A program made the translations under genes and the position numbers. Positions 1-64,000 of a stretch of 64,000 bases of DNA are shown piece after piece. The stretch is taken from contig JAENZL010000003.1 in the NCBI GenBank assembly GCA_016841265.1, forward strand, positions 62,001 through 126,000, read 5' to 3'. Below the pieces are notes generated by a model. That model searched no databases, was not told the origin of the DNA, and saw only the letters and a list, made by a program, of their open reading frames with translations. Each line of letters opens with the position of its first letter. Within the stretch, counting starts at the first letter, position 1. This stretch comes from Methanobacteriota archaeon (GTDB lineage: Archaea > Halobacteriota > Methanosarcinia > Methanosarcinales > Methanosarcinaceae).

Positions 1-2
1 TT

Positions 3-1385
3 TTTGATGCAGATATCGCGGTGGACCTTGCCCATACCGTGATGCTGAAGGAGCAGGGGATCATTGAGGCCGAGGACTGCGGCAAAATCCTGGACGGGCT
101 TTTGAAGATCAGGGAAGATGGTATGGAAAAGCTCGATTTCAGCTATGAGGACATCCACATTTCCCTTGAATCCAGGCTGATCGATATGGTGGGGGAAGAT
201 GTGGGCGGCAGGATGCACTCGGGGCGCTCCAGGAACGATGAGGTTGCGACCTGTATCAGACTGACTCTCAGAGAAGAACTGCTGGGGCTGCTCGAGGAAC
301 TTCTCGTCCTCAGGAAGACTTTCCTTGCTCTTGCCGAAGAGCACGCAAACACCCTCATGCCTGGCTTTACCCATCTTCAGCACGCCCAGCCAACGACCCT
401 GGCTCACCACTTATGCGCCCATGAAGCAGCGCTTGGAAGGGACTTTGACCGGGTGCTTGACGCCTTTTCCAGGGTCAACCTCTGTCCCCTGGGGGCTGCG
501 GCTTTCGCGTCCACGGGCTTTGACCTCAACCGGAAGCGGACCCAGGAACTCCTGGGCTTTGCAGGCATGCTGGAAAATTCCATGGACGCTGTTAGCAGCA
601 GGGATTTCCTCATCGAGTGCGCCTCCGTATTTGCAAACCTCATGATTAACCTGAGCAGGATGGCCGAGGAACTGGTTGTCTGGTCCTCTTCCGAATTCAA
701 CTTTATCGAACTGGACGACACTTACGCTTCCACCTCCTCTATCATGCCCCAGAAGAAAAACCCGGACACTGCCGAACTTCTGCGCGGGAAAACAGGCGTG
801 GCGGTCGGGGCTCTCATGACCCTGCTCTCAATCTGCAAGGCCCTTCCCCTGAGCTACAACCGGGACCTGCAGGAAGCTACCCCGAACATCTGGCGCTCAG
901 TGGAAACCGTAAGGGCGTCAGTCAGGGTAATGGAAGGTATGATCAGGACCATGAATGTCCGCCCCGGAGTGCTTGAAGCCCAGGCGGTCACAGGGTTTAC
1001 TACCGCCACCGAACTTGCGGACACCTTTGTCCGGGAAACCGGAATTCCTTTCAGGACCGCCCACCAGCTCGTCGGGGTGCTGGCAAGGGAAAAGGAATCT
1101 CCCACCCTGGAAAAAATAGACTCCGTGGCCGAAGTCGTGCTAGGGGAATCCCTCTCAGGCAGGGGATTGACAGAAAAAATGGTGCTGGAAGCCCTTGACC
1201 CGGTATCGAATATCGAGAGGCGGAAAGTAACCGGAGGCCCGGCCCCCGAAGAAATGGAACGCTACCTCTCAAAAAGAAGTTCCGAAACCGAGTTCAATTC
1301 CCAGGAAATCATAACCCTGAAGGACTCCATAGACTCAGCCTTTGAAGCCCTGCTAGGGGTGGTGGAAGAGTACAGGAAAGGTTGA
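3..1385 (+). CDS. argH: Argininosuccinate lyase, 5'-truncated by window edge
   Basis: Last step of arginine synthesis: argininosuccinate to arginine plus fumarate, in the cytosol. The reading frame is open from base 3, upstream of the GTG at 21, so the true start lies outside the window; about 461 codons are present against a family length near 490, so roughly 30 N-terminal residues are missing. Seen: the GRSRNDEVAT substrate-binding stretch, HLQHAQPTT with the conserved histidine, and the fumarase/aspartase-superfamily signature SSIMPQKKNP (nt 739-768) that carries the catalytic serine. No frame damage in the visible part. It is followed by a 220-base gap and gatD on the same strand; no arginine genes are visible nearby. 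Confidence 0.97.
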   Translation, partial: FDADIAVDLAHTVMLKEQGIIEAEDCGKILDGLLKIREDGMEKLDFSYEDIHISLESRLIDMVGEDVGGRMHSGRSRNDEVATCIRLTLREELLGLLEELLVLRKTFLALAEEHANTLMPGFTHLQHAQPTTLAHHLCAHEAALGRDFDRVLDAFSRVNLCPLGAAAFASTGFDLNRKRTQELLGFAGMLENSMDAVSSRDFLIECASVFANLMINLSRMAEELVVWSSSEFNFIELDDTYASTSSIMPQKKNPDTAELLRGKTGVAVGALMTLLSICKALPLSYNRDLQEATPNIWRSVETVRASVRVMEGMIRTMNVRPGVLEAQAVTGFTTATELADTFVRETGIPFRTAHQLVGVLAREKESPTLEKIDSVAEVVLGESLSGRGLTEKMVLEALDPVSNIERRKVTGGPAPEEMERYLSKRSSETEFNSQEIITLKDSIDSAFEALLGVVEEYRKG

Positions 1386-1607
1386 ATGCACGGGAAAGAC
1401 TGATTGTACAGAAAAAGTTGATTTCAAATCAGCTTTCAATTAACTTTTCCCTTCAATTAACTTTTTAATAGTACATTTACCTCTTAAGTATGGAAAATTA
1501 AGGGATGAATAATTCGGGTATAGAATATTCCGAAATTAAACTTCACTATATCACGCAAAAAAATCACGATCACTCAATACTTCAAAACTCAGAAAAAGGG
1601 ACTGATC

Positions 1608-2876
1608 ATGGAATTCAAACAGGGCGACTGGGTACGCATAGAGAAGAACGGCAGCGTGTACGAAGGCAAGGTTATGCCTTCCATGGAAGGGTACATTACA
1701 ATTAAGATGAAAAGCGGCTATAATGCGGGCTTTTGCAGGGATGAAGTCCGGGTTACCCTTCTTGAAAGCGAAAAGGAAAAAGAGGCCGGGACCGGAATAA
1801 AAGAAGCAAAACCCGAGCCAGAGGCCGCGGCACGCGGGAAGGAAAAGCTTCCGAAAGTTGCGATTCTCTCCACGGGCGGGACAATTGCGAGCAAGATTGA
1901 CTACCGGACAGGGGCCGTTACCTCCCAGTTTACCGCTGATGACATCCTTTCCGCGATTCCCGAACTTACGGAAATTGCCGATTTCAAGGGCAGGGTAATC
2001 TCAAGCATTCTTTCCGAGAACATGGACCAGGCGTCCTGGGAAAACCTTGCAAAGGCCGTTGTGGAAGAAATTAAAGCTGGTGCCGAAGGGATCATTGTGA
2101 CCCATGGAACGGACACCATGATGTACTCTGCAGCCGCCCTTTCCTTCATGATCGATACCCCGGTTCCAATCGTTTTCGTGGGTTCCCAGAGAAGTGCCGA
2201 CCGCCCCAGCAGCGACAACGCCATGAACGCCATCTGCGCAGCCTGCGTTGCGGTAAGCGACATTGCCGAAGTCTCGGTGGTCATGCATGGCACTACTTCA
2301 GAAGACTACTGCGAGATTCACCGCGGCACAAAAGTAAGGAAAATGCACAGCTCCCGCAGGGACGCCTTCAAGTCTGTAAACTCCTTACCTATAGGGACAG
2401 TCGACTACGAGACCCGGGAAATCAAAACCCTTATTGACTATACGAAGCGCGGAGAAAAAAACCTGCAGTTCAAGCCCGGTATGGAAGCGAGATGTGCCCT
2501 TGTAAAGTTCACTCCCGGCGCTGACCCGGCGGTTCTCGACTATTACGTAAACGCAGGCTACAAAGGTCTGGTAATCGAAGGGACAGGGCTCGGGCATGTC
2601 TCCACAAAGTGGATTCCCTATGTCCAGAAAGCAGTGGCCGCAAAAATGCCAGTAATAATCACTACCCAGTGCCTGAGTGGCCGGATATGCGACCGCGTCT
2701 ATGATACGGGCCGAGACATCCTGAAAGCAGGCGCAATCGAAGGTGAAGACGCCCTTCCCGAAACTTCCCTGGTGAAAATGATGTGGGTGCTCGGGCAGAC
2801 CGACGACTTCGAAACAGCTGTCGAGATGCTGAAACGCAATCTAAGCGGGGAAATTACGGCCTGTACGCTCGGGTAA
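1608..2876 (+). CDS. gatD: Glutamyl-tRNA(Gln) amidotransferase subunit D
   Basis: Glutaminase subunit of the archaeal GatDE complex, which turns Glu-tRNA(Gln) into Gln-tRNA(Gln); it supplies ammonia to GatE. The 422-aa protein has an N-terminal SH3/Tudor-like segment (about residues 1-50), a charged linker (50-82) and an L-asparaginase-type domain with both nucleophile-region motifs, TGGTIAS (Thr92) and THGTDTM (Thr168, Asp169). Length matches the family. The start at 1608 gives the usual GatD N-terminus; an overlapping ORF from 1505 is in another frame. gatE is not in the window. A T-rich stretch follows the stop. Confidence 0.96.
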
Positions 2877-2924
2877 AACGTCGTAAAAGGATCTTAAAAC
2901 AGGCTTCCTTCTTTAAAACAGGCC

Positions 2925-2976
2925 TTTTTAACTATTTTTTTAATTTTTATCAATTACTTTTTTTACTTTTATTTTT
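2925..2976 (+). terminator. T-rich termination region after gatD
   Basis: Several runs of T on the coding strand 50-100 bases after the gatD stop, as expected for archaeal intrinsic termination. No strong hairpin is seen. Confidence 0.4.
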
Positions 2977-3149
2977 GAAATCCTGGCAAACCTTTCTATC
3001 AATTCTTTTTTGCATATAACCAGGGAAGCAGACTTCCAGCCTCAAGTACCGGGAAACAATACTTTTAAATAACAAAAAGCACGATATGGACTATGCTAAC
3101 AAGTGTCATGTTAACCAGTGACAGATTAACATAATTCGAAGGGTAAACG

Positions 3150-3305
3150 ATGTTAGGAATTGATGATCCACAAATCTGGCTTGCATACGTTTCATGTGTA
3201 GTAAGTGCGCTCGGCTGCGTTGTATACGGGGCATTGAACTGGAAAGACGGGGAAGAAGAGCAGGTAGTGAAGAGCAGCACTCCAAGACCAGCAGTCCAGG
3301 AATGA
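3150..3305 (+). CDS. Symporter small accessory protein (51 aa)
   Basis: A 51-residue ORF with one hydrophobic helix (about residues 8-30, beginning WLAYVSCVVSALG) and a short charged, proline-containing tail. It lies 167 bases upstream of the sodium:solute symporter on the same strand. Small one-helix proteins coded directly before SSS-family transporters are known in methanogens and annotated as symporter small accessory proteins; the match here rests on size, topology and position. Probably it stabilises or regulates the transporter in the membrane, but this is inference. A TATA-like AT-rich stretch precedes it (about 3060-3072). Confidence 0.75.
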   Translation: MLGIDDPQIWLAYVSCVVSALGCVVYGALNWKDGEEEQVVKSSTPRPAVQE

Positions 3306-3472
3306 ACTTGCCGCAGCTGGCTGAAGCTGAAAGGAACCGGCCGGAAATTCAAGGCAGTTCTACTTTCGGGACGTGAATTCCAGCAGGAGTTCCGGGAAAA
3401 ACCGCAGAAAAAACAACCCTTTATCCAGCTAATAAGCTTTTTTTAAAGAACGTTTTTTAAGGAGCAGTTTTT

Positions 3473-5131
3473 ATGGCAGTCGATACTTCAACTCTCATCA
3501 TCCTCGTTCTCGTGTACCTTGCGTCCATCTTCTACCTCGCCCGCATGGGCTACAGGCAGAGTTCCCAGACCGATGGATATATGCTTGCAGGTCGGAAGGT
3601 GCACCCGGCCATCATGGCTTTATCCTACGGGGCGGCCTTTATCAGCACCTCGGCGATCATCGGGTTCGGAGGAGTAGCCGCATCCCTGGGGATGGGTCTC
3701 TTGTGGCTTGTCTTCATGAACATCTTTTTCGGGATCTTCATAGCTTTCGTGATCTTCGGGCCGAAAACCCGGCGTATAGGGCTTAACCTCGGCGCGGTAA
3801 CTTTTCCCGAATTCCTGGGAAGGCGTTTCCAGTCTCGCTTCATTCAGGGCTTTTCCGGGCTCCTGATTGGGTTATTCATGCCTCTGTACGCAGGAAGCGT
3901 GCTCATCGGAGCTGCTCGGTTTCTTGAAACGACCCTGGGAATTAATTATAATTTTGCCCTTCTGATCTTCACGATTATCATTGCTTCCTACGTTATCAAA
4001 GGCGGACTGCTTTCCGTCATGTACGTGGATGCCTTCCAGGGCACCCTCATGTTTATCGGAATGGCCTTTTTGCTTATCTTTACCTACGTAAAACTGGGAG
4101 GTGTTGTGGGAGCCCATCAGACCCTAACCGATATGGCCCCTCTTGTCCCGCAGTCCCTTGTTGACATCGGGCATCAGGGCTGGACTGCCATGCCTTCCCT
4201 CGGATCCCCGCTCTGGTGGACGATGTTCTCGACCCTTTTCCTGGGAGTCGGTATAGGGGTTCTTGCCCAGCCCCAGCTCGCAGTCAGGTTCATGACGGTA
4301 AAAGACGACCGTTCCCTGAAAAGGGCAGTCCTCGTTGGCGGACCCTTCATCCTTATGATGGCAGGTGTGGCCTATGTGGTGGGAGCCCTTTCCAACGTAT
4401 ACTTCTACAGGACCACGGGCCAGATCGCCCTTGAGGTTGCAGGAGGCAACACGGATCTTATCATGCCGGCGTACCTTAACAGTGCCATGCCTGAACTATT
4501 CGTGATGTTCTTCATGTTGAGCCTGCTCTCGGCTGCCATGTCCACTTCGGGAGCCCAGTTCCATGCCATGGGTACAGCCATCGGGCACGACTTCTACCAG
4601 GAGGGAATCAAAAAAGGAAAATCCAAAGATACCACCATCCATGCCACCAGGATCGGAATGGCCTTTTCCATCCTTTTTTCGGTCAGTCTGGCCTACATCC
4701 TTCCGATAAGCATCATCGCCCGGGCAACAGCCATGTTCATGGGCCTCTGTACCTCGGCCTTCCTGCCCATATACATGGGGGCACTCTTCTGGAAGCGCAT
4801 AACAAGGGAAGGAGCCGTGGCAAGCCTGGTTGTCGGGTCCGTGGGCAGCCTCTTCTGGCTGACCTTCGTCCACGCAAAAGAAGCAATCCCCCTCGGGATC
4901 TGCCAGGCAATCTTCGGGAAAGCTACCCTGCTTTCAGGCACCTGGCCCCTTGTGGACCCGATCCTGATTGCAACTCCACTCGCATTCCTTGTGGCAATCG
5001 TGGTAAGCCTGGCAACAAAACCGATGCCGGAAAAATTCCTGGATAAGTGCTACAGCCTCATGCCCCAGGATGAGGATGAAGACGACTTTGAGCCCCACGC
5101 ACACACAAATGCCGATACGGCAAGCGTTTAA
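3473..5131 (+). CDS. Sodium:solute symporter family (SSS) protein
   Basis: Integral membrane transporter of 552 aa with about 13 hydrophobic segments, belonging to the Na+-coupled SSS family. Visible family features: an N-terminal helix followed by the YMLAGRKVHP-type loop, the GAAFISTSAIIGFGG helix, and the AMSTSGAQFHAMG stretch in the helix that usually contributes Na+ ligands. The C-terminus is acidic and cytosolic in character (DEDEDDFEPHAHTN). The start has a GGAG ribosome-binding site about 10 bases upstream. The substrate cannot be read from sequence; monocarboxylates or amino acids are possible. The 51-aa accessory protein upstream supports a two-component transporter. Confidence 0.9.
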   Translation: MAVDTSTLIILVLVYLASIFYLARMGYRQSSQTDGYMLAGRKVHPAIMALSYGAAFISTSAIIGFGGVAASLGMGLLWLVFMNIFFGIFIAFVIFGPKTRRIGLNLGAVTFPEFLGRRFQSRFIQGFSGLLIGLFMPLYAGSVLIGAARFLETTLGINYNFALLIFTIIIASYVIKGGLLSVMYVDAFQGTLMFIGMAFLLIFTYVKLGGVVGAHQTLTDMAPLVPQSLVDIGHQGWTAMPSLGSPLWWTMFSTLFLGVGIGVLAQPQLAVRFMTVKDDRSLKRAVLVGGPFILMMAGVAYVVGALSNVYFYRTTGQIALEVAGGNTDLIMPAYLNSAMPELFVMFFMLSLLSAAMSTSGAQFHAMGTAIGHDFYQEGIKKGKSKDTTIHATRIGMAFSILFSVSLAYILPISIIARATAMFMGLCTSAFLPIYMGALFWKRITREGAVASLVVGSVGSLFWLTFVHAKEAIPLGICQAIFGKATLLSGTWPLVDPILIATPLAFLVAIVVSLATKPMPEKFLDKCYSLMPQDEDEDDFEPHAHTNADTASV

Positions 5132-5662
5132 ACAGGATAGTTTTCAGGGCAAATCATCCTTTCTTTTTTTCTTTTTAATTCTTCTATTTCCTTCCCCCTG
5201 CTCCTCTCTTTTTTCGATTTTGATCGGTTCAATTATTGTTGATCGATTCAATACGCCTTCATTTTTAGCATCCTGTATATCATATACCCCTCAGAAACCA
5301 TGCCCTCGGGCATTCACCACTTCGCAGAACCCCAGGGTCTCACCGGCAGCGAAGTCAGCCGGCCTTTCTCTGTGAAAACACAAAGAAGAAAATATCAGTA
5401 TCCAGGTAGCCCGGTTTCCTGTTCCAGAAGCTAGACCCAAATTTACCTTAAGTTCGGAATTTCAAAACATCCTTTTCTCAAAAGAAAACAGAAGGGGAAA
5501 AAGGAATAAAACCGAACAGAAAAGGAAAAAGAAAAAGGAATAAAAACCGAACAGAAAACAGAAATGGAAAACGGAAAGAAAACCGAAAAGAAAGCATAAG
5601 AGGTAAAGAAAGGAAAGAAGAGGTAAAGAATTCCGAGCTTCCCCTTTCGAGCTTCTTTCTTT
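5132..5662. other. Intergenic region between convergent genes; no gene seen
   Basis: 531 bases between the symporter (+) and the first LarA paralogue (-). It starts with T-runs (5157-5185, probable terminator for the symporter) and contains small inverted repeats (5300-5313; CCGGC/GCCGG at 5343-5362). Then comes a purine-only tract of loosely repeated AAAACCGAACAGAAAA-like words (about 5500-5640). I see no convincing coding sequence. Confidence 0.6.
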
Positions 5663-6928
5663 TTATTCTTCCTTTCTCACCGGGAGCGTCTGTCCTCCGT
5701 GGGGCATCAGGTGGATTTTTGCGTCCGGGTTCTGGGAAATGACTTCTTCAAGGGCTTCCCGGACACTTCCCATCGGGGTGAAGAAGGCATCCCTGGTATC
5801 TTCTTCCGGGAGTTTTGAGACCAGGTAAAGTTTGAACTTTTTTGCGGCTTTTGCCACAATTGCACTCTTGTGCCCCCCGAACTCGAAACAACGCTTGAAA
5901 CGCTCGACAGCCTCATCCGGGCTTTTACATTCCCTGTTCCAGCACTCGTATATCTGGTTCCCGATCCCTTCGGCACACTCGGCCACGAGGATGATGGAGC
6001 CGCCGTCTTTTACTGCCTGGGTGGCGTTGTCAAGAGATTTGTTGGCCTGGTAGAGGTTGATGTCCTTAGGGTAGCCTCCGCAGGAGACGATGACGGCGTC
6101 TGCGGGCTCGACCTGGACCTTGTACATGGTGTCCACAGCCTCAACCCCTTTGCGGTGGGCTTCGATAAAGTCCCCTGCAACGGCAGCAACGATTCCTTTC
6201 TTGCTGTCGAGTACCACGTTCAGGATGAAGTCGATTCCGCCAATTTTTACGGCTTCCTCCATATCCTGCCTGACAGGGCTGTCGACTCTTCCGGAAACCG
6301 CCTTTTCTTCCATCATTAGCTTGTGGTTCGTAAGCACGGAGACTTCCGAACTCACACCCGGTAGAACGGACTTGGCGCCACCGCTGTACCCCGCATAATA
6401 GTGGAACTCAATTCCTCCGGTCCCGATGACCACATCGGAATCTAGTACTTCTTCAAAGATCTCTATAGGTGTCCCACGACTCGTAACTCCGACACGCCTG
6501 CACCTGCCCGTATCGTGCTGGATGCAGCGGATTTTCTCGTAAATTTCGTCTCCTACCAGTTTCCGGGATTCCTCTTCGGTCTGCTGCCTGTGCAGGCCAA
6601 GGGCAAATATGATTGTGATGTTTTCGGCTTTTGCTCCTCCGAGATAAAGCTCTTCGAGGAGGGGAGGCAGCAGTTTTGCAGTGGGAGTCGGGCGGGTAAC
6701 ATCGCTTACAATGACCGCAACCTTTGATTCCGGGTTTACAATCTCGGAAAGGCGCCTGCTCTTTATGGGGTTTTCAAGCGCTTGTTTAATTAAAAAAGCT
6801 CCCTCTTCCCGTTTTTCAGGTTCCGAGGGCATTATGACGCTAGAGAGGTTCTTTTCCGGAACCTCCAGCTCAAGTTTCTCGCTGCCGAAAGCGAGTTTAA
6901 TCTTTTTTACATTTGTCTTCATGTTCAT
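5663..6928 (-). CDS. LarA-family nickel-pincer racemase-like protein, copy 1
   Basis: About 421 aa, lactate-racemase (LarA) family. LarA uses a nickel-pincer nucleotide cofactor tethered to a lysine. The three active-site residues are present with exact LarA spacing: the His in EFHYYAGY, the Lys ten residues later in GGAKSVLPG, and the His sixteen residues after that in LTNHK; the earlier GLHR histidine is present too. The longer ORF start at 7009 is rejected because a TATA-like box (6949-6958, minus sense) lies only about 25 bases before the ATG at 6928 (alternative ATG 6922). That predicts a leaderless mRNA. Substrate unknown; a 2-hydroxyacid is likely. No larB/C/E is visible here. Confidence 0.85.
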   Translation of the reverse strand: MNMKTNVKKIKLAFGSEKLELEVPEKNLSSVIMPSEPEKREEGAFLIKQALENPIKSRRLSEIVNPESKVAVIVSDVTRPTPTAKLLPPLLEELYLGGAKAENITIIFALGLHRQQTEEESRKLVGDEIYEKIRCIQHDTGRCRRVGVTSRGTPIEIFEEVLDSDVVIGTGGIEFHYYAGYSGGAKSVLPGVSSEVSVLTNHKLMMEEKAVSGRVDSPVRQDMEEAVKIGGIDFILNVVLDSKKGIVAAVAGDFIEAHRKGVEAVDTMYKVQVEPADAVIVSCGGYPKDINLYQANKSLDNATQAVKDGGSIILVAECAEGIGNQIYECWNRECKSPDEAVERFKRCFEFGGHKSAIVAKAAKKFKLYLVSKLPEEDTRDAFFTPMGSVREALEEVISQNPDAKIHLMPHGGQTLPVRKEE

Positions 6929-6948
6929 GTTCGGAAGGAATATCCTGA

Positions 6949-6958
6949 TAATATAAAA
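6949..6958 (-). promoter_or_regulatory. TATA box of LarA copy 1
   Basis: TTTTATATTA in the minus sense, centred 25 bases before the ATG at 6928, the normal archaeal distance to a transcription start. Predicts a leaderless or near-leaderless transcript. Confidence 0.5.
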
Positions 6959-6998
6959 TGATATAGGTAAACATACGCCGGAGATAAGCAATACATGT

Positions 6999-7089
6999 GA
7001 AGTAAACAATACTTATGCGGTAAACAGTACTTATGAAGTATACAATACTTTATGAAGTGTACAATACTTCTGAAGTAAATAATACCCAT
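6999..7089. repeat. Five tandem copies of an 18-19 bp unit
   Basis: Degenerate direct repeat with consensus GAAGTAAACAATACTTAT at 6999, 7017, 7035, 7054 and 7072, in the gap between the two larA paralogues. Each unit also has partial dyad symmetry (AAGTA...TACTT). Confidence 0.85.
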
Positions 7090-7121
7090 GATTCCTTTCG
7101 GACTTTAGAACCTTTCTGACC

Positions 7122-8396
7122 TCATGATTCCTTTCTGACCGGAAGCGTCCTCCCCCCGTCGGGCATTACATGAACCCTTGCCTCCGGATTTTCAATGAGG
7201 ATTATTTCCAGGGCTTCCTGCACGCTTTTTACAGGGGTAAAGAAAGTGTTCCTGCACTCTTTTTCGGAAAGTTTCGAGACCATATAGAGCTTGAACTGCT
7301 TTGCCGCCTTTCCGATTATTGCGCTCTTATGCCCTCCGAATTCAAAATTTTCCCTGAACCTTTCAACGGCCTCATCCGGGCTTTTGCACTCCCTGCTCCA
7401 GCATTCGTAAACCTTATTCCCCAGCCCTTCCGGACATTCGGCTGCAAGCACTATTGAGCCTCCCGTTTTTACTGCAGCTACGGCGTTTTCCAGGGCTTTG
7501 GTCGCCTGGTAGAGGTTTATGTCCTTGGGAAAGCCGCCGCAGGAGGCAATGACAGCGTCTGCAGGTTCAACTGGCACCTTGTACATGGCATCCACGTACT
7601 CTGCTCCTTTCCGGTGGGCTTTGATGAAGTCCCCTGAAACCGCCGTCACGATTCTTTTCTTGCTGTCGATTACCGCGTTCAGGATAAAGCTGAGTCCCGC
7701 TATTTTTGCGGCTTCTTCGATGTTCTGCCTTGCCGGGCTGTTAACCCTTCCGGAGAGAGGGTCGCCTTCAAAGAGCCGGCTGTAAAAACTGTGGAACGAA
7801 AGCACAGCCCTTTCTGAACTGACCCCGGGCAGGATGCACTTTCCTCCCCCGCCGTAGCCCGCATAGTAATGGAACTCAATGGTGCCGGTCCCGACAATCA
7901 GGTCAGAGTTCAGGACCTCTTCAAAAATTTCGACCGGGGTGCCAAAGCTGGTTTTCCCTATATTCCTGCAGCGCTCCCTGTCGTGCTGGATGCAGCGGAA
8001 GTTTTCGAAAATTTCATCCCCTATAAGCTTCCTGCACTCTTCTTCGGTCTGTTTCCGGTGCAGGCCCAGGGCAAAAACGATAGTGATATTCTCATCCCTA
8101 ACTCTTCCTAGACGGAGTTCTTCAAGGAGTGGGTGGAGAAGCTTCTCAGAAGGTGTGGGACGGGTGACATCGCTTACGATGATTGCGACCCGGGACTCCG
8201 GATTTACAAGTTCGGAAAGGCGCCTGCTTCCTACAGGGTCCCGAAGGGCTTTTTTGACTATGGAGCTTTCATCTTCCCTTGTTTCGGGTTCCGAGGGCAG
8301 GATGATCTCAGAGAGGTTCTTTTCAGGAATTTTGAGTTCAATTACTCCGTTCCCGAAAGGGAGATCTATTTTTCTCGTTTCAATGGTTGGCTTCAT
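7122..8396 (-). CDS. LarA-family nickel-pincer racemase-like protein, copy 2
   Basis: About 424 aa, a close paralogue of the neighbouring minus-strand LarA protein along the whole length. The cofactor and catalytic positions are kept with the same spacing (His in EFHYYAGY, Lys in GGGGKCILPG, His in LSFHS). It differs by a few extra residues around SRLFEGDPLSGRV after the third site. The upstream ORF extension to 8447 is rejected: a TATA-like AAATATAAAT (8416-8425, read on the minus strand as ATTTATATTT) is centred about 25 bases before the ATG at 8396, giving a leaderless transcript. The two copies thus appear to have separate promoters. Confidence 0.85.
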   Translation of the reverse strand: MKPTIETRKIDLPFGNGVIELKIPEKNLSEIILPSEPETREDESSIVKKALRDPVGSRRLSELVNPESRVAIIVSDVTRPTPSEKLLHPLLEELRLGRVRDENITIVFALGLHRKQTEEECRKLIGDEIFENFRCIQHDRERCRNIGKTSFGTPVEIFEEVLNSDLIVGTGTIEFHYYAGYGGGGKCILPGVSSERAVLSFHSFYSRLFEGDPLSGRVNSPARQNIEEAAKIAGLSFILNAVIDSKKRIVTAVSGDFIKAHRKGAEYVDAMYKVPVEPADAVIASCGGFPKDINLYQATKALENAVAAVKTGGSIVLAAECPEGLGNKVYECWSRECKSPDEAVERFRENFEFGGHKSAIIGKAAKQFKLYMVSKLSEKECRNTFFTPVKSVQEALEIILIENPEARVHVMPDGGRTLPVRKES

Positions 8397-8415
8397 GCCT
8401 GCAAAATATACCTGT

Positions 8416-8425
8416 AAATATAAAT
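8416..8425 (-). promoter_or_regulatory. TATA box of LarA copy 2
   Basis: ATTTATATTT in the minus sense, centred 24-25 bases before the ATG at 8396; the coding start and the predicted transcription start coincide. Confidence 0.5.
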
Positions 8426-8678
8426 CGCTATTGAAATTGTTAACCACCCTCTAAATATAAAGAATTAAATGGATTCAGTCTTCATTCCCCGGAGCAAAAT
8501 CTGCATATACACAGGCTCTTTCCCAGGTTCCTTAAGTTCCAAACTATGGTTAGATACTGGTCCTTCAAAGGAATTTTACCTTTACTGAAAGTTAATGCCT
8601 TAAGGTCCCTCTTCCTGAAGAAAATATAATACTTATTAAAATTTAGAGAGATCTATATTAAGTACATACATCAAATAT

Positions 8679-9743
8679 ATGATAGGGGAAATGGTGGGAA
8701 CATACAGCAGCGATTCCGATAAAAAAGGCTCGGACGAGACTCTGGGACTGCAGGATGAGATTGGAGAAATCCAGGCGGCAATTGCTGATTTTGAAATTGG
8801 AAAAAAACTGAATGTAGCTATTATAACCGGACCCTTTGGAGGAAAAACCACCCTTATAAATGAAATTGAAAAACTTAATTTAAACAGGGTAACAAAATGT
8901 ACTTTTTCCGAAATTGTCCGGGACAAAAAGGAGATTTCCTTTACTGAGGATACAAAAAGAATAGTCCTTCTAGATAACTGCCACTTTCTTTACATTAGAA
9001 AACCCGGCGGTTTCGATATATTTTATGAGTTTCTGAATGTAATTAGTTCTCAGAACAGGGCATTTATCACCACCTGGAACACTCATTCCTGGAAGTACTT
9101 GAATGAAGCTTTCGAGATCTGGAAGTATTTTCCAGTACAGATTTACATACCCGCTTTCGAAAAAGAAGAGCTCAAATTTCTTGTCCTCAAAAGATACGGA
9201 AAAGGGGAAATTAAGTTTAAAAATGGAAATGAGTCCGAAGAAGAACCTCTAATATATGTAGCGAGGTATCCTCTCGAGTTGGCCGCTTTAGGCAAGAAAA
9301 TTGACATTCCGTTTCTGAAAATAAATATCCCTTCTCTTAAGAAGCGCCTTCTGAATGAGAAAGAAGAGGAAGTAACTGCTGAGCACCGGGTGTTTGAAAA
9401 GATTTACCTGGAATCAAAAGGCAACCCTGGTATTGCACTGAGAATTTGGGAACTTGGGCTTGACTATCCTCACATAGAACTTAAAAACATAGGCCAATTC
9501 TCGTATGATATAGAACTTGAACATGAGGAGGCTTTTGTTCTAAGCTTAATTCTTTCATATGAGATCCTGAAAAAGAGTGAAATAGCCGAGATGATAGGTT
9601 CTAAGTTGAGGGCAGATGAAATTGTCTTTCAGCTTTTAAACCGGGAACTAATTTTTGAGACCAAAGAAAATACTTTCCTTATCAGACCCGAAGCCCTGCA
9701 AAGTGTCATTGCATATCTGGAAAAAATAAGGATGGTGTGGTAA
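8679..9743 (+). CDS. AAA-type NTPase with C-terminal winged helix
   Basis: 354-aa soluble protein. Walker A is GPFGGKTTL (about residues 51-59), Walker B is IVLLDNCHFLY (about 94-104), followed by a sensor-like TTWNTHSW stretch, as in archaeal ATPase/STAND-like P-loop proteins. The C-terminal 80 residues look like a winged-helix fold (LSYEILKKSEIAEMIGSKL, then a strand pair). No helicase or nuclease motif is seen. A TATA-like CTATATTA (8653-8660) lies about 22 bases before the ATG at 8679; an alternative start is the ATG at 8691. The stop abuts the MscS start with no base between, so the two are almost certainly one transcript. Function unknown; see findings. Confidence 0.75.
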   Translation: MIGEMVGTYSSDSDKKGSDETLGLQDEIGEIQAAIADFEIGKKLNVAIITGPFGGKTTLINEIEKLNLNRVTKCTFSEIVRDKKEISFTEDTKRIVLLDNCHFLYIRKPGGFDIFYEFLNVISSQNRAFITTWNTHSWKYLNEAFEIWKYFPVQIYIPAFEKEELKFLVLKRYGKGEIKFKNGNESEEEPLIYVARYPLELAALGKKIDIPFLKINIPSLKKRLLNEKEEEVTAEHRVFEKIYLESKGNPGIALRIWELGLDYPHIELKNIGQFSYDIELEHEEAFVLSLILSYEILKKSEIAEMIGSKLRADEIVFQLLNRELIFETKENTFLIRPEALQSVIAYLEKIRMVW

Positions 9744-10580
9744 ATGGTAAATGGAAATTCCAGCAGGGAACAACTTTTGGAAACCGTCAAGTCAATAGAG
9801 ATACAGACTATTATAAATATAGCCCTGATTTTTCTCTTTGCATTTATACTTGGTCGAATTATCACCATCCTATTCTCAAAACTTTCAGACAAAATGAACC
9901 GCAGTGACAGGGTAAAAGTAAAAATGATTATTCCTGCGGTAAAATTTGGGATTTATATAATTGCTTTTTATTATGTCCTTGGGGAAATGTTCAAAATATT
10001 CGGACCGGAACTGTTTCTCCTGACAGGACTTCTGGGTGCGGCAATAGGTTTTGGAATTAAAGACCTTTTTGCGGACATCATCGGGGGAGTTGTAATCACC
10101 TTTGAAAAACCGTACCAGATAGGGGACAAAATTTCCATTGGAAGCTATTATGGAGAAGTTATTGATATAGGGCTCAGGGCAACAAAACTGGTCACACCGG
10201 ATGATGACGTTGTTACGGCCCCAAACAGCCTGATTTTTAATGAAACCGTTGCGAGTGGGAACTATGGGAACTCAGAAATGATGGTTGTTATAGACCTCTA
10301 TATAGCATCAGAATCAGATGTAAAAACTGCAATGAGGATATTGAGGGAAGCGGTTGTAAGCTCGAAATATGTTTATATTTCCAGCAGAAGCCCTGTAATT
10401 ATGCTGCATAAAGCCCTCCCATTTTATACCAGGATAAGGGCCAAAGCTTACGCCAATGATCTTAGAGACGAATTCGAATTTGAGTCCGATGTACACACAA
10501 AGGCCTGGATCGAACTTCAAAAAAATGGCATCAGGGCTCCACAACTCCCTATACTGAGCATTCCTCCATTAGATGAATAA
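9744..10580 (+). CDS. MscS-family mechanosensitive ion channel
   Basis: 278-aa membrane channel of the small-conductance mechanosensitive type. Three hydrophobic helices (about 22-44, 63-84, 88-113). The third carries the glycine/alanine-rich pore helix (LLGAAIGFGIKDLFADIIGG), followed by the beta domain (KPYQIGDKISIGSYYGEVIDIGLRATKL) and the alpha/beta vestibule. Length is typical of the minimal MscS form. It starts at the base after the stop of the upstream NTPase, suggesting translational coupling. MscS channels release solutes on osmotic downshock; pairing with an NTPase is not the usual context. Confidence 0.92.
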   Translation: MVNGNSSREQLLETVKSIEIQTIINIALIFLFAFILGRIITILFSKLSDKMNRSDRVKVKMIIPAVKFGIYIIAFYYVLGEMFKIFGPELFLLTGLLGAAIGFGIKDLFADIIGGVVITFEKPYQIGDKISIGSYYGEVIDIGLRATKLVTPDDDVVTAPNSLIFNETVASGNYGNSEMMVVIDLYIASESDVKTAMRILREAVVSSKYVYISSRSPVIMLHKALPFYTRIRAKAYANDLRDEFEFESDVHTKAWIELQKNGIRAPQLPILSIPPLDE

Positions 10581-11004
10581 TAGGGGTTTTATGACACTTC
10601 CAGGTGATAAATATAGTTAAATGCAAAAACCGGGGCAAATGGAAGTTCTCAGAGCTATTCTGAGCTTTAAAATTGTTTTTTCTGAATATTTTCATGTGCA
10701 TGCAAAAACTACCTTAAGAAAGATTACTCGAGTCTGTTTGAAGTCAACTACCCCTCTCTAAACTCTTCGCCTGACGGGGCAGGTTTTTGAGGAAGGGGCC
10801 TCCCTGTCTGTGGAGATAAAAAGGAGCTTCACATGCGCCCTATTTTCGAACCCTTCTGCAGTTGTGCCTTCGGGTTTGAATGAAAGAGAAATTAAAGAAT
10901 ATCCACAAAGCCTTATTTTCAGTTTATTTATTAAACAATCAGGAATATATTTCTCAACGATAATTCACAATGTAAATCTAAAAGCCTAATTCGGGGGGTA
11001 AAGA
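10581..11004. other. Intergenic region with possible 16-codon ORF
   Basis: 424 bases without a clear gene. Contains a small hairpin (CTCAGAGctattCTGAG, near 10650) and a possible micro-ORF at 10833-10883 (MRPIFEPFCSCAFGFE) preceded by GGAG at the right distance. The TATA-like TTTATTTATTAAAC near 10922-10936 probably drives the downstream cupin gene. Confidence 0.4.
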
Positions 11005-11343
11005 ATGAAAATACTTGACGTCAGGTCAGCACCGGAAAAACCTAATCCTCACAATGTTAGCGTGCGCAAACTCTACGATACTGAGCATGCGCAGGTAATG
11101 CATATTGAACTGAAGCCCGGGGAGAAAATGAAGAAACACATCACTCCTGTAGATGTTTTCTTCTATGTTCTGGAAGGCAAAGGTACGGTAGAGGTGGGAG
11201 ATGAAAAAGCAGATGTAAGCAGGGACATGCTAATCGAAAGCCCTGCAAAAATCCCGCATCGTCTCCTGAACGAAGGTGATTCCGTATTCAGGGTGCTTGT
11301 AGTAAAAGTACCCCGACAGACCAACGAAACAAAACTTTTGTGA
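11005..11343 (+). CDS. Single-domain cupin protein
   Basis: 112-aa cupin. The conserved barrel is visible: HIELKPGEKMKKHITP (motif 1 with metal-ligand-type histidine), FFYVLEGKGTVEVGDE (central strand pair) and the later IPHRLLNEGDS histidine of motif 2. Strong G-rich ribosome-binding site (GGGGGGT) before the ATG. Small cupins of this type bind metal or small ligands; the specific role is unknown. It lies 137 bases upstream of the CooS-like gene on the same strand, separated by a 13-bp repeat array and a TATA box, so probably not one operon. Confidence 0.85.
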   Translation: MKILDVRSAPEKPNPHNVSVRKLYDTEHAQVMHIELKPGEKMKKHITPVDVFFYVLEGKGTVEVGDEKADVSRDMLIESPAKIPHRLLNEGDSVFRVLVVKVPRQTNETKLL

Positions 11344-11410
11344 AATAACTCTGTGAAATAACTCTGTGAAATAACTCTGTGAAATAACTCTGTGAAATAA
11401 CTCTGTGAAA
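11341..11410. repeat. 13-bp tandem repeat, five copies plus partial
   Basis: TGAAATAACTCTG repeated perfectly at 11341, 11354, 11367, 11380 and 11393, then a partial copy. The first unit supplies the TGA stop of the cupin gene. Perfect identity suggests recent slippage expansion. Confidence 0.95.
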
Positions 11411-11415
11411 ATGGT

Positions 11416-11428
11416 TCTTATTTAAAAA
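11416..11428 (+). promoter_or_regulatory. TATA box of the CooS-like gene
   Basis: CTTATTTAAAAAG, about 55-60 bases before the ATG at 11480; leaves a short leader containing the GGGGAGTG ribosome-binding site. Confidence 0.45.
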
Positions 11429-11479
11429 GCCGGTATTTTCGGAAATAAGCTGAAAAGTGCAAATAGGGGAGTGAAATCA

Positions 11480-13381
11480 ATGGATAAGGAGAGAATTTCT
11501 TATCATGAGTCCGTACAGAAAATGTACGAAAAAATTAAACAGGACAACATGACCAATGTCTGGGACCGCTACGAAGCCCAGGGCCTGGGGGGAGACCCGG
11601 ATAAGCGGTGTATGTTCTGTATGGGTGGAGTTCGCTGTGATTTCTGTTCCAACGGGCCCTGCCGGGCAGATGCCGCCAAAGACAAAAGAGGGGTCTGCGG
11701 GATTACCGCCGATGGCATGGCAATGCGGATGATGTTGCTAAGAAACGTGATGGGGGCGTCCACCTACCAGTATCACACGGACCAGACCATCCGGACGCTC
11801 AGGGAAACCGCAAAGGGCAAAACCCCTTACTCTATAAAAGAACCGGAGAAACTGAGGACATTTGCGGGCAGGCTGGGGATCGAAACCCTGGGAAGCGATT
11901 CGGAAATTGCCCTTAAGCTCTGCGAATTTGTGGAGAAGGAATTTAACAGGCCTGCATACGAGCCCAGCCTGATAGTAGAGTTTCTTGCTCCTCCCGAAAG
12001 GAAGAAAAGATGGGAAGAACTGGGAATATTCCCGGGCGGGATCTACGGGGAAATGATGCTCTCCACAGGTTCCTGCCTGACAAACGTTGACGGGTACTAC
12101 GTAAGTCTGGCCCTGAAAGCCATGCGTCTGGGCGTTGCAATGGCGTACCAGAGCCAGATCGTAAACGAGTACTGTCAGGATATCCTCTTCGGGATCCCAA
12201 AACCCCACACAATGCGGGTCGACCTCGGAGTGCTGGACCCTGAGTATGTAAACGTACTTCCGAACGGCCACGAACCTTTCCTTGGTTTTGCCATGGTCCA
12301 GCTTGCCCGGAAACCGGAGTGGCAGGACAGGGCAAAAGCCGCAGGGGCAAAGGGGCTGAGGGTTATTGCCAGCATAGAATCCGGCCAGGAAATGATCCAG
12401 AGGTGGGAGGAAGATGACGTTTTCTACGGCTTCACGGGTAACTGGATTTCCCAGGAAGCCGTGTTTGCAAGCGGGAGTGTGGACCTTTTTGCCGCAGACA
12501 TGAACTGTTCCCTGCCCGTTGCCCCCCTCTACGCCGAAAAATACGGGTTCAAACTCATCCCTGTAAGCGAACTCGTTGCCTTCGAAGGCATCACTGATCG
12601 CCTGAACTATAACCCTGTAGAGGCTGGAAGGCAGGCATCTAAGCTCCTGGAAATGGCGATCGAAAACTTCAAGGAACGGAAAAAATCCCCCGGCGGGGTA
12701 AAACAGCTCCCTATGAAAGAAGCCATGGTCGGTTTTTCAACCGAGAGCATCCTGGAGACCCTGGGAGGCAGTCTTGACCCTCTTCTTGACGCCATAAAAA
12801 GCGGCCAGATTAAAGGAGTCGTGGGCATGGTCTCCTGCGCGACCCTGAGGGACTACGGGCAGGACACGCACAGTGTTGCCGTGGTAAGAGAACTGATCAA
12901 GCGAAACATCCTGGTCCTCTCCCTGGGCTGTGGGAACGGAGCCATGCAGGTCGCAGGCCTCTGCTCCCCCGAAGCCCGGGAATTTGCCGGGGACAGCCTG
13001 AAAGCGGTCTGTGAAGCCCTGGGTGTTCCGCCAGTGCTCAGTTACGGGACATGCACCGACACTGGCAGGCTTGCCGACCTTCTGGGTGCCATCTCCGCAG
13101 TCCTGGGAGCTCCTGTCCCGGACCTTCCGGTTGCGGCCGCAGCCCCGGAATACATGGAACAAAAAGCCACCATTGACGCCATCTTTGCCCTGGCGCTCGG
13201 GCTTTACACCTACGTAAACCCCGTCCCGACCGTCACCGGAGGCCCGGACCTGGTCAAACTCCTGACCGAAGACTGCCGGGATGTGACAGGCGGGGTCCTT
13301 AGAGTGGAAAATGATGCCGTAAAGGCAGTCGACGGGATAGAACAGCACATCATGGAAAAGAGACAGAAACTCGGGATCTGA
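11480..13381 (+). CDS. Divergent CooS-family (Ni-CODH-like) protein
   Basis: 633 aa from the ATG at 11480, chosen because GGGGAG sits 8-10 bases upstream; an in-frame GTG at 11471 lies inside that site. Homologous throughout to anaerobic CO dehydrogenase catalytic subunit (CooS), which oxidises CO at a Ni-Fe C-cluster. B-cluster cysteines are C53, C56, C61, C73. The D-cluster motif is CX2C (C44, C47), the form linked to a [2Fe-2S] D-cluster. Of the C-cluster ligands (numbering of C. hydrogenoformans CODH-II from memory: H261, C295, C333, C446, C476, C526) I find H263, C343, C453, C484 and C525, but the C295 position is E300. The Lys of the active site is kept (K562). The histidine chain near residues 97-106 is mostly lost. 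No cooF, cooC or ACS genes are adjacent. CO oxidation is therefore doubtful. Confidence 0.85.
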   Translation: MDKERISYHESVQKMYEKIKQDNMTNVWDRYEAQGLGGDPDKRCMFCMGGVRCDFCSNGPCRADAAKDKRGVCGITADGMAMRMMLLRNVMGASTYQYHTDQTIRTLRETAKGKTPYSIKEPEKLRTFAGRLGIETLGSDSEIALKLCEFVEKEFNRPAYEPSLIVEFLAPPERKKRWEELGIFPGGIYGEMMLSTGSCLTNVDGYYVSLALKAMRLGVAMAYQSQIVNEYCQDILFGIPKPHTMRVDLGVLDPEYVNVLPNGHEPFLGFAMVQLARKPEWQDRAKAAGAKGLRVIASIESGQEMIQRWEEDDVFYGFTGNWISQEAVFASGSVDLFAADMNCSLPVAPLYAEKYGFKLIPVSELVAFEGITDRLNYNPVEAGRQASKLLEMAIENFKERKKSPGGVKQLPMKEAMVGFSTESILETLGGSLDPLLDAIKSGQIKGVVGMVSCATLRDYGQDTHSVAVVRELIKRNILVLSLGCGNGAMQVAGLCSPEAREFAGDSLKAVCEALGVPPVLSYGTCTDTGRLADLLGAISAVLGAPVPDLPVAAAAPEYMEQKATIDAIFALALGLYTYVNPVPTVTGGPDLVKLLTEDCRDVTGGVLRVENDAVKAVDGIEQHIMEKRQKLGI

Positions 13382-13590
13382 AATCCCTGGTTTCTACATT
13401 TTTTTCTGTTTTATTCAATTTTTACCCGAATTATGCCAATTTTCATTTTTATATTATTCGATTTGGGCAATTTCCATTTTTATTCGGGCTGATTTGATAC
13501 TATTTTTATATTATTTGAGTTTATTCGATCTGATTAGATCTGATTCAATTTTTTTAATTTGATCTTATCTATACCTTATGTCATCACGTA

Positions 13591-14283
13591 TCAAAGTTCC
13601 AGGGCTTCCCCCGGCTTCATGATGATTACCTTCGTGTCAACCTTTGCTTCCACTGCCCTTTTGAACTCTTCAGGGTCCTGTTCGATCACATCGAAGGTGC
13701 TGTAGTGCATTGGGATCACAATTTTTGGCTTTATCAGTTCCACGGCTTTCACGGCTTCCTTTATGCCCATGGTAAACTTGTCCCCGATGGGCAGGAAAGC
13801 TATCTCGGGCTCGTAGAGTTCCCTGATAAGCTGCATGTCCCCGAAGACTCCGGTATCTCCTGCGTGGTAGATCGTATGTCCGCCAATCCCAATCACGAAA
13901 CCGGCAGGGCAGCCTCCGTCGAAACTGAAGCCGGAAGCGTCGATAGAAGAAGAATGAAGGGCTTCGGTCATGGTGAAGGTGATGCCGTCCACGTCCACAG
14001 TGCCGCCCTTGTTCATGCCTTCCGCAAAGACCCCCTTCGACTTGATGTAATTTGCAACCTCGTGGATCGAGATGATCCGGCAGCCGGCCCTCGCCCCGAT
14101 CTCGATAGTGTCCCCCAGGTGGTCGGCATGCCCGTGGGTAACGGCAATGATATCAGGGTCCAGGTCTTCCGGGCTGCAGGGAGCTTTCGGGTTTCCGGAG
14201 ATGAAGGGATCGATCAGTACTTTCTTTTCAGCCTCAAACAAAAAAGCGGAATGTCCAAGCCACGTAATTTTTACCTTTGCCAT
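13591..14283 (-). CDS. UPF0173 metallo-beta-lactamase-fold hydrolase
   Basis: 230 aa, metal-dependent hydrolase of the UPF0173/UlaG-like group. The metal motif HxHxDH is H50-G-H52-A-D54-H55; a second ligand histidine is in TEALHSSSI, and [12 protein letters not shown] carries the following His/Asp. IPMHYSTFD near the C-terminus holds the last histidine. Length is typical and the substrate unknown. It is divergent from the DUF2117-like gene, with a 141-base shared upstream region, and converges with the CooS-like gene across an AT-rich spacer. Confidence 0.92.
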
Positions 14284-14424
14284 CTTCTCACCTTGTCTTA
14301 TAAGCTTATTTTAGCTCGTAACTTACCATAAAAGTTCAAGAAACCTCCGGTATTTTATGGTTCGGGTTACTTTACGGCTCAGGGTCACATTAATATGCCC
14401 CTTTGGGGGTAAAATTACCTGAAG

Positions 14425-15615
14425 ATGAAGATCGGCATAGTTATCCACGGCCCCGAAGTGATCGACTCGGGGCAGGCAGAAAAAGTCCTTGAAAAGCTCT
14501 CCCGCCTGGGGGAAGTAGAAGCAAAACTTGGCGGCACCATGGGAAAGACCGCGGTCCTGGACGCCGGGCTTGAAGGGCAAATTGACATCAGAGACCACCA
14601 AAAACCAAGTGCCTGCATAGAATCCTTTTTTGAAAGCTCCGACTTTGTGTGCCTTATAAACCGGGGAAAAACCCCTGAAACGGGAAAGACCTTCGGGAAA
14701 ATTGTGTGCTCCCACCTCCGGGAGCCCGAGAAAAAGCCCCTTTTCCAGATTGAATATTTGGAATCAGAATCTTCGGAGCCCGTCTGCCAGGGAAGAGGCT
14801 GCGGAAAACTGATCCCCCTGAACAAAAAAGCCGGGGACTGCATTGAAAAACTCTCGGAAACTCTGGGGCTTCCAGCCGAAGGTTCCCTCCCCTTAAATGA
14901 CTCTATCCGCACCGAAAAATGCCCGGAAACGGGCAAAACCCGAATCATCCGAACACTTTCAGGTGCCGTTCCCGGGGAAAACATTCTGGTAAACGGCATC
15001 GTTATCGGAAAAGCCGAATCCACCGAGGTGAGAATTATCTCGGAAAATGGTTTCATTACAACCATAGAAGGCGGAATAATTAAGGAACATGGCCTTGAAA
15101 AACTCCACTGCTACGAAAAAAGAGAGCCGGTTGACCTGGAAAACGCCTGGGTCAAGAGCGGAAGCGTCAGGAGAAGTACCCCTGGCCGCAGGAATACTCC
15201 AAAACCGACACCTGGCCTCGTAGACCTGAAGCCAATACCCCTGAAAGGAGCCGGAAAAGTCGTGTTAATCGACCACGCAGCAGAGCACTCTTTTGAACTT
15301 GCGGACGGGGCGCAGCTTGCAGTAACCGTAGGCGATGACACCACAGCCATTGCCGGAGACATCCTCTACAGGCTCGGAATCCCGATTTTGGGGATAACGG
15401 ACGGGGACTGCGACGACCTTGCCGACCGGACCGAGATCTTTCCGGGTTCGCTTATTCTCAGGCTGGCTGCCGGAAATGACGATCTCGTGGGAAAAAAGCT
15501 GAGGCAGGAACTCTTTAATGGGAAAATCTCAGCTGTTTTCGAGGATATACCTGCCCTTAAAGAAAAAGTTTTGAGGCTGGCAGAGCCCAAGACTGAAGCT
15601 ATTTTTGAATACTAA
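14425..15615 (+). CDS. DUF2117-like protein of unknown function
   Basis: 396 aa, soluble. I recognise it as probably the archaeal DUF2117 family, with moderate certainty. The N-terminal half starts with a Rossmann-like KIGIVIHGPEVIDSG strand. The middle has clustered cysteines (CQGRGCGKLIPLNKKAGDC, about residues 115-135). A basic proline linker (SVRRSTPGRRNTPKPTPG, about 245-262) separates a C-terminal alpha/beta domain containing VGDDTTAIAGDILYRLG and GITDGDCDDLAD, acidic motifs that could bind metal or nucleotide. No reaction is known to me. A similar organisation in relatives would support a two-domain enzyme. Confidence 0.6.
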   Translation: MKIGIVIHGPEVIDSGQAEKVLEKLSRLGEVEAKLGGTMGKTAVLDAGLEGQIDIRDHQKPSACIESFFESSDFVCLINRGKTPETGKTFGKIVCSHLREPEKKPLFQIEYLESESSEPVCQGRGCGKLIPLNKKAGDCIEKLSETLGLPAEGSLPLNDSIRTEKCPETGKTRIIRTLSGAVPGENILVNGIVIGKAESTEVRIISENGFITTIEGGIIKEHGLEKLHCYEKREPVDLENAWVKSGSVRRSTPGRRNTPKPTPGLVDLKPIPLKGAGKVVLIDHAAEHSFELADGAQLAVTVGDDTTAIAGDILYRLGIPILGITDGDCDDLADRTEIFPGSLILRLAAGNDDLVGKKLRQELFNGKISAVFEDIPALKEKVLRLAEPKTEAIFEY

Positions 15616-15727
15616 CATAGCAAATCTCTTGAAATAGACTTCACGGTATCCTGCTCAGGAAAAGGGGCTTATGTGTGGGGTTTTGTAACTATTTAATAAA
15701 CATTATTCGAGAAGCTATGTGATATTG

Positions 15728-15775
15728 TATTTTAGTAAAATATACTATTTTAGTAAAATATATTTTTGTAAAATA
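15728..15775. promoter_or_regulatory. Three 15-bp palindromes upstream of the Fic gene
   Basis: Perfect-arm inverted repeats TATTTT-NNN-AAAATA at 15728-15742, 15746-15760 and 15761-15775 (centres AGT, AGT, TGT). They form an array about 110-155 bases before the Fic start and resemble an operator bound by a dimeric regulator. Confidence 0.55.
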
Positions 15776-15883
15776 TACCTGTCCTGAAAAGGTTGAATTA
15801 TTTCCGCTGCTTGAGAAATTCCCGCTAAGTTAATAACAAAAGGCGTAACTCTTTTAATAAGGGATAGAAAGGCGGAGAAGTGG

Positions 15884-16924
15884 ATGTTTCAGCCTAATTT
15901 CAAGTATACAAACAAAATCGTTCGCCTGCTTGCAAGGGTCCAGGCTGCCAGGGAAGTTATCATAAACAGCCCTCTAATTCCGGCGTGGGAAAAACAGCTC
16001 CAGCGAGATGCCCTGATAAAACAGACCCACCACACGACAAGCATAGAGGGAAACCCTCTGACTCTTGAGGAAGTAGGCCTTATTATCGAGGGAAAAGAGG
16101 TTCTTGCCCACGAAATGGACAAAAAGGAAGTCCGAAATTACGTGGATGTACTGAAATATATCGATTCCCTGCCTGAAAACGGGCCGATAACCGAAGAGTT
16201 TCTTCTGGAAATCCACAGGCTTACGGCAAAAAATATCCTTCCTGATGATTCTGCCGGCAACTACCGGAAAGTGCAGGTCATAGTTGGAAACCCTAAAACC
16301 GGGAAAGTCACCTACACCCCTCCGGGACCTGCTGAAGTTCTTTCCCTGACAAAAGCCCTTGTCGAGTGGCTGAACAGTGAAGATGCCCTTGACCTCATGC
16401 CCGCCGTGCAGGCAGGAATCGCTCACCATGAACTTGCCAGGATCCACCCCTTCGTCGACGGAAACGGAAGAACTGCAAGAGCCCTTGCCACCCTGGTCCT
16501 GACAAAGAGAGGCTTTGATACCAAGCGTTTTTTCGCTCTTGAGGAACACTACAACAAAGAACGCCCCTCTTATTACTCCGCTCTTTCAAGTGCCGATGCC
16601 GGGGACAGGGATTTGACCGGATGGCTCGAATATTTCCTTTTCGGCATTGCCGTGGAAATTTCAAGGGTGGAAAAAACGGTCCTGAAGCTGAGCAGCGACC
16701 GTTCGATGAAAGAGAAATTCGGACAGATAGGGTTGAGCAGCAGGCAGATAAAGGCGATTGAATATTTAAAAGAAAAGGGTCAGATAACGAATAAAGAATA
16801 CCAGGAAATTTGCGAGGTTAGTGCTTCCACGGCAAAACGTGATCTTCAGGACCTGGTAGATAAAAAAGTACTCAAACAGATAGGGGAAAAGGGACAAAGT
16901 ATCCACTACGTGCTTAATTTTTGA
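15884..16924 (+). CDS. Fic-domain protein with own inhibitory helix and C-terminal wHTH
   Basis: 346 aa. Fic enzymes usually transfer AMP from ATP to a protein hydroxyl. The catalytic motif HPFVDGNGR is complete (His188 to Arg196). The N-terminal inhibitory motif (S/T)xxxE(G/N) is present in TTSIEG (Thr51, Glu55, Gly56), so this is a self-inhibited class II Fic protein needing no separate antitoxin. Residues about 280-346 form a winged helix (SSRQIKAIEYLKEKGQ, then a recognition-helix-like STAKRDLQDLV). Such proteins can bind DNA, and the palindromes upstream suggest autoregulation. Ribosome-binding site GGCGGAG before the ATG. Target unknown. Confidence 0.92.
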   Translation: MFQPNFKYTNKIVRLLARVQAAREVIINSPLIPAWEKQLQRDALIKQTHHTTSIEGNPLTLEEVGLIIEGKEVLAHEMDKKEVRNYVDVLKYIDSLPENGPITEEFLLEIHRLTAKNILPDDSAGNYRKVQVIVGNPKTGKVTYTPPGPAEVLSLTKALVEWLNSEDALDLMPAVQAGIAHHELARIHPFVDGNGRTARALATLVLTKRGFDTKRFFALEEHYNKERPSYYSALSSADAGDRDLTGWLEYFLFGIAVEISRVEKTVLKLSSDRSMKEKFGQIGLSSRQIKAIEYLKEKGQITNKEYQEICEVSASTAKRDLQDLVDKKVLKQIGEKGQSIHYVLNF

Positions 16925-16949
16925 ACTTGAGATCTATTCAATTCTTTTT

Positions 16950-16995
16950 ATGGCCCGTTCGTGACCCATTCATGACCCGTTCGTGACCCATTCGC
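16950..16995. repeat. 11-bp direct repeat, about four copies
   Basis: Units alternating CCCGTTCGTGA and CCCATTCATGA just after the Fic stop. Related in sequence to the larger array at 17128-17204. Confidence 0.8.
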
Positions 16996-17027
16996 AGCTT
17001 GTTTTAATGTGGAAACTTGGAATTATA

Positions 17028-17069
17028 AGCCATTCAAAAGCTATTCAAAAGCTATTCAAAAGCTATTCA
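17028..17069. repeat. 11-bp direct repeat AGCTATTCAAA, about 3.5 copies
   Basis: A different 11-bp word repeated in tandem between the two CCCATTCATGA arrays. Confidence 0.8.
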
Positions 17070-17127
17070 CATTGAGGCTTACATAGATAAAAATTACGTA
17101 AGGTATTAATAATAAAATTTTTATCAG

Positions 17128-17204
17128 ACCCATTCATGACCCATTCATGACCCATTCATGACCCATTCATGACCCATTCATGACCCATTCATGACCCATT
17201 CGTG
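17128..17204. repeat. 11-bp direct repeat ACCCATTCATG, seven copies
   Basis: Six identical units and a seventh with one change (ACCCATTCGTG). An 11-bp period is close to one DNA turn, so each unit presents the same face. Confidence 0.95.
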
Positions 17205-17388
17205 GCCTATCAGTGTTCTTCTTTTGCAGCAATTTCCTGATAGTTGCACTTTGTGTGGAGACAAGACAGCATGAAATGCCATCCTGGCCGCCCGGGTTTC
17301 GAAATATCGATATTAATGGAACTGGCCAACTTTTTGCTTATTTTCAGAAAACGCGGCCATCAAGACTTCCCAGAACCCGACAGCAGCC

Positions 17389-17459
17389 CCGTTCACGAAG
17401 TGAACGGCTTTTCCCAGCAGAGTTCCGCTTCGGGATCACAGAAAATCGAAGATTTTCTG
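17389..17459 (+). repeat. Two perfect triloop hairpins
   Basis: CCGTTCAC-GAA-GTGAACGG (17389-17407, 8-bp stem) and CAGAAAATC-GAA-GATTTTCTG (17439-17459, 9-bp stem), both closed by GAA loops, directly before copy A of the two-hairpin element. Confidence 0.8.
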
Positions 17460-17462
17460 GGA

Positions 17463-17515
17463 GTTGCACTGTAAGTGCAACAGCACGGCGTCCTTTTCGC
17501 TTCGCTCAAGAGGAC
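17463..17515 (+). repeat. Two-hairpin dispersed element, copy A
   Basis: Hairpin 1 GTTGCACT-GTA-AGTGCAAC (17463-17481), spacer AGCACGGC, hairpin 2 GTCCTTTT...AAGAGGAC (17490-17515) with loop CGCTTCGCTC. Same layout as the copies at 24879-24939 (reverse strand) and 54471-54530. The 16925-17948 gap otherwise shows no gene. Confidence 0.75.
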
Positions 17516-17948
17516 CATTTCCAGGCGGATTTCCACAACTTCTTTATTATATCTCTGTAGCTGCCCCTTGAAAAATGCCGCAAGTTCTACCTGACGCATA
17601 AGCAAATTCTGCAGACATGTCTGCGTAATCCGAAGTGAAAAGCAACAATTTCCACCGAAGCGCCTTAAAGAAGCCAAAAATGATCTTGATTCTCAAGCCT
17701 ATGCTTGCTACCCAGGCTCACCGAGGATGAGATCAGTCAGCAACCCACTGAACAATTACCCGAGCCCCATATCAATCCCGGATAACATAAATAAGAACTC
17801 ATAAATAATAACTCGCATATAATTAATCGCCCCCCTACCCAATAATTAGAAAGAATTTAATACATTTGAAGAGTATCTTTGTAAGAATTTTGATCGTAAG
17901 ATTTTTGGGGAAATGGGGGATTGAATTCTGGATTTGATAGCGAAAATC

Positions 17949-20711
17949 ATGGACACGGTTAGTTGTCTCAATCCGGGGCAGTTGCGCGGACAGGGCAAAG
18001 AGGGGGAGGAACTCTGCCCCTACAAGAACAGGCACACCAAAAACCGGAAAACGATTGTGATCAACTGCAAAGAGTGTGAATCCGAGTCTTCCCTTAATGA
18101 TCCGGACTGCCGCAGAAAGATCTTCAGAATCCTGAGAAAGGAAGTGCATGCCGACTGCCTGGTGCTTTCCAGGCTCTATGAACGGGATTATGAGGGAAAA
18201 GCCCTGGAGTCCCTCTACACCCTTGCAGGTTTCCGGGAGAGCGTCGTTGGGTACGGGGGTATGAAAATGGTTCCGGGACCGTGTACCCGGCCTGAGAAAA
18301 GCGAATGCCTGGGGGAAAGGAAAGACTTCATGGAAATCCTGATTGAAAATGCGGAATATGACCCCATGAAAGCCCGCCTGGCCCTGAGCATGTTCATTCA
18401 GGCAAGAGGGTTGAAGAAAGTTCCCCAAGATTCTCCCGAATGCGCGGGTTGTTCGGAACACTTCTACCAGCTGCTATATGAAATACTGGAGAAAGCCCCG
18501 TTTCTCCCAAATATGCCTGTGAAAATTCCTGCCCTGCAGAACCACGATTTTTCGGTTCCTGCCGGGGAAACCGGGCGGAGCGCGGAAAGCCTGCTTGCGG
18601 ATACCTCAGGGGAACTGGTCCCTGGAGAGATGCCGCATGTTCCACCAAATTCCCCTCTGTATGCCCTACATCGTGCCCCGGAAAAGGTCCTGGCATCCAT
18701 TTTCCGGAAGGAGGGAGGCAGTGGGGAGGGAGGAGACGGTGAGGGCAGAGAAGGTGAATCCATAGCCACAAATGGAGGCACAAACCCTGATGGAAGCACT
18801 ACTGACGTTTTCTTTGAATACGAAAGCCAGATCAAGCCCCATGTAAGGCCTCCGTTTTCCAGCTCCCGGATCTACACTGAAGCTCCCCCAAACACCGAAT
18901 TTCTTGAGTGCTACGACATAAGCGGGAGGGATGAAAGAGACGAAAGGGTGCTTGAGATTTCCATCTACCGCTACACGGACCGGCCCGAGAAACTTTACAT
19001 GATCAGGCCCCCCGAGTATAACCTGCGCCCTGAGGAACTCCGGCTGCTCGAAAAGGTCAGGAAACGAATGATCCGGCACCGGCCCGGAGACCTTGCTTTT
19101 ACAGACCCTGCCGGGGCAAGGAAATATTTCAGGCGCATGGCAAGGGAATTCCTGCTTGAAGAGCTGCTCTCCGGGGAAAAGTCCGTCTCCCCTGCGGAGC
19201 TGGAAAGTTATTCTGACCTGCTTGCCCGGTACACTAACGGGCTCGGGATTGTGGAAGACCTCCTCTCGGATTCCCGGGTCACGGACGTATACATCAACGC
19301 CCCTGCGGACCTGAACGCCGTGCATGTTGTCCTGGAGGGGGAGGAGTGCGTTAGCAATGTCTTTCTTTCCCAGGACGACCTGGATGCCCTGGTCTCAAGG
19401 TTCAGGACAATCAGCGGGAGGCCGTTTGGGGAAGCTGTTCCAGTGCTGGAACTGAGTCTGGAAGACTTCGGGGTGAGAGTTTCGGTTATCGGAGACCCCC
19501 TGAGTGCAAACGGGCTTGCCTATGCCTTCCGAAAACATGCGCGTTCCCCCTGGACTCTCCCGAAACTGGTCAACACAGGTTCGATCTCCTCCTTCGCAGC
19601 CGGGTTTTTAAGTTTCCTCATGGACGGGCAGGCTTCCGTGTTGATTGCAGGGGAAGTGGGTGCCGGAAAGACCTCGCTCCTCTCGGCCATGCTCCTTGAA
19701 ATCCCCCAGAAGTACCGGATCCTGACAATCGAAGATACTCACGAACTCCCGATTGAAAAACTCCAGGGCCTGGGCTGGAAGGTGCAGGGGATGAGCTCAC
19801 ATTCATCCGTGCTGAAGTCCGGGGCGGAAATCAGCCCAGAAACCGCGCTTCGGGCAGCCCTTAGGCTCGGGAGCTCGTCTCTGGTTATCGGGGAAGTCAG
19901 GGGACCTGAAGTGAAGGTGCTCTACGAAGCCATGCAGGTGGGACAGGCCGGAAACTCCGTGATAGGGACAATCCACGGCTCTTCCGCGGAAAATGTATAC
20001 GAAAGAATAGTCCATACCCTGGGGGTCCCTCCGGCCTCATTTAAAGCCACAGACGCCGTAATCATCTGCTCTACAATAAGGCCGGGGGGAAGCATGCAAA
20101 AGCTAAAGCGGGTAAGCCAAATTGCCGAAATTACCGCTTCTCCCATCGAAAATCCGGAACCCGGAGAACTTTTCACGGACATCATGACTTACGATGCGGC
20201 CCGGGACAGCCTGTTCCCCGGGGAAGTGCTTGAACAGGGACAGTCCGAATTAATTGGAAAAATTGCCCTGAAGTGGGGGATTTCCATAGACCAGGCCCTG
20301 AAAAACATCGAAATCAGGACCCGGATAAAAGAAAAGATCGCAGAAGAAGGCAAAAGAAGGCCTGCCCTGCTCGAAGCCGAAGCTGTGAGCGAAGCAAACA
20401 ATATTTTCTGGCTGCTCATGGACTCCATGAAAAGCAGGGACAAAACTGGGTTTAAACCGGGATTCGAGCCGGAAACCAGAAAGGGGTCAGGGACTGAAGC
20501 AGGAATTGAAACCGGGATCAAAGCAGGAATCGAAACGGGAACCAACGAAAAAATTGAATCTGATATACATTTTACACCCGGCTTTGAAACAGACTTCGAA
20601 ACAGACTTTGAAACAGACCTTGAAACAGACTTTGAAGCCGATTTCGAAGAACTTTACAGCCGCTGGGAAAAATGGTTCGAAAACTTTGCCAGAGCCTATC
20701 CGGGGGCCTGA
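17949..20711 (+). CDS. Type II/IV secretion-pilus ATPase (FlaI/TadA/GspE family)
   Basis: About 920 aa, a cytoplasmic hexameric ATPase that powers pilus or secretion assembly. The start is uncertain: ATG 17949 or TTG 17934, neither with a clear ribosome-binding site. The N-terminal 250 residues carry Cys pairs (CKEC, CAGC) and a variable glycine-rich linker. The core has the N2-type domain (YTNGLGIVEDLLSDSRVTDVYIN), Walker A GEVGAGKTSL (nt 19650-19680), the Asp box TIEDTHELP, Walker B SSLVIGEVRGPE and a His box GNSVIGTIHGSS. The C-terminal tail is low complexity, with repeated ETDF units (nt 20590-20645). Paired with a FlaJ/TadC-like platform 31 bases downstream; no pilin or prepilin peptidase is nearby. 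Confidence 0.9.
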   Translation: MDTVSCLNPGQLRGQGKEGEELCPYKNRHTKNRKTIVINCKECESESSLNDPDCRRKIFRILRKEVHADCLVLSRLYERDYEGKALESLYTLAGFRESVVGYGGMKMVPGPCTRPEKSECLGERKDFMEILIENAEYDPMKARLALSMFIQARGLKKVPQDSPECAGCSEHFYQLLYEILEKAPFLPNMPVKIPALQNHDFSVPAGETGRSAESLLADTSGELVPGEMPHVPPNSPLYALHRAPEKVLASIFRKEGGSGEGGDGEGREGESIATNGGTNPDGSTTDVFFEYESQIKPHVRPPFSSSRIYTEAPPNTEFLECYDISGRDERDERVLEISIYRYTDRPEKLYMIRPPEYNLRPEELRLLEKVRKRMIRHRPGDLAFTDPAGARKYFRRMAREFLLEELLSGEKSVSPAELESYSDLLARYTNGLGIVEDLLSDSRVTDVYINAPADLNAVHVVLEGEECVSNVFLSQDDLDALVSRFRTISGRPFGEAVPVLELSLEDFGVRVSVIGDPLSANGLAYAFRKHARSPWTLPKLVNTGSISSFAAGFLSFLMDGQASVLIAGEVGAGKTSLLSAMLLEIPQKYRILTIEDTHELPIEKLQGLGWKVQGMSSHSSVLKSGAEISPETALRAALRLGSSSLVIGEVRGPEVKVLYEAMQVGQAGNSVIGTIHGSSAENVYERIVHTLGVPPASFKATDAVIICSTIRPGGSMQKLKRVSQIAEITASPIENPEPGELFTDIMTYDAARDSLFPGEVLEQGQSELIGKIALKWGISIDQALKNIEIRTRIKEKIAEEGKRRPALLEAEAVSEANNIFWLLMDSMKSRDKTGFKPGFEPETRKGSGTEAGIETGIKAGIETGTNEKIESDIHFTPGFETDFETDFETDLETDFEADFEELYSRWEKWFENFARAYPGA

Positions 20712-20742
20712 ATTCCCAGAGGGATAAGGGGGGACCGGGGAA

Positions 20743-22680
20743 ATGGGAGAAAGTAACTGGTATGTAAAGGTATGTAAGGGCACGGCCCGGAAATGGGGCG
20801 ATGCGCTTCCCGACCCGGACGCTTTCAGCCGGAAATGCGAGCAGAGCGTGAGCCGGGAATACAGGGACGCTCTTCGTTTCACGGGTTTTGATCTGGAAGC
20901 TTTCGAAACCGTGTTTTTTTCTTATTTCGGGACCCTGACGGTATTCCTTATACTCTTCGGACTTGACCTGTTCCTGCTCCTTACGAAAAGTTTCGATTCC
21001 CGGACCCTTTCCCTTATGGGGTTAGTGACCGTTTTCGTACCCTTCTGCGTACTTTACTACCTGAGCGAATACGTGAAGATCCATGCAAAGCTCATGAAGA
21101 TCGCATCCCTCGGAGACATCCCCGAAGTCCTGAGCTACATCGTCATGTCCATGAAGCTGGTCCCGAATGTGGAGCATGCGGTGCTTTTTGCAGCCCGGAA
21201 CTCGGAAAGGCCCCTTGCAAAGGACCTGAAAAAGCTGATATGGGACCTGAATCTGAGGACATATAGCAGCATGGACGAAGCCCTGCTTTCTTTTGCCGAC
21301 CTCTGGGGCAGGAACAGCGAGTACTTCAAACGCTCTTTGCACCTGATCAAAAGCTCCACCGCCGAGCCCGACGAAGCCCAGCGGGTCATAACGCTGAACC
21401 GTGCCCTGGACATCAGTCTGGAAGGCACGGAAAGCCTGATGGAAGCTTTTGCTGCAAAACTGCAGACTCCAAGCTACGTCCTCTACTCCATTTTCATCCT
21501 GATCCCCTTGGCCCTGGTCGCACTCCTGCCAGCGGTAACGGTTGTTGGAGTCAGGCTGGAGCTCATCGACCTGGTCATTCTTTACGATATTATTTTCCCG
21601 GCCCTTGCAGCCGTTTACTCCGAATTCATCCTTATGCAAAGGCCTCTCGCCTTCATACCTCTCTGGATCCCGGATTCCCACCCCGAGCTTTCGGATATCC
21701 GGCAGAAAAAGCAGATAGCTCTCGTACTTGCAATTTTAGCCTCTGGCCTGATCATCCCTTCAGGCTACTTCCTGCTCAAGGTCGGAAACCCGAGAGGACT
21801 CGTTTCCACAACTCCCCTGGAAGGGCTCCTGCCTCCCACCCTCCCCCTGGTTGTGGGCGGGATAGTGGGAATTTCGGTTTATCTCTACCTTTCTTCCGCA
21901 CCTTACAAGAAAATAAGGGACCGGATAAAGGACATGGAAAGGGAATTTTCAGACTCCCTCTTCGTGCTCGGGAGGAGGATCTCGGAAGGAAAAGCCCCCG
22001 AAGAAGCCTTTGCCCACACCGCAAAGGCCATGGAAGGTTCTAGAATCGGGGATGCCTTCGAACAGATTGCAGTAAACCTCCTCAGCATGCGCACAACCCT
22101 CAAAGCCGCGATCTTTGACGAAGAATTCGGGGCTTTCCGGCATGTCTACTCGGAACGGATAAAAAATACCATGCTTCTTTTTACGGAAAGCGCCCACAAG
22201 AACCACGAAGCCGCAGGGGCAGCCGTAATCAAGCTTGCCGACCACCTGAAAGAACTCGCCGGAGTGGAAGAACGCATCCGCCGCTCCCTCTATGACGTAA
22301 CCTCCACCATGCGCTCCACGGCAGCCATCTTTGCCCCCCTGATTGCGGGAATCACCCTTGCCCTTTCCGAAGTTATCACAAAAATCCTGAACCAGGTCGC
22401 AACCAGAGTTAGTAGGGTCCCTGCAGACCTTTCCTCCATGCCTGTAAAAGTCAGTCCCGATACCTTTGTCCAGTCCATCCCCCCTGACCAGTTCCTGCTC
22501 GCAATAGGAATCTACGTAGCCCTGATCACCGCCGTCCTCACCCGCTTCGCAGGTGCCGTGGAATACGGGGGAGACCGGACACAGTTGAAGTATGACCTCT
22601 CCTGCATGCTTCCCCTTTCAATTCTGGTGTTCGCGGTCTCGACCGTGGCTTCAAGGGTGATTTTCCGGGGGCTTGTATGA
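20743..22680 (+). CDS. Type II secretion F-family membrane platform (FlaJ/TadC-like)
   Basis: 645-aa polytopic membrane protein, partner of the upstream ATPase. Two T2SSF-like halves are visible: helices near residues 65-115, a cytosolic helical domain (DIPEVLSYIVMSMKLVPNVEHAV), a helix pair near 245-290, helices near 325-390, a second cytosolic domain (FSDSLFVLGRRISEGKAPEEAF) and C-terminal helices near 530-560 and 585-640. This duplicated arrangement is normal for archaeal platform proteins, which anchor the motor and extract pilins from the membrane. It starts 31 bases after the ATPase stop, so one operon. Confidence 0.88.
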   Translation: MGESNWYVKVCKGTARKWGDALPDPDAFSRKCEQSVSREYRDALRFTGFDLEAFETVFFSYFGTLTVFLILFGLDLFLLLTKSFDSRTLSLMGLVTVFVPFCVLYYLSEYVKIHAKLMKIASLGDIPEVLSYIVMSMKLVPNVEHAVLFAARNSERPLAKDLKKLIWDLNLRTYSSMDEALLSFADLWGRNSEYFKRSLHLIKSSTAEPDEAQRVITLNRALDISLEGTESLMEAFAAKLQTPSYVLYSIFILIPLALVALLPAVTVVGVRLELIDLVILYDIIFPALAAVYSEFILMQRPLAFIPLWIPDSHPELSDIRQKKQIALVLAILASGLIIPSGYFLLKVGNPRGLVSTTPLEGLLPPTLPLVVGGIVGISVYLYLSSAPYKKIRDRIKDMEREFSDSLFVLGRRISEGKAPEEAFAHTAKAMEGSRIGDAFEQIAVNLLSMRTTLKAAIFDEEFGAFRHVYSERIKNTMLLFTESAHKNHEAAGAAVIKLADHLKELAGVEERIRRSLYDVTSTMRSTAAIFAPLIAGITLALSEVITKILNQVATRVSRVPADLSSMPVKVSPDTFVQSIPPDQFLLAIGIYVALITAVLTRFAGAVEYGGDRTQLKYDLSCMLPLSILVFAVSTVASRVIFRGLV

Positions 22681-22788
22681 AAATTGTATGTAATAAAAAG
22701 GAATCAGGAAAAAGGAATCAGGAAAAAGGAATCCGAAAAAGCAATCAAGAAAATGGAATTAAAACTATACTGAGCCCTGAAAAAGGAC
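22681..22788. repeat. Short AGGAATC repeats between convergent genes
   Basis: AAAAAGGAATCAGG-like 14-bp units repeated about three times in a short spacer between the platform gene (+) and the PHP gene (-). Confidence 0.6.
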
Positions 22789-23442
22789 TCAGATAGGACA
22801 TGCAATTGATTTTGAGGCTTTTAATACCTTTTTTGCCTGGGCTTCGGTAAGTCCGGCTCCCATTGCGATCTGCATGGCAGTTTCGTCGGTTATGAGGTCT
22901 TCCGGGGCATGGGCGTCCGTATTAACCACCAGGATGGCATCGACTTCAAGGGCCAGTCGGGCGACGTGGCCGTTTGTCCTGTTGTGCCCGTTCCGGGCTG
23001 TTAGCTCAAGGGAAACATCATTTCCGGCTGCGGTTTCGACGTCTTCCAGGGAGATCAGGCCGGGGTGCGCCAGGACGTCAACATACTGGCAGGCTACAGC
23101 AGCCGCATTTGTCCCGGGGGCAACAGGTTCGGTGGTGGTTTCCCCGTGCACGACCACGATCTCTGCTCCGAGCTCTTTTGCTTTCTTTGCCATGGGGGCG
23201 ATTTTCCGGGGCGGCACATGGGTCAGCTCAACACCTGACATGACCTTGATGTCCCATTCATCCTCAAGGTACTTTGCCTTCAGGGAGGCTTCAATGAGCT
23301 GTTCGAGATTTGTATAATCAGCATGGTCTGTAATCGCAATGGCCTTATAGCCTTTCATCACAGCCCTGCGGACCAGTTCGCTGGGGATCAGTTCCCCATC
23401 ACTGAAAATTGAATGTGTGTGCAGGTCAATCAAAAGAATCAC
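22789..23442 (-). CDS. PHP-domain phosphoesterase
   Basis: 217 aa, histidinol phosphatase-type PHP hydrolase. Metal-site motifs are seen in order: DLHTHSIFSDGE (HxH near the N-terminus), ITDHADY, EIVVVHGET, VLAHPGLI, and NTDAHAPEDL near the C-terminus. All PHP motifs are intact and the length is standard for the stand-alone archaeal form. Substrate unknown; histidinol phosphate, nucleotide or other phosphoesters are possible. The start at 23442 puts the first HxH near residue 7, as usual. Confidence 0.9.
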   Translation of the reverse strand: MILLIDLHTHSIFSDGELIPSELVRRAVMKGYKAIAITDHADYTNLEQLIEASLKAKYLEDEWDIKVMSGVELTHVPPRKIAPMAKKAKELGAEIVVVHGETTTEPVAPGTNAAAVACQYVDVLAHPGLISLEDVETAAGNDVSLELTARNGHNRTNGHVARLALEVDAILVVNTDAHAPEDLITDETAMQIAMGAGLTEAQAKKVLKASKSIACPI

Positions 23443-23592
23443 CAGTTTTTCAGGACGTCATCTGTTTATTTATTTACTTTTTATTTTGCTTTTTACATTT
23501 TATTTTATTTTATTTTATTCTGTTATATTTTTATTTGTTCATTTTATATTCATTTATCATAATTTAACGAACTCCCCTATTTAAAAACTTAT

Positions 23593-24372
23593 TCAAACTT
23601 TCCCAAGCCTTTCTTCCACATCGGCAAAGGCGAAGTTCGGCTTTACATCCTGAATTTTGATCTTAACTTTTTCCCCTACCTTGACTTCCTTTACGAAGAC
23701 CACGAAGCCGTCGACGAGCACAGCCCCGTCTCCGCTGGAACCGAGTTTTTCGATCTCGACGGTGAACTCGTCTCCCCGCCTCATAGGTGCGGTCAGGAAC
23801 TTCTTCCCGATGACATAGGTCTCCGCACTCTGAGCCCTGGAGGCTTTTGGGGAATAAGCCGTAGTCCGTACGAAATTGTCCCTCACTTTATCCATGTAGT
23901 CTTTGAACATGTCTCCCTGGAAGACCTTAACCACGAAATTTCCATTCGGTTTCAGGATCTTCTTTGCGCATTCCAGCGCAGAGGTGGTAAGTTCGATGGA
24001 CCGTGCATGGTCATAGGACCAGTTTCCGGACAGGTTGGGCGCCGCATCACAGATCACGACATCCGCACCCTTTGCCCCGACTATCTCGATGATCTTCTTA
24101 ATCGTCGAATCCGCGTTGATGTCTCCCCGGATAGTCTCCACTCCATCGATTGGCGCAATCCTCTGGAGGTCAACCCCGAGCACCTTCCCTCCGGAAAGCT
24201 CCTTTGCGACCTGCAGCCAACCACCGGGCGCAGCACCTAAATCCACAACCGAGTTCCCACGATTAATGAGCCTGTACTTTTCATTGATCTGCTTAAGCTT
24301 AAAGGAAGCCCTGGACCGGTAACCTTCCTCTTTAGCCTGATGATAATAAAAATCTCGTCTGTCTCTTGCCAT
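23593..24372 (-). CDS. rlmE: 23S rRNA (uridine-2'-O) methyltransferase RlmE with TRAM domain
   Basis: 259 aa from the ATG at 24372 (MARDRRDFYYHQAKEEG, the usual N-terminus; the ORF start at 24414 adds an unlikely leader). FtsJ fold: SAM motif DLGAAPGGWLQVA, then VICDAAPNLSG and the catalytic lysine in FVVKVFQGD; the K-D-K-E tetrad appears complete. The C-terminal 60 residues form a TRAM domain (GDEFTVEIEKLG...GFVVFVKEVKVGEKV), an archaeal addition that probably helps bind RNA. Methylates the ribose of a universally conserved 23S rRNA uridine in the A-loop region in bacterial homologues. Confidence 0.93.
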   Translation of the reverse strand: MARDRRDFYYHQAKEEGYRSRASFKLKQINEKYRLINRGNSVVDLGAAPGGWLQVAKELSGGKVLGVDLQRIAPIDGVETIRGDINADSTIKKIIEIVGAKGADVVICDAAPNLSGNWSYDHARSIELTTSALECAKKILKPNGNFVVKVFQGDMFKDYMDKVRDNFVRTTAYSPKASRAQSAETYVIGKKFLTAPMRRGDEFTVEIEKLGSSGDGAVLVDGFVVFVKEVKVGEKVKIKIQDVKPNFAFADVEERLGKV

Positions 24373-24878
24373 GATTGTATTTCCCTGCACTGAAAGGTGA
24401 TATAGATTGCGCAAAATCCGCTATTATGGGAATAATAATTCTACGTATATATAATTCAGTTATTAAATATATAATTTCGGTTATGAATTCCATAGTCAGC
24501 ATCGGAAACAGAGGTCATTTTATCTAGTTTTCCCGAGCTAAAAAAACCAGAACAACTGTATTAGTCGTATCCCGTATGCCCTGTCACGCACGCTTGACGT
24601 GCGGCCTGCTCCCGATAAACCCGATAAACAGAATAAACTAAAACTCCTGGCACCTCGAATTGCCCTTCTTTTTTTGATTTTTGCGATTAAGGGTGAAGTT
24701 ACCTTTTGTTCAGTCGAGAAAAGGATGTTGTGAGCTACTCCACGGAGGGAAAAGAAGGAGGAGGATTATGCTGCTGTGTTTGTGATTGCTTCTTTCAAGA
24801 TACAGGCAGGATCGAGCCGCTTGCAAGCAAGCGGGAACAATAACGACCGGAATACATTATTCCGGTTGCCTGGCTTTT
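24373..24878. other. Intergenic region, no gene; contains two hairpins
   Basis: AT-rich region upstream of rlmE (probable promoter near 24440-24480), then non-coding sequence. Two simple hairpins lie near its end: CCGCTTG-CAAG-CAAGCGG (24817-24834) and ACCGGAATA-CAT-TATTCCGGT (24846-24866, perfect 9-bp stem with a triloop), next to copy B of the two-hairpin element. Confidence 0.6.
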
Positions 24879-24939
24879 AGTCCTCTTGAGGGAGCGCAGC
24901 GACCGAAAAGGACTGCGTACTGCCGAGCCGCAACTCGGC
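24879..24939 (-). repeat. Two-hairpin dispersed element, copy B
   Basis: Read on the minus strand: hairpin 1 GCCGAG-TTGCGG-CTCGGC (24939-24922), spacer AGTACGC, hairpin 2 GTCCTTTT...AAGAGGAC with an 18-base loop (24914-24879). It begins three bases after the stop of the Vms1-like gene and so lies in that gene's 3' UTR. Confidence 0.75.
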
Positions 24940-24942
24940 TGT

Positions 24943-26040
24943 TCAAAGCAAATACCTGCGGCAACTCAATACGCTTCTCATTACTTCGTCACCACTGATT
25001 TTCTCCAGTTTAAGGTCCATTGACTTTTCAATAACCTCGATATCAAGGGGCAGGCGCTTTTCAACTTCTCTCAGGAGCTGGGACTCCCCGCTCATGATGA
25101 CGCAGTCAACAGGGGCATTTTCTTCGAGGATTTTGTTTACGGTTTCCATTACCTTTGCCAGGTGGTGGGCAATATCTTCTTCCCTTAGGCGCTCGAAGCG
25201 GCGCTGGGAAAAGCCTCCTTTGCTGTGTTTTTCCTTAACACTGCTGCGGACGAGTTCTTCGGCGTCAAAGGCCAGGCGGTCGGGGGCAAAACCTATGAAA
25301 GACTCCCCTGCGTGAAGAAGGAGGATCAGAATGCGGCATTCGGCTTCCTGGTTTCCTTCAAGGGCGCCTGTCTCAAAGTGGTCCTTAAAGTACCAGGCAG
25401 AAGTCATTATCGGGATGGAAGGGACTATTGCTTCCGAGACCATGCGGTGGATGTCGTGGAAGAGAACGAGACCGGTTTCGGGGTTAATCCTGTCCAGAAG
25501 GGCATGGGTCTCTTCGTCCAGGTAGGAGAGGATTTTTTCACTTAGCACATCCGACAGGGCAGTTCCGGGAGGCAGATAAACTGTAAGCAGGTTTTCTCCA
25601 GGGGTGCGGAAGGAAGAGAGCTTGGAGAAATAAGCCTCCATGGCAGAAGGGCTGAGAGTCTCTATCCCGCGGAACTCGAACTTTTCAGGAGCTTCAGCCC
25701 GGATGGTTTCGAGTTCGTGGGTGAGGGTCTGCATTTTGACAAGCTCCTGATTCAGCCGGGATTCGGCTTCCTGCTTGGCAGCAACCGCATCTCTTGCCAT
25801 GATTTCTTTTTTTGAGAGCTGTATTTCCATGGTCTTCAAGTCGATTTCCATCTCCACTAGATGGGAATTGAGCCTGTCGATCTCCAATTCGAGCTGGTCT
25901 TTCCCGGATACTTTCCCAAAAAGGCTTCCAAGACTCTTTTTTACCTCTCCAGTAACTTCTTTTTTGCCGTCTTTCGGCTGGGCCTTACCGTTCTTTCCAC
26001 CCGGACTTGCACTTTTCTTCAAACCTTTTTTATCAATCAT
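24943..26040 (-). CDS. Vms1/ANKZF1-type peptidyl-tRNA hydrolase (eRF1-like)
   Basis: 365 aa from the ATG at 26040 (AGGT site upstream; the ORF extends further without a good start). A basic N-terminus (1-35) is followed by a long coiled coil (about 45-110, heptad pattern around LNSHLVEMEIDLKTMEIQL), then an eRF1-like release domain. The diagnostic motif GGFSQRRFERLREED holds the conserved Gln thought to act in peptide release in the Vms1/baeRF1 group. Eukaryotic Vms1 frees nascent chains from stalled 60S subunits, so a ribosome-rescue role is likely. C-terminal VMSGESQLLREVEKRLP resembles the last eRF1-like fold elements. It lies upstream of rlmE on the same strand but 570 bases away. Confidence 0.82.
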   Translation of the reverse strand: MIDKKGLKKSASPGGKNGKAQPKDGKKEVTGEVKKSLGSLFGKVSGKDQLELEIDRLNSHLVEMEIDLKTMEIQLSKKEIMARDAVAAKQEAESRLNQELVKMQTLTHELETIRAEAPEKFEFRGIETLSPSAMEAYFSKLSSFRTPGENLLTVYLPPGTALSDVLSEKILSYLDEETHALLDRINPETGLVLFHDIHRMVSEAIVPSIPIMTSAWYFKDHFETGALEGNQEAECRILILLLHAGESFIGFAPDRLAFDAEELVRSSVKEKHSKGGFSQRRFERLREEDIAHHLAKVMETVNKILEENAPVDCVIMSGESQLLREVEKRLPLDIEVIEKSMDLKLEKISGDEVMRSVLSCRRYLL

Positions 26041-26220
26041 CTGCCTACCTGCCTGCACCTTAATCACGTGAAATACTGTGACCCGGAACACTAATTGGAA
26101 CACCGATTAATTGTGAATACTTTAAACACCGTGCCATCATTTCTGAAAATAGTTCAGGCCGGTCTCTTTGATCTTATTAACTCTTTGATCTGAAAAACTC
26201 TCTGATCTGATAAACCCTTT
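26041..26220. other. Upstream region of the Vms1-like gene
   Basis: Divergent promoter region shared by the Vms1-like gene (-) and CoaBC (+). AT-rich; contains the repeated words ATCTGATAAA/CTCTGATCTG. No gene seen. Confidence 0.5.
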
Positions 26221-26284
26221 GATTTTACCAATCTTCGATTTTACCAATCTTCGATTTTACCAATCTTCGATTTTACCAATCTTT
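26221..26284. repeat. 16-bp tandem repeat, four copies
   Basis: GATTTTACCAATCTTC at 26221, 26237 and 26253, with the last copy (26269) ending in TTT instead of TTC. Confidence 0.95.
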
Positions 26285-26627
26285 TATCTGATCAACTTAC
26301 ATGTGACATCCAGAAAGCCCCAATGCTTCACAAGCTGTCCGATAATTACTGCCAGTAATATCCAAATCCCTTTTTTTTCGATTTAAAGGCTTTATATGCC
26401 TTCTTTTTTACTTGTTTTTGCCCTGAAATTGAATTGTCGGACAGCCTCTTTAGCGTGGGGTAGTTCACATATTAGAAAGCATAACCTCTATATCTTTTTT
26501 AATTGCTCTTCATATTTCGAAAGTTTTAAGAATATCATATTTAATGTCTTTCTGTTTTCAAGATTTTTTCAAAAAAGCCAGCCAATTTTATACTGATTTA
26601 ATTCCTACTGATCATTTCGGTGCCAAA

Positions 26628-28022
26628 ATGAAAAGCCCAACGGAAGATTCCCATAACCATTCAGGCCACAACCATTCAAACAGTCCGGGCCTGATGGGTC
26701 TGAATAGCGAAAAAACGGTTCACGGCAACCCTTCAAATTCTAACAAAACTCAATACATCCAAAATACCCAACACGTTCAAAATATCCAACACGTTCAAAA
26801 TACTCACCCGACACTCTGGATTCAGGGGCAGAAAAGTTCTTCCCTTGCCGGGAAAACTGTTGTCCTCGGAGTGACTGGCAGCATTGCAGCCGTAAGGGTG
26901 GTGGAACTTGCCCGGGAACTGATTCGGAACGGGGCGGAAGTCCATGCGGTCATGACCGACGCAGCCCGGCATATTATTCATCCTGATGCCCTGTACTACG
27001 CCACCGGGAACCCGGTGATTACGGAACTGGGAGGCAGGGTCGAACATGTGGAATTTTGCGGGTTCAAAGGAAGGGCAGATCTTCTCCTGATAGCCCCTGC
27101 AACCGCAAATACCATCGGGAAAATAGCCCACGGGATCGACGATACCTCGGTCACCTCCTTTGTCACAACGGCCCTTGGCTCAAGTGTCCGGGTTATGATA
27201 GTTCCGGCAATGCACGAGTCCATGTACCGGCACCCTGCAGTTGTGGAAAACATCCGGAAACTAAAAGGGTGGGGAATTCCCTTCGTGGGGCCCAAAATCG
27301 AAGAAGGGATTGCGAAAATTTCCCCTAACGAAGAAATAGTACTTGAAACGGAAAGGGCACTTTGCGGGGAAGAGTTAAAAGGGAAGCGAATCCTCATAAC
27401 CAGCGGTTCCACCGCTGAAAGCCTTGATCCGATCCGCATTCTTACAAACCGTGCCTCCGGAAAAACGGGGAGGGAACTTGCCCTTGAAGCCTATCGGAAA
27501 GGAGCGGAAGTAACCCTCGTGCACCGGGACAGGCTCGGTTTTTCCGGGATTATTGAAATCTTTGCCGAAAGCGCTGAGGAAATGACCGAAGCCGTACAAA
27601 AGGAGCTGGAAAAAGGGTACGACGTCCTGATAAGCTCGGCTGCTATTGCCGACTACACCGTTGAAAAGGCTCCAGTAAAAATTAAATCCGGAGGGGAGCT
27701 TGAACTGAAACTGCGACCCACCCGCAAACTTATAAAGGAGTGCCGGGAAAGGCACCCCGTCCTTTTGATCGTGGGCTTTAAAGCCGAAACCGGAGTCCCG
27801 GAAGAAGAACTGCTCCGAAGAGCAGCCGCAACTCTGGAAAGTTCAAAGCTGGACATGATAGCTGCAAACGACGTCTTGAAAGGCGGAATGGGCACGGAAG
27901 AGAACGAAATTTACCTTATACGGACGGGGAAAAGCGACCCTCTCCATGTAAGCGGAAACAAGCGAAAAATCGCGGCATCTATCCTGAAAGAGGTAGCCGG
28001 GATTCTGATTCCGCAAAAATGA
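26628..28022 (+). CDS. coaBC: Bifunctional phosphopantothenoylcysteine decarboxylase/ligase
   Basis: About 464 aa from ATG 26628 (upstream ORF codons to 26544 look non-coding). Makes 4'-phosphopantetheine from phosphopantothenate, cysteine and CTP, then decarboxylates. CoaC part: flavin-binding VVLGVTGSIAAVRVVELAREL, the active His in YATGNPVITELGGRVEHVEF, and the PAMHESMY loop. CoaB part: KRILITSGSTAESLDPIRILTNRASGK and the ISSAAIADYTVE ligase motif, then AANDVLKGG. Unusual: a 70-residue hydrophilic N-terminal extension, His-rich (SHNHSGHNHSN) then with repeated QNTQHVQNIQHVQ units. Pantoate kinase follows 19 bases later. Confidence 0.93.
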   Translation: MKSPTEDSHNHSGHNHSNSPGLMGLNSEKTVHGNPSNSNKTQYIQNTQHVQNIQHVQNTHPTLWIQGQKSSSLAGKTVVLGVTGSIAAVRVVELARELIRNGAEVHAVMTDAARHIIHPDALYYATGNPVITELGGRVEHVEFCGFKGRADLLLIAPATANTIGKIAHGIDDTSVTSFVTTALGSSVRVMIVPAMHESMYRHPAVVENIRKLKGWGIPFVGPKIEEGIAKISPNEEIVLETERALCGEELKGKRILITSGSTAESLDPIRILTNRASGKTGRELALEAYRKGAEVTLVHRDRLGFSGIIEIFAESAEEMTEAVQKELEKGYDVLISSAAIADYTVEKAPVKIKSGGELELKLRPTRKLIKECRERHPVLLIVGFKAETGVPEEELLRRAAATLESSKLDMIAANDVLKGGMGTEENEIYLIRTGKSDPLHVSGNKRKIAASILKEVAGILIPQK

Positions 28023-28041
28023 GCTAAAAAAGGCGTTTCAT

Positions 28042-28947
28042 ATGTATGAATACGAAAATGAAGGGGCAGACGTTTCAGCAAAAGCTTATGCTCCCGGGCA
28101 CATCACAGGTTTTTTTCAGATCCACGAGCATGAAGACCCTCACCATAAAGGTTCTACCGGCTGTGGAATCGTCCTGAACGGGGGAGTAACAACCGAGGTA
28201 AAGGTGGGGGAATCGGTGGACGAAACCGAGATCTTCCTGAACGGGAAAAGAGTCGAAGGCAAAACCACCAGAACTGTGCTCGATCTGATAACTGACGTAC
28301 CTGTTAGGGTTAAAAGCTGGGCTGAAATTCCGGTCGGCTGCGGGTTTGGAGCTTCCGGAGCCGGAGCCATCGGAGCCGCCTATGCCCTCAACAGGGCACT
28401 GTCCCTGAACCACACGGCAAAAAACCTGACCGAATATGCCCATGTGGCCGAAGTAGTTAACAGGAGTGGACTCGGGGATATTGCAGCCCAGTCCAACGGA
28501 GGGGTGGTAATAAGGCTCAGGCCGGGAGGCCCTTTCTTTGGCAGCGTGGACAGGATTCCCGCCCCTGAAGCCCAGGTCTTTTGCATCGTTCTTGGGGAAA
28601 TTTCCACCGACACCGTGCTGAGTGATGAAGCCACAGCCAGCAATATCAACGCAGCCGGAAGAGTTGCAATGTCCGAACTGCTTGAAAAGCCCACCCTGGA
28701 GAACTTCATGCTCCATGCAAAGGACTTTGCCAGCAAAACAGGTCTCCTGAGCGATCGGGCAAGGGACGTTATCGAAGCCGTAGAAGCCGCAAACTGTGGG
28801 TATGCCTCCCAGGCAATGCTCGGAGATACGATTTTTGCAGTTAATCCCGACGGTCAGGAATTCGAGCTCTACGAAACCCTCGAAGAATTCGGGGAAGTCC
28901 TTGAATTCGGGATCAGTACCTGCGTACCAAAACTGATTGTCGAATGA
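28042..28947 (+). CDS. Pantoate kinase (GHMP family)
   Basis: 301 aa, the archaeal PoK that phosphorylates pantoate to 4-phosphopantoate, replacing the bacterial pantothenate kinase step. GHMP motifs: AYAPGHITGFF at the N-terminus, the glycine-rich ATP loop PVGCGFGASGAGAIGAAYAL, and a C-terminal FELYETLEEFGEVL region. Length matches known archaeal PoK. It sits 19 bases after coaBC and upstream of the phosphopantoate-beta-alanine ligase, which fixes its role within the GHMP family. Confidence 0.9.
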   Translation: MYEYENEGADVSAKAYAPGHITGFFQIHEHEDPHHKGSTGCGIVLNGGVTTEVKVGESVDETEIFLNGKRVEGKTTRTVLDLITDVPVRVKSWAEIPVGCGFGASGAGAIGAAYALNRALSLNHTAKNLTEYAHVAEVVNRSGLGDIAAQSNGGVVIRLRPGGPFFGSVDRIPAPEAQVFCIVLGEISTDTVLSDEATASNINAAGRVAMSELLEKPTLENFMLHAKDFASKTGLLSDRARDVIEAVEAANCGYASQAMLGDTIFAVNPDGQEFELYETLEEFGEVLEFGISTCVPKLIVE

Positions 28948-29353
28948 CTTCTCCTTTTTGAGTGATATCGAGAGGGATGGGAACCAGTTTTACTTTGCAG
29001 GTTCAACTTTTTACCCGTCTTATATTTTATCCAAAATCGTTTTTATATTAATCAATTCCACTTCCTTCCCGGCCCCGGAGATTCCATCCTGAAGAGGATG
29101 CTTCTTCCTGAGCCTCAGGAATCCCGGGCCCTGAACCCGGGCTGGCAAGAAAATTTCTTCGGAAGCCCCACAGCTTAAATAGTATCGGATTGCAAAAGGT
29201 ATTAGTGTTATATAAATAAAAGAATGTATATAAACCAGACATTCGCTACTTTTTTGGATCTTCCTGACGAACTAATAGGGAGATCCCGGGAAAGAAAACA
29301 ACATATTTCAAAGAGTATATTGCATTTTATTCACCGAGCGGAAGGTAAGATTA
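28948..29353. other. Intergenic region with serial hairpins before SPFH gene
   Basis: 406 bases without a gene. Three adjacent inverted repeats: CATCCT-GAAG-AGGATG (29085-29100), TTCCTGAG-C-CTCAGGAA (29105-29121) and CCCGGG...CCCGGG (29123-29141). They separate pantoate kinase from the SPFH gene and could act as a transcript boundary. A probable TATA (TTATATAAATAAAA, 29208-29221) follows. Confidence 0.6.
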
Positions 29354-30298
29354 ATGGATCTTAATGACGACTGGGAAGACAAAGGTAACTCAAGACCGAT
29401 TAACCCGCTTAATAAAATACCTGAATCCATAGGCCCGATTATCCGAATAATCGCGATAATCTTCACGATCCTTATCGTCTTTTCCGTAGCCTTTGGGTCG
29501 ATTTTCGTATCCATTGGCGCAGGAGAGGTAGGAGTGAAATTCAACCAGTTCGGAGGGGTAGAATCCGACGAACTCGGAGAAGGGCTGCACATTGTACCTC
29601 CCTGGATATCGGTCACCAAGTATTCCGTGCAGAGCCAGGTCTATACTATGAGTTCTCAGGCTTCTGAAGGGGAAAGGGTAGGAGATGACCGGATCAATGC
29701 CCTGACCTCTGAAGGTTTGACCCTTGGCATGGATATCTCGATCCGTTACAGACTAATTCCTGTGGATGCAAACAGTGTGCACCAGAAACTTGGCCCCTCT
29801 TATTCCGAAAAGATCCTGCGGCCTACCATCAAGTCCGTGATCAGGGAAGTGGTTTCAATGCATACGGCAATGGAAATCTACGGGACACAGAGGCAGCTTG
29901 TGGCAGAAGAGATGCAAACCGAGCTTGAAGCTCGCCTGAGTGATGACGGGTTCATTGTCGAGGAAGTCCTGCTTCGGAACGTGCAGCTCCCGGAAAGGGT
30001 TGCAACGGCAATCGAAGAGAAACTCCAGGCTGACCAGGAAGCCCAGAGGATGATTTTCGTGAAACAGAAGGAAGAACTCGAGGCTGAGAGGAAGACCATC
30101 GAAGCCAACGGGGTAGCCAATGCCACGATCATCAGAGCTCGCGGGGAAGCTGAATCCCTCAGTATCATCAATGAGGAAATCAAGAAAAACCCTGACCTCA
30201 TCAACTACAAATATATCCAGATGCTTGAAGGCCAGGATCTCCAGACCATGATCGTCCCGACCGACCAGGGGATCATCCTGGATGCCACGAACACGTAA
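29354..30298 (+). CDS. SPFH/prohibitin-family membrane protein
   Basis: 314 aa. One N-terminal transmembrane helix (about 24-48) after a short charged tail, then the SPFH domain (SIGAGEVGVKFNQFGGVESDELGEGLHIVPPW) and a long helical region (about 200-270, RMIFVKQKEELEAERKTIEANGVANATIIRARGEAESL) that drives oligomerisation, as in prohibitin and stomatin. These form membrane-bound rings or microdomains that often control proteases. GGAAGGTAAG ribosome-binding site before the ATG. It lies between two CoA-biosynthesis genes but behind its own promoter-like region, so the link to CoA may be positional only. Confidence 0.92.
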   Translation: MDLNDDWEDKGNSRPINPLNKIPESIGPIIRIIAIIFTILIVFSVAFGSIFVSIGAGEVGVKFNQFGGVESDELGEGLHIVPPWISVTKYSVQSQVYTMSSQASEGERVGDDRINALTSEGLTLGMDISIRYRLIPVDANSVHQKLGPSYSEKILRPTIKSVIREVVSMHTAMEIYGTQRQLVAEEMQTELEARLSDDGFIVEEVLLRNVQLPERVATAIEEKLQADQEAQRMIFVKQKEELEAERKTIEANGVANATIIRARGEAESLSIINEEIKKNPDLINYKYIQMLEGQDLQTMIVPTDQGIILDATNT

Positions 30299-30411
30299 AA
30301 CATCGGCCGGAAAATTTTGGGCTGAATGTAAACCTATAGACAAAACGGCTAATCATAAAATAATGTAAACAGGAAAAATTGTAAAATAAGTAAAAAAGGT
30401 AAGCGACCGAT

Positions 30412-31173
30412 ATGACCGACATACCCCCAGACCACCCTAGGTACGAATCCCTGCTCTCCCGTGAAAAGGTTGCAGCCGGGGTAAAGATGGGATTTACCAG
30501 TATTCAGGGGCTAATCGCCCAGGGAAGAGGCGAAAGCTTTGACTATTTGCTGGGTGAACGGAGCACGGAATCAGCCCTCTACGCCGAGCGAGCGGCTGTG
30601 GCTGCCCTCCTCCTGGCAGAGAACCCTGTGATCTCCGTAAACGGAAACGTTGCGGCTCTTGCTCCTGAAAAGGTTGTTGCCCTGGCAGACCTTACCGGGG
30701 CAAAGATCGAGGTTAACCTCTTTCACAGGACCGAGACCAGGATGCACCTGATCATCGAACAGCTAAAGGCCTGCGGGGCATCTGAAGTACTCGGGAAAAA
30801 CCCGGATGCCAGCCTTGAACTTTCCCATGACAGGAGGCTGGTGGAGAGCAAAGGGATCTACAGCGCAGACGTCGTGCTCGTGCCCCTTGAAGATGGTGAC
30901 CGCTGTGAGAAACTGGTGGAAATGGAAAAAATTGTCATAACAATCGACTTAAACCCCCTTTCCAGGACTTCCAGGATGGCCACGATCTCAATTGTAGACA
31001 ACCTTACCAGGGCCCTCGAGAATATGGCAAAGTTTGCGGGGGAAATGAAAACAGAGAGGAAGGACGAACTTGTAAACCTGATCACGTCTTACGACAACAA
31101 AAAGGTCCTTTCCGAAGCCATTTCCGAAATCCAGGAACACCTCAAAAACCTGGCTGCGGAAGTGGAATATTGA
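30412..31173 (+). CDS. 4-phosphopantoate--beta-alanine ligase
   Basis: 253 aa, archaeal phosphopantothenate synthetase: ATP-dependent joining of 4-phosphopantoate and beta-alanine. Diagnostic N-terminus IPPDHPRYESLLSREKVAAGV, then GRGESFDYLLGERST and the TAERAAVAALLLAENPVISVNGN-like core (seen as SALYAERAAVAAL), and later IVITIDLNPLSRTS with DNLTRA. AAGGT ribosome-binding site. Together with the pantoate kinase and CoaBC upstream it completes the archaeal route from pantoate to phosphopantetheine. Confidence 0.93.
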   Translation: MTDIPPDHPRYESLLSREKVAAGVKMGFTSIQGLIAQGRGESFDYLLGERSTESALYAERAAVAALLLAENPVISVNGNVAALAPEKVVALADLTGAKIEVNLFHRTETRMHLIIEQLKACGASEVLGKNPDASLELSHDRRLVESKGIYSADVVLVPLEDGDRCEKLVEMEKIVITIDLNPLSRTSRMATISIVDNLTRALENMAKFAGEMKTERKDELVNLITSYDNKKVLSEAISEIQEHLKNLAAEVEY

Positions 31174-31194
31174 AAGCCTGAGTGGAATACTTAA

Positions 31195-31315
31195 CTTAAA
31201 AGGAACACTGAATCCGGAAACAGTATTCTGATAACTTAACTGAGTGCTGGATCCGGAAACGGGGTTCTGAACGTTTAACCGGATGCTGAGTGCAGAAACG
31301 GGATGCCAAAAACTG
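31195..31315. repeat. Degenerate ~50-bp direct repeat, two to three copies
   Basis: Units containing GATCCGGAAACGG-like words (near 31208, 31249 and a diverged copy near 31290) between the ligase gene and the HD gene. Confidence 0.5.
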
Positions 31316-31325
31316 GGTGATGTAA

Positions 31326-31979
31326 ATGGAACTGATAGAAAAAACCCGGGAATTCGTGACCACTTTCCTTGAAGATGAGCCGAGTTCCCACGACATGTCC
31401 CACATCAACAGGGTGGAAGCTCTCTGCATGGAAATCAGGGAAAAAGAAGGCGGGGACCCCCTGGTTCTCCGCCTGGCAGCCCTGCTCCACGACGTGGGAG
31501 TAATAAAGGAACACGAAGAGGGAGGAGACCACGCCGAGTACAGTGCGGAAATTGCCTCTGAATTCCTGGGTAAAGCAGGCTTCCCGGAAAAGGAAATTGA
31601 CAGGGTGACATACTGCATTCGGACCCACCGCTTCAGCGGAGGGCACAGCCCCGAAACCGTTGAAGCCCGGATTTTGCAGGACGCTGACCGGCTTGATGCG
31701 CTGGGAGCTATTGGGATTTTCAGGGCGGTCCTTTCCATGGGAGCCCTCAGGATGCTCAAGCACACCACGGGAATCGATAAGGGGGCATCCAAAAAAACCG
31801 TGTACAGGAAAGACCCTGTCGCCGGCTTTAACGAATACATGCAGTACAAACCCTTCACAATTCCCGAAAAACTGAATACGGAAACCGCTAAAAAGATTGC
31901 CGAAGAAAGGCTGAAGATCATGCGCCTGTACCTTGAGGCCCTGAACCGGGAATCAGGGGTGGAAGGAAACAACCCATGA
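31326..31979 (+). CDS. HD-domain phosphohydrolase
   Basis: 217 aa. HD superfamily metal motif: SHDMSHINRVEALC supplies the first His, ALLHDVGVIKEH the His-Asp pair, ILQDADRLDALGAIG the last Asp. The form is the stand-alone HDIG-like hydrolase found in archaea and bacteria; substrates are probably nucleotides or phosphoesters, not determinable here. Ribosome-binding site GGTGAT before the ATG. C-terminal KKIAEERLKIMRLYLEALN is a long helix. Confidence 0.9.
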   Translation: MELIEKTREFVTTFLEDEPSSHDMSHINRVEALCMEIREKEGGDPLVLRLAALLHDVGVIKEHEEGGDHAEYSAEIASEFLGKAGFPEKEIDRVTYCIRTHRFSGGHSPETVEARILQDADRLDALGAIGIFRAVLSMGALRMLKHTTGIDKGASKKTVYRKDPVAGFNEYMQYKPFTIPEKLNTETAKKIAEERLKIMRLYLEALNRESGVEGNNP

Positions 31980-32018
31980 TAAGACAGGCCTCTTTTTTAT
32001 CCGGAAAGTCATTGAAGT

Positions 32019-32200
32019 AACTTTCAAAGTTAATGTGATGACCTTAAAGGTAATACTATAACTTTTAAAGTTACTGTGGAGACCTTAATCGATATTGAGG
32101 CAACCTTAAAAGTTATTGTGGAGACCTTAATCGATATTGAGACAACCTTAAAAGTTACTGTGGAGACCTTACAGGTAATACAGCAACCTCATTCGTAACT
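32019..32200. repeat. ~42-bp tandem repeat, about four copies
   Basis: Unit resembling AACCTTAAAAGTTATTGTGG followed by AGACCTTAATCGATATTGAG; clearest copies at 32061-32100, 32101-32142 and 32143-32183, with a diverged copy before. The 31980-32351 gap otherwise holds only a likely promoter. Confidence 0.85.
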
Positions 32201-32351
32201 CTCCTAGCCACAAAACCAGCAACAACTTTTTTATGATATGTTCTTAAATTCCTGTTCAATATTTAATTGAAGTTGGGTTTCCATTCGAATTCTGAATATA
32301 CATCTAATTCAAGATCCAAAATAATTTCACAGACCAATCAGGTGTGATCTC

Positions 32352-33650
32352 ATGGCTGACATAATCATAAAGAACGCTTACGTTTTAACGATGGACCCTG
32401 AGGCAGGAGACCTCAAGCAGGGATGCGTCGTAATTGAAGACGGAAAGATAACGGAAATCGGAGAAAGTACGGGAGAATATGCCGATACCGTGATCGATGC
32501 AAAAGGCTCGGTGCTAATGCCCGGACTCGTAAACACCCACACCCACGCGGGGATGACTCTTTTCCGTGGCTACGCTGATGACCTCCAGCTTGCCGAATGG
32601 CTCCAGGGACACATCTGGCCAGCCGAGGCCCAGCTCCAGGCCCGGGATGTTTATGCGGGAACGATGCTTGCCTGCCTGGAGATGATCAGGTCAGGGACCA
32701 CCTCTTTTGCCGACATGTACTTCTTCATGGACGAAACCGCAAAAGCGGTGGACGAAGCCGGGCTTCGGGCTGCCCTTTCCCACGGCATGATCGAGCTCTG
32801 GAATGAAGAGAAAGGAGCAGCCGACCTCAAGGAAGGGAAACGCTTTGTCCGGGAATGGAAAGGAGCAGCCAGTGGAAGGATTACTCCCATGTACGGGCCC
32901 CACGCCCCGAACACCTGCTCGAAAGAGTTCCTTACGAAAGTCAGGGAAGAAGCTGACAAAGACGGGGTTGGCATCCACATCCACGTACTTGAAACCGAAG
33001 CCGAGCTTAACGAGATGAAAGGCCGGTACGGGAAGTGTTCCGTGAACATGCTTGAAGACATCGGCTTTTTCGGCCCCGACGTGCTTGCTGCCCACTGTGT
33101 CTGGCTCTCGGACGGGGACATCGAAATCCTGCGGAAGAGGGGGGTCAACGTCTCCCATAACGCCGTAAGCAACATGAAACTGGCTTCGGGGATTGCCCCT
33201 GTCCATAAGATGCTTGAGAAAGGAGTAAACGTAACCCTGGGGACCGATGGCTGTGCCTCCAATAATAACCTTGACCTTTTCGGGGAGATGAAAACCGCAG
33301 CCTTGCTCCACAAGGTAAACACCTTTGACCCGACAGTCCTCCCTGCCCGGAAGGTGCTCGAGATGGCAACCGTAAACGGGGCAAAGGTTCTCGACCCCGA
33401 GACCGGCATGCTGAAAGTCGGGAAAAAAGCGGACATGATCCTTGTGGACATGAAAAAACCGCACCTTACCCCCTGTTTCGACGTGCCTTCGCACCTTGTG
33501 TACTCCGCAAACGGCTGCGATGTCCGGACCACTATCGTGGACGGGAAAGTCCTGATGGACGATTACAAAGTGCTTGCACTTGATGAAGAAAAGGTAATTG
33601 AAGAAGCCCGGAAAGCCGCTGAAGCCCTTGTGGCCAGGGTGAATGCCTGA
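32352..33650 (+). CDS. Amidohydrolase: SAH/5'-deoxyadenosine deaminase (DadD/MtaD type)
   Basis: 432 aa. Metal-dependent deaminase of adenosine-type nucleosides. Zn ligands: HTHAGMTLFRGYADD (HxH), HIHVLETEAE, AHCVWLSDGD and TDGCASNNNLDLFGEM (last Asp). In M. jannaschii the homologue DadD deaminates 5'-deoxyadenosine and also S-adenosylhomocysteine (SAH), giving the inosyl form. AGGTGTGAT ribosome-binding site. The next gene is a hydrolase whose substrate motif fits the inosyl product, so the two probably act in sequence to recycle SAH from methyl transfer. Confidence 0.88.
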   Translation: MADIIIKNAYVLTMDPEAGDLKQGCVVIEDGKITEIGESTGEYADTVIDAKGSVLMPGLVNTHTHAGMTLFRGYADDLQLAEWLQGHIWPAEAQLQARDVYAGTMLACLEMIRSGTTSFADMYFFMDETAKAVDEAGLRAALSHGMIELWNEEKGAADLKEGKRFVREWKGAASGRITPMYGPHAPNTCSKEFLTKVREEADKDGVGIHIHVLETEAELNEMKGRYGKCSVNMLEDIGFFGPDVLAAHCVWLSDGDIEILRKRGVNVSHNAVSNMKLASGIAPVHKMLEKGVNVTLGTDGCASNNNLDLFGEMKTAALLHKVNTFDPTVLPARKVLEMATVNGAKVLDPETGMLKVGKKADMILVDMKKPHLTPCFDVPSHLVYSANGCDVRTTIVDGKVLMDDYKVLALDEEKVIEEARKAAEALVARVNA

Positions 33651-33797
33651 AATTCTCCCGGGGCACCGGAAAGATAAATACATAAAAACTGAAATTAACC
33701 ACCATTCAGGTTCAATTTACTGCCGCTTAATCACTGGCAAACCGAACTAAATACTACCTATCTGTTTAACCGCTTATCCGATATCAACGGGATTACC

Positions 33798-35033
33798 ATG
33801 AACGAGAAAGAACTCATAGAATCCGGGAACATGAAGATGGAATGGGCCAGGAACCACATGCCTGTGCTCGCAATTATCAGGGAACAGTTCATCGAAGAAA
33901 AACCCCTGAAAGGACATACCATCGGGATGGCCCTCCACGTGGAAGCAAAGACTGCCGTCCTGGTGGAAACCCTTGCATTAGGGGGCGCAAAAGTAGCGAT
34001 CACGGGCTGCAACCCCTTAAGCACTCAGGATGACGTCGCCATGGCGCTGGACACCAGGGATAACGTTTCCTGTTTTTCAAGATACGGGTGCAGTTCCCAG
34101 GAGTATTACGACGCAATTGATAAGGTGCTGGACTTCGAACCCGACATCACCATCGATGACGGGGCAGACCTGATTTTCAAGCTCCATACGGAAAGAACCG
34201 ACCTCCTCCCCAATATCCTGGGAGGCTGCGAGGAGACCACCACAGGAGTCCACAGGCTGCATGCGATGGAAAAAGAAGGGGCCCTGAAAATGCCTGTTAT
34301 CGCCGTAAACGACGCCATGACAAAGTACCTCTTTGACAACCGCTACGGGACAGGTCAATCAGCCTGGGACGGGATCAACCGGACCACAAACCTCCTGGTG
34401 GCTGGCAAAAACGTGGTCGTGGGTGGCTACGGCTGGTGTGGAAGGGGAGTTGCCATGCGGGCAGATGGCCTCGGGGCAAACGTTATCGTCACGGAAGTCG
34501 ACCCCATCAGGGCTCTTGAAGCCAGGATGGACGGGTACAGGCCCATGAAAATGAGCGAAGCCGCAAAGCTCGGGGACATTTTCGTGACCACCACCGGAAA
34601 CAGGGACATCCTTACCGCCGATCATTTCAAGGTCATGCGGGACGGGGCAATCCTTGCAAATTCCGGACACTTCAACGTGGAAATTGATATGGTAGCCCTG
34701 GCATCCCTTGCAAAATCCGTCAGGACCGTCCGGCAGAACATCAAGGAATACGATCTCGGGAACCGCCGGATCAACGTAATTGCCGATGGCAGGCTCGTGA
34801 ACCTGGCAGCAGGCGACGGGCACCCTGCAGAAGTCATGGACATGAGTTTTGCCGACCAGGCCCTCTGCGTCCGCCACATCGCCGAAAACAAGCTTTTGAA
34901 TGGCGTCCACAGGGTCCCTCTGGAACTCGACACCTACGTTGCAAAGATAAAGCTCGAGTCCATGGGTATCAGCATAGACGAATTTACCCTGGAACAGGAA
35001 AAGTACATGAACGGATGGGAGTGCGGGACATAA
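33798..35033 (+). CDS. S-inosyl-L-homocysteine hydrolase-like (SAHH family)
   Basis: 411 aa, adenosylhomocysteinase family; splits the thioether to homocysteine and nucleoside using tightly bound NAD. The NAD fold is seen as VVGGYGWCGRGVAMRADGLGANVIVTEVDP; substrate-site stretches are SSQEYYDAIDK and TTGNRDILTADHF. The nucleobase motif is H47-V-E49-A-K51 (HxExK) in place of HxTxE of eukaryotic SAHH (HMTVE). HxExK is, to my memory, typical of methanogen S-inosylhomocysteine hydrolase. The upstream deaminase supports an inosyl route. About 20 residues shorter than eukaryotic SAHH, as in other archaea. Confidence 0.9.
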   Translation: MNEKELIESGNMKMEWARNHMPVLAIIREQFIEEKPLKGHTIGMALHVEAKTAVLVETLALGGAKVAITGCNPLSTQDDVAMALDTRDNVSCFSRYGCSSQEYYDAIDKVLDFEPDITIDDGADLIFKLHTERTDLLPNILGGCEETTTGVHRLHAMEKEGALKMPVIAVNDAMTKYLFDNRYGTGQSAWDGINRTTNLLVAGKNVVVGGYGWCGRGVAMRADGLGANVIVTEVDPIRALEARMDGYRPMKMSEAAKLGDIFVTTTGNRDILTADHFKVMRDGAILANSGHFNVEIDMVALASLAKSVRTVRQNIKEYDLGNRRINVIADGRLVNLAAGDGHPAEVMDMSFADQALCVRHIAENKLLNGVHRVPLELDTYVAKIKLESMGISIDEFTLEQEKYMNGWECGT

Positions 35034-35271
35034 TTTGCAAATGATGCAAAAGAGATTATTTTCAATAACCCTGCATTTCCGACCCTTTTGCAGTGAATAC
35101 GGAATTGCTTTCCATTTTTTTGGGAAAGTAATGGTATTTACTGCCCTTCATTTTCAATTATTACTTCGGGAGCGCGGAGGGTCACGAATACCCCGACTTC
35201 AGTTGAAGGATAAAGTAAAGCAAAGCTGGCTTTTTTCATCTTCTTTTAACTCTATAAAAGTTGCTTCTTTT
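35034..35271. other. Intergenic region, no gene seen
   Basis: T-rich sequence after the hydrolase gene. A 79-codon ORF at 35035-35274 has no ribosome-binding site and hydrophobic/random composition, so I treat it as non-coding. Confidence 0.5.
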
Positions 35272-35429
35272 TAAAATGAGGTTTTTTTGACCCCATGGCC
35301 ATAGGGGGTACTGCTCGCCTATGGCCGGGACGTGATAGGCATTGGAATTCACAGCTTTAGCCATGTCCATGCCCGAATCACCTATCATATCTTGCTGATG
35401 CCCGGGTGTCAAAAAATCCCCCTCTTTTG
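35272..35429. mobile_element. MITE-like inverted-repeat block (~158 bp)
   Basis: Imperfect terminal inverted repeats: left AAAATGAGG.TTTTTTTGACCCC, right (reverse complement) AAAAGAGGGGGATTTTTTGACACCC. Inside are a perfect 9-bp stem GGCCATAGG/CCTATGGCC (35297-35326) and a longer pairing GTGATAGG/CCTATCAT (35332-35388). No ORF. It may be a small non-autonomous element or a structured RNA upstream of the sensor kinase; no target-site duplication is obvious. Confidence 0.4.
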
Positions 35430-35435
35430 AATATT

Positions 35436-35456
35436 ATTTAAATTTTTATTTATATG
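35436..35456 (+). promoter_or_regulatory. TATA-like region of the sensor kinase
   Basis: TTATTTAAATTTTTATTTATATG-like AT stretch about 100-120 bases before the kinase start. Confidence 0.35.
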
Positions 35457-35557
35457 ATGTGGACTGTCAATACTGTAACAATATTCAGAAGTGAGAAGTT
35501 ATTCAATGGGGATTAAACATAAATTTTCAGGAAAAATTTTGACGGGAAAGAAATGGA

Positions 35558-38500
35558 ATGAAAGGAAACCTGAGAAAATCTGGTATTGACATTATCGGAG
35601 ATCTGCCCTGGGGAACACACTTCTGCCAATTTTACCAGACAAAAGAAGATTTAATAGACATACTTGTCCCGTACTTTAAAGCAGGGCTGGAAAATAACGA
35701 ATTCTGTATGTGGGTCACATCAAAGCCTCTGGAAGTAGAAGAAGCAAAAGAAGCTCTTAGAAGGGCTGTTCCTTATTTTGATTTTTATCTGGTAAAAGGG
35801 CAAATCGAAATTATTCCCTACGCTCACTGGTATTTAATAGAGGGCATTTTCGATTCAGAGAGGGTATTGAACGGCTGGGTTGAAAAACTCAATCAGGCCC
35901 TGGCCAGCGGCTACGAAGGTTTGAGATTGACAGGGAACACTTTCTGGCTGGAAAAAAAGGATTGGAATAATTTTGATGAATATGAGGAAGAAGTGGATGG
36001 AGTCATTGGTAACTATCATATGATGGCTCTATGCACTTATCCCCTTGACAGGTGCAACGCAACCGAGATTATCGACGTGGTCAACAACCATCAATTCGCT
36101 TTGATCAAAAAGGAAGGAAAATGGGAGCAGATAGAAAGCGCCAGGCAAAAGCGAGCAGAAGAAGCTCTGCACCAGAGTGAACAGCGTGTCAGGCTGAAAC
36201 TGGAGAGTATTCTCTCGCCTGCTGGGGAGATGGCAAACCTGGAGCTTGCTGATATCATTAATGCCCAGGCGATCCAGTCCCTGATGGATGATTTCTATAA
36301 CTTTGCTCATATTACCATGGCCCTGGTGGACCTCAAAGGAAATGTTCTGGTAAATGTTGGATGGCAGGAAATCTGCACCAGGTTCCACAGGGTCCACCCC
36401 GAAACCTGCAAGCACTGCGTAGAAAGCGACACAAAACTGTCCGCTGGCGTTGCCCCTGGAGAATTTAAGCTGTACAGGTGCAAGAACAATGTGTGGGACA
36501 TAGCGACCCCAATCATGGTGGGAGGCCAGCACGTCGGCAGTCTCTTCTCAGGGCAGTTCTTTTTTGAGGGCGAGCCTCTGGACTATGAACTTTTCCGGGC
36601 TCAGGCCAGACAATACGGTTTCAACGAGGAGGAATATATAGCAGCTCTTGAAAAAGTTCCGCACTTGAGCAGGGAGGCTGTGGACACAGGCATGGCCTTC
36701 TTAACGAAGCTTGCTCACATGATCTCACAGCTGAGCTACAGCAATATCAAGCTGGCCCGGTCACTGGCAGAACACGATACTCTGGTGGATGCGTTTCGGG
36801 AGAGCGAGGAGAGGTTCCGGTCGGTCCTTGAGAATTCACTTGACGCGGTGTACCGGCGAAACCTTCAGACAGATATCTATGATTACCTGAGCCCGGCAAT
36901 AGAGCAGATCACTGGCTTCTCTGTCCGGGAGATGAGTGCGATGACCACAAATGAAGTTTTTGATCGAATTCACCCCGACGACCGCACCCTGGTTGCCGCA
37001 GAACTGGTCCGGGTATTCGATGAAGACCATGGAACCCTCGAGTACCGGTTCAGGTGCAAGGAAGGCAAATATCGCTGGTTTGCCGATCACTTCACGGTGA
37101 TCAAGGATCAGGACGGCAGGCTCCTCTTTAACGGAGGTATCGTCCGCGACATTACCGAGCACAAGCAGGCTGAAGAAACCCTGCTGAGAAGTGAGAATAA
37201 ATTCCGTACACTGGCTGAAAATTCTCCTGACGTAATTTCCCGATTTGACAGACAAAATCGCCACATATATGCTAATCCTGCTTCTGCGGAACCTTACAGC
37301 CGCTCTCCAGAAGAAATAATTGGGAAAACTCACACTGAACTGGGAATGAGCCCTGATAAGGTAAAATTCTGGGAAGTACGCCATGAACATGTTTTTACCA
37401 CAGGCAAACCCGAAGCAATGGAATTCCAATATACATCGCCCCAGGGAAAAGAATACCACTTTAATACGCGAATAGTGCCGGAGTTTGTTGACGGTGAAGT
37501 AACTTCTGTTCTTGCCATTTCCCGTGACATTACAGATATAAATGAAGCAGAAGTCAGGTTGAAAGAAGCATATGAAAATCTGGAAGAAAAAGTTGAAGAA
37601 CGAACAATCCAGCTTGAGAAGGCTTACAACTCATTGAAAGAAAGTGAAAAAGGTCTTGCTGAAGCCCAAAAGATGGCTCATATCGGAAACTGGGAATGGG
37701 ATATTGCAAGCGATAAAGCATACTGGTCTGAGGAAATGTATCGTATTTTCGGGCGTGATCCCCAGGAATTGACGCCACCTTACAATGAATATTTAAGTTA
37801 TATACATCCCGATGACCGGGACTACGTGAATAATGTTATTATAGATGATTTAAACGGAAAGCCTCAAGGCATTGATTATCGGATTATCTTAGCTAATGGG
37901 GAAGAACGCACAGTCCATGCACAACCCAAAATTATTTTTGATGAGAAAAATATCCCTATTCGAGTAAAGGGAATAGTCCAGGATATTACCAAACACAAAA
38001 AATCAGAAGAGAAAATTCAGATCTTAGCTAATATTGTGGAATCATCAAATGATGCTATTGGCACTATATCCCTTGACGGAATTATTACAAGCTGGAATGA
38101 AGAAGCAGACCAAGTTTATGGTTATTCAGCGGAAGAAATTCTTGGGAAGCACAAATCCATCCTCACTCCACCCCATTTAGAAAAAGAAACAAACGAATTA
38201 AGTGAACTGATTAAACAGGGGGAAAAGATCCGCCGCCATGAGACTTCACGGTTGAGAAAGGACGGGAAGATAATAGATGTTTCAATAACTCTTTCTCCGG
38301 TTTTTGATAGCCATGGAAAGCTGACTGAGATCTCGTTTATTTCTAGAGATATTACCGAAAGAATAAGAGTAGAAGAAAAACTTAAGGAAAGTGAGGGAAA
38401 ATACCGCAACATTGTAGAGACAGCCAACGAAGGTATATTCATAAATGACGCTGAAGCCATAGTCACTTACGCTAATAAGAAAATGGCGGATATGCTCGGA

Positions 38501-39469
38501 TACACTCAAAAAGAAGTTAGTGGCATAGCGATATGGGACTTCATCAGTGAGGATTGCAAGGCTATTGTCAAACTGAATCTGGAAAGGAGGCGGCAGGGTA
38601 TCAATGAGATCTACGAGTTGAAATTAATATGTAAGGGTGGCTCATCCTTATGGGTGCTCATAAGTGCTAAATCCCTTTTTGATAAAGATGGCAAGTTTGT
38701 GGGCTCGATAAACATGCTAACTGACATCACCAAGCGAAAAGAAGCTGAAGAAGTTCTGACAAATATCGCAATTGCCCGTAAAAAGGAAATCCACCACAGA
38801 ATTAAGAATAATCTGCAGGTAATCTCCTCCCTTCTTGATCTTCAGGCTGAAATGTTCAATAACAGAGAGGGTATTAAGGATTCGGAAGTTCTGGAAGCCT
38901 TCAGGGAAAGTCAGGACAGAGTAATATCAATGGCTCTTATCCATGAGGAACTGTACAAAGGTGGAGGATTCGACACACTAAACTTTTCATCGTATATTGA
39001 GAAACTCATTGAGAACCTTTTCCAGACATATGGCCTTAGAAATACTGAGATCAGCTTAAACATGGATCTTGAGGAAAACATTTTCTTTGACATGGATACA
39101 GCAGTTCCATTAGGCATAATCATTAACGAACTTGTTTCAAACTCCCTCAAGCACGCATTTAAAGGTAAGGATGGAGGGGTAATCCAGATCAAACTTTGCA
39201 GGGAAGAAATCGCAGGATGTACAAACAACGCAGGATGTGCAAACTATATAAAGGGAATCAAAAAAGAAGGGGGCAAAGGCACTAATTTTGTTCTAACAGT
39301 TTCGGATAATGGGGTGGGTATGCCTGAAAACTTTAATCCGGAAAACTCTGATACTCTTGGAATACAGCTGGTGTCCATCCTGGTAGGTCAGTTAGATGGC
39401 GAACTTGACTTAAAAATATATTCCGGAACACAATTCATTATAAGGTTCACAGTAGCAGAAAAGCAGTAA
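35558..39469 (+). CDS. MEDS-PocR-multi-PAS HisKA_2 sensor histidine kinase
   Basis: 1303 aa, cytosolic (no membrane helix seen). Domains in order: MEDS (about 10-185, LPWGTHFCQFYQTKEDLIDIL), PocR ligand domain (about 225-395, with TCKHCVESD and the LYRCKNNVWD stretch), then five PAS domains (about 415-540, 545-670, 700-830, 835-950, 960-1080) with PAC tails such as GIVRDITEHKQAEE. A coiled linker follows PAS2 (EVEERTIQLEKAY). HisKA_2 has the phospho-acceptor in KKEIHHRIKNNLQVISSLLDL (nt about 38785-38845), and the HATPase ends with IINELVSNSLKHAF and SDNGVGMPENF. MEDS and PocR point to sensing of C1 or small organic ligands in methanogens. No response regulator is adjacent. Confidence 0.93.
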   Translation: MKGNLRKSGIDIIGDLPWGTHFCQFYQTKEDLIDILVPYFKAGLENNEFCMWVTSKPLEVEEAKEALRRAVPYFDFYLVKGQIEIIPYAHWYLIEGIFDSERVLNGWVEKLNQALASGYEGLRLTGNTFWLEKKDWNNFDEYEEEVDGVIGNYHMMALCTYPLDRCNATEIIDVVNNHQFALIKKEGKWEQIESARQKRAEEALHQSEQRVRLKLESILSPAGEMANLELADIINAQAIQSLMDDFYNFAHITMALVDLKGNVLVNVGWQEICTRFHRVHPETCKHCVESDTKLSAGVAPGEFKLYRCKNNVWDIATPIMVGGQHVGSLFSGQFFFEGEPLDYELFRAQARQYGFNEEEYIAALEKVPHLSREAVDTGMAFLTKLAHMISQLSYSNIKLARSLAEHDTLVDAFRESEERFRSVLENSLDAVYRRNLQTDIYDYLSPAIEQITGFSVREMSAMTTNEVFDRIHPDDRTLVAAELVRVFDEDHGTLEYRFRCKEGKYRWFADHFTVIKDQDGRLLFNGGIVRDITEHKQAEETLLRSENKFRTLAENSPDVISRFDRQNRHIYANPASAEPYSRSPEEIIGKTHTELGMSPDKVKFWEVRHEHVFTTGKPEAMEFQYTSPQGKEYHFNTRIVPEFVDGEVTSVLAISRDITDINEAEVRLKEAYENLEEKVEERTIQLEKAYNSLKESEKGLAEAQKMAHIGNWEWDIASDKAYWSEEMYRIFGRDPQELTPPYNEYLSYIHPDDRDYVNNVIIDDLNGKPQGIDYRIILANGEERTVHAQPKIIFDEKNIPIRVKGIVQDITKHKKSEEKIQILANIVESSNDAIGTISLDGIITSWNEEADQVYGYSAEEILGKHKSILTPPHLEKETNELSELIKQGEKIRRHETSRLRKDGKIIDVSITLSPVFDSHGKLTEISFISRDITERIRVEEKLKESEGKYRNIVETANEGIFINDAEAIVTYANKKMADMLGYTQKEVSGIAIWDFISEDCKAIVKLNLERRRQGINEIYELKLICKGGSSLWVLISAKSLFDKDGKFVGSINMLTDITKRKEAEEVLTNIAIARKKEIHHRIKNNLQVISSLLDLQAEMFNNREGIKDSEVLEAFRESQDRVISMALIHEELYKGGGFDTLNFSSYIEKLIENLFQTYGLRNTEISLNMDLEENIFFDMDTAVPLGIIINELVSNSLKHAFKGKDGGVIQIKLCREEIAGCTNNAGCANYIKGIKKEGGKGTNFVLTVSDNGVGMPENFNPENSDTLGIQLVSILVGQLDGELDLKIYSGTQFIIRFTVAEKQ

Positions 39470-39788
39470 GAATCTTCTGCCGTAAATTTGATTTATCGGC
39501 CATGTTTTTTAAATAGTGAGCCTCGAAAGGCAAGAGAAGCCATGAAAAAATGTATACTTTACCGTAGGGAGATATTCACTTAATTGATCCATAACTAAGT
39601 TATTCATATATACTAAGTGGTTAATTTTTGGAGGGGGAATCGCCCGGAACTTGATGCGCCACCTTCAAATAAGGGCCAGACACATTTGTTCACCCGGGTA
39701 TGTAAAAAAACATTTCATTTTCTTGGGCCTACTTTATAAAAAGTGAAAATTCTCTTACTTATAACTTTCCGGCAAAAGGGGAGCTAAT

Positions 39789-39851
39789 ATGGGTAAAAAT
39801 TCAAACTTGAATAATATATTTGTGCTCAAATCAATCAAATCCGTAAAATAA
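39789..39851 (+). CDS. Possible 20-aa small protein
   Basis: ATG with GGGGAG five bases upstream, coding MGKNSNLNNIFVLKSIKSVK. A TATA-like TTTATAAA (39732-39739) lies at a fitting distance. Composition is basic. No known family; real expression is uncertain. Confidence 0.3.
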   Translation: MGKNSNLNNIFVLKSIKSVK

Positions 39852-39989
39852 AGTCCAAACCATCAAAAACTATATATACTATAACTATAATTAGAGGGTT
39901 GCACCGGTGTGAGAAGTACACCCCGATTCAGGGGGAAATGTGCTTTAGATGCCGTTGGAATGTCATTAAATAATTTGAATAAACAGAAG
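39852..39989. other. tRNA-Lys upstream region with small hairpins
   Basis: TATA-like CTATATATAC (near 39870-39880) and a second AT box (ATTAAATAATTT, 39965-39976) about 20 bases before the tRNA. Between them are two small hairpins (GGTGTgagaagtACACC and CCCgattcaGGGG, about 39908-39938). From 39470 to 39788 there is no gene. Confidence 0.4.
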
Positions 39990-40066
39990 GGGCCCGTAGC
40001 TCAGTCAGGCAGAGCGTCTGGCTTTTAACCAGACGGCCTAGGGTTCAAATCCCTACGGGCTCGCCA
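39990..40066 (+). tRNA. tRNA-Lys (anticodon TTT), CCA encoded
   Basis: Cloverleaf seen directly: acceptor GGGCCCG pairs with CGGGCTC (one G-U), D arm GCTCAGTCAGGCAGAGC, anticodon stem TCTGG/CCAGA around loop CTTTTAA (anticodon TTT at 40024-40026), T arm with GGTTCAAAT. Discriminator G at 40063, then CCA encoded at 40064-40066. No intron. Confidence 0.97.
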
Positions 40067-40169
40067 TACTTCACTAGCCAACTTACGCTAAAACCCGCCG
40101 GAACGGCCATCCGTGGGGGTATGCTTGGGCAATGCTTTTTGAATACGTTTTGTTTTTGGAGGAAAGGAT

Positions 40170-40406
40170 TTGACAAAATTCAGCCTGCTTGACCATGAGT
40201 TAGTCCCTAAACATGAGATCATGTCTGAGGGCGAGTTAAAGTCTGTTTTAAGCAAGTATTCCATTGAAAAGGAGCAACTGCCAAAAATTAAAGTTCATGA
40301 CCCTGTCATAAAAGAGATCGGGGCCACAGTAGGGGAAGTTGTAAAGATTGCGAAAAAGAGTCATACTGCAGGGGAGGCAGACTATTACAGGCTCGTGATT
40401 GAGTGA
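40170..40406 (+). CDS. rpoH: RNA polymerase subunit H (Rpb5-like)
   Basis: 78 aa, the small archaeal homologue of the eukaryotic Rpb5 C-terminal domain; part of the RNAP jaw. TTG start with strong GGAGGAAAGG ribosome-binding site 5 bases upstream. Motifs: FSLLDHELVPKHEIMSEGEL and QLPKIKVHDPVIKEIGA, then YYRLVIE at the very end, all family-typical. First gene of the RNAP operon, 100 bases after the tRNA. Confidence 0.96.
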   Translation: MTKFSLLDHELVPKHEIMSEGELKSVLSKYSIEKEQLPKIKVHDPVIKEIGATVGEVVKIAKKSHTAGEADYYRLVIE

Positions 40407-40571
40407 TTTCGGGGGAGTTTAACAACTTACGTAACTTAGATTTTCCATCTATACACCTTTTTGAATCAATGCGTCTGCCGTACTGAATGAATCTCATACG
40501 GCTGTTCACAAAATTTGGAAAATTACTGATTATCGATTTTCACCGCAACTTAAAGCAAAGAGGGTGCTATC

Positions 40572-42224
40572 ATCGCTTTAGACAACAGTATACTGTCGCA
40601 GGCTTATTTTACACGTGATAAGATAGTGCAGCACCATATCGACTCATTTAACAAATTCATAGATCATGGGCTGCAGAAGATCATTGATGAGCAAAATACA
40701 ATAGAAACGGACATTGAGGACACCTATCTCAAGCTTGGCAGGATCCGGGTAGAACATCCGGTGGTGAAGGAAGCCGATGGGGCAATCGAGAAACTTTACC
40801 CCAATGAAGGCAGACTCCGGAACCTTTCCTACTCTGGCCCTCTTTACCTGGAGATGAGTGTTGTCAAGGACGGAGTTGAATCCGAGGTATTGGAGGCAAA
40901 AATCGGGCAACTCCCTATTATGACCAAGTCAAAGATCTGTAACCTCCTTGGACTGAGTGATTCCGAAAAGGTCCGTTATGGTGAAGATCCTCTTGACTCT
41001 GGCGGGTATTTCATCACCGGGGGTACTGAAAGAGTTGTCATGACTCTTGAAGACCTTGCTCCGAACAAGATCCTTGCGGAATACGGGGAACGCTATGGGG
41101 ACAACATTGAAGTCGCAAAGGTCTTCTCCCAGAAGCGTGGGTACAGAGCTCTCGTAATCGTGGAAAGAGGCCGAAAATCCCTGCTTGAAGTGTCCTTCCC
41201 TTCGATTTCTGGAAGAGTATACTTCATCACCATGATGCGGGCTCTCGGCGTTGTTACTGACGAAGACATCGTAAATGCAGTCTCAAGCGACCCGGAAATC
41301 ATCAAGTTCATGCTGGAAAACCTTGAAGAAGCCGAAGTCGAGACCCAGCAGGAAGCAATCGAGAAGATCGGAGCAAGGGTTGCAGCAGGGCAGGCCAAGG
41401 AATACCAGATCAAGAGAGCAAACTACGTTATTGACAGGTATCTCTTCCCCCACCTTGGGAACGACGTGGGCGACAGGATCGCAAAGGCTCATTTTCTGGC
41501 AAGGATGGCAGAGTCTTGCTTCGAACTGGCGCTTGGCAAAAGGGCCGAAGACGACAAAGACCACTATGCCAACAAACGGCTAAAACTTGCGGGAGACCTG
41601 ATGGAAGACCTCTTCAGGGTATCCTTCAACAGGCTGGCAAGGGACATCAAGTACCAGCTAGAACGCGCAAACATGAGAAACAGGGAACTCAACGTAGCCA
41701 CAATTGTCCGGGCAGACGTTCTGACAGATCGCCTGCAGCACCCCCTGGCAACCGGTAACTGGGTCGGAGGAAGGACCGGGGTTTCCCAGCTTCTTGACAG
41801 GAACGACTATATTTCCACTCTCTCCCACCTGCGGCGTGTAATCTCCCCGCTTTCCCGGGCTCAGCCGCACTTTGAGGCAAGAGATTTGCACCCCACCCAG
41901 TGGGGACGGCTCTGTCCCTCCGAAACTCCCGAAGGTCCCAACTGTGGACTGGTGAAGAACTTCGCCCAGATGGTGGAGCTGTCCACAGGCACTGAAGAGA
42001 CTGACAGCGTAAAGAAAATTCTCTATGACCTTAACGTTGAGCCTGTAGTTATCAAGGTGCCCGAGGTGCCTGAAGTCCTTGATCTGGAAATTTCCGAATT
42101 TGAAGAAGAGATCATAGAAGAGCTGGAAGTAGTAGTGCCTGAGCCGGACAAGTTAAAAGATGACGATTATTTGGATTATTCGGGCGATAACCTGGAAGAA
42201 GGCGGGTCGATATTAAATGACTAA
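40572..42224 (+). CDS. rpoB2: RNA polymerase subunit B'' (split Rpb2, N-terminal half)
   Basis: About 550 aa, N-terminal half of the second-largest RNAP subunit (protrusion, lobe, part of fork). The conserved archaeal N-terminus ([19 protein letters not shown], then [10 protein letters not shown]) is coded in frame upstream of the first GTG at 40626. Between that and the in-frame stop TAA at 40551 there is no ATG, GTG or TTG. GAGGG at 40560-40564 lies 7 bases before the ATC at 40572 (4 before ATC 40569), so an AUC start is proposed. Other features: [13 protein letters not shown] and the fork [22 protein letters not shown] with [14 protein letters not shown]. The C-terminus overlaps rpoB' by 8 bases. 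If one insists on GTG 40626 the product loses its conserved first 18 residues. Confidence 0.93.
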
Positions 42225-44031
42225 AGCAAAAGTATTCATCAACGGAGAGCTTGTCGGAACCCATGACAACCCTGCGGAACTGGTGGAAGAACTCCGAAAA
42301 ATGAGGCGGCAGGGGTTCATCTCCAAGCAGGTCAACATAGCCCTGAACGACAATACCAGGGAAGTAGTCATCAGTTCCGATATGGGCAGGGCCAGAAGGC
42401 CCCTGGTAGTTGTGGTAAACGGGGTTCCACTGGTTACGGAAGAGCAGATTACGAAACTGAAGAATAAAGAAATCGTCTTTGAGGACCTTGTAAAGGAAGG
42501 TTGTGTGGAGTACCTGGACGCAGAGGAAGAGGAAAACGCCTACATCTCCCTCTATGAGTCCCAGCTTAACACAAGGCATACCCACATGGAACTCGATCCC
42601 GAACTCATGCTCGGGATCTGCACGGGGATGGTCCCGCACCCGGAACACAACGCTTCCCCGCGTAACACCATGGGAGCAGCCATGATCAAGCAGTGTATTG
42701 GGGTTTCAACCGCGAACCAGAAACTCCGGCCCGATACCCGCGCTCATGTCCTGCACTACCCCCAGCGGGCAATGACAAGGACAAGGACCTGTGAAGCCAT
42801 CGGTTTTGACGACAGGCCCGCAGGCCAGAACTTTGTAGTGGCAATCCTTTCCTATGAAGGGTATAATATTGAAGACGCGCTGATTTTCAACAAGGGGTCA
42901 ATTGATAGAGGTCTCGGGAGAAGCCACTTCCTGAGGACATTCGAAGGGGAAGAGCGCAGATACCCCGGCGGTCAGGAAGACAAGTTCGAGATTCCTGACT
43001 CAGAATACCGCGGAGCCCGCAGTGCGGATGCCTATGCGAACCTGGACATTGACGGACTTGTAAACCCCGAGACCCCGGTGGGCCCTAACGACGTGCTTAT
43101 CGGAAAGACCAGTCCCCCGAGGTTCCTGGAAGAGCCTTCGGAATTCGGGATTGCCGTGGAGCAGCGGAGGGAAAGCTCGATTACCATGCGGTCCAACGAA
43201 AGAGGAATCGTGGACACTGTCATTCTTACTGAATCCATCAACGGGACTCGCCTTGCCAAAGTCAAGGTCAGGGACGAGAGGATCCCGGATATCGGGGACA
43301 AGTTCGCATCCCGACACGGGCAGAAAGGAGTTATCGGACTGAAAGTCCCGATCGCCGATATGCCCTTTACGGAATCGGGCCTGACTCCCGACCTTATGAT
43401 CAACCCGCACGCCATTCCTTCTCGTATGACTGTCGGGCACGTGCTTGAAATGATCGGAGGAAAAGTCGGGTCCATGGAAGGCAGAAGGGTGGACGCTACA
43501 GCTTTTTCCGGAGAAAATGAAGAGGACTTAAGGGAAGCTCTGAAAAGCCACGGGTTTGCCCATACCGGTAAAGAGGTCTTCTACGATGGCGCAACCGGTA
43601 GAATGATCCCTGCAGATGTCTTTGTTGGAGTAATCCTTTACCAGAAACTACACCACATGGTCACTTCCAAGATGCACGCCCGTTCTCGCGGTCCCGTGCA
43701 GGTACTTACCCGCCAGCCCACTGAAGGTAGGGCAAGGGAAGGAGGTCTGAGGTTTGGAGAAATGGAGCGTGATGTGCTGGTAGGGCACGGGGCTGCCATG
43801 TCTCTAAAAGAAAGGCTGCTGGACGAGTCTGACAAGGTGGTGGAACTCGTTTGTTCCCATTGTGGTATGGTAGCAACGTTTGACAAGCAGAGGAATGTCT
43901 CTTTCTGTGCTGCCTGCGGGGCTGACACGGATATCTACCCCGTGGAGATGAGCTACGCATTCAAGCTGCTGCTTGATGAAATCAAGTCCCTGGGTGTTGC
44001 ACCCAGGCTCAATCTGGAAGATGCGGTATGA
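42217..44031 (+). CDS. rpoB1: RNA polymerase subunit B' (split Rpb2, C-terminal half)
   Basis: 604 aa, C-terminal half of Rpb2 with the hybrid-binding wall and clamp. ATG overlaps the end of rpoB''. Motifs: [34 protein letters not shown] with conserved catalytic-centre lysines, [13 protein letters not shown], and near the end a zinc knuckle ([17 protein letters not shown]). Normal length for a split archaeal subunit. Confidence 0.98.
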
Positions 44032-44045
44032 GGTGAGGTGAAAAT

Positions 44046-46691
44046 ATGGCAAACGTCCCTCCGATTCCGAAAAGAATTTCTGCTATTAAGTTTGGCTTAA
44101 TGTCCCCGAAAGAAGTCCGGAAGATGAGTGCAACCCCTATCATCACGGCAGATACCTATGATGATGACGGGTTCCCCATTGACATGGGACTCATGGACAC
44201 GAAACTCGGGGTTATCGACCCTGGGCTTCGCTGTAAGACCTGTTCCGGGAGAGCTGGAGAATGCCCTGGACACTTCGGGCACATCGAACTTGTGGCTCCT
44301 GTTGTACACGTAGGGTTTAACAAGATCATTAGAAAGCTGCTCAGGGCATCCTGCCGGAAATGCAGCCGGATCCTGCTGGACCCCGCACAAAAACAGCATT
44401 TCATGGACCAGCTGACGGCTGTTGAAGAAATCGGGCACAGGCCTGATGACCTTATCAATGAGGTCTACAAGGAAGCAAGCAAAGTCAAGATTTGCCCCTA
44501 CTGTAATGAGGAGCAACTTGATATCAAGTTCGAAAAGCCCACCGAGTACCTTGAAAACGGGGAGAAACTTACCCCCACAGAGATCAGGGACCGCTTCGAA
44601 AACATTCCGGATGAGGACATCCGGGTCGTTGGGATGGACCCCAATAACGCAAGGCCCGAATGGATGATCCTCACCGTCTTGCCTGTCCCCCCGGTAACGG
44701 TGCGGCCTTCCATTACCCTGGAATCCGGGCAGCGCAGTGAAGACGACCTGACCCACAAGCTCGTGGACATTATCAGGATCAACCAGCGCTTCCAGGAAAA
44801 CAGGGAAGCAGGTGCCCCCCAGCTGATCATTGAAGACCTCTGGGAGCTTTTGCAATATCACGTTACTACCTTCTTTGATAACTCTGTCTCCGGGATTCCC
44901 CCGGCAAGGCACAGGTCTGGCAGGCCCTTAAAGACTCTCTCCCAGCGTCTGAAAGGAAAGGAAGGCAGGTTCAGGGGCAGTCTTTCGGGTAAGCGTGTAA
45001 ACTTCTCAGCCCGTACCGTGATTTCTCCTGACCCGAACCTGAGCATCAATGAGGTTGGGGTCCCGATCCCAATCGCAAGGATCCTTACAGTCCCTATAAT
45101 CGTAACTCCCAGGAACATTGAGCAACTCAAGGTTTATATCCTGAACGGGACTCTAATTCACCCCGGGGCAAACTACGTGTTCAGGCCCGATGGGCGGCGC
45201 ATTAAGGTTACTGAGATCAACAAGGAAGACCTGGCAGAGAAAATCGAGTATAGCTGGATGGTGGAACGCCAGCTAAAAGATGGGGACATCGTGCTTTTCA
45301 ACAGGCAGCCGTCCCTGCACAAGATGAGTATCATGGCTCATTCGGTCAAGGTGCTCCCGAATAAAACCTTCAGGCTCAACCCTGCCGTCTGTCCCCCTTA
45401 CAACGCTGACTTTGACGGGGACGAGATGAACATGCATGCCCTCCAGACCGAAGAGTCCAGGGCTGAGGCAAAGATCCTCATGAGGGTCCAGGAAAATATC
45501 CTCTCCCCGCGTTTCGGAGGTCCTATTATCGGTGGGATCCACGACCACATATCGGGGCTTTTCCTGCTGACCCGGTTTGAAAACCGCATCTCTGCAAAGG
45601 ACGCCTTCGACATCCTCCGGAAAGCGAAAGCGCATGAACTACCCGATCCGGCAAGCCACGATGAAAACGGGATACCTTACTGGACAGGTAAACAGATATT
45701 CAGCCAGATCCTGCCCGAATCCCTGAACATGGGATTCCCGGCCCAGGTCTGTTCGCACTGTGATGTCTGCCAGGAAGAAGAATGCCCGAACGACGCCTAT
45801 GTGGTAATACGCAACGGGAACCTCCTCAAAGGTACTATCGATGAAGCAGCCATAGGGGCTTTCAAAGGAAAAATCCAGGAAAGGATTATCAAGGATATCA
45901 GCAGCGAAGCCGGAGCCAAGTTTATAGACGACATGACCAAGCTTGCAATCCGGGCAATCATGCGGACTGGCCTTAGTTTCGGGATCGCCGACGAAGATAT
46001 CCCCAAGGAAGCAAGGATCCAGATCAACGAAGTCCTTGGCAAAGCTGAAGATGCTGTTCAAAACCTTATCAGGTCTTACGAGAACAAGGAACTCGAACCC
46101 CTCCCCGGAAGGACCCTGGACGAAACTATCGAGATGAGCATCATGCAAAAACTCGGTAAAGCCAGGGATGAGACCGGGAACATAGCAGACAGTCACATGG
46201 GGCTTGAGAACTCGGCAGTTATCATGGCCCGTTCGGGTGCCAGAGGTTCCATCCTGAACCTTACCCAGATGGCAGCCTGTGTGGGTCAGCAGGCAGTGCG
46301 TGGTGAGCGCATCCGCAGAGGATACGCTGGCAGGACCCTCCCTCACTTTGAAGCAGGGGACCTGGGTTCGGATGCCCACGGTTTCGTCAAGGCAAGTTAT
46401 AAGAGTGGGCTGAACCCCACTGAATATTTCTTCCACGCCATTGGTGGTAGGGAAGGGCTTGTGGACACTGCGGTCAGGACTTCCCAGTCAGGGTATCTCC
46501 AGCGCAGGCTTGTTAACGCCCTCCAGGACCTTGAAGTCCATTACGACCTTACGGTCAGGGACACTCGAGGTGTGGTTGTGCAGTTCAAGTACGGAGAAGA
46601 CGGGATCGACGCCACAAAGAGCGATTTTAGCAAACCCGATGCGATCCAGCGGATTATCCGCTCTGTTATGAACAAGGAGGCGGCTGAATGA
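44046..46691 (+). CDS. rpoA1: RNA polymerase subunit A' (split Rpb1, N-terminal part)
   Basis: 881 aa, largest RNAP subunit N-terminal part. N-terminal zinc site CKTCSGRAGECPGHFGHIEL; the catalytic Mg loop is YNADFDGDEMNMH (three aspartates). Also RFRGSLSGKRVNFSARTVIS and the clamp-region C-rich CSHCDVCQEEECP. Starts 14 bases after rpoB' stop; its stop overlaps the rpoA'' start (ATGA). Confidence 0.98.
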   Translation: MANVPPIPKRISAIKFGLMSPKEVRKMSATPIITADTYDDDGFPIDMGLMDTKLGVIDPGLRCKTCSGRAGECPGHFGHIELVAPVVHVGFNKIIRKLLRASCRKCSRILLDPAQKQHFMDQLTAVEEIGHRPDDLINEVYKEASKVKICPYCNEEQLDIKFEKPTEYLENGEKLTPTEIRDRFENIPDEDIRVVGMDPNNARPEWMILTVLPVPPVTVRPSITLESGQRSEDDLTHKLVDIIRINQRFQENREAGAPQLIIEDLWELLQYHVTTFFDNSVSGIPPARHRSGRPLKTLSQRLKGKEGRFRGSLSGKRVNFSARTVISPDPNLSINEVGVPIPIARILTVPIIVTPRNIEQLKVYILNGTLIHPGANYVFRPDGRRIKVTEINKEDLAEKIEYSWMVERQLKDGDIVLFNRQPSLHKMSIMAHSVKVLPNKTFRLNPAVCPPYNADFDGDEMNMHALQTEESRAEAKILMRVQENILSPRFGGPIIGGIHDHISGLFLLTRFENRISAKDAFDILRKAKAHELPDPASHDENGIPYWTGKQIFSQILPESLNMGFPAQVCSHCDVCQEEECPNDAYVVIRNGNLLKGTIDEAAIGAFKGKIQERIIKDISSEAGAKFIDDMTKLAIRAIMRTGLSFGIADEDIPKEARIQINEVLGKAEDAVQNLIRSYENKELEPLPGRTLDETIEMSIMQKLGKARDETGNIADSHMGLENSAVIMARSGARGSILNLTQMAACVGQQAVRGERIRRGYAGRTLPHFEAGDLGSDAHGFVKASYKSGLNPTEYFFHAIGGREGLVDTAVRTSQSGYLQRRLVNALQDLEVHYDLTVRDTRGVVVQFKYGEDGIDATKSDFSKPDAIQRIIRSVMNKEAAE

Positions 46692-47884
46692 GTATCAGCG
46701 AAACCACGATCGAAAGCATGACTAAAGACCTTCCTCTCCCTTCAAACATAATGAAGGGCCTCCGGAATGAAGCGCTCAATGCAGGCGTAAGCAAGAAGGA
46801 AATGGAAGAAATAATAGAGCAGGTCATGGAAGAATACGAAGAGTCATGCATTGAGCCCTGTGATGCCGCAGGGGTAGTTGCCGCCCAGTCCATAGGGGAA
46901 CCGGGTACCCAGATGACCATGCGTACCTTCCACTATGCGGGTGTGGCTGAAATTAATGTTACCCTGGGTCTGCCCCGCCTGATCGAAATCGTGGACGCTC
47001 GGAAGATCCCAAGCACTCCTATGATGACGATTGCCCTTTCCAAGGAAAATGCGGAAGATTTCGCTTACAACAGGGAGAAAACAAGAGCTCTTGCCTGGGA
47101 GATCGAAGCTACCAGGATCGACCATATCGCGGACGTGACCACTGACCTCTCCCAGATGAAACTCATCGTTGATATGCACGAAAAGGCCATGGAAGGCAGG
47201 AATATTACCATCGAGCAGATCAAGGAGAAGTTCAGCGAAGAACTGAACGTAATGGTAAGTATCTCCCCGGATATCGATAACCAGATCATTATAACCCCCA
47301 ACGAGCCTTCCTACAGGGAACTCCTCCAGCTTGCAAAGAACATCCACAACGTCACCCTGAAAGGGATCGAGGGGATCAAGAGGGTTGTTGTCAGGAAAGA
47401 AGGGGAAGAGTATACCCTTTATACCGAAGGGTCGGCTCTTCGTGATGTACTTCAGTTCGAAGGCGTGGACAGGACGAGGACCAGCACCAACAACATCAAC
47501 GAGATTTATGAGGTGCTGGGGGTCGAGGCCGCCAGGAATTCGATCATTAAGGAGGCCACTGACACCCTCAGGGAACAGGGGCTTACCGTGGACATTCGCC
47601 ACATCATGCTGGTGTCTGACCTTATGACCTGTGACGGGGAAGTGAAACAGATAGGAAGGCATGGTATTTCCGGTGAAAAGGCCAGTGTTTTTGCACGTGC
47701 GGCTTTTGAAGTTACGGTCAGCCACCTGCTGGACGCCGGGATGCGCGGGGACGTGGACCAACTCAAAGGTGTTTCTGAAAACATCATTGTCGGCCAGCCT
47801 ATCCGGATGGGTACCGGAGATGTCCACCTGGTCAGTAGAAAGAAGAATGATAAAATTGAATTTGAAGACGAATGCGGGGTCTAA
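46688..47884 (+). CDS. rpoA2: RNA polymerase subunit A'' (split Rpb1, C-terminal part)
   Basis: 398 aa, C-terminal part of Rpb1 with the trigger loop region (VAAQSIGEPGTQMTMRTFHY, conserved). ATG overlaps the rpoA' stop by 4 bases (ATGA), implying translational coupling. Contains VRKEGEEYTLYTEGSAL and TCDGEVKQIGRHGISGEKASV near the end. No intein in either half. Confidence 0.98.
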   Translation: MSISETTIESMTKDLPLPSNIMKGLRNEALNAGVSKKEMEEIIEQVMEEYEESCIEPCDAAGVVAAQSIGEPGTQMTMRTFHYAGVAEINVTLGLPRLIEIVDARKIPSTPMMTIALSKENAEDFAYNREKTRALAWEIEATRIDHIADVTTDLSQMKLIVDMHEKAMEGRNITIEQIKEKFSEELNVMVSISPDIDNQIIITPNEPSYRELLQLAKNIHNVTLKGIEGIKRVVVRKEGEEYTLYTEGSALRDVLQFEGVDRTRTSTNNINEIYEVLGVEAARNSIIKEATDTLREQGLTVDIRHIMLVSDLMTCDGEVKQIGRHGISGEKASVFARAAFEVTVSHLLDAGMRGDVDQLKGVSENIIVGQPIRMGTGDVHLVSRKKNDKIEFEDECGV

Positions 47885-48094
47885 AGGGGCCAAAAGCCCG
47901 GATTCCCCTTCGTAAAACCTTTAGATTACCAATTCAATACCTGATACTAATATGATTCCTGTATCAAGTCGGGTAGCCCATAACCAGAAAATAGATATAA
48001 GGAATCAAGTATTAAGAGTACCAGATATTCACCGAGCTTGGAAATCTTTATTGAGAATGAGATCGAGTAGACGAGCTAATCTGAGATAGAGTTG

Positions 48095-48391
48095 ATGAAA
48101 ATGAAGATTAATGTTGATAAATCCCTGATTAAGGCTGTGAAAACAGGAACGGTTATCATTGGAAGCAACCTGACCATCGATGCAGCGGTAGATGGCAGAG
48201 CAAAAATGGTAGTGCTTGCATCAAACTGTCCTGAAAGCGTAAAGAAGAAACTCCAGACTACAAATGTCCCTATTCTCGAATACGGCGGCACCAGTGTAGA
48301 ACTGGGACCTGTCTGCGGAAAGCCCTTCACGATTGCCGCAATGGCAATCCTTGATGCAGGAGAATCCGATATCCTGGCAGTTACAGCCTGA
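48095..48391 (+). CDS. rpl30e: Ribosomal protein L30e
   Basis: 98 aa from ATG 48095 (TTG 48092 and ATG 48101 are alternatives). Belongs to the L7Ae/L30e kink-turn binding fold: [21 protein letters not shown], then [17 protein letters not shown] and [19 protein letters not shown]. Always found between rpoA'' and nusA in archaea. A 210-base spacer from rpoA'' may carry its own promoter. Confidence 0.95.
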
Positions 48392-48410
48392 TAAAAGGAG
48401 TTGCAGCGTT

Positions 48411-48836
48411 TTGGGTGAAATAAAACTTACGGCGAACACCATCCAGTACATTGCACTATTTGAAAATATGACTCGGGCCAAAATCCTCGACTGCATCATA
48501 GAAGATGAACGGCTCGTGTGCGTCGTAAAGCAGGGCGACATGGGACTTGCCATAGGCAAGAGCGGCGAAAATATCAACCGCGTTAAAAAAGCCCTGGATA
48601 AGCCCATTGAACTTGTGGAATACTCAGAGGACCAGGTCACATTTATAAAGAACGCGTTCGGGCCCGTATCCGTCAGTTCTGTAAACATTGTAAACAAAAA
48701 TGGTAAGCGATTAGCTTATGTAGAGGTACCCAATAAGGAGAAGGGGCTTGCCATAGGTCGCAGCGGCAGAAACATTGAAAAAGTTAAAATGCTTGCTCGC
48801 CGCCACCATGATATTGACGATGTAATCCTGCAGTAA
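48411..48836 (+). CDS. nusA: NusA-like transcription factor (two KH domains)
   Basis: 141 aa. Archaeal NusA keeps only the two KH RNA-binding domains; both GXXG-type loops are seen (AIGKSGENINRVKK and AIGRSGRNIEKVKM). TTG start at 48411 with AAAGGAG about 10 bases before it; longer upstream ORF extension overlaps rpl30e and is not coding. Role: transcription elongation or termination; position in the operon is conserved. Confidence 0.95.
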   Translation: MGEIKLTANTIQYIALFENMTRAKILDCIIEDERLVCVVKQGDMGLAIGKSGENINRVKKALDKPIELVEYSEDQVTFIKNAFGPVSVSSVNIVNKNGKRLAYVEVPNKEKGLAIGRSGRNIEKVKMLARRHHDIDDVILQ

Positions 48837-48963
48837 TCCACATTAAATATTCAGAACATAAATTTTCAGTTTACTTTGATCATTTCAACCGGCGTTGAGG
48901 ACAAATTTCGGCACAATTACTTTTGAAGGAAAATTAAATAAATCATTTAAATTCGGAGATTAA

Positions 48964-49395
<432 letters not shown>

Positions 49396-49401
49396 TTGGT
49401 T

Positions 49402-49962
49402 TTGTACAAGATTTTCGGCAAATGGGACTCTTCTGAAGTAGAGATCAAAGACCCCGGGATCAAGCGCTATGTGGGCCTTACTCCGGTCATTGTCCCTCAC
49501 AGCAGCGGAAGGCACGCAAGGCAGCAGTTTAACAAGTCTGATATTTCAATCGTTGAGCGCCTTGTCAACAACATCATGAGGTCAGAGCGAAACACCGGCA
49601 AAAAGCAGATGACTCTCAAGATCGTAGAAGAAGCCTTTGATATTATTAACAAGAAGACCCAGCAGAACCCTATCCAGGTTCTTGTGGACGCCATTGGCAA
49701 CGCAGGCCCCAGGGAAGAAGTTGTGAGGCTCAAGTACGGTGGTATTTCCGTGCCAAAAGCAGTGGACACTGCTCCACAGAGACGTGTTGACACGGCTCTT
49801 CGCTACATCAGCATGGGCACAAAAAATGCTTCTTTCAAGTCCAAGCGCTCGGCCGCAGAATGCCTGGCTTCCGAAATCATAGGAGCCGCAAACCGTGATG
49901 CAAAGTGCTTCTCCATCAACAGGAAGGACGCAAAGGAAAGAGTTTCAAAGGCAGCCCGTTAA
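49402..49962 (+). CDS. rps7: Ribosomal protein S7
   Basis: 186 aa from the TTG at 49402 ([17 protein letters not shown]). The in-frame TTG at 49396 directly touches the rps12 stop and lies inside the GAGGAGATGA binding site, so the later TTG is preferred. Motifs: [39 protein letters not shown] and [17 protein letters not shown]. Organises the 30S head. Confidence 0.95.
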
Positions 49963-50042
49963 TCATTTCATCGGGGTTGCCCCGATTTTCATATTTATCT
50001 ATTTAAACTAAATTCAAATATCTGTTTACAAAAGGTATTAGC

Positions 50043-52235
50043 ATGGGACGAAGGAAGAAGATGGTCGAGCGTGTAACAACGCTTATGGCTGATCCCGAAA
50101 GGATCAGGAATATCGGGATTGTTGCACATATCGACCATGGTAAAACAACATTAAGTGACAACTTGCTGGCAGGCGCAGGCATGATTTCCAAGGAACTTGC
50201 CGGCAGACAGTTATTCATGGATTCCGACGAGGAAGAACAGCAGCGCGGAATCACCATTGATTCATCCAACGTATCAATGGTTCACACTTACCAGGAAGAA
50301 GACTACCTGATCAACCTGATCGACACTCCGGGGCACGTTGACTTCGGTGGGGACGTTACACGTGCCATGAGAGCCGTGGACGGCGCTGTGGTGGTCGTGG
50401 ACGCCGTAGAAGGCACCATGCCCCAGACCGAAACCGTGCTGAGGCAGGCCCTCAGGGAACACGTAAAACCTGTACTCTTCATCAACAAGGTTGACAGGCT
50501 CATCAACGAGCTGCAGGTGGACTCCCAGGAAATGCAGGTCCGTCTCGGAAAGCTCATCGATCACGTTAACAAGCTGATCAAGAGCATGAATGAGGAGAAG
50601 TTCAAGGCAGGCTGGAGGGTCGACGCAGCAAACGGGACCGTAGCCTTCGGATCAGCTCTTTACAACTGGGCCATCAGCGTGCCCATGATGAAGAAGACCG
50701 GGATCTCCTTTAAGGACGTCTATGATTACTGTAAGGCTGAGGACATGAAAGCCCTGGCAGATAATTGCCCCTTGCACGAGGCCGTCCTTGACATGGTAAT
50801 CCGCTACCTTCCAAATCCGATTGAAGCCCAGAAAGACAGGGTAAATGTCATCTGGCACGGAGATAGAAGTTCCCTAATCGGGAAGTCCATGGCAGAGGCG
50901 GATGCGGACGGAGACCTTGCCTTTATGGTAACGGACATTTCCATGGACCCCCATGCAGGAGAAGTAGCAACCGGAAGGCTCTTTAGCGGTTCTTTCTATC
51001 GTGGGCTTGAAGTCTACACCTCAGGCACTGCCAAGAAAAGCAGGGTCCAGCAGGTAGGAATCTTTATGGGCCCCGAAAGGCTCGAAGTGGAAAGGATCCC
51101 TGCAGGAAACATTGCAGCAGTTACGGGCCTGAAAGAGGCGTTCGTCGGTTCCACTGTTACCACCCTTGACGGCATGATCCCCTTTGAGAGCATCAGGCAC
51201 GTCAGCGAGCCTGTGGTGACCGTGGCCGTGGAAGCCAAGCACACAAAGGACCTTCCCAAGCTCGTGGAAGTCCTCAGGCAGGTCGCAAAGGAAGACCCTA
51301 CCCTCCAGATCACTCTTGACGAGGAAACCGGAGAACACTTGATGGCAGGGATGGGAGAACTCCACCTCGAAGTCATCGGTCACAGGATCGAAAGGGACAA
51401 GAACGTGGAAATCACGACCAGTCAGCCCATTGTGGTTTACAGGGAAACCATCAAGCAGAGAACCGAACCCGTGGAAGGAAAGTCCCCGAACAGGCACAAC
51501 AGGTTCTATATCTATGTGGAGCCTCTTGATGACGCCACTGTCGAGCTGATCAAGTCCGGCGACATTTCCATGCGCATGCCCGAACTCGAACGCAGGGAGA
51601 AGCTCATGGCTGTCGGCATGGAAAAGGACCAGGCAAAGAAAATTGCCGGAATCTACGGTTCAAACATCTTCATCGACATGACCAAGGGTATCCAGTACCT
51701 GAATGAAACCATGGAACTGGTGCTTGACGGGTTTGAAGAAGTCATGAAGGCAGGCCCGCTTTCCAGAGAACCTGTGGCAAATGTAAAATGTGTGCTTGTG
51801 GACGCAAAACTCCACGAAGACGCAATCCACAGGGGCCCTGCTCAGATCATCCCGGCTTCCAGACAGGCCATCCAGGCAAGTTTGCTTCTGGCAGAAGACA
51901 GCTTACTCGAGCCCTACCAGAAGGTCTTTGTCCAGGTCCCCCAGCTTAACATGGGCGGAGCTACCAAGGAACTGCAGGGCCGCCGCGGCTTGATCATGAA
52001 CATGACCACCGAAGGTGACCTGGCTATTATCGAGTCCAGAGTGCCTGTGGCCGAGTTGTTCGGGTTCGCCGGGGAAATCAGGTCTGCAACCGAAGGGCGT
52101 GCCATGTGGAGCACGGAGTTCGGAGGCTTTGAGATTGTACCGACTAACATTATGATAGAAATCGTGGCTCAGATCAGGGAAAGGAAAGGTCTGAAGAAGG
52201 AACTTCCAAAGGCCACTGATTTCCTTGGAATGTGA
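50043..52235 (+). CDS. Translation elongation factor 2
   Basis: 730 aa translocase GTPase. G1 [15 protein letters not shown]2/G3 region RGITIDSS and [13 protein letters not shown]4 NKVD. Domain IV tip histidine region ([17 protein letters not shown]) includes the diphthamide-site loop typical of archaeal EF-2 (HRGPAQIIP). Full length. AAGGTATTAGC precedes the ATG; promoter-like ATTTATCTATTTAAAC upstream (about 49993-50008). Confidence 0.98.
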
Positions 52236-52420
52236 AGCGGAATTTATTCCGCTTTTCCCCTCTTTAAGGAGAAAGCTTTAAACCGAAGTATGTCTATAAT
52301 GGGGGAAAAACATTCCACGCAACTGGCATTTCACAAAGATCCCGCTATAATCAAGAGTGACGTTAATATAGTAATTACATGATATAGCAATGAAACTCAT
52401 CCATTACAGGAGAATTTAAT

Positions 52421-53689
52421 ATGGCAGCAGAAAAACCACACCTGAACTTAGCAGTCATTGGTCACATTGACCACGGAAAGTCCACCCTTGTAGGTCGCTT
52501 AATGTATGAAGCCGGCGCTGTTCCGGCCCACGTTATCGAGAAGTACAAGGCAGAAGCAAAAGAGAAGGGTAAGGAATCCTTCGCATTCGCATGGGTCATG
52601 GACTCTCTTAAGGAAGAGCGTGAAAGAGGTATCACAATCGATATCGCTCACAAGAGATTCGACACCGCCAAGTACTACTTTACAGTCGTGGACTGCCCAG
52701 GCCACCGTGACTTTGTCAAGAACATGATCACCGGTGCCTCCCAGGCAGATGCCGCAATCCTTGTGGTAGCAGCTCCTGATGGTGTAATGGCCCAGACCAG
52801 GGAACACATCTTCCTTTCAAGGACCCTCGGTATCAACCAGCTTATTGTCGCCGTGAACAAGATGGACGCAGCGAACTATAGCGAAGAAAGGTACAAGGAA
52901 GTCGTGGCCCAGGTTTCCGAGCTTCTCAAGATGATCGGCTTCAAGCCAAAGGACATTCCTTTCATCCCCACCTCTGCTTTCGAAGGCGACAACATCACAA
53001 AGGCAAGTGAGAACACACCCTGGTACAAGGGTTCCTCAATCATGCAGGCCCTCGACGAGCTCAAGACGCCTGAAAAGCCGGACACCCTCCCACTCAGGAT
53101 TCCTGTAGAAGACGCATACACCATCTCCGGTATCGGTACCGTGCCTGTAGGCAGAGTCGAGACCGGTGTCATGAAGAAGGGCGACAAGGTCGTCTTCATG
53201 CCTGGAGGGGTAGAAGGAGAAGTCAAGTCCATCGAGATGCACCACGAAGAAATTCCGCAGGCAGTCCCCGGTGACAACATCGGCTGGAACGTCCGTGGTA
53301 TCGGTAAGAGCGACGTCCGCAGAGGAGACGTTTGTGGTCTCGTGAGCAACCCTCCAACCGTCGCTGACGAGTTCGTAGGGCAGATCGTGGTTCTCCAGCA
53401 CCCATCCGCAATCACTGCAGGATACACTCCTGTGTTCCACGCCCACACTTCCCAGACCGCATGCCAGCTGATTTCTCTTGACAAGAAGCTGGACCCCAAG
53501 ACCGGGCAGGTTAAGGAAGAGAACCCGACCTTCATCAAGGCCGGAGACGCAGCAATCGTCACAATCAAGCCGACAAAGCCGATGGTCATGGAGCCTGTAA
53601 AGGAAATTCCGCAGCTCGGCAGATTTGCCATCCGCGACATGGGTATGACCATTGCCGCCGGAATGTGCATGAGTGTTAAGCAGAAATAA
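52421..53689 (+). CDS. tuf: Translation elongation factor 1-alpha
   Basis: 422 aa, carries aminoacyl-tRNA to the ribosome. GTPase motifs [43 protein letters not shown]; domains II and III are complete ([34 protein letters not shown]). AGGAGAATTTAAT before the ATG. T-run after the stop (53700-53713) precedes rps10. Confidence 0.98.
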
Positions 53690-53715
53690 ACACTCTCCTT
53701 TTTTTATTTTTGTAA

Positions 53716-54036
<321 letters not shown>

Positions 54037-54237
54037 TGTGAAAAGATCCAGGTTACAGAACTCTTCTGTAACTGGACTTACAAACTCCTTTTCACCTTCC
54101 ATTATTTTAGGAACCTTTCATCAATCTTTATATCAATTTTCAAATAGTTCCCGGCGGCTGCATATGGATTTTTCCAGCACGCCGGAAAACTTAGCACTAT
54201 TTTTCAGTACCGTTTATTCAGTCATTTTTCAATCGCT

Positions 54238-54291
54238 CAACCACTCTTTTTCGTTCAACCACTCTTTTTCGTTCAACCACTCTTTTTGAAA
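54238..54291. repeat. 18-bp tandem repeat, three copies
   Basis: CAACCACTCTTTTTCGTT at 54238, 54256 and 54274 (last copy ends GAAA), in the region after rps10. Nothing else coding is seen between 54037 and 54327. Confidence 0.9.
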
Positions 54292-54327
54292 GATTCATCG
54301 GTTATTTTAGGAACCGGTTAAAATACC

Positions 54328-54470
54328 TTAAAACCGCCTTTGCACCCTGTATGAAACTGTGTTTGCGCCCTTTGCCGGGACCGTTACCCTGAATTCAACG
54401 GTGAAGGCATCGATTTTTTCGTACTCATCGGAACTTTCCAGGATTTCCCACTGCCCGAAGAGCTGTTCCA
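54328..54470 (-). pseudogene. C-terminal fragment of a DUF4139 gene
   Basis: About 46 codons on the minus strand that duplicate the 3' end of the neighbouring DUF4139 gene (compare 54676-54820) with a few substitutions and no frame change, ending RRF-stop. The left end in gene sense is cut exactly at 54470/54471, where copy C of the two-hairpin element begins. So the remainder of this gene copy is missing. Confidence 0.85.
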
Positions 54471-54530
54471 GCAGAGTTGCGGCTCTGCAGTGCGCGGTCC
54501 GTTTCGCTCGCTTTGCTCGCTCAAGCGGAC
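54471..54530 (+). repeat. Two-hairpin dispersed element, copy C
   Basis: Hairpin 1 GCAGAG-TTGCGG-CTCTGC (54471-54488), spacer AGTGCGCG, hairpin 2 GTCCGTTT...AAGCGGAC (54497-54530) with an 18-base GCTCGC-rich loop. Adjoins the truncated DUF4139 fragment. From 54531 to 54675 no gene is seen. Confidence 0.75.
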
Positions 54531-54675
54531 TTAATTGTTGCTTACTTTTTCTCAGTGCCCGGTTAATTGGAGAGTTATGGTTTGTGGCATTCAGTGCTTT
54601 CCATTGTTCACCCGGGCATTAGGATTTACTTATTTTTCATTCCATGCTACACATTTCTTTTTTATCGGTCATTCA

Positions 54676-56208
54676 TCAAAAGCGTCTTTCCACCCTGTAG
54701 GAAACCGTCTTTGCGCCCTTTGCCGGGACCGTTACCCTGAATTCAACGGTGAAGGCATCGATTTTTTCGTACTCATCGGAACTTTCCAGGATTTCCCACT
54801 GCCCGAAGAGCTGTTCCACAACGGTTACGGCCTGGGCTTGGGCTTTACTGTTCGTAAGTTCGATTTCATAGCTGACCCTTTCTGCATTGTCACTGACACG
54901 TTCATAATCAGTCTCGGTCCTGGAAGCCGTGACATCGAAAGAAGTTCCGACAGCTGCCCGGATTTCTCCGTTCTCAGGGGTGTGCTCGATCCGGTCTTCT
55001 CCCAGGAACTGCAGGTCTCCCGCAGAATCGGTTTTGTATGTCCTGAATACCCCTGCCGGGAGAGGCATCCCAGGTCCGTTTTCCTCCGAGTTTTGCAGAG
55101 TCAGGAACACCCGGACCCTGTCCCCGGAAAAGCTGTCATAGATGAGTTCTTTTTTTATGGGTACGGAATACGCAGTGAAAAGGGAGATCTGCTTTTCCTG
55201 GTTGTTTTTCAGGGTCACCGGTTTTTCAAGGGTGTACAGGTGGTACTCAAAGAAACCCTCTTCCGTAAAGGGACTCTCCACAGCTGCATCTTCAGCCACC
55301 AATTCTTCCTCCATGGCTTCGTATACCGGCTGCGGGGCGGAAACCCGGTTGATTTCTCCGGAAACCAGTTTCATGCTTGCGGCTTCGAAGTCAATCCCGG
55401 CCTGGTTATCAATGTTTACCCAGCCCCGGATGTCGGCCTTTGTTTCATCCGCATTGCTCTTCAGGGCATAATCCGCATTCCAGCTCATGCCCCCGGTTAG
55501 GTAGGAGGTCAGAAGTTCCCTGGTCCCGGAAACAGGAGAGTAGAGCTGCCAGACGAGAGTTGGCTTTGTCGAAAGCCCTGAAGCGTCCGGAACCTCGACC
55601 TTCAGGATCTCCTGCAGTACCAGGATGTTGCCGTCTTTCCCCTCAAGGACAACGCCGTTTTCTTCATAACCAAGCAGCTTTCCGCTGTAGCTCTCTCCGT
55701 CCCCGGCAGTAACGGTTATTTCCTTTTCCAGGTATTTCTCAAGCAGGGAATAGCTACTCACAAGGTCATACTCGTAATTTTGTTCGATAACGGCAGTGTC
55801 CCTGTTTTCCGGGTCTTCAACCATAACCGAGGCAGGATCTATCCTGGCCGCAACATTGCCGTATTCCACAAGGTTGACTCCGCTCTTAAGCTCGATTTCC
55901 CGCCGCTCCTTTACAAGGGCAAGGTCCTGTTCGTAAATAGTAATCTCAAGGGCTCCATCTACCCCTCCTGCTCCTCCTGTTCCTGAGCTCAAAAACCCGA
56001 TAGGGTCCGCAGGCTGAACTTTTGCATCAATGTAAGCCCCGGGTTCAACCCTCTCCCCGTCAACTGCAGATTCGATTTCATCCCAGTTAACTGCAGGATC
56101 ATATGCCCGGGCCATGTTTCCGAATTCCTGGGGGAAACAGGCTGAAAAAACAAACATAACCCCGAAAAATGCCACCATAATCCATAATAAGCGCTTTTTC
56201 ACTCCCAT
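54676..56208 (-). CDS. DUF4139-domain exported protein, copy 1
   Basis: 510 aa, secreted or surface anchored. An N-terminal signal segment (RLLWIMVAFFGVMFVFSAC, residues 6-24) ends in a cysteine, compatible with a lipoprotein-type anchor. Then the paired strands EITIYEQDLALVKERREIEL, the conserved SSYSLLEKYLEKEITV region with a small beta domain, and the DUF4139 core (TKPTLVWQLYSPVSGTREL, SYLTGGMSWNADYALKS). The C-terminus ends SYRVERRF. The family lacks a known reaction. Paralogue of the next minus-strand gene; its 3' end is also duplicated next to rps10. Confidence 0.85.
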   Translation of the reverse strand: MGVKKRLLWIMVAFFGVMFVFSACFPQEFGNMARAYDPAVNWDEIESAVDGERVEPGAYIDAKVQPADPIGFLSSGTGGAGGVDGALEITIYEQDLALVKERREIELKSGVNLVEYGNVAARIDPASVMVEDPENRDTAVIEQNYEYDLVSSYSLLEKYLEKEITVTAGDGESYSGKLLGYEENGVVLEGKDGNILVLQEILKVEVPDASGLSTKPTLVWQLYSPVSGTRELLTSYLTGGMSWNADYALKSNADETKADIRGWVNIDNQAGIDFEAASMKLVSGEINRVSAPQPVYEAMEEELVAEDAAVESPFTEEGFFEYHLYTLEKPVTLKNNQEKQISLFTAYSVPIKKELIYDSFSGDRVRVFLTLQNSEENGPGMPLPAGVFRTYKTDSAGDLQFLGEDRIEHTPENGEIRAAVGTSFDVTASRTETDYERVSDNAERVSYEIELTNSKAQAQAVTVVEQLFGQWEILESSDEYEKIDAFTVEFRVTVPAKGAKTVSYRVERRF

Positions 56209-56689
56209 ATAATATAATGTGGTTTATATTTATTTATACATGACTTTGAGGCAGTTAAGCGGGGCTTGTACCCGAAAAAACCTTGTTTTTCAAAAAAAAT
56301 TCCTGATAACCGGATTTCATCCTGGCGACCTTCCTGACTTATTTGATGCAGCCATCCTTGCAAATGATTGAACTTATCCGGTAACATGAATGGCGGGAAA
56401 CTGAACTAATCCGGAGCGACCAGAATAGCATTCCTGACCGTTCATGTCCCGAGCGATAGCGAGGCTAGCCCGAAACCAAAATGGACGAAAACAGGGTTGT
56501 AGATAATTGAAAAAATGTCTTTCAAGAAACCCTGAATTTAAAGGTGAACCCGGCTGGTAAAAAATAAAACGGGGATTTTTCCCCGCGTCCTTTTGCAGGG
56601 AATTTTTTCCCCGCGTCCTTTTACAGGGAATTTTTTCCCCTCCCACAAATTGCCTATTTTGTCAGGTCCTTCAGGCAGGCCGGGCCTGC
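56209..56689. repeat. Gap with two 28-bp repeats and a degenerate hairpin
   Basis: Non-coding. A 28-bp unit starting CCCCGCGTCCTTTTGCAGGG is repeated at 56581 and 56609, just after the copy 2 DUF4139 stop in gene sense. A GAGCGATAGCGAG-containing partial hairpin (about 56436-56487) resembles the hairpin element loops. Confidence 0.6.
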
Positions 56690-58189
56690 TTAAAACCTGC
56701 GCTCCACAGTGTAGGATACGGTCTTTTCACCATCTGCAGGCACGTTTATTTTCCATTCTGCGGTGAAAGCATCCGTCTTCTCATACTCATCGGAACTGCT
56801 GGTAATTTCCCAGTCCCCGTAGAAGTGCTCAACAACCGTGACGGCCTGGGCTACGGACTTGTGGTTTTTGATCTGGATCTCGTAACTTTCCCTCCAGACA
56901 TCGTCGCTGACCCTCTTATAGTTGGTCTGGGTCCTCGCACCGATTACATCGAAAGCGTTTCCGACTGTAACCTCAACTTCTTCATCCTTTGGGGTATGGT
57001 CGATGCTGTCTTCTCCAAGGAACTGGAGCTGGCCTTCGGAGTCGGCCTTGTACACCCTGACTACGCCTGCGGGGAGGGGCATGCCCAGGCCTTTATCCTT
57101 TGAGTTTTCCAGGTTGAGGACGACCTGGACCTTGTCGCTCCTCGCCCCGTCAAAGATGAGTTCCTTTTCTACCGGGACGGAGTCCGCGGAAAGGAGGGAG
57201 AGCTGCTTGACCTGTTTGTCCTTCAGGGTAGCCGGCCTTTCCAGGGTGTAGAGGTGGTACTCGAAGAGGGACTCTTCGGCAAAGGCGTCCTTTGTTGCTC
57301 CGCCGTACGCTGCCTCTTCCTCGACCATATCATAAGCGACCCTCTGCTGGGGCACAAATACCTGGTGGACTTCTCCTGCTACCAGCTTCAGTTTTGCGTC
57401 TTCAAAAGTGGTCCCCGCGTTGTTATCCACACTGACCCAGCCCTGGATATCGGCTTTCGTATCATCGGCATTGGCCTTTATGATATAGTCCGCCCTCCAG
57501 CTCATGCCTTCGGTCAGGTAGGAGGTCAGGACGTCCCTTGTGCCTCCCACAGGGGAGTAGACCTGCCAGACCAGGGTCGGCTTCGTGAGCAGTCCCGCAG
57601 AGTCCGGGAATTCCACTTTTGAAACCTCGGAGATAGTCACGACTTTTTCGTCTTCGAGTTTGAGCACCACTCCACCGTCATGGCTGAGCAGAGTCCCGGT
57701 GTAGCTCTTTCCTTCCTCATCGGTAACCGTGATCTCCCTGTCAAGGAATTTGTCCAGCAGTTTGTAACTGCTTACCAGGTCGTACTCGTAGTTCTGTTCC
57801 AGTACCACGGTATCCTTGTTCTTCGAGTCCTCGAACATTACCGATGTCGGGTCTATAAGGGCGGCTACGTCCGTATACTCGACCTGGTTGACCCCGGCTT
57901 TTAGCTCAAGTTTCCGCTGTTCCTTCACAAGGGCAAGGTTCTGGTTATAGACCGTAACTTCAGTCCCCGAATCCGTCCCTGCGGCTCCTGCGGAGATGAA
58001 TCCTAGCGGGTCTGCAGGTTCTACTTTCGTCACCACAGCTTCATGGGATTCGATCCCGTTTGCAGCAATTTCAATCTCATCTGCCGGAGCAAGTTCCCCG
58101 GTAGAGGCCGAACAGAAGAAAGCTGCAGCCACAGCCGCAACTCCAAGAAATGCCAGCATAAAACAGACATAACTTCTTTTCATTCTCAT
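56690..58189 (-). CDS. DUF4139-domain exported protein, copy 2
   Basis: 499 aa, paralogue of the copy 1 DUF4139 protein over its full length and likewise exported: signal segment (CFMLAFLGVAAVAAAFFCSAS, split by Cys residues) with cysteine near residue 26. Core motifs: SSYKLLDKFLDREITV, TKPTLVWQVYSPVGGTRDV, SYLTEGMSWRADYI and a C-terminal SYTVERRF. A TATA box lies 25 bases before the ATG, predicting a leaderless mRNA. Both copies probably act at the cell surface; function unknown. Confidence 0.85.
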   Translation of the reverse strand: MRMKRSYVCFMLAFLGVAAVAAAFFCSASTGELAPADEIEIAANGIESHEAVVTKVEPADPLGFISAGAAGTDSGTEVTVYNQNLALVKEQRKLELKAGVNQVEYTDVAALIDPTSVMFEDSKNKDTVVLEQNYEYDLVSSYKLLDKFLDREITVTDEEGKSYTGTLLSHDGGVVLKLEDEKVVTISEVSKVEFPDSAGLLTKPTLVWQVYSPVGGTRDVLTSYLTEGMSWRADYIIKANADDTKADIQGWVSVDNNAGTTFEDAKLKLVAGEVHQVFVPQQRVAYDMVEEEAAYGGATKDAFAEESLFEYHLYTLERPATLKDKQVKQLSLLSADSVPVEKELIFDGARSDKVQVVLNLENSKDKGLGMPLPAGVVRVYKADSEGQLQFLGEDSIDHTPKDEEVEVTVGNAFDVIGARTQTNYKRVSDDVWRESYEIQIKNHKSVAQAVTVVEHFYGDWEITSSSDEYEKTDAFTAEWKINVPADGEKTVSYTVERRF

Positions 58190-58208
58190 AACAGAAGATA
58201 GGGCACTG

Positions 58209-58219
58209 TTTTATTTATA
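58209..58219 (-). promoter_or_regulatory. TATA box of DUF4139 copy 2
   Basis: TATAAATAAAA in minus sense, centred 25 bases before the ATG at 58189, giving a leaderless start. Confidence 0.5.
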
Positions 58220-58822
58220 TCTGACTTTGACTGCGGATTCATTCGAAGTTATCCCTCTCGGCCCCGGTTTTTTTCAGGGGCTCCGGAACTCGGGGATAGC
58301 ACCCTCCAAATACAGTCATAAAAATATGTATCACGGATGAATCTCTTTTAGACAGAACCCCGTTTAGACAGAACCCCGTTTATAATCTGCGGCGCGGAAA
58401 AACCGGAATCCCAACGTTGTACAGTTAATGTTTTAAATACAAAGGGCAGCCCTATGACTGAGAAATGCATTGGGGTAACTTAATAGGCTCTCCAGATAAC
58501 TGAACTATTATATTGAGTTAACCGAAAGGAAAACGTAAAAGATGCCGGAAAACCGGTAAAAACAAATGTAGAACAGAAAAAAACACAACTCAAAAGATAT
58601 TCTTTTTCAGATTCGATTTGGTTTGATTTGATTTCTTTTTGGGGAGGCGCCGCCAGGCAAGCTGGCGGGGGTATTCCTGTCAACGTTTAAACTAAAAAAG
58701 GTTTCATGGGTTAAAGAGAAGTACTTTTCTGGCTATATTTGGTACTTTTCTGGCTAGATTTGGTACTTCTTGATAGCGTTCAGTGTCTTTTGACAGCGTA
58801 TTTCAGACGTTATTTTTTCACT
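58220..58822. other. Intergenic region, no gene; small repeats
   Basis: Contains TTTAGACAGAACCCCG twice (58347-58380), a hairpin CCGCCAG-GCAAG-CTGGCGG (about 58650-58668) and two copies of a 21-bp unit GGCTATATTTGGTACTTTTC (58730-58770). No coding sequence recognised. Confidence 0.55.
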
Positions 58823-59758
58823 TTATCCACATTGTTCAAGCCAGCTAAGGGACCTTATCCATTCCCCTTTTGGCTCCCTTGAGGTGCCCACAACGAGCCT
58901 TTTCATGTCTCCTACCTCTTCGACCACGCCCCGGGCTTCGATTATTTCTCCGGGAAGGGCCTGCCCGGCATATGTGTGGGTATAGGAGAGCACGTGGTCA
59001 ATTTCCTCGTGGTCAACTTTATAGTACGAAGGGTTGTCAAAGGCAAAATCGGCATTCGTGACCTCGGCCTCGATTTTTAGCTTGACGGTATCCCTGCCCC
59101 GCTGGAGAGGCTCTTTTATCTGGTCCCATTCCCGGGTGAAGAGGAGGTCGAAATAGGTGCCATCCACCATGCCCCGGTTGCCTTTCCTGGACTCGTGGAG
59201 CATGAATTCCTCAAAGGAAATCTCGGGAATCCTTTTCCTGTAGATCCTCTGCCACATCTCCTCATCTATGTCCTCGATAGGGCCCTCTTCCTTTTTTGCA
59301 GCCGCGATTGCGTCCCTGGCTTTGAACCAGGCAGGCCCGTAGACGACGAAATCGATATCAGAGCTCCCGTTCTGGAGCCCCGCGACCATCGAGCCCGTAA
59401 CCCCCATGCTTGACCTGGAAAGCCCGGCTTTGTCCAGGGTTTTAACGATTGCAGCTACCCGGCTGTCGCTTTCAACCAGTTCCGGAATCCTGTCCCCGGG
59501 ACGCAGCAACTGCTTAACCTCGGATTCGGGGACAACGTGTACGTCCTGCACCCAGTCAGGCCTGTGCTCCCGCATGAATTCGAAAGCAGGGCCGAAATCG
59601 TACTTTTTGTAGCGGACTCCGTTTAACTCCCGGTCTCCGTTTTCATCCGGCACGTAGCGGAGGGTGGCTCTTATCCCGTCTTTATGGAAGTAATCAACAA
59701 CGGCAAAGAGCCAGTTGTCCTTTGTTAGAAGAAAATCCCTGAGGCGTGTTTTGAGCAT
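58823..59758 (-). CDS. Nucleotidyltransferase-fold protein
   Basis: 311 aa. The central domain shows the polymerase-beta-type motif GSMVAGLQNGSSDIDFVVYG (G-S, then D-x-D), which binds metal and NTP. The N-terminal 90 residues (RDFLLTKDNWLFAVVDYFHKDG) and the C-terminal beta-rich segment (AGQALPGEIIEARGVVEEVG) are separate domains. The reaction is unknown; a polyA/CCA-type or antibiotic-type transferase cannot be told from sequence. Typical of methanogen proteins annotated only as DNA polymerase beta-like. Confidence 0.8.
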   Translation of the reverse strand: MLKTRLRDFLLTKDNWLFAVVDYFHKDGIRATLRYVPDENGDRELNGVRYKKYDFGPAFEFMREHRPDWVQDVHVVPESEVKQLLRPGDRIPELVESDSRVAAIVKTLDKAGLSRSSMGVTGSMVAGLQNGSSDIDFVVYGPAWFKARDAIAAAKKEEGPIEDIDEEMWQRIYRKRIPEISFEEFMLHESRKGNRGMVDGTYFDLLFTREWDQIKEPLQRGRDTVKLKIEAEVTNADFAFDNPSYYKVDHEEIDHVLSYTHTYAGQALPGEIIEARGVVEEVGDMKRLVVGTSREPKGEWIRSLSWLEQCG

Positions 59759-59858
59759 GGGTAACAGTCCTTAAATTTCATAAGCAGCAAATTAGCTTTA
59801 GTAGCTGTCTCAAGATTATATAAGAAAGACAAAAATGTATTGTACCGGTCATGTATAT

Positions 59859-59918
59859 AATTATCGAGTAGTTAATTATCGAGTAGTTAATTATCGAGTA
59901 GTTAATTATCGAGTAGTT
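59859..59918. repeat. 15-bp tandem repeat, four perfect copies
   Basis: AATTATCGAGTAGTT at 59859, 59874, 59889 and 59904 in the divergent promoter region between the nucleotidyltransferase (-) and the M20 gene (+). Confidence 0.95.
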
Positions 59919-60003
59919 TTTTGGCAGCCGACGGGGAGTTATCCGGCAGCAAATTATGAAGCCTCCCGAAAATCCGGAAGCTACGAAAGCCCGAGGAATA
60001 TCC

Positions 60004-61305
60004 ATGAGTGAAGACCTGAAGAGTGCAGACTCGAAGAATACAGACCCTGAGGGCGTGGTCCCGAAGAGTAAAGACTCGAAGGATGAGGACCCTAATAGAG
60101 AAGCGCTTGAAGCCTGGATCATCGGGTTGCGGCGCGAGTTTCACCGCCACCCGGAACTCAGTTTCGAAGAGTACGGTACTCAGAAGCGAATCCTGAAAAC
60201 CCTGGCAGAGCTTGGAATCGAAGCCCGAAAAATTGCGGATACCGGGGTGCTGGCAAGCATCCGTGGCACGAAACCCGGGCCCTGCATTGCCCTTCGCACG
60301 GACACGGACGGGCTCGAAGTCCGGGAAGAGCCGGGGGAGAGGAACAGGGAATACATCTCTCAGAATGATGGGGTCATGCATGCCTGCGGGCATGACGGGC
60401 ACATGGCAATGCTCTTCGGGGCTGCCCGGCTTTTCCAGGAAAACAGGGACTTTCCAGGAGAAATCCGCCTGATCTTCCAGCCGGCAGAAGAAATCCCTCC
60501 CGGAGGTTCGGAAAGGGTGATTGCCGAAGGCGGGCTCGAAGGAGTGGACGCGGTTCTGGGGATGCACATTTTCACCAACCACGAGTCAAACAGTGTGGGC
60601 TTTCGCCCGGGCCCTTTCATGGCAAGTACCAACAGGTTCGAGGTCTTCCTGAAGGGGAAAGGGGGGCACATTTCAAAACCCGAAAGCAGCATAGACCCTG
60701 TCCGGATGGCTACGGACTTCCTGAACGCTCTTTACCCCGCCCTGGAAGCAAAGCTTGACCCGGAAAAATACGTGCTTGGGGTTGGAAGAATCCGGGGTGG
60801 TGCTCAGTTCAACCGGTTCCCGGATACTGTCGAGATCCTCGGGAGCTACCGGACCTTTGACGAGGAGACCACAAACACTATCGATGAGATCATAGAAGAG
60901 TGCCTGGGGGAAGTCATGGAAAAATACGTGAAAAACGGAGAAGAGTTCGAAGGTTTCCCCACCTACGATATTGATATCCTCCACAGCTACCCGGTTCTTG
61001 TAAACGACCCCGGGTTTACTGAAGCCACGCATTCGAAACTGAAAGAAAGCCTTCCGGACCTTACGCTCTATCCTGAGATCGAAAAGACCTTCGCAGCCGA
61101 AGACTTTGCAAGCTACTTGCAAAAAGTACCCGGGATTTTCATCTCCCTGGGCACCCGGAACCCGGAAAAAGGAATCCTGGAAATCAACCATTCCTCCAGG
61201 TTCGATATTGACGAAGACATCCTGCCGCTGGGCACGAAGATCTTCCACACTCTTACCCTGGACTTCCTGAACTTCCCTGAAAAATACCTGAAAGGTTCCG
61301 TTTAA
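60004..61305 (+). CDS. M20-family amidohydrolase/peptidase
   Basis: 433 aa from ATG 60004 (AGGAAT site six bases upstream; ORF start 59956 lacks one). Zn-dependent amidohydrolase of the hippurate/IAA-amino-acid type: RHPELSFEEYGTQ, metal Asp in ALRTDTDGLEV, HACGHDGHMAML (metal His), PAEEIPPGGSERVI (catalytic Glu), and a dimerisation lid. The N-terminal 35 residues are a charged, loosely repeated linker (SADSKN, TDPEG, SKDSKDEDP). Substrate uncertain; N-acyl amino acids are likely. Confidence 0.9.
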   Translation: MSEDLKSADSKNTDPEGVVPKSKDSKDEDPNREALEAWIIGLRREFHRHPELSFEEYGTQKRILKTLAELGIEARKIADTGVLASIRGTKPGPCIALRTDTDGLEVREEPGERNREYISQNDGVMHACGHDGHMAMLFGAARLFQENRDFPGEIRLIFQPAEEIPPGGSERVIAEGGLEGVDAVLGMHIFTNHESNSVGFRPGPFMASTNRFEVFLKGKGGHISKPESSIDPVRMATDFLNALYPALEAKLDPEKYVLGVGRIRGGAQFNRFPDTVEILGSYRTFDEETTNTIDEIIEECLGEVMEKYVKNGEEFEGFPTYDIDILHSYPVLVNDPGFTEATHSKLKESLPDLTLYPEIEKTFAAEDFASYLQKVPGIFISLGTRNPEKGILEINHSSRFDIDEDILPLGTKIFHTLTLDFLNFPEKYLKGSV

Positions 61306-61309
61306 TGAA

Positions 61310-61356
61310 AAAATCTTGAGAAGAGAGCAAAACATTGAGAAGAGAGCAAAACATTT
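61310..61356. repeat. 21-bp direct repeat, two copies
   Basis: TTGAGAAGAGAGCAAAACATT-type unit twice between the M20 stop and the GNAT start. Confidence 0.85.
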
Positions 61357-61370
61357 TGAGGATAAAAAAT

Positions 61371-61844
61371 ATGATTATCCAGACATACGACAGTTCTAAA
61401 AAAGACGAGGTCCGGGAAGTGGTGCTTGGAGTGCTGCTGGAGCACGGCTTTGAGTACGACAGGCTCAAAGACGGCGACCTCAAGGACATCGAAGGTTATT
61501 ACTTCTCAAAAGGGGGCACTTTTTTCGTAGGCCTTTCAAAAGACGGCAAGGTCGTTGGGACAGCCGGGGTCAGAAGTCTCGGGGAAGGCCGCTGCGAAAT
61601 CCGGCGCATCTACCTTAAAAAAGAATTCAGGAACAAAGGTTACGGAAAACAGCTTTTCCTGGCTGCCCTGGACTTCGCCGAAAAGAACTTTTCAAGTGCA
61701 GTGCTGAAGACTGACGCCACCCTGAAAAAAGCTATTGATATGTACCTGAAGCAAGGTTTTTCCCTTCTGAAAGAAGAAAAAGGAGCTTCAAACGAAGAAT
61801 TTGAATACCTTTATTTTGAAAAAAGCTTTGATAAGAGGCAGTGA
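61371..61844 (+). CDS. GNAT-family N-acetyltransferase
   Basis: 157 aa. Starts at ATG 61371, behind GAGGA; an upstream TTG at 61335 lies in a repeat. The acetyl-CoA loop is EIRRIYLKKEFRNKGYGKQLF (R-x-x-G-x-G form, split as RNKGYG). Acceptor unknown. Its 3' end is 23 bases from the GH15 stop on the opposite strand (convergent). Confidence 0.9.
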   Translation: MIIQTYDSSKKDEVREVVLGVLLEHGFEYDRLKDGDLKDIEGYYFSKGGTFFVGLSKDGKVVGTAGVRSLGEGRCEIRRIYLKKEFRNKGYGKQLFLAALDFAEKNFSSAVLKTDATLKKAIDMYLKQGFSLLKEEKGASNEEFEYLYFEKSFDKRQ

Positions 61845-61867
61845 AATTCAGCTTTTTTACCAGGCCT

Positions 61868-63906
61868 TTAAATTTCCTTTTCCTGATAAGTACAGGCGGG
61901 CTCTTCCTCCTTTCCAAGGGCTTGCAGGTACTCGAGCACTGCCAGCACGAAGGCCGAATGGGACCAGGCAAGGGGGAGGACAGAAAGGGGCCTGCCCTTA
62001 TCATCTATCTGTTCGGACATGAGGCCTGTGGGGTGGGCATGTGCGGCGCACCAGTCAATTAGTTCGAGAGCCCGGTCCAGGTTTCCGACTGCAGAGTGCC
62101 ACTGGGAGAGCCAGAGGGTGCAGATGATCCAGCTGTTCATGTACCCGTAATAGTTGTCGTGCTGGTAGCGGGCAATGCCCCCGGAGGGTCGGGTGAGTTC
62201 ACGCTCGATTGCTTCCATTGTGCGGACGACTTTTGGGTCATTAGGGGGGAGAAGCCCGAAGTACCAGACCGCAAACACCGAAGAGTCCAGGGTAGGGTCG
62301 TCCAGAGAGCGCCGGAAGCGTTTCAGTTCCTGATCGTAGAGCTTTTCCAGGATTGCCTGTTTAACGCGGCTGGAGGCTTCTTCCCAGATGTCCGCATTGT
62401 CATAGTCCCCTAGAGACCGGGCCAGTTCGGAGGCTCCCTGGAGGCCCGCATAGACCGTGCAGGCACTGTAAGTGTGCACACCTTTTCGCTCTTCCCAGAG
62501 GTCAAAACTTGAGACCGGAAGGCCTGTTTTTTCGTCAAGGGCCTTTGTGAGGTAGTTTGCGGTGGGAAGCAGGAGGGATCTGCTGTAACGACCCGTGGTC
62601 CAGACATTCCTTGCAATTTTCCAGTTGTGGTAAAGGGCGTAGAGGGGAAGCCCCGTCTCATCGATCTGGACCATGGGGACAGGGTGCCAGGTGCTCCCAA
62701 AATCCCCTGCAGGGGTGTATTTGTGAAGGAAGTTCCCTTTGTTTGTACGAATTTTTGAAAAAAACTCAAAGGTTTCCCTGCTCAGATAATGGTAACGAGC
62801 CCTGTCCAGGGAGATGCAGATCCAGGCAGCGTCTCTCGGCCAGCAGTAAGTGTAAAGATCAGCCCCAAACTGCTTGATGTCCGAGTCGCAGGAAGCGATC
62901 ACCGAACCCGAGATGTCCATATGGGCGACCACTGCAAGCAGGCTCCGGTAAAAACAGTTCACAACCCTTTCGGGGAGCTGGGGCATCCGGGAATATTCAG
63001 GAAGGATGGACACCCTTTCGGTAAAGGAGTTCCAGAAATTGAAATTGTGGTGAAAAAGGGTGTTTTTCCCGGCTGCCTTTACCCGCTTATGTATCTTGAG
63101 CACATTGCAGTACTTTTTCCCGAGCACGATCCAGAAATACACTCTGCTGGATTCTCCTGGTTTCAGTTCCGGCAGGGTCCAGCCAAGGGTAGAATCCACT
63201 GAGCCATGAGCCACGGGGTTGCCGCTTAGATGAGCGTTGTTTTCCATGTCTTTCCAGGTGCCTTCCATTCCTTTCCATTCCGCAGTCCCAACCGCGTACT
63301 GGTCAAATTCCGGCTCGCTCCCGTGCAGGAAATAGCGGTCGCGCTTATAATGGATCAAAGTTTGTTTGTCGATTACTGCCGTTTCCCCTATCTTGTTTTC
63401 AAGTATTCGGTAATTCTGGTTGGAAAAAAGGCGCAGGTGCCGTGAAGTGTCCGATATGTTCTTAACCTCAAATGCCCGGTAGAAGACATTTGTTGAGGGG
63501 TGAACTGCTTCCCATACCGTTACCCTGACCCCGGCATCCGGGTTTTCGAAAACTGATTCCCCTATGTTGGAGACCACTTCCCGGCAGGTATCCGTTCCTT
63601 TTTGGGAAATTTTTCTCTCCCCCTTTTCTTCCGGAATGGGTGCACTTCCTGATATTTCCAAAAAGCGTTCACAAAAGTTTTCCTCAAACACGGATTTATA
63701 CCGCTGCCGGACCTTCCAGTTTTCAAGCCAGCTGCAGTAAAGGGAATCAAGGTCACATATACCAACTTTTATTGAGTTTCCGTGGTTTTCAAGCCCCACA
63801 TAAGGAAAATAAACATCCTGCACGGTTCCTTTTTCATCCTCGCAGATCAGTATTCTTCCGTTCCCAAAGATAAGCGGTCTCGTCCGGGAACACCCCCTGT
63901 ACTCAT
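61868..63906 (-). CDS. GH15 glucoamylase-like protein with 5' frame break
   Basis: About 680 aa, glycoside hydrolase family 15 with N-terminal beta-sandwich and C-terminal (alpha/alpha)6 barrel. Barrel motifs: DLYTYCWPRDAAWICISL (substrate/acid region), FLHKYTPAGDFGSTWHP, QIDETGLPLYALY and SSFDLWEERKGVHTY (catalytic-type Glu pair). The conserved start RPLIFGNGRILICEDEKG is coded in frame, but that frame has no start codon above it. A good ATG (63906, GAAGG site, TATA at 63945-63958) is one base out of register; a single extra G in the five-G run (63893-63897) would join them. So either phase-variable, frameshifted or a sequence error. Likely acts on glucans or trehalose; exact substrate unknown. 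Confidence 0.8.
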
Positions 63907-63944
63907 ATTAAACCTTCAATCTCATGTTTCTATCATGAGAATTG

Positions 63945-63958
63945 AATTTATAAATAAG
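63945..63958 (-). promoter_or_regulatory. TATA box of the GH15 gene
   Basis: CTTATTTATAAATT in minus sense, about 45 bases before the ATG at 63906; leaves a roughly 20-base leader with the GAAGG site. Supports that ATG as the real start. Confidence 0.5.
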
Positions 63959-63965
63959 AGCGTAA

Positions 63966-63992
63966 AACCCCCAGGTCTTTAGCCTAGGGGAT
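63966..63992. other. Hairpin at window edge, IS200/IS605-end-like
   Basis: CCCCCAGG-TCTTTAG-CCTAGGGG type hairpin just before the window end. A stem with a CTTTAG-type loop resembles subterminal hairpins of IS200/IS605-family ends. No transposase is seen within the window, so an element would have to continue past the edge. Confidence 0.3.
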
Positions 63993-64000
63993 ATAAACGT

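What the first reader, a model, noticed from the sequence alone, without database searches (positions are those of the whole stretch)
11480..13381. CooS homologue with a C-cluster ligand replaced by glutamate
Seen: the protein aligns with CooS and keeps H263, C343, C453, C484, C525 and K562, but the position of the canonical Cys295 is E300 (GAA at 12377-12379, context VIASIESGQE against VVGICCTGNE of CODH-II from memory). The histidine chain near residues 97-106 is also mostly lost (one H kept). Known: divergent CODH clades exist, including C. hydrogenoformans CODH-V, reported to carry an altered Fe-S-O cluster and no CO oxidation. Inference: this methanogen protein belongs to such a clade and does some other redox chemistry. 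No cooF or Ni-insertion gene lies next to it.
Basis: partly seen in the sequence, partly recalled or inferred. Interest (0 to 1): 0.78.

Follow-up and report, generated by a model that had tools for sequence, protein, structure and literature searches.

The report
CO-dehydrogenase lookalike with hybrid iron cluster
This methanogen gene looks like a carbon-monoxide-burning enzyme but carries the amino acids that build a different, nickel-free iron-sulfur-oxygen cluster; it belongs to a known family (CooS-V), and its neighbouring cupin gene, from a family that also sits beside hybrid cluster protein genes, hints that it may help deal with reactive nitrogen compounds.

Summary
The gene at 11480-13381 encodes a 633-aa CooS homologue with Glu300 (GAA, 12377-12379) where CO dehydrogenases have Cys295; the other C-cluster ligands are kept. 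The closest solved structure is CooS-V of C. hydrogenoformans (7B7Q, 49-50% identity; model TM-score 0.96), all Glu-bearing sequences form one clade, and every sequence feature of published structural group D-1 is met. This is a member of a known family, already reported from Methanosarcina. What I add is genomic context. A cupin gene lies 136 nt upstream, conserved in four genomes. In the same family of archaea, 59 of 104 genes of this cupin family lie 26-172 nt downstream of an HCP gene, and none was found near 36 other CooS copies. In Desulfovibrio desulfuricans a cupin-hcp pair is among the genes most induced by nitric oxide. I therefore think the protein is a nickel-free hybrid-cluster reductase in the HCP/cupin reactive-nitrogen response. 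Its substrate is unproven, and one genetic study of M. acetivorans points to CO instead.

The parts
11480..13381 (+). CooS-V-type (structural group D-1) CooS homologue, 633 aa
11466..11473 (+). probable ribosome-binding site (GGGGAGTG) for the ATG at 11480
   Evidence: read from sequence; similar motif before the start in the three other cupin-cooS loci
12377..12379 (+). Glu300 (GAA): replaces C-cluster Cys295; equals Glu295 of CooS-V
12269..12271 (+). His264: cluster histidine (His259 of CooS-V)
12506..12508 (+). Cys343 (Cys338 of CooS-V)
12836..12838 (+). Cys453 (Cys449 of CooS-V)
12929..12931 (+). Cys484 (Cys480 of CooS-V)
13052..13054 (+). Cys525 (Cys521 of CooS-V, the persulfide cysteine)
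   Evidence: role from PMC9311411
13157..13159 (+). Glu560: extra hybrid-cluster Glu (Glu556 of CooS-V; Glu494 of D. vulgaris HCP)
13163..13165 (+). Lys562 (conserved catalytic lysine)
11765..11767 (+). Tyr96 at the acid-base histidine position
11609..11620 (+). Cys44-X2-Cys47: type III D-cluster (bridging [2Fe-2S] in CooS-V)
   Evidence: type from PMC6344411 and PMC9311411
11636..11698 (+). Cys53, Cys56, Cys61, Cys73: B-cluster [4Fe-4S] ligands
11005..11343 (+). Cupin_2 protein, 112 aa, 136 nt upstream on the same strand; probable partner gene
11339..11410 (.). 13-bp tandem repeat (5.5 copies, TGTGAAATAACTC) between cupin and cooS; absent from the three other genomes with the pair

Best explanation
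The gene encodes a homodimeric CooS-V-type protein that has lost the Ni,Fe C-cluster and instead builds a Ni-free [4Fe-3S-nO] hybrid cluster held by His264, Glu300, Cys343, Cys453, Cys484, Cys525 and Glu560. Electrons enter through a bridging [2Fe-2S] D-cluster and [4Fe-4S] B-clusters. It does not oxidise CO. Most likely it acts as a low-potential reductase in the reactive-nitrogen (NO/hydroxylamine) response, together with the small cupin protein encoded just upstream, in parallel with the HCP-cupin pairs of related archaea. Shown here: sequence, ligand set, clade, predicted fold and gene linkage. Inferred from the characterised homologue: cluster type, dimer and absence of CODH activity. Inferred from linkage only: the reactive-nitrogen role and the cupin as a functional partner.
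For: Closest solved sequence is CooS-V (E 7.6e-199; next CODH 2.3e-116). AlphaFold model (pLDDT 94) matches 7B9A/7B7Q at TM 0.96, 49% identity. All ligands of the CooS-V hybrid cluster align, including Glu556 = Glu560. One clade of all 44 Glu rows, SH-aLRT 100. CooS-V has no CO/CO2 activity and slow NH2OH reduction (PMC9311411). Linkage: the cupin family lies 26-172 nt downstream of HCP in 59 of 104 copies in the 112 genomes of this taxonomic family, and 80-146 nt upstream of D-1 cooS in 4. Of 36 other CooS copies, none has a cupin copy nearer than 96 kb on the same contig (many draft contigs are short, so this control is partial). Outside the family 5 of 8 genomes holding both have the cupin within 2.6 kb of D-1 cooS, one at 16 nt. 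Cupins are found at +-1 of D-1 cooS in 13 of 233 neighbours against 1 of 586 at +-3 to 5. Cupin Ddes_1828 and hcp Ddes_1829 form one of the two clusters most induced by NO in D. desulfuricans (PMC5701242).
Against: Hydroxylamine turnover of CooS-V is very slow and NO reduction was not detected (PMC9311411), so the true substrate may differ. A review states that both monofunctional CooS proteins of M. acetivorans help remove CO at high pressure (PMC4652020, citing Rother 2007), and Inoue et al. cite that work as possible D-1 involvement in CO oxidation (PMC6344411). The cupin lies next to cooS in only a minority of D-1 loci; in Methanosarcina-type genomes the other cupin copy sits beside siroheme NIR_SIR proteins instead. 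HCP and D-1 cooS show no co-occurrence across the family (p = 1). I did not show that the Desulfovibrio cupin belongs to the same cupin subfamily.
Confidence: 0.6

Rival explanations
1. It still acts on CO: with its native maturation it forms a Ni-containing or otherwise CO-reactive cluster and helps remove CO at high pressure.
For: M. acetivorans CooS proteins were reported to help remove CO (PMC4652020 and PMC6344411, citing Rother 2007); it co-occurs with other CODH genes in the same genome.
Against: Cys295 is replaced by Glu in the whole clade; CooS-V has no Ni and no CO activity, and C295E of CODH-II loses Ni and CO oxidation (PMC9311411); A. fulgidus cooS, assigned to clade D, does not respond to CO (PMC4543118); no cooF or Ni-insertion gene nearby.
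Confidence: 0.1
2. It is a redox sensor or regulator rather than a turnover enzyme: the hybrid cluster opens and closes with redox state and signals to partners.
For: Redox-driven cluster rearrangement and channel gating in CooS-V (PMC9311411); the eLife 2026 survey suggests redox-sensing or regulatory roles for clade D (PMC13056359); Rrf2 or TrmB regulators sit beside some D-1 genes.
Against: Pfam finds no DNA-binding or signalling domain; the full ligand and electron-relay set is conserved as in an enzyme; ferredoxin-type genes next to several D-1 genes suggest electron delivery.
Confidence: 0.15
3. It reduces a sulfur oxyanion or another small molecule, working with siroheme sulfite/nitrite reductase-like proteins.
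For: A NIR_SIR protein follows D-1 cooS in G205 (L234), and copies of the same cupin family accompany NIR_SIR proteins in Methanosarcina-type genomes.
Against: Only one D-1 locus was seen with NIR_SIR; the NIR_SIR family also includes nitrite reductases, so this does not separate S from N chemistry.
Confidence: 0.12

Closest known systems
CooS-V (CODH-V) of Carboxydothermus hydrogenoformans, PDB 7B7Q
   Same: All hybrid-cluster ligands, type III D-cluster, Tyr at the acid-base position, fold (TM 0.96)
   Different: 49-50% identity; archaeal host; an upstream cupin gene conserved in four genomes (the CooS-V locus itself was not examined for one)
Structural group D-1 Ni-CODHs (Inoue et al. 2019, PMC6344411)
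   Same: Meets every sequence feature listed for the group; the paper already discusses M. acetivorans D-1 proteins
   Different: Inoue reports COG1063 and HypA/B neighbours; here the neighbour is a cupin
Hybrid cluster protein (HCP, TIGR01703)
   Same: Same set of cluster ligands according to PMC6344411 and, in this archaeal family, the same cupin family as gene neighbour
   Different: By sequence a CooS; 37.7 bits to TIGR01703 against a 360.8 cut-off; CODH-type D-cluster; the genome has two separate real HCPs
Canonical CooS CODH (e.g. CODH-II, CODH-IV)
   Same: Fold and most ligands
   Different: Cys295 to Glu, acid-base His to Tyr, Glu560 gained; 32-35% identity

Membership tests
CooS-V subclade / structural group D-1 | First C-cluster Cys replaced by Glu | tested here: met
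   E300 on the Cys295 column
CooS-V subclade / structural group D-1 | Remaining C-cluster ligands (His, four Cys) kept | tested here: met
   H264, C343, C453, C484, C525
CooS-V subclade / structural group D-1 | Acid-base His replaced by Tyr; Lys kept | tested here: met
   Y96, K562
CooS-V subclade / structural group D-1 | Glu two residues before the Lys, as in HCP | tested here: met
   E560
CooS-V subclade / structural group D-1 | Type III D-cluster (Cys-X2-Cys, Gly41 to Cys) | tested here: met
   C44 and C47
CooS-V subclade / structural group D-1 | Monophyly with CooS-V, apart from Cys295-bearing CODHs | tested here: met
   SH-aLRT 100; no known D-2 to D-4 reference was included
CooS-V subclade / structural group D-1 | Ni-free Fe/S/O hybrid cluster, no CO oxidation | not testable with these tools
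   shown for CooS-V only (PMC9311411)
Ni,Fe-CODH | Complete Cys5-His C-cluster ligand set | tested here: not met
   Cys295 is Glu
Ni,Fe-CODH | CO oxidation activity | not testable with these tools
   needs an assay
Hybrid cluster protein (TIGR01703) | Score above the curated family cut-off | tested here: not met
   37.7 bits against 360.8
Hybrid cluster protein (TIGR01703) | Hybrid-cluster ligand set | tested here: inconclusive
   alignment with the genome's own HCP matches the His, four Cys, Glu560 and Lys columns, but the Glu300 column is gapped in that HCP, so identity there rests on PMC6344411

The most novel reading that the evidence does not exclude
A small cupin protein is a shared, so far unnamed partner of two independently evolved hybrid-cluster proteins, HCP and CooS-V (and perhaps of siroheme NIR_SIR proteins), defining a reactive-nitrogen module in archaea and some bacteria in which CooS-V can stand beside or in for HCP.
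Probability: 0.35. Interest if true: 0.6.

Novelty: new member of a known kind. Interest (0 to 1): 0.4.

Why it matters
Proteins of this type match the NCBI family model named anaerobic CO dehydrogenase, and 574 relatives were confirmed in one capped scan, although the ligand set argues against that activity. What CooS-V-type proteins do in the cell is unknown. The cupin family that neighbours both HCP and CooS-V genes gives a concrete, testable lead in genetically tractable Methanosarcina hosts.

Tried and rejected
Co-occurrence of HCP and D-1 cooS across 112 family genomes: no association in either direction (p = 1). One-for-one replacement of HCP by CooS-V is therefore not supported, although some genomes have only CooS-V. 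Sequencing error or chance for Glu300: rejected by conservation. Membership in HCP proper: rejected by score. A literature search for CooS-V with nitrosative stress found no paper; HCP with cupin found three, of which one bears on the question and one only names a cupin in an hcp neighbourhood figure. Atomic distances in the model could not be measured because coordinates were not among the files.

Full report
OBSERVATION. The window is contig C29:62001-126000 of a 3.65 Mb archaeal genome; the nearest named relatives in a capped scan are Methanosarcina. The ORF at 11480-13381 encodes 633 aa and scores 742 bits to the CO dehydrogenase model TIGR01702. Residue 300 is Glu, codon GAA at 12377-12379. 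Against CooS-V of C. hydrogenoformans (PDB 7B7Q) the correspondence is E300 = E295, H264 = H259, C343 = C338, C453 = C449, C484 = C480, C525 = C521, E560 = E556, K562 = K558. In four other CooS sequences the E300 column is Cys.

CONSERVATION. Of 80 homologous loci extracted from relatives (some are repeat fetches of one gene), 79 have Glu and one has Asp at this place; E560, H264 and the four Cys are invariant. The Asp case (L066, genome G137, 43-44% identical) also has Gly at position 47. It branches beside the Glu clade with SH-aLRT 88. Glu560 is also present in three outer rows that keep Cys at 300 (L227, L228, L231), so it seems older than the Cys-to-Glu change. The order of the D-cluster change rests on one long-branched sequence and is unsure.

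CLADE AND FOLD. In a 67-row maximum-likelihood tree all 44 Glu rows, with the window protein and CooS-V among them, form one side of a branch with SH-aLRT 100; Cys-bearing CooS rows are outside (quick search, midpoint root, no known D-2 to D-4 reference included). An AlphaFold model from 44 sequences, all taken from the window and fetched loci, has mean pLDDT 94. Its best PDB matches are the CooS-V entries 7B9A and 7B7Q (TM 0.96, rmsd 1.6 A, 49% identity); canonical CODHs follow at 0.92-0.95.

WHAT IS KNOWN. CooS-V was shown to hold a [4Fe-3S-nO] hybrid cluster without Ni, to lack CO oxidation and CO2 reduction, and to reduce hydroxylamine slowly; Cys295 to Glu is described as a shared derived trait of its subclade (PMC9311411). 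Structural group D-1 of Inoue et al. has Glu at the first Cys, Tyr at the acid-base His, Lys kept, type III D-cluster and the HCP-like Glu; M. acetivorans D-1 proteins are discussed there (PMC6344411). The window protein meets all of these. It is thus a new member of a known kind.

CONTEXT. No cooF or Ni-insertion gene is adjacent. Upstream on the same strand lies a 112-aa Cupin_2 protein (11005-11343), 136 nt before the ATG; downstream on the other strand is a metallo-beta-lactamase-fold gene. The cupin-cooS pair is kept in genomes G000, G006, G007 and G005. An ATATA block upstream of the cupin is conserved in all four and I see no such block in the gap between the genes, which is compatible with, but does not prove, one transcript. 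Other Methanosarcina-type genomes with D-1 cooS lack the adjacent cupin. G008, of the same genus as the window genome, lacks both the D-1 cooS and the cooS-linked cupin copy.

CUPIN-HCP LINK. A search of the 112 family genomes gives 104 cupin hits on my list. I compared their coordinates with HCP hits and D-1 cooS hits: 59 lie 26-172 nt downstream of an HCP gene on the same strand, in 57 genomes, and 4 lie upstream of D-1 cooS. For 36 other CooS copies the nearest cupin on a shared contig is 96 kb away (partial control, since many contigs are short). Outside the family 5 of 8 genomes that hold both genes have the cupin within 2.6 kb of D-1 cooS; in G217 it follows cooS after 16 nt. In wider taxa cupins, some of other subfamilies, occur as first neighbour of D-1 cooS in 13 of 233 positions against 1 of 586 at the third to fifth. 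These counts are not corrected for shared ancestry: the 59 HCP pairs come from one archaeal family, and the 13 cupin neighbours come from perhaps five or six lineages. Ferredoxin-type genes (16 loci) and Rrf2 regulators (7 loci) also recur beside D-1 cooS.

FUNCTION. In D. desulfuricans a cupin-hcp pair, Ddes_1828-1829, is one of the two clusters most strongly induced by NO (PMC5701242); I did not compare that cupin's sequence with this one. A 2023 study of a methanogen HCP states that hcp genes of classes I and III are often isolated without synteny (PMC10210160), and the word cupin does not occur in the 2026 CODH survey (PMC13056359). I found no paper linking CooS-V with cupin or nitrosative stress, within an open-access library only. 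The most economical reading is that CooS-V in these archaea works in the same response as HCP. Against this stand the slow NH2OH kinetics of CooS-V, the undetected NO reduction, the report on CO removal in M. acetivorans, the siroheme NIR_SIR context of the other cupin copy in Methanosarcina-type genomes, and the lack of HCP/CooS-V co-occurrence.

VERDICT. Observation confirmed; interpretation supported; family membership tested and met on sequence and predicted fold; biochemical features not testable here. Interest is moderate because the protein type is known, raised somewhat by the cupin lead.

Noticed in passing
L066 (G137:C3:80912-82777): Sister to the Glu clade with Asp at the Cys295 site, Gly at position 47 and Glu at 560: a possible intermediate between CODH and CooS-V; the group table I read (PMC6344411) lists no Asp at this site in clade D.
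   Followed up: partly
window 5663-8447: Two adjacent paralogues with lactate racemase LarA N- and C-terminal domains (a family whose known members use a nickel cofactor) on the minus strand.
   Followed up: no
window 11339-11410: Perfect 13-bp tandem repeat (5.5 copies, TGTGAAATAACTC) starting at the cupin stop; absent from the three other genomes with the cupin-cooS pair.
   Followed up: partly
L058 (G028:C1:1841650-1843551): D-1 cooS with an in-frame TAG at codon 86 where the window has Leu: pseudogene, error or pyrrolysine readthrough.
   Followed up: no
L234 (G205:C4:45000-58000): D-1 cooS followed on the same strand by a NIR_SIR siroheme-type protein and, further on, a cupin of a different subfamily.
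   Followed up: partly
L177, L179, L180: In the window's genus and in Methanosarcina-type genomes the general copy of the cupin clusters with NIR_SIR-type proteins, a CGGC-domain protein and a dicluster ferredoxin of the type seen beside D-1 cooS elsewhere.
   Followed up: partly
L225, L226 (G080, G094): Long-branched CooS copies with Asp at the second C-cluster cysteine, resembling published clade B.
   Followed up: no
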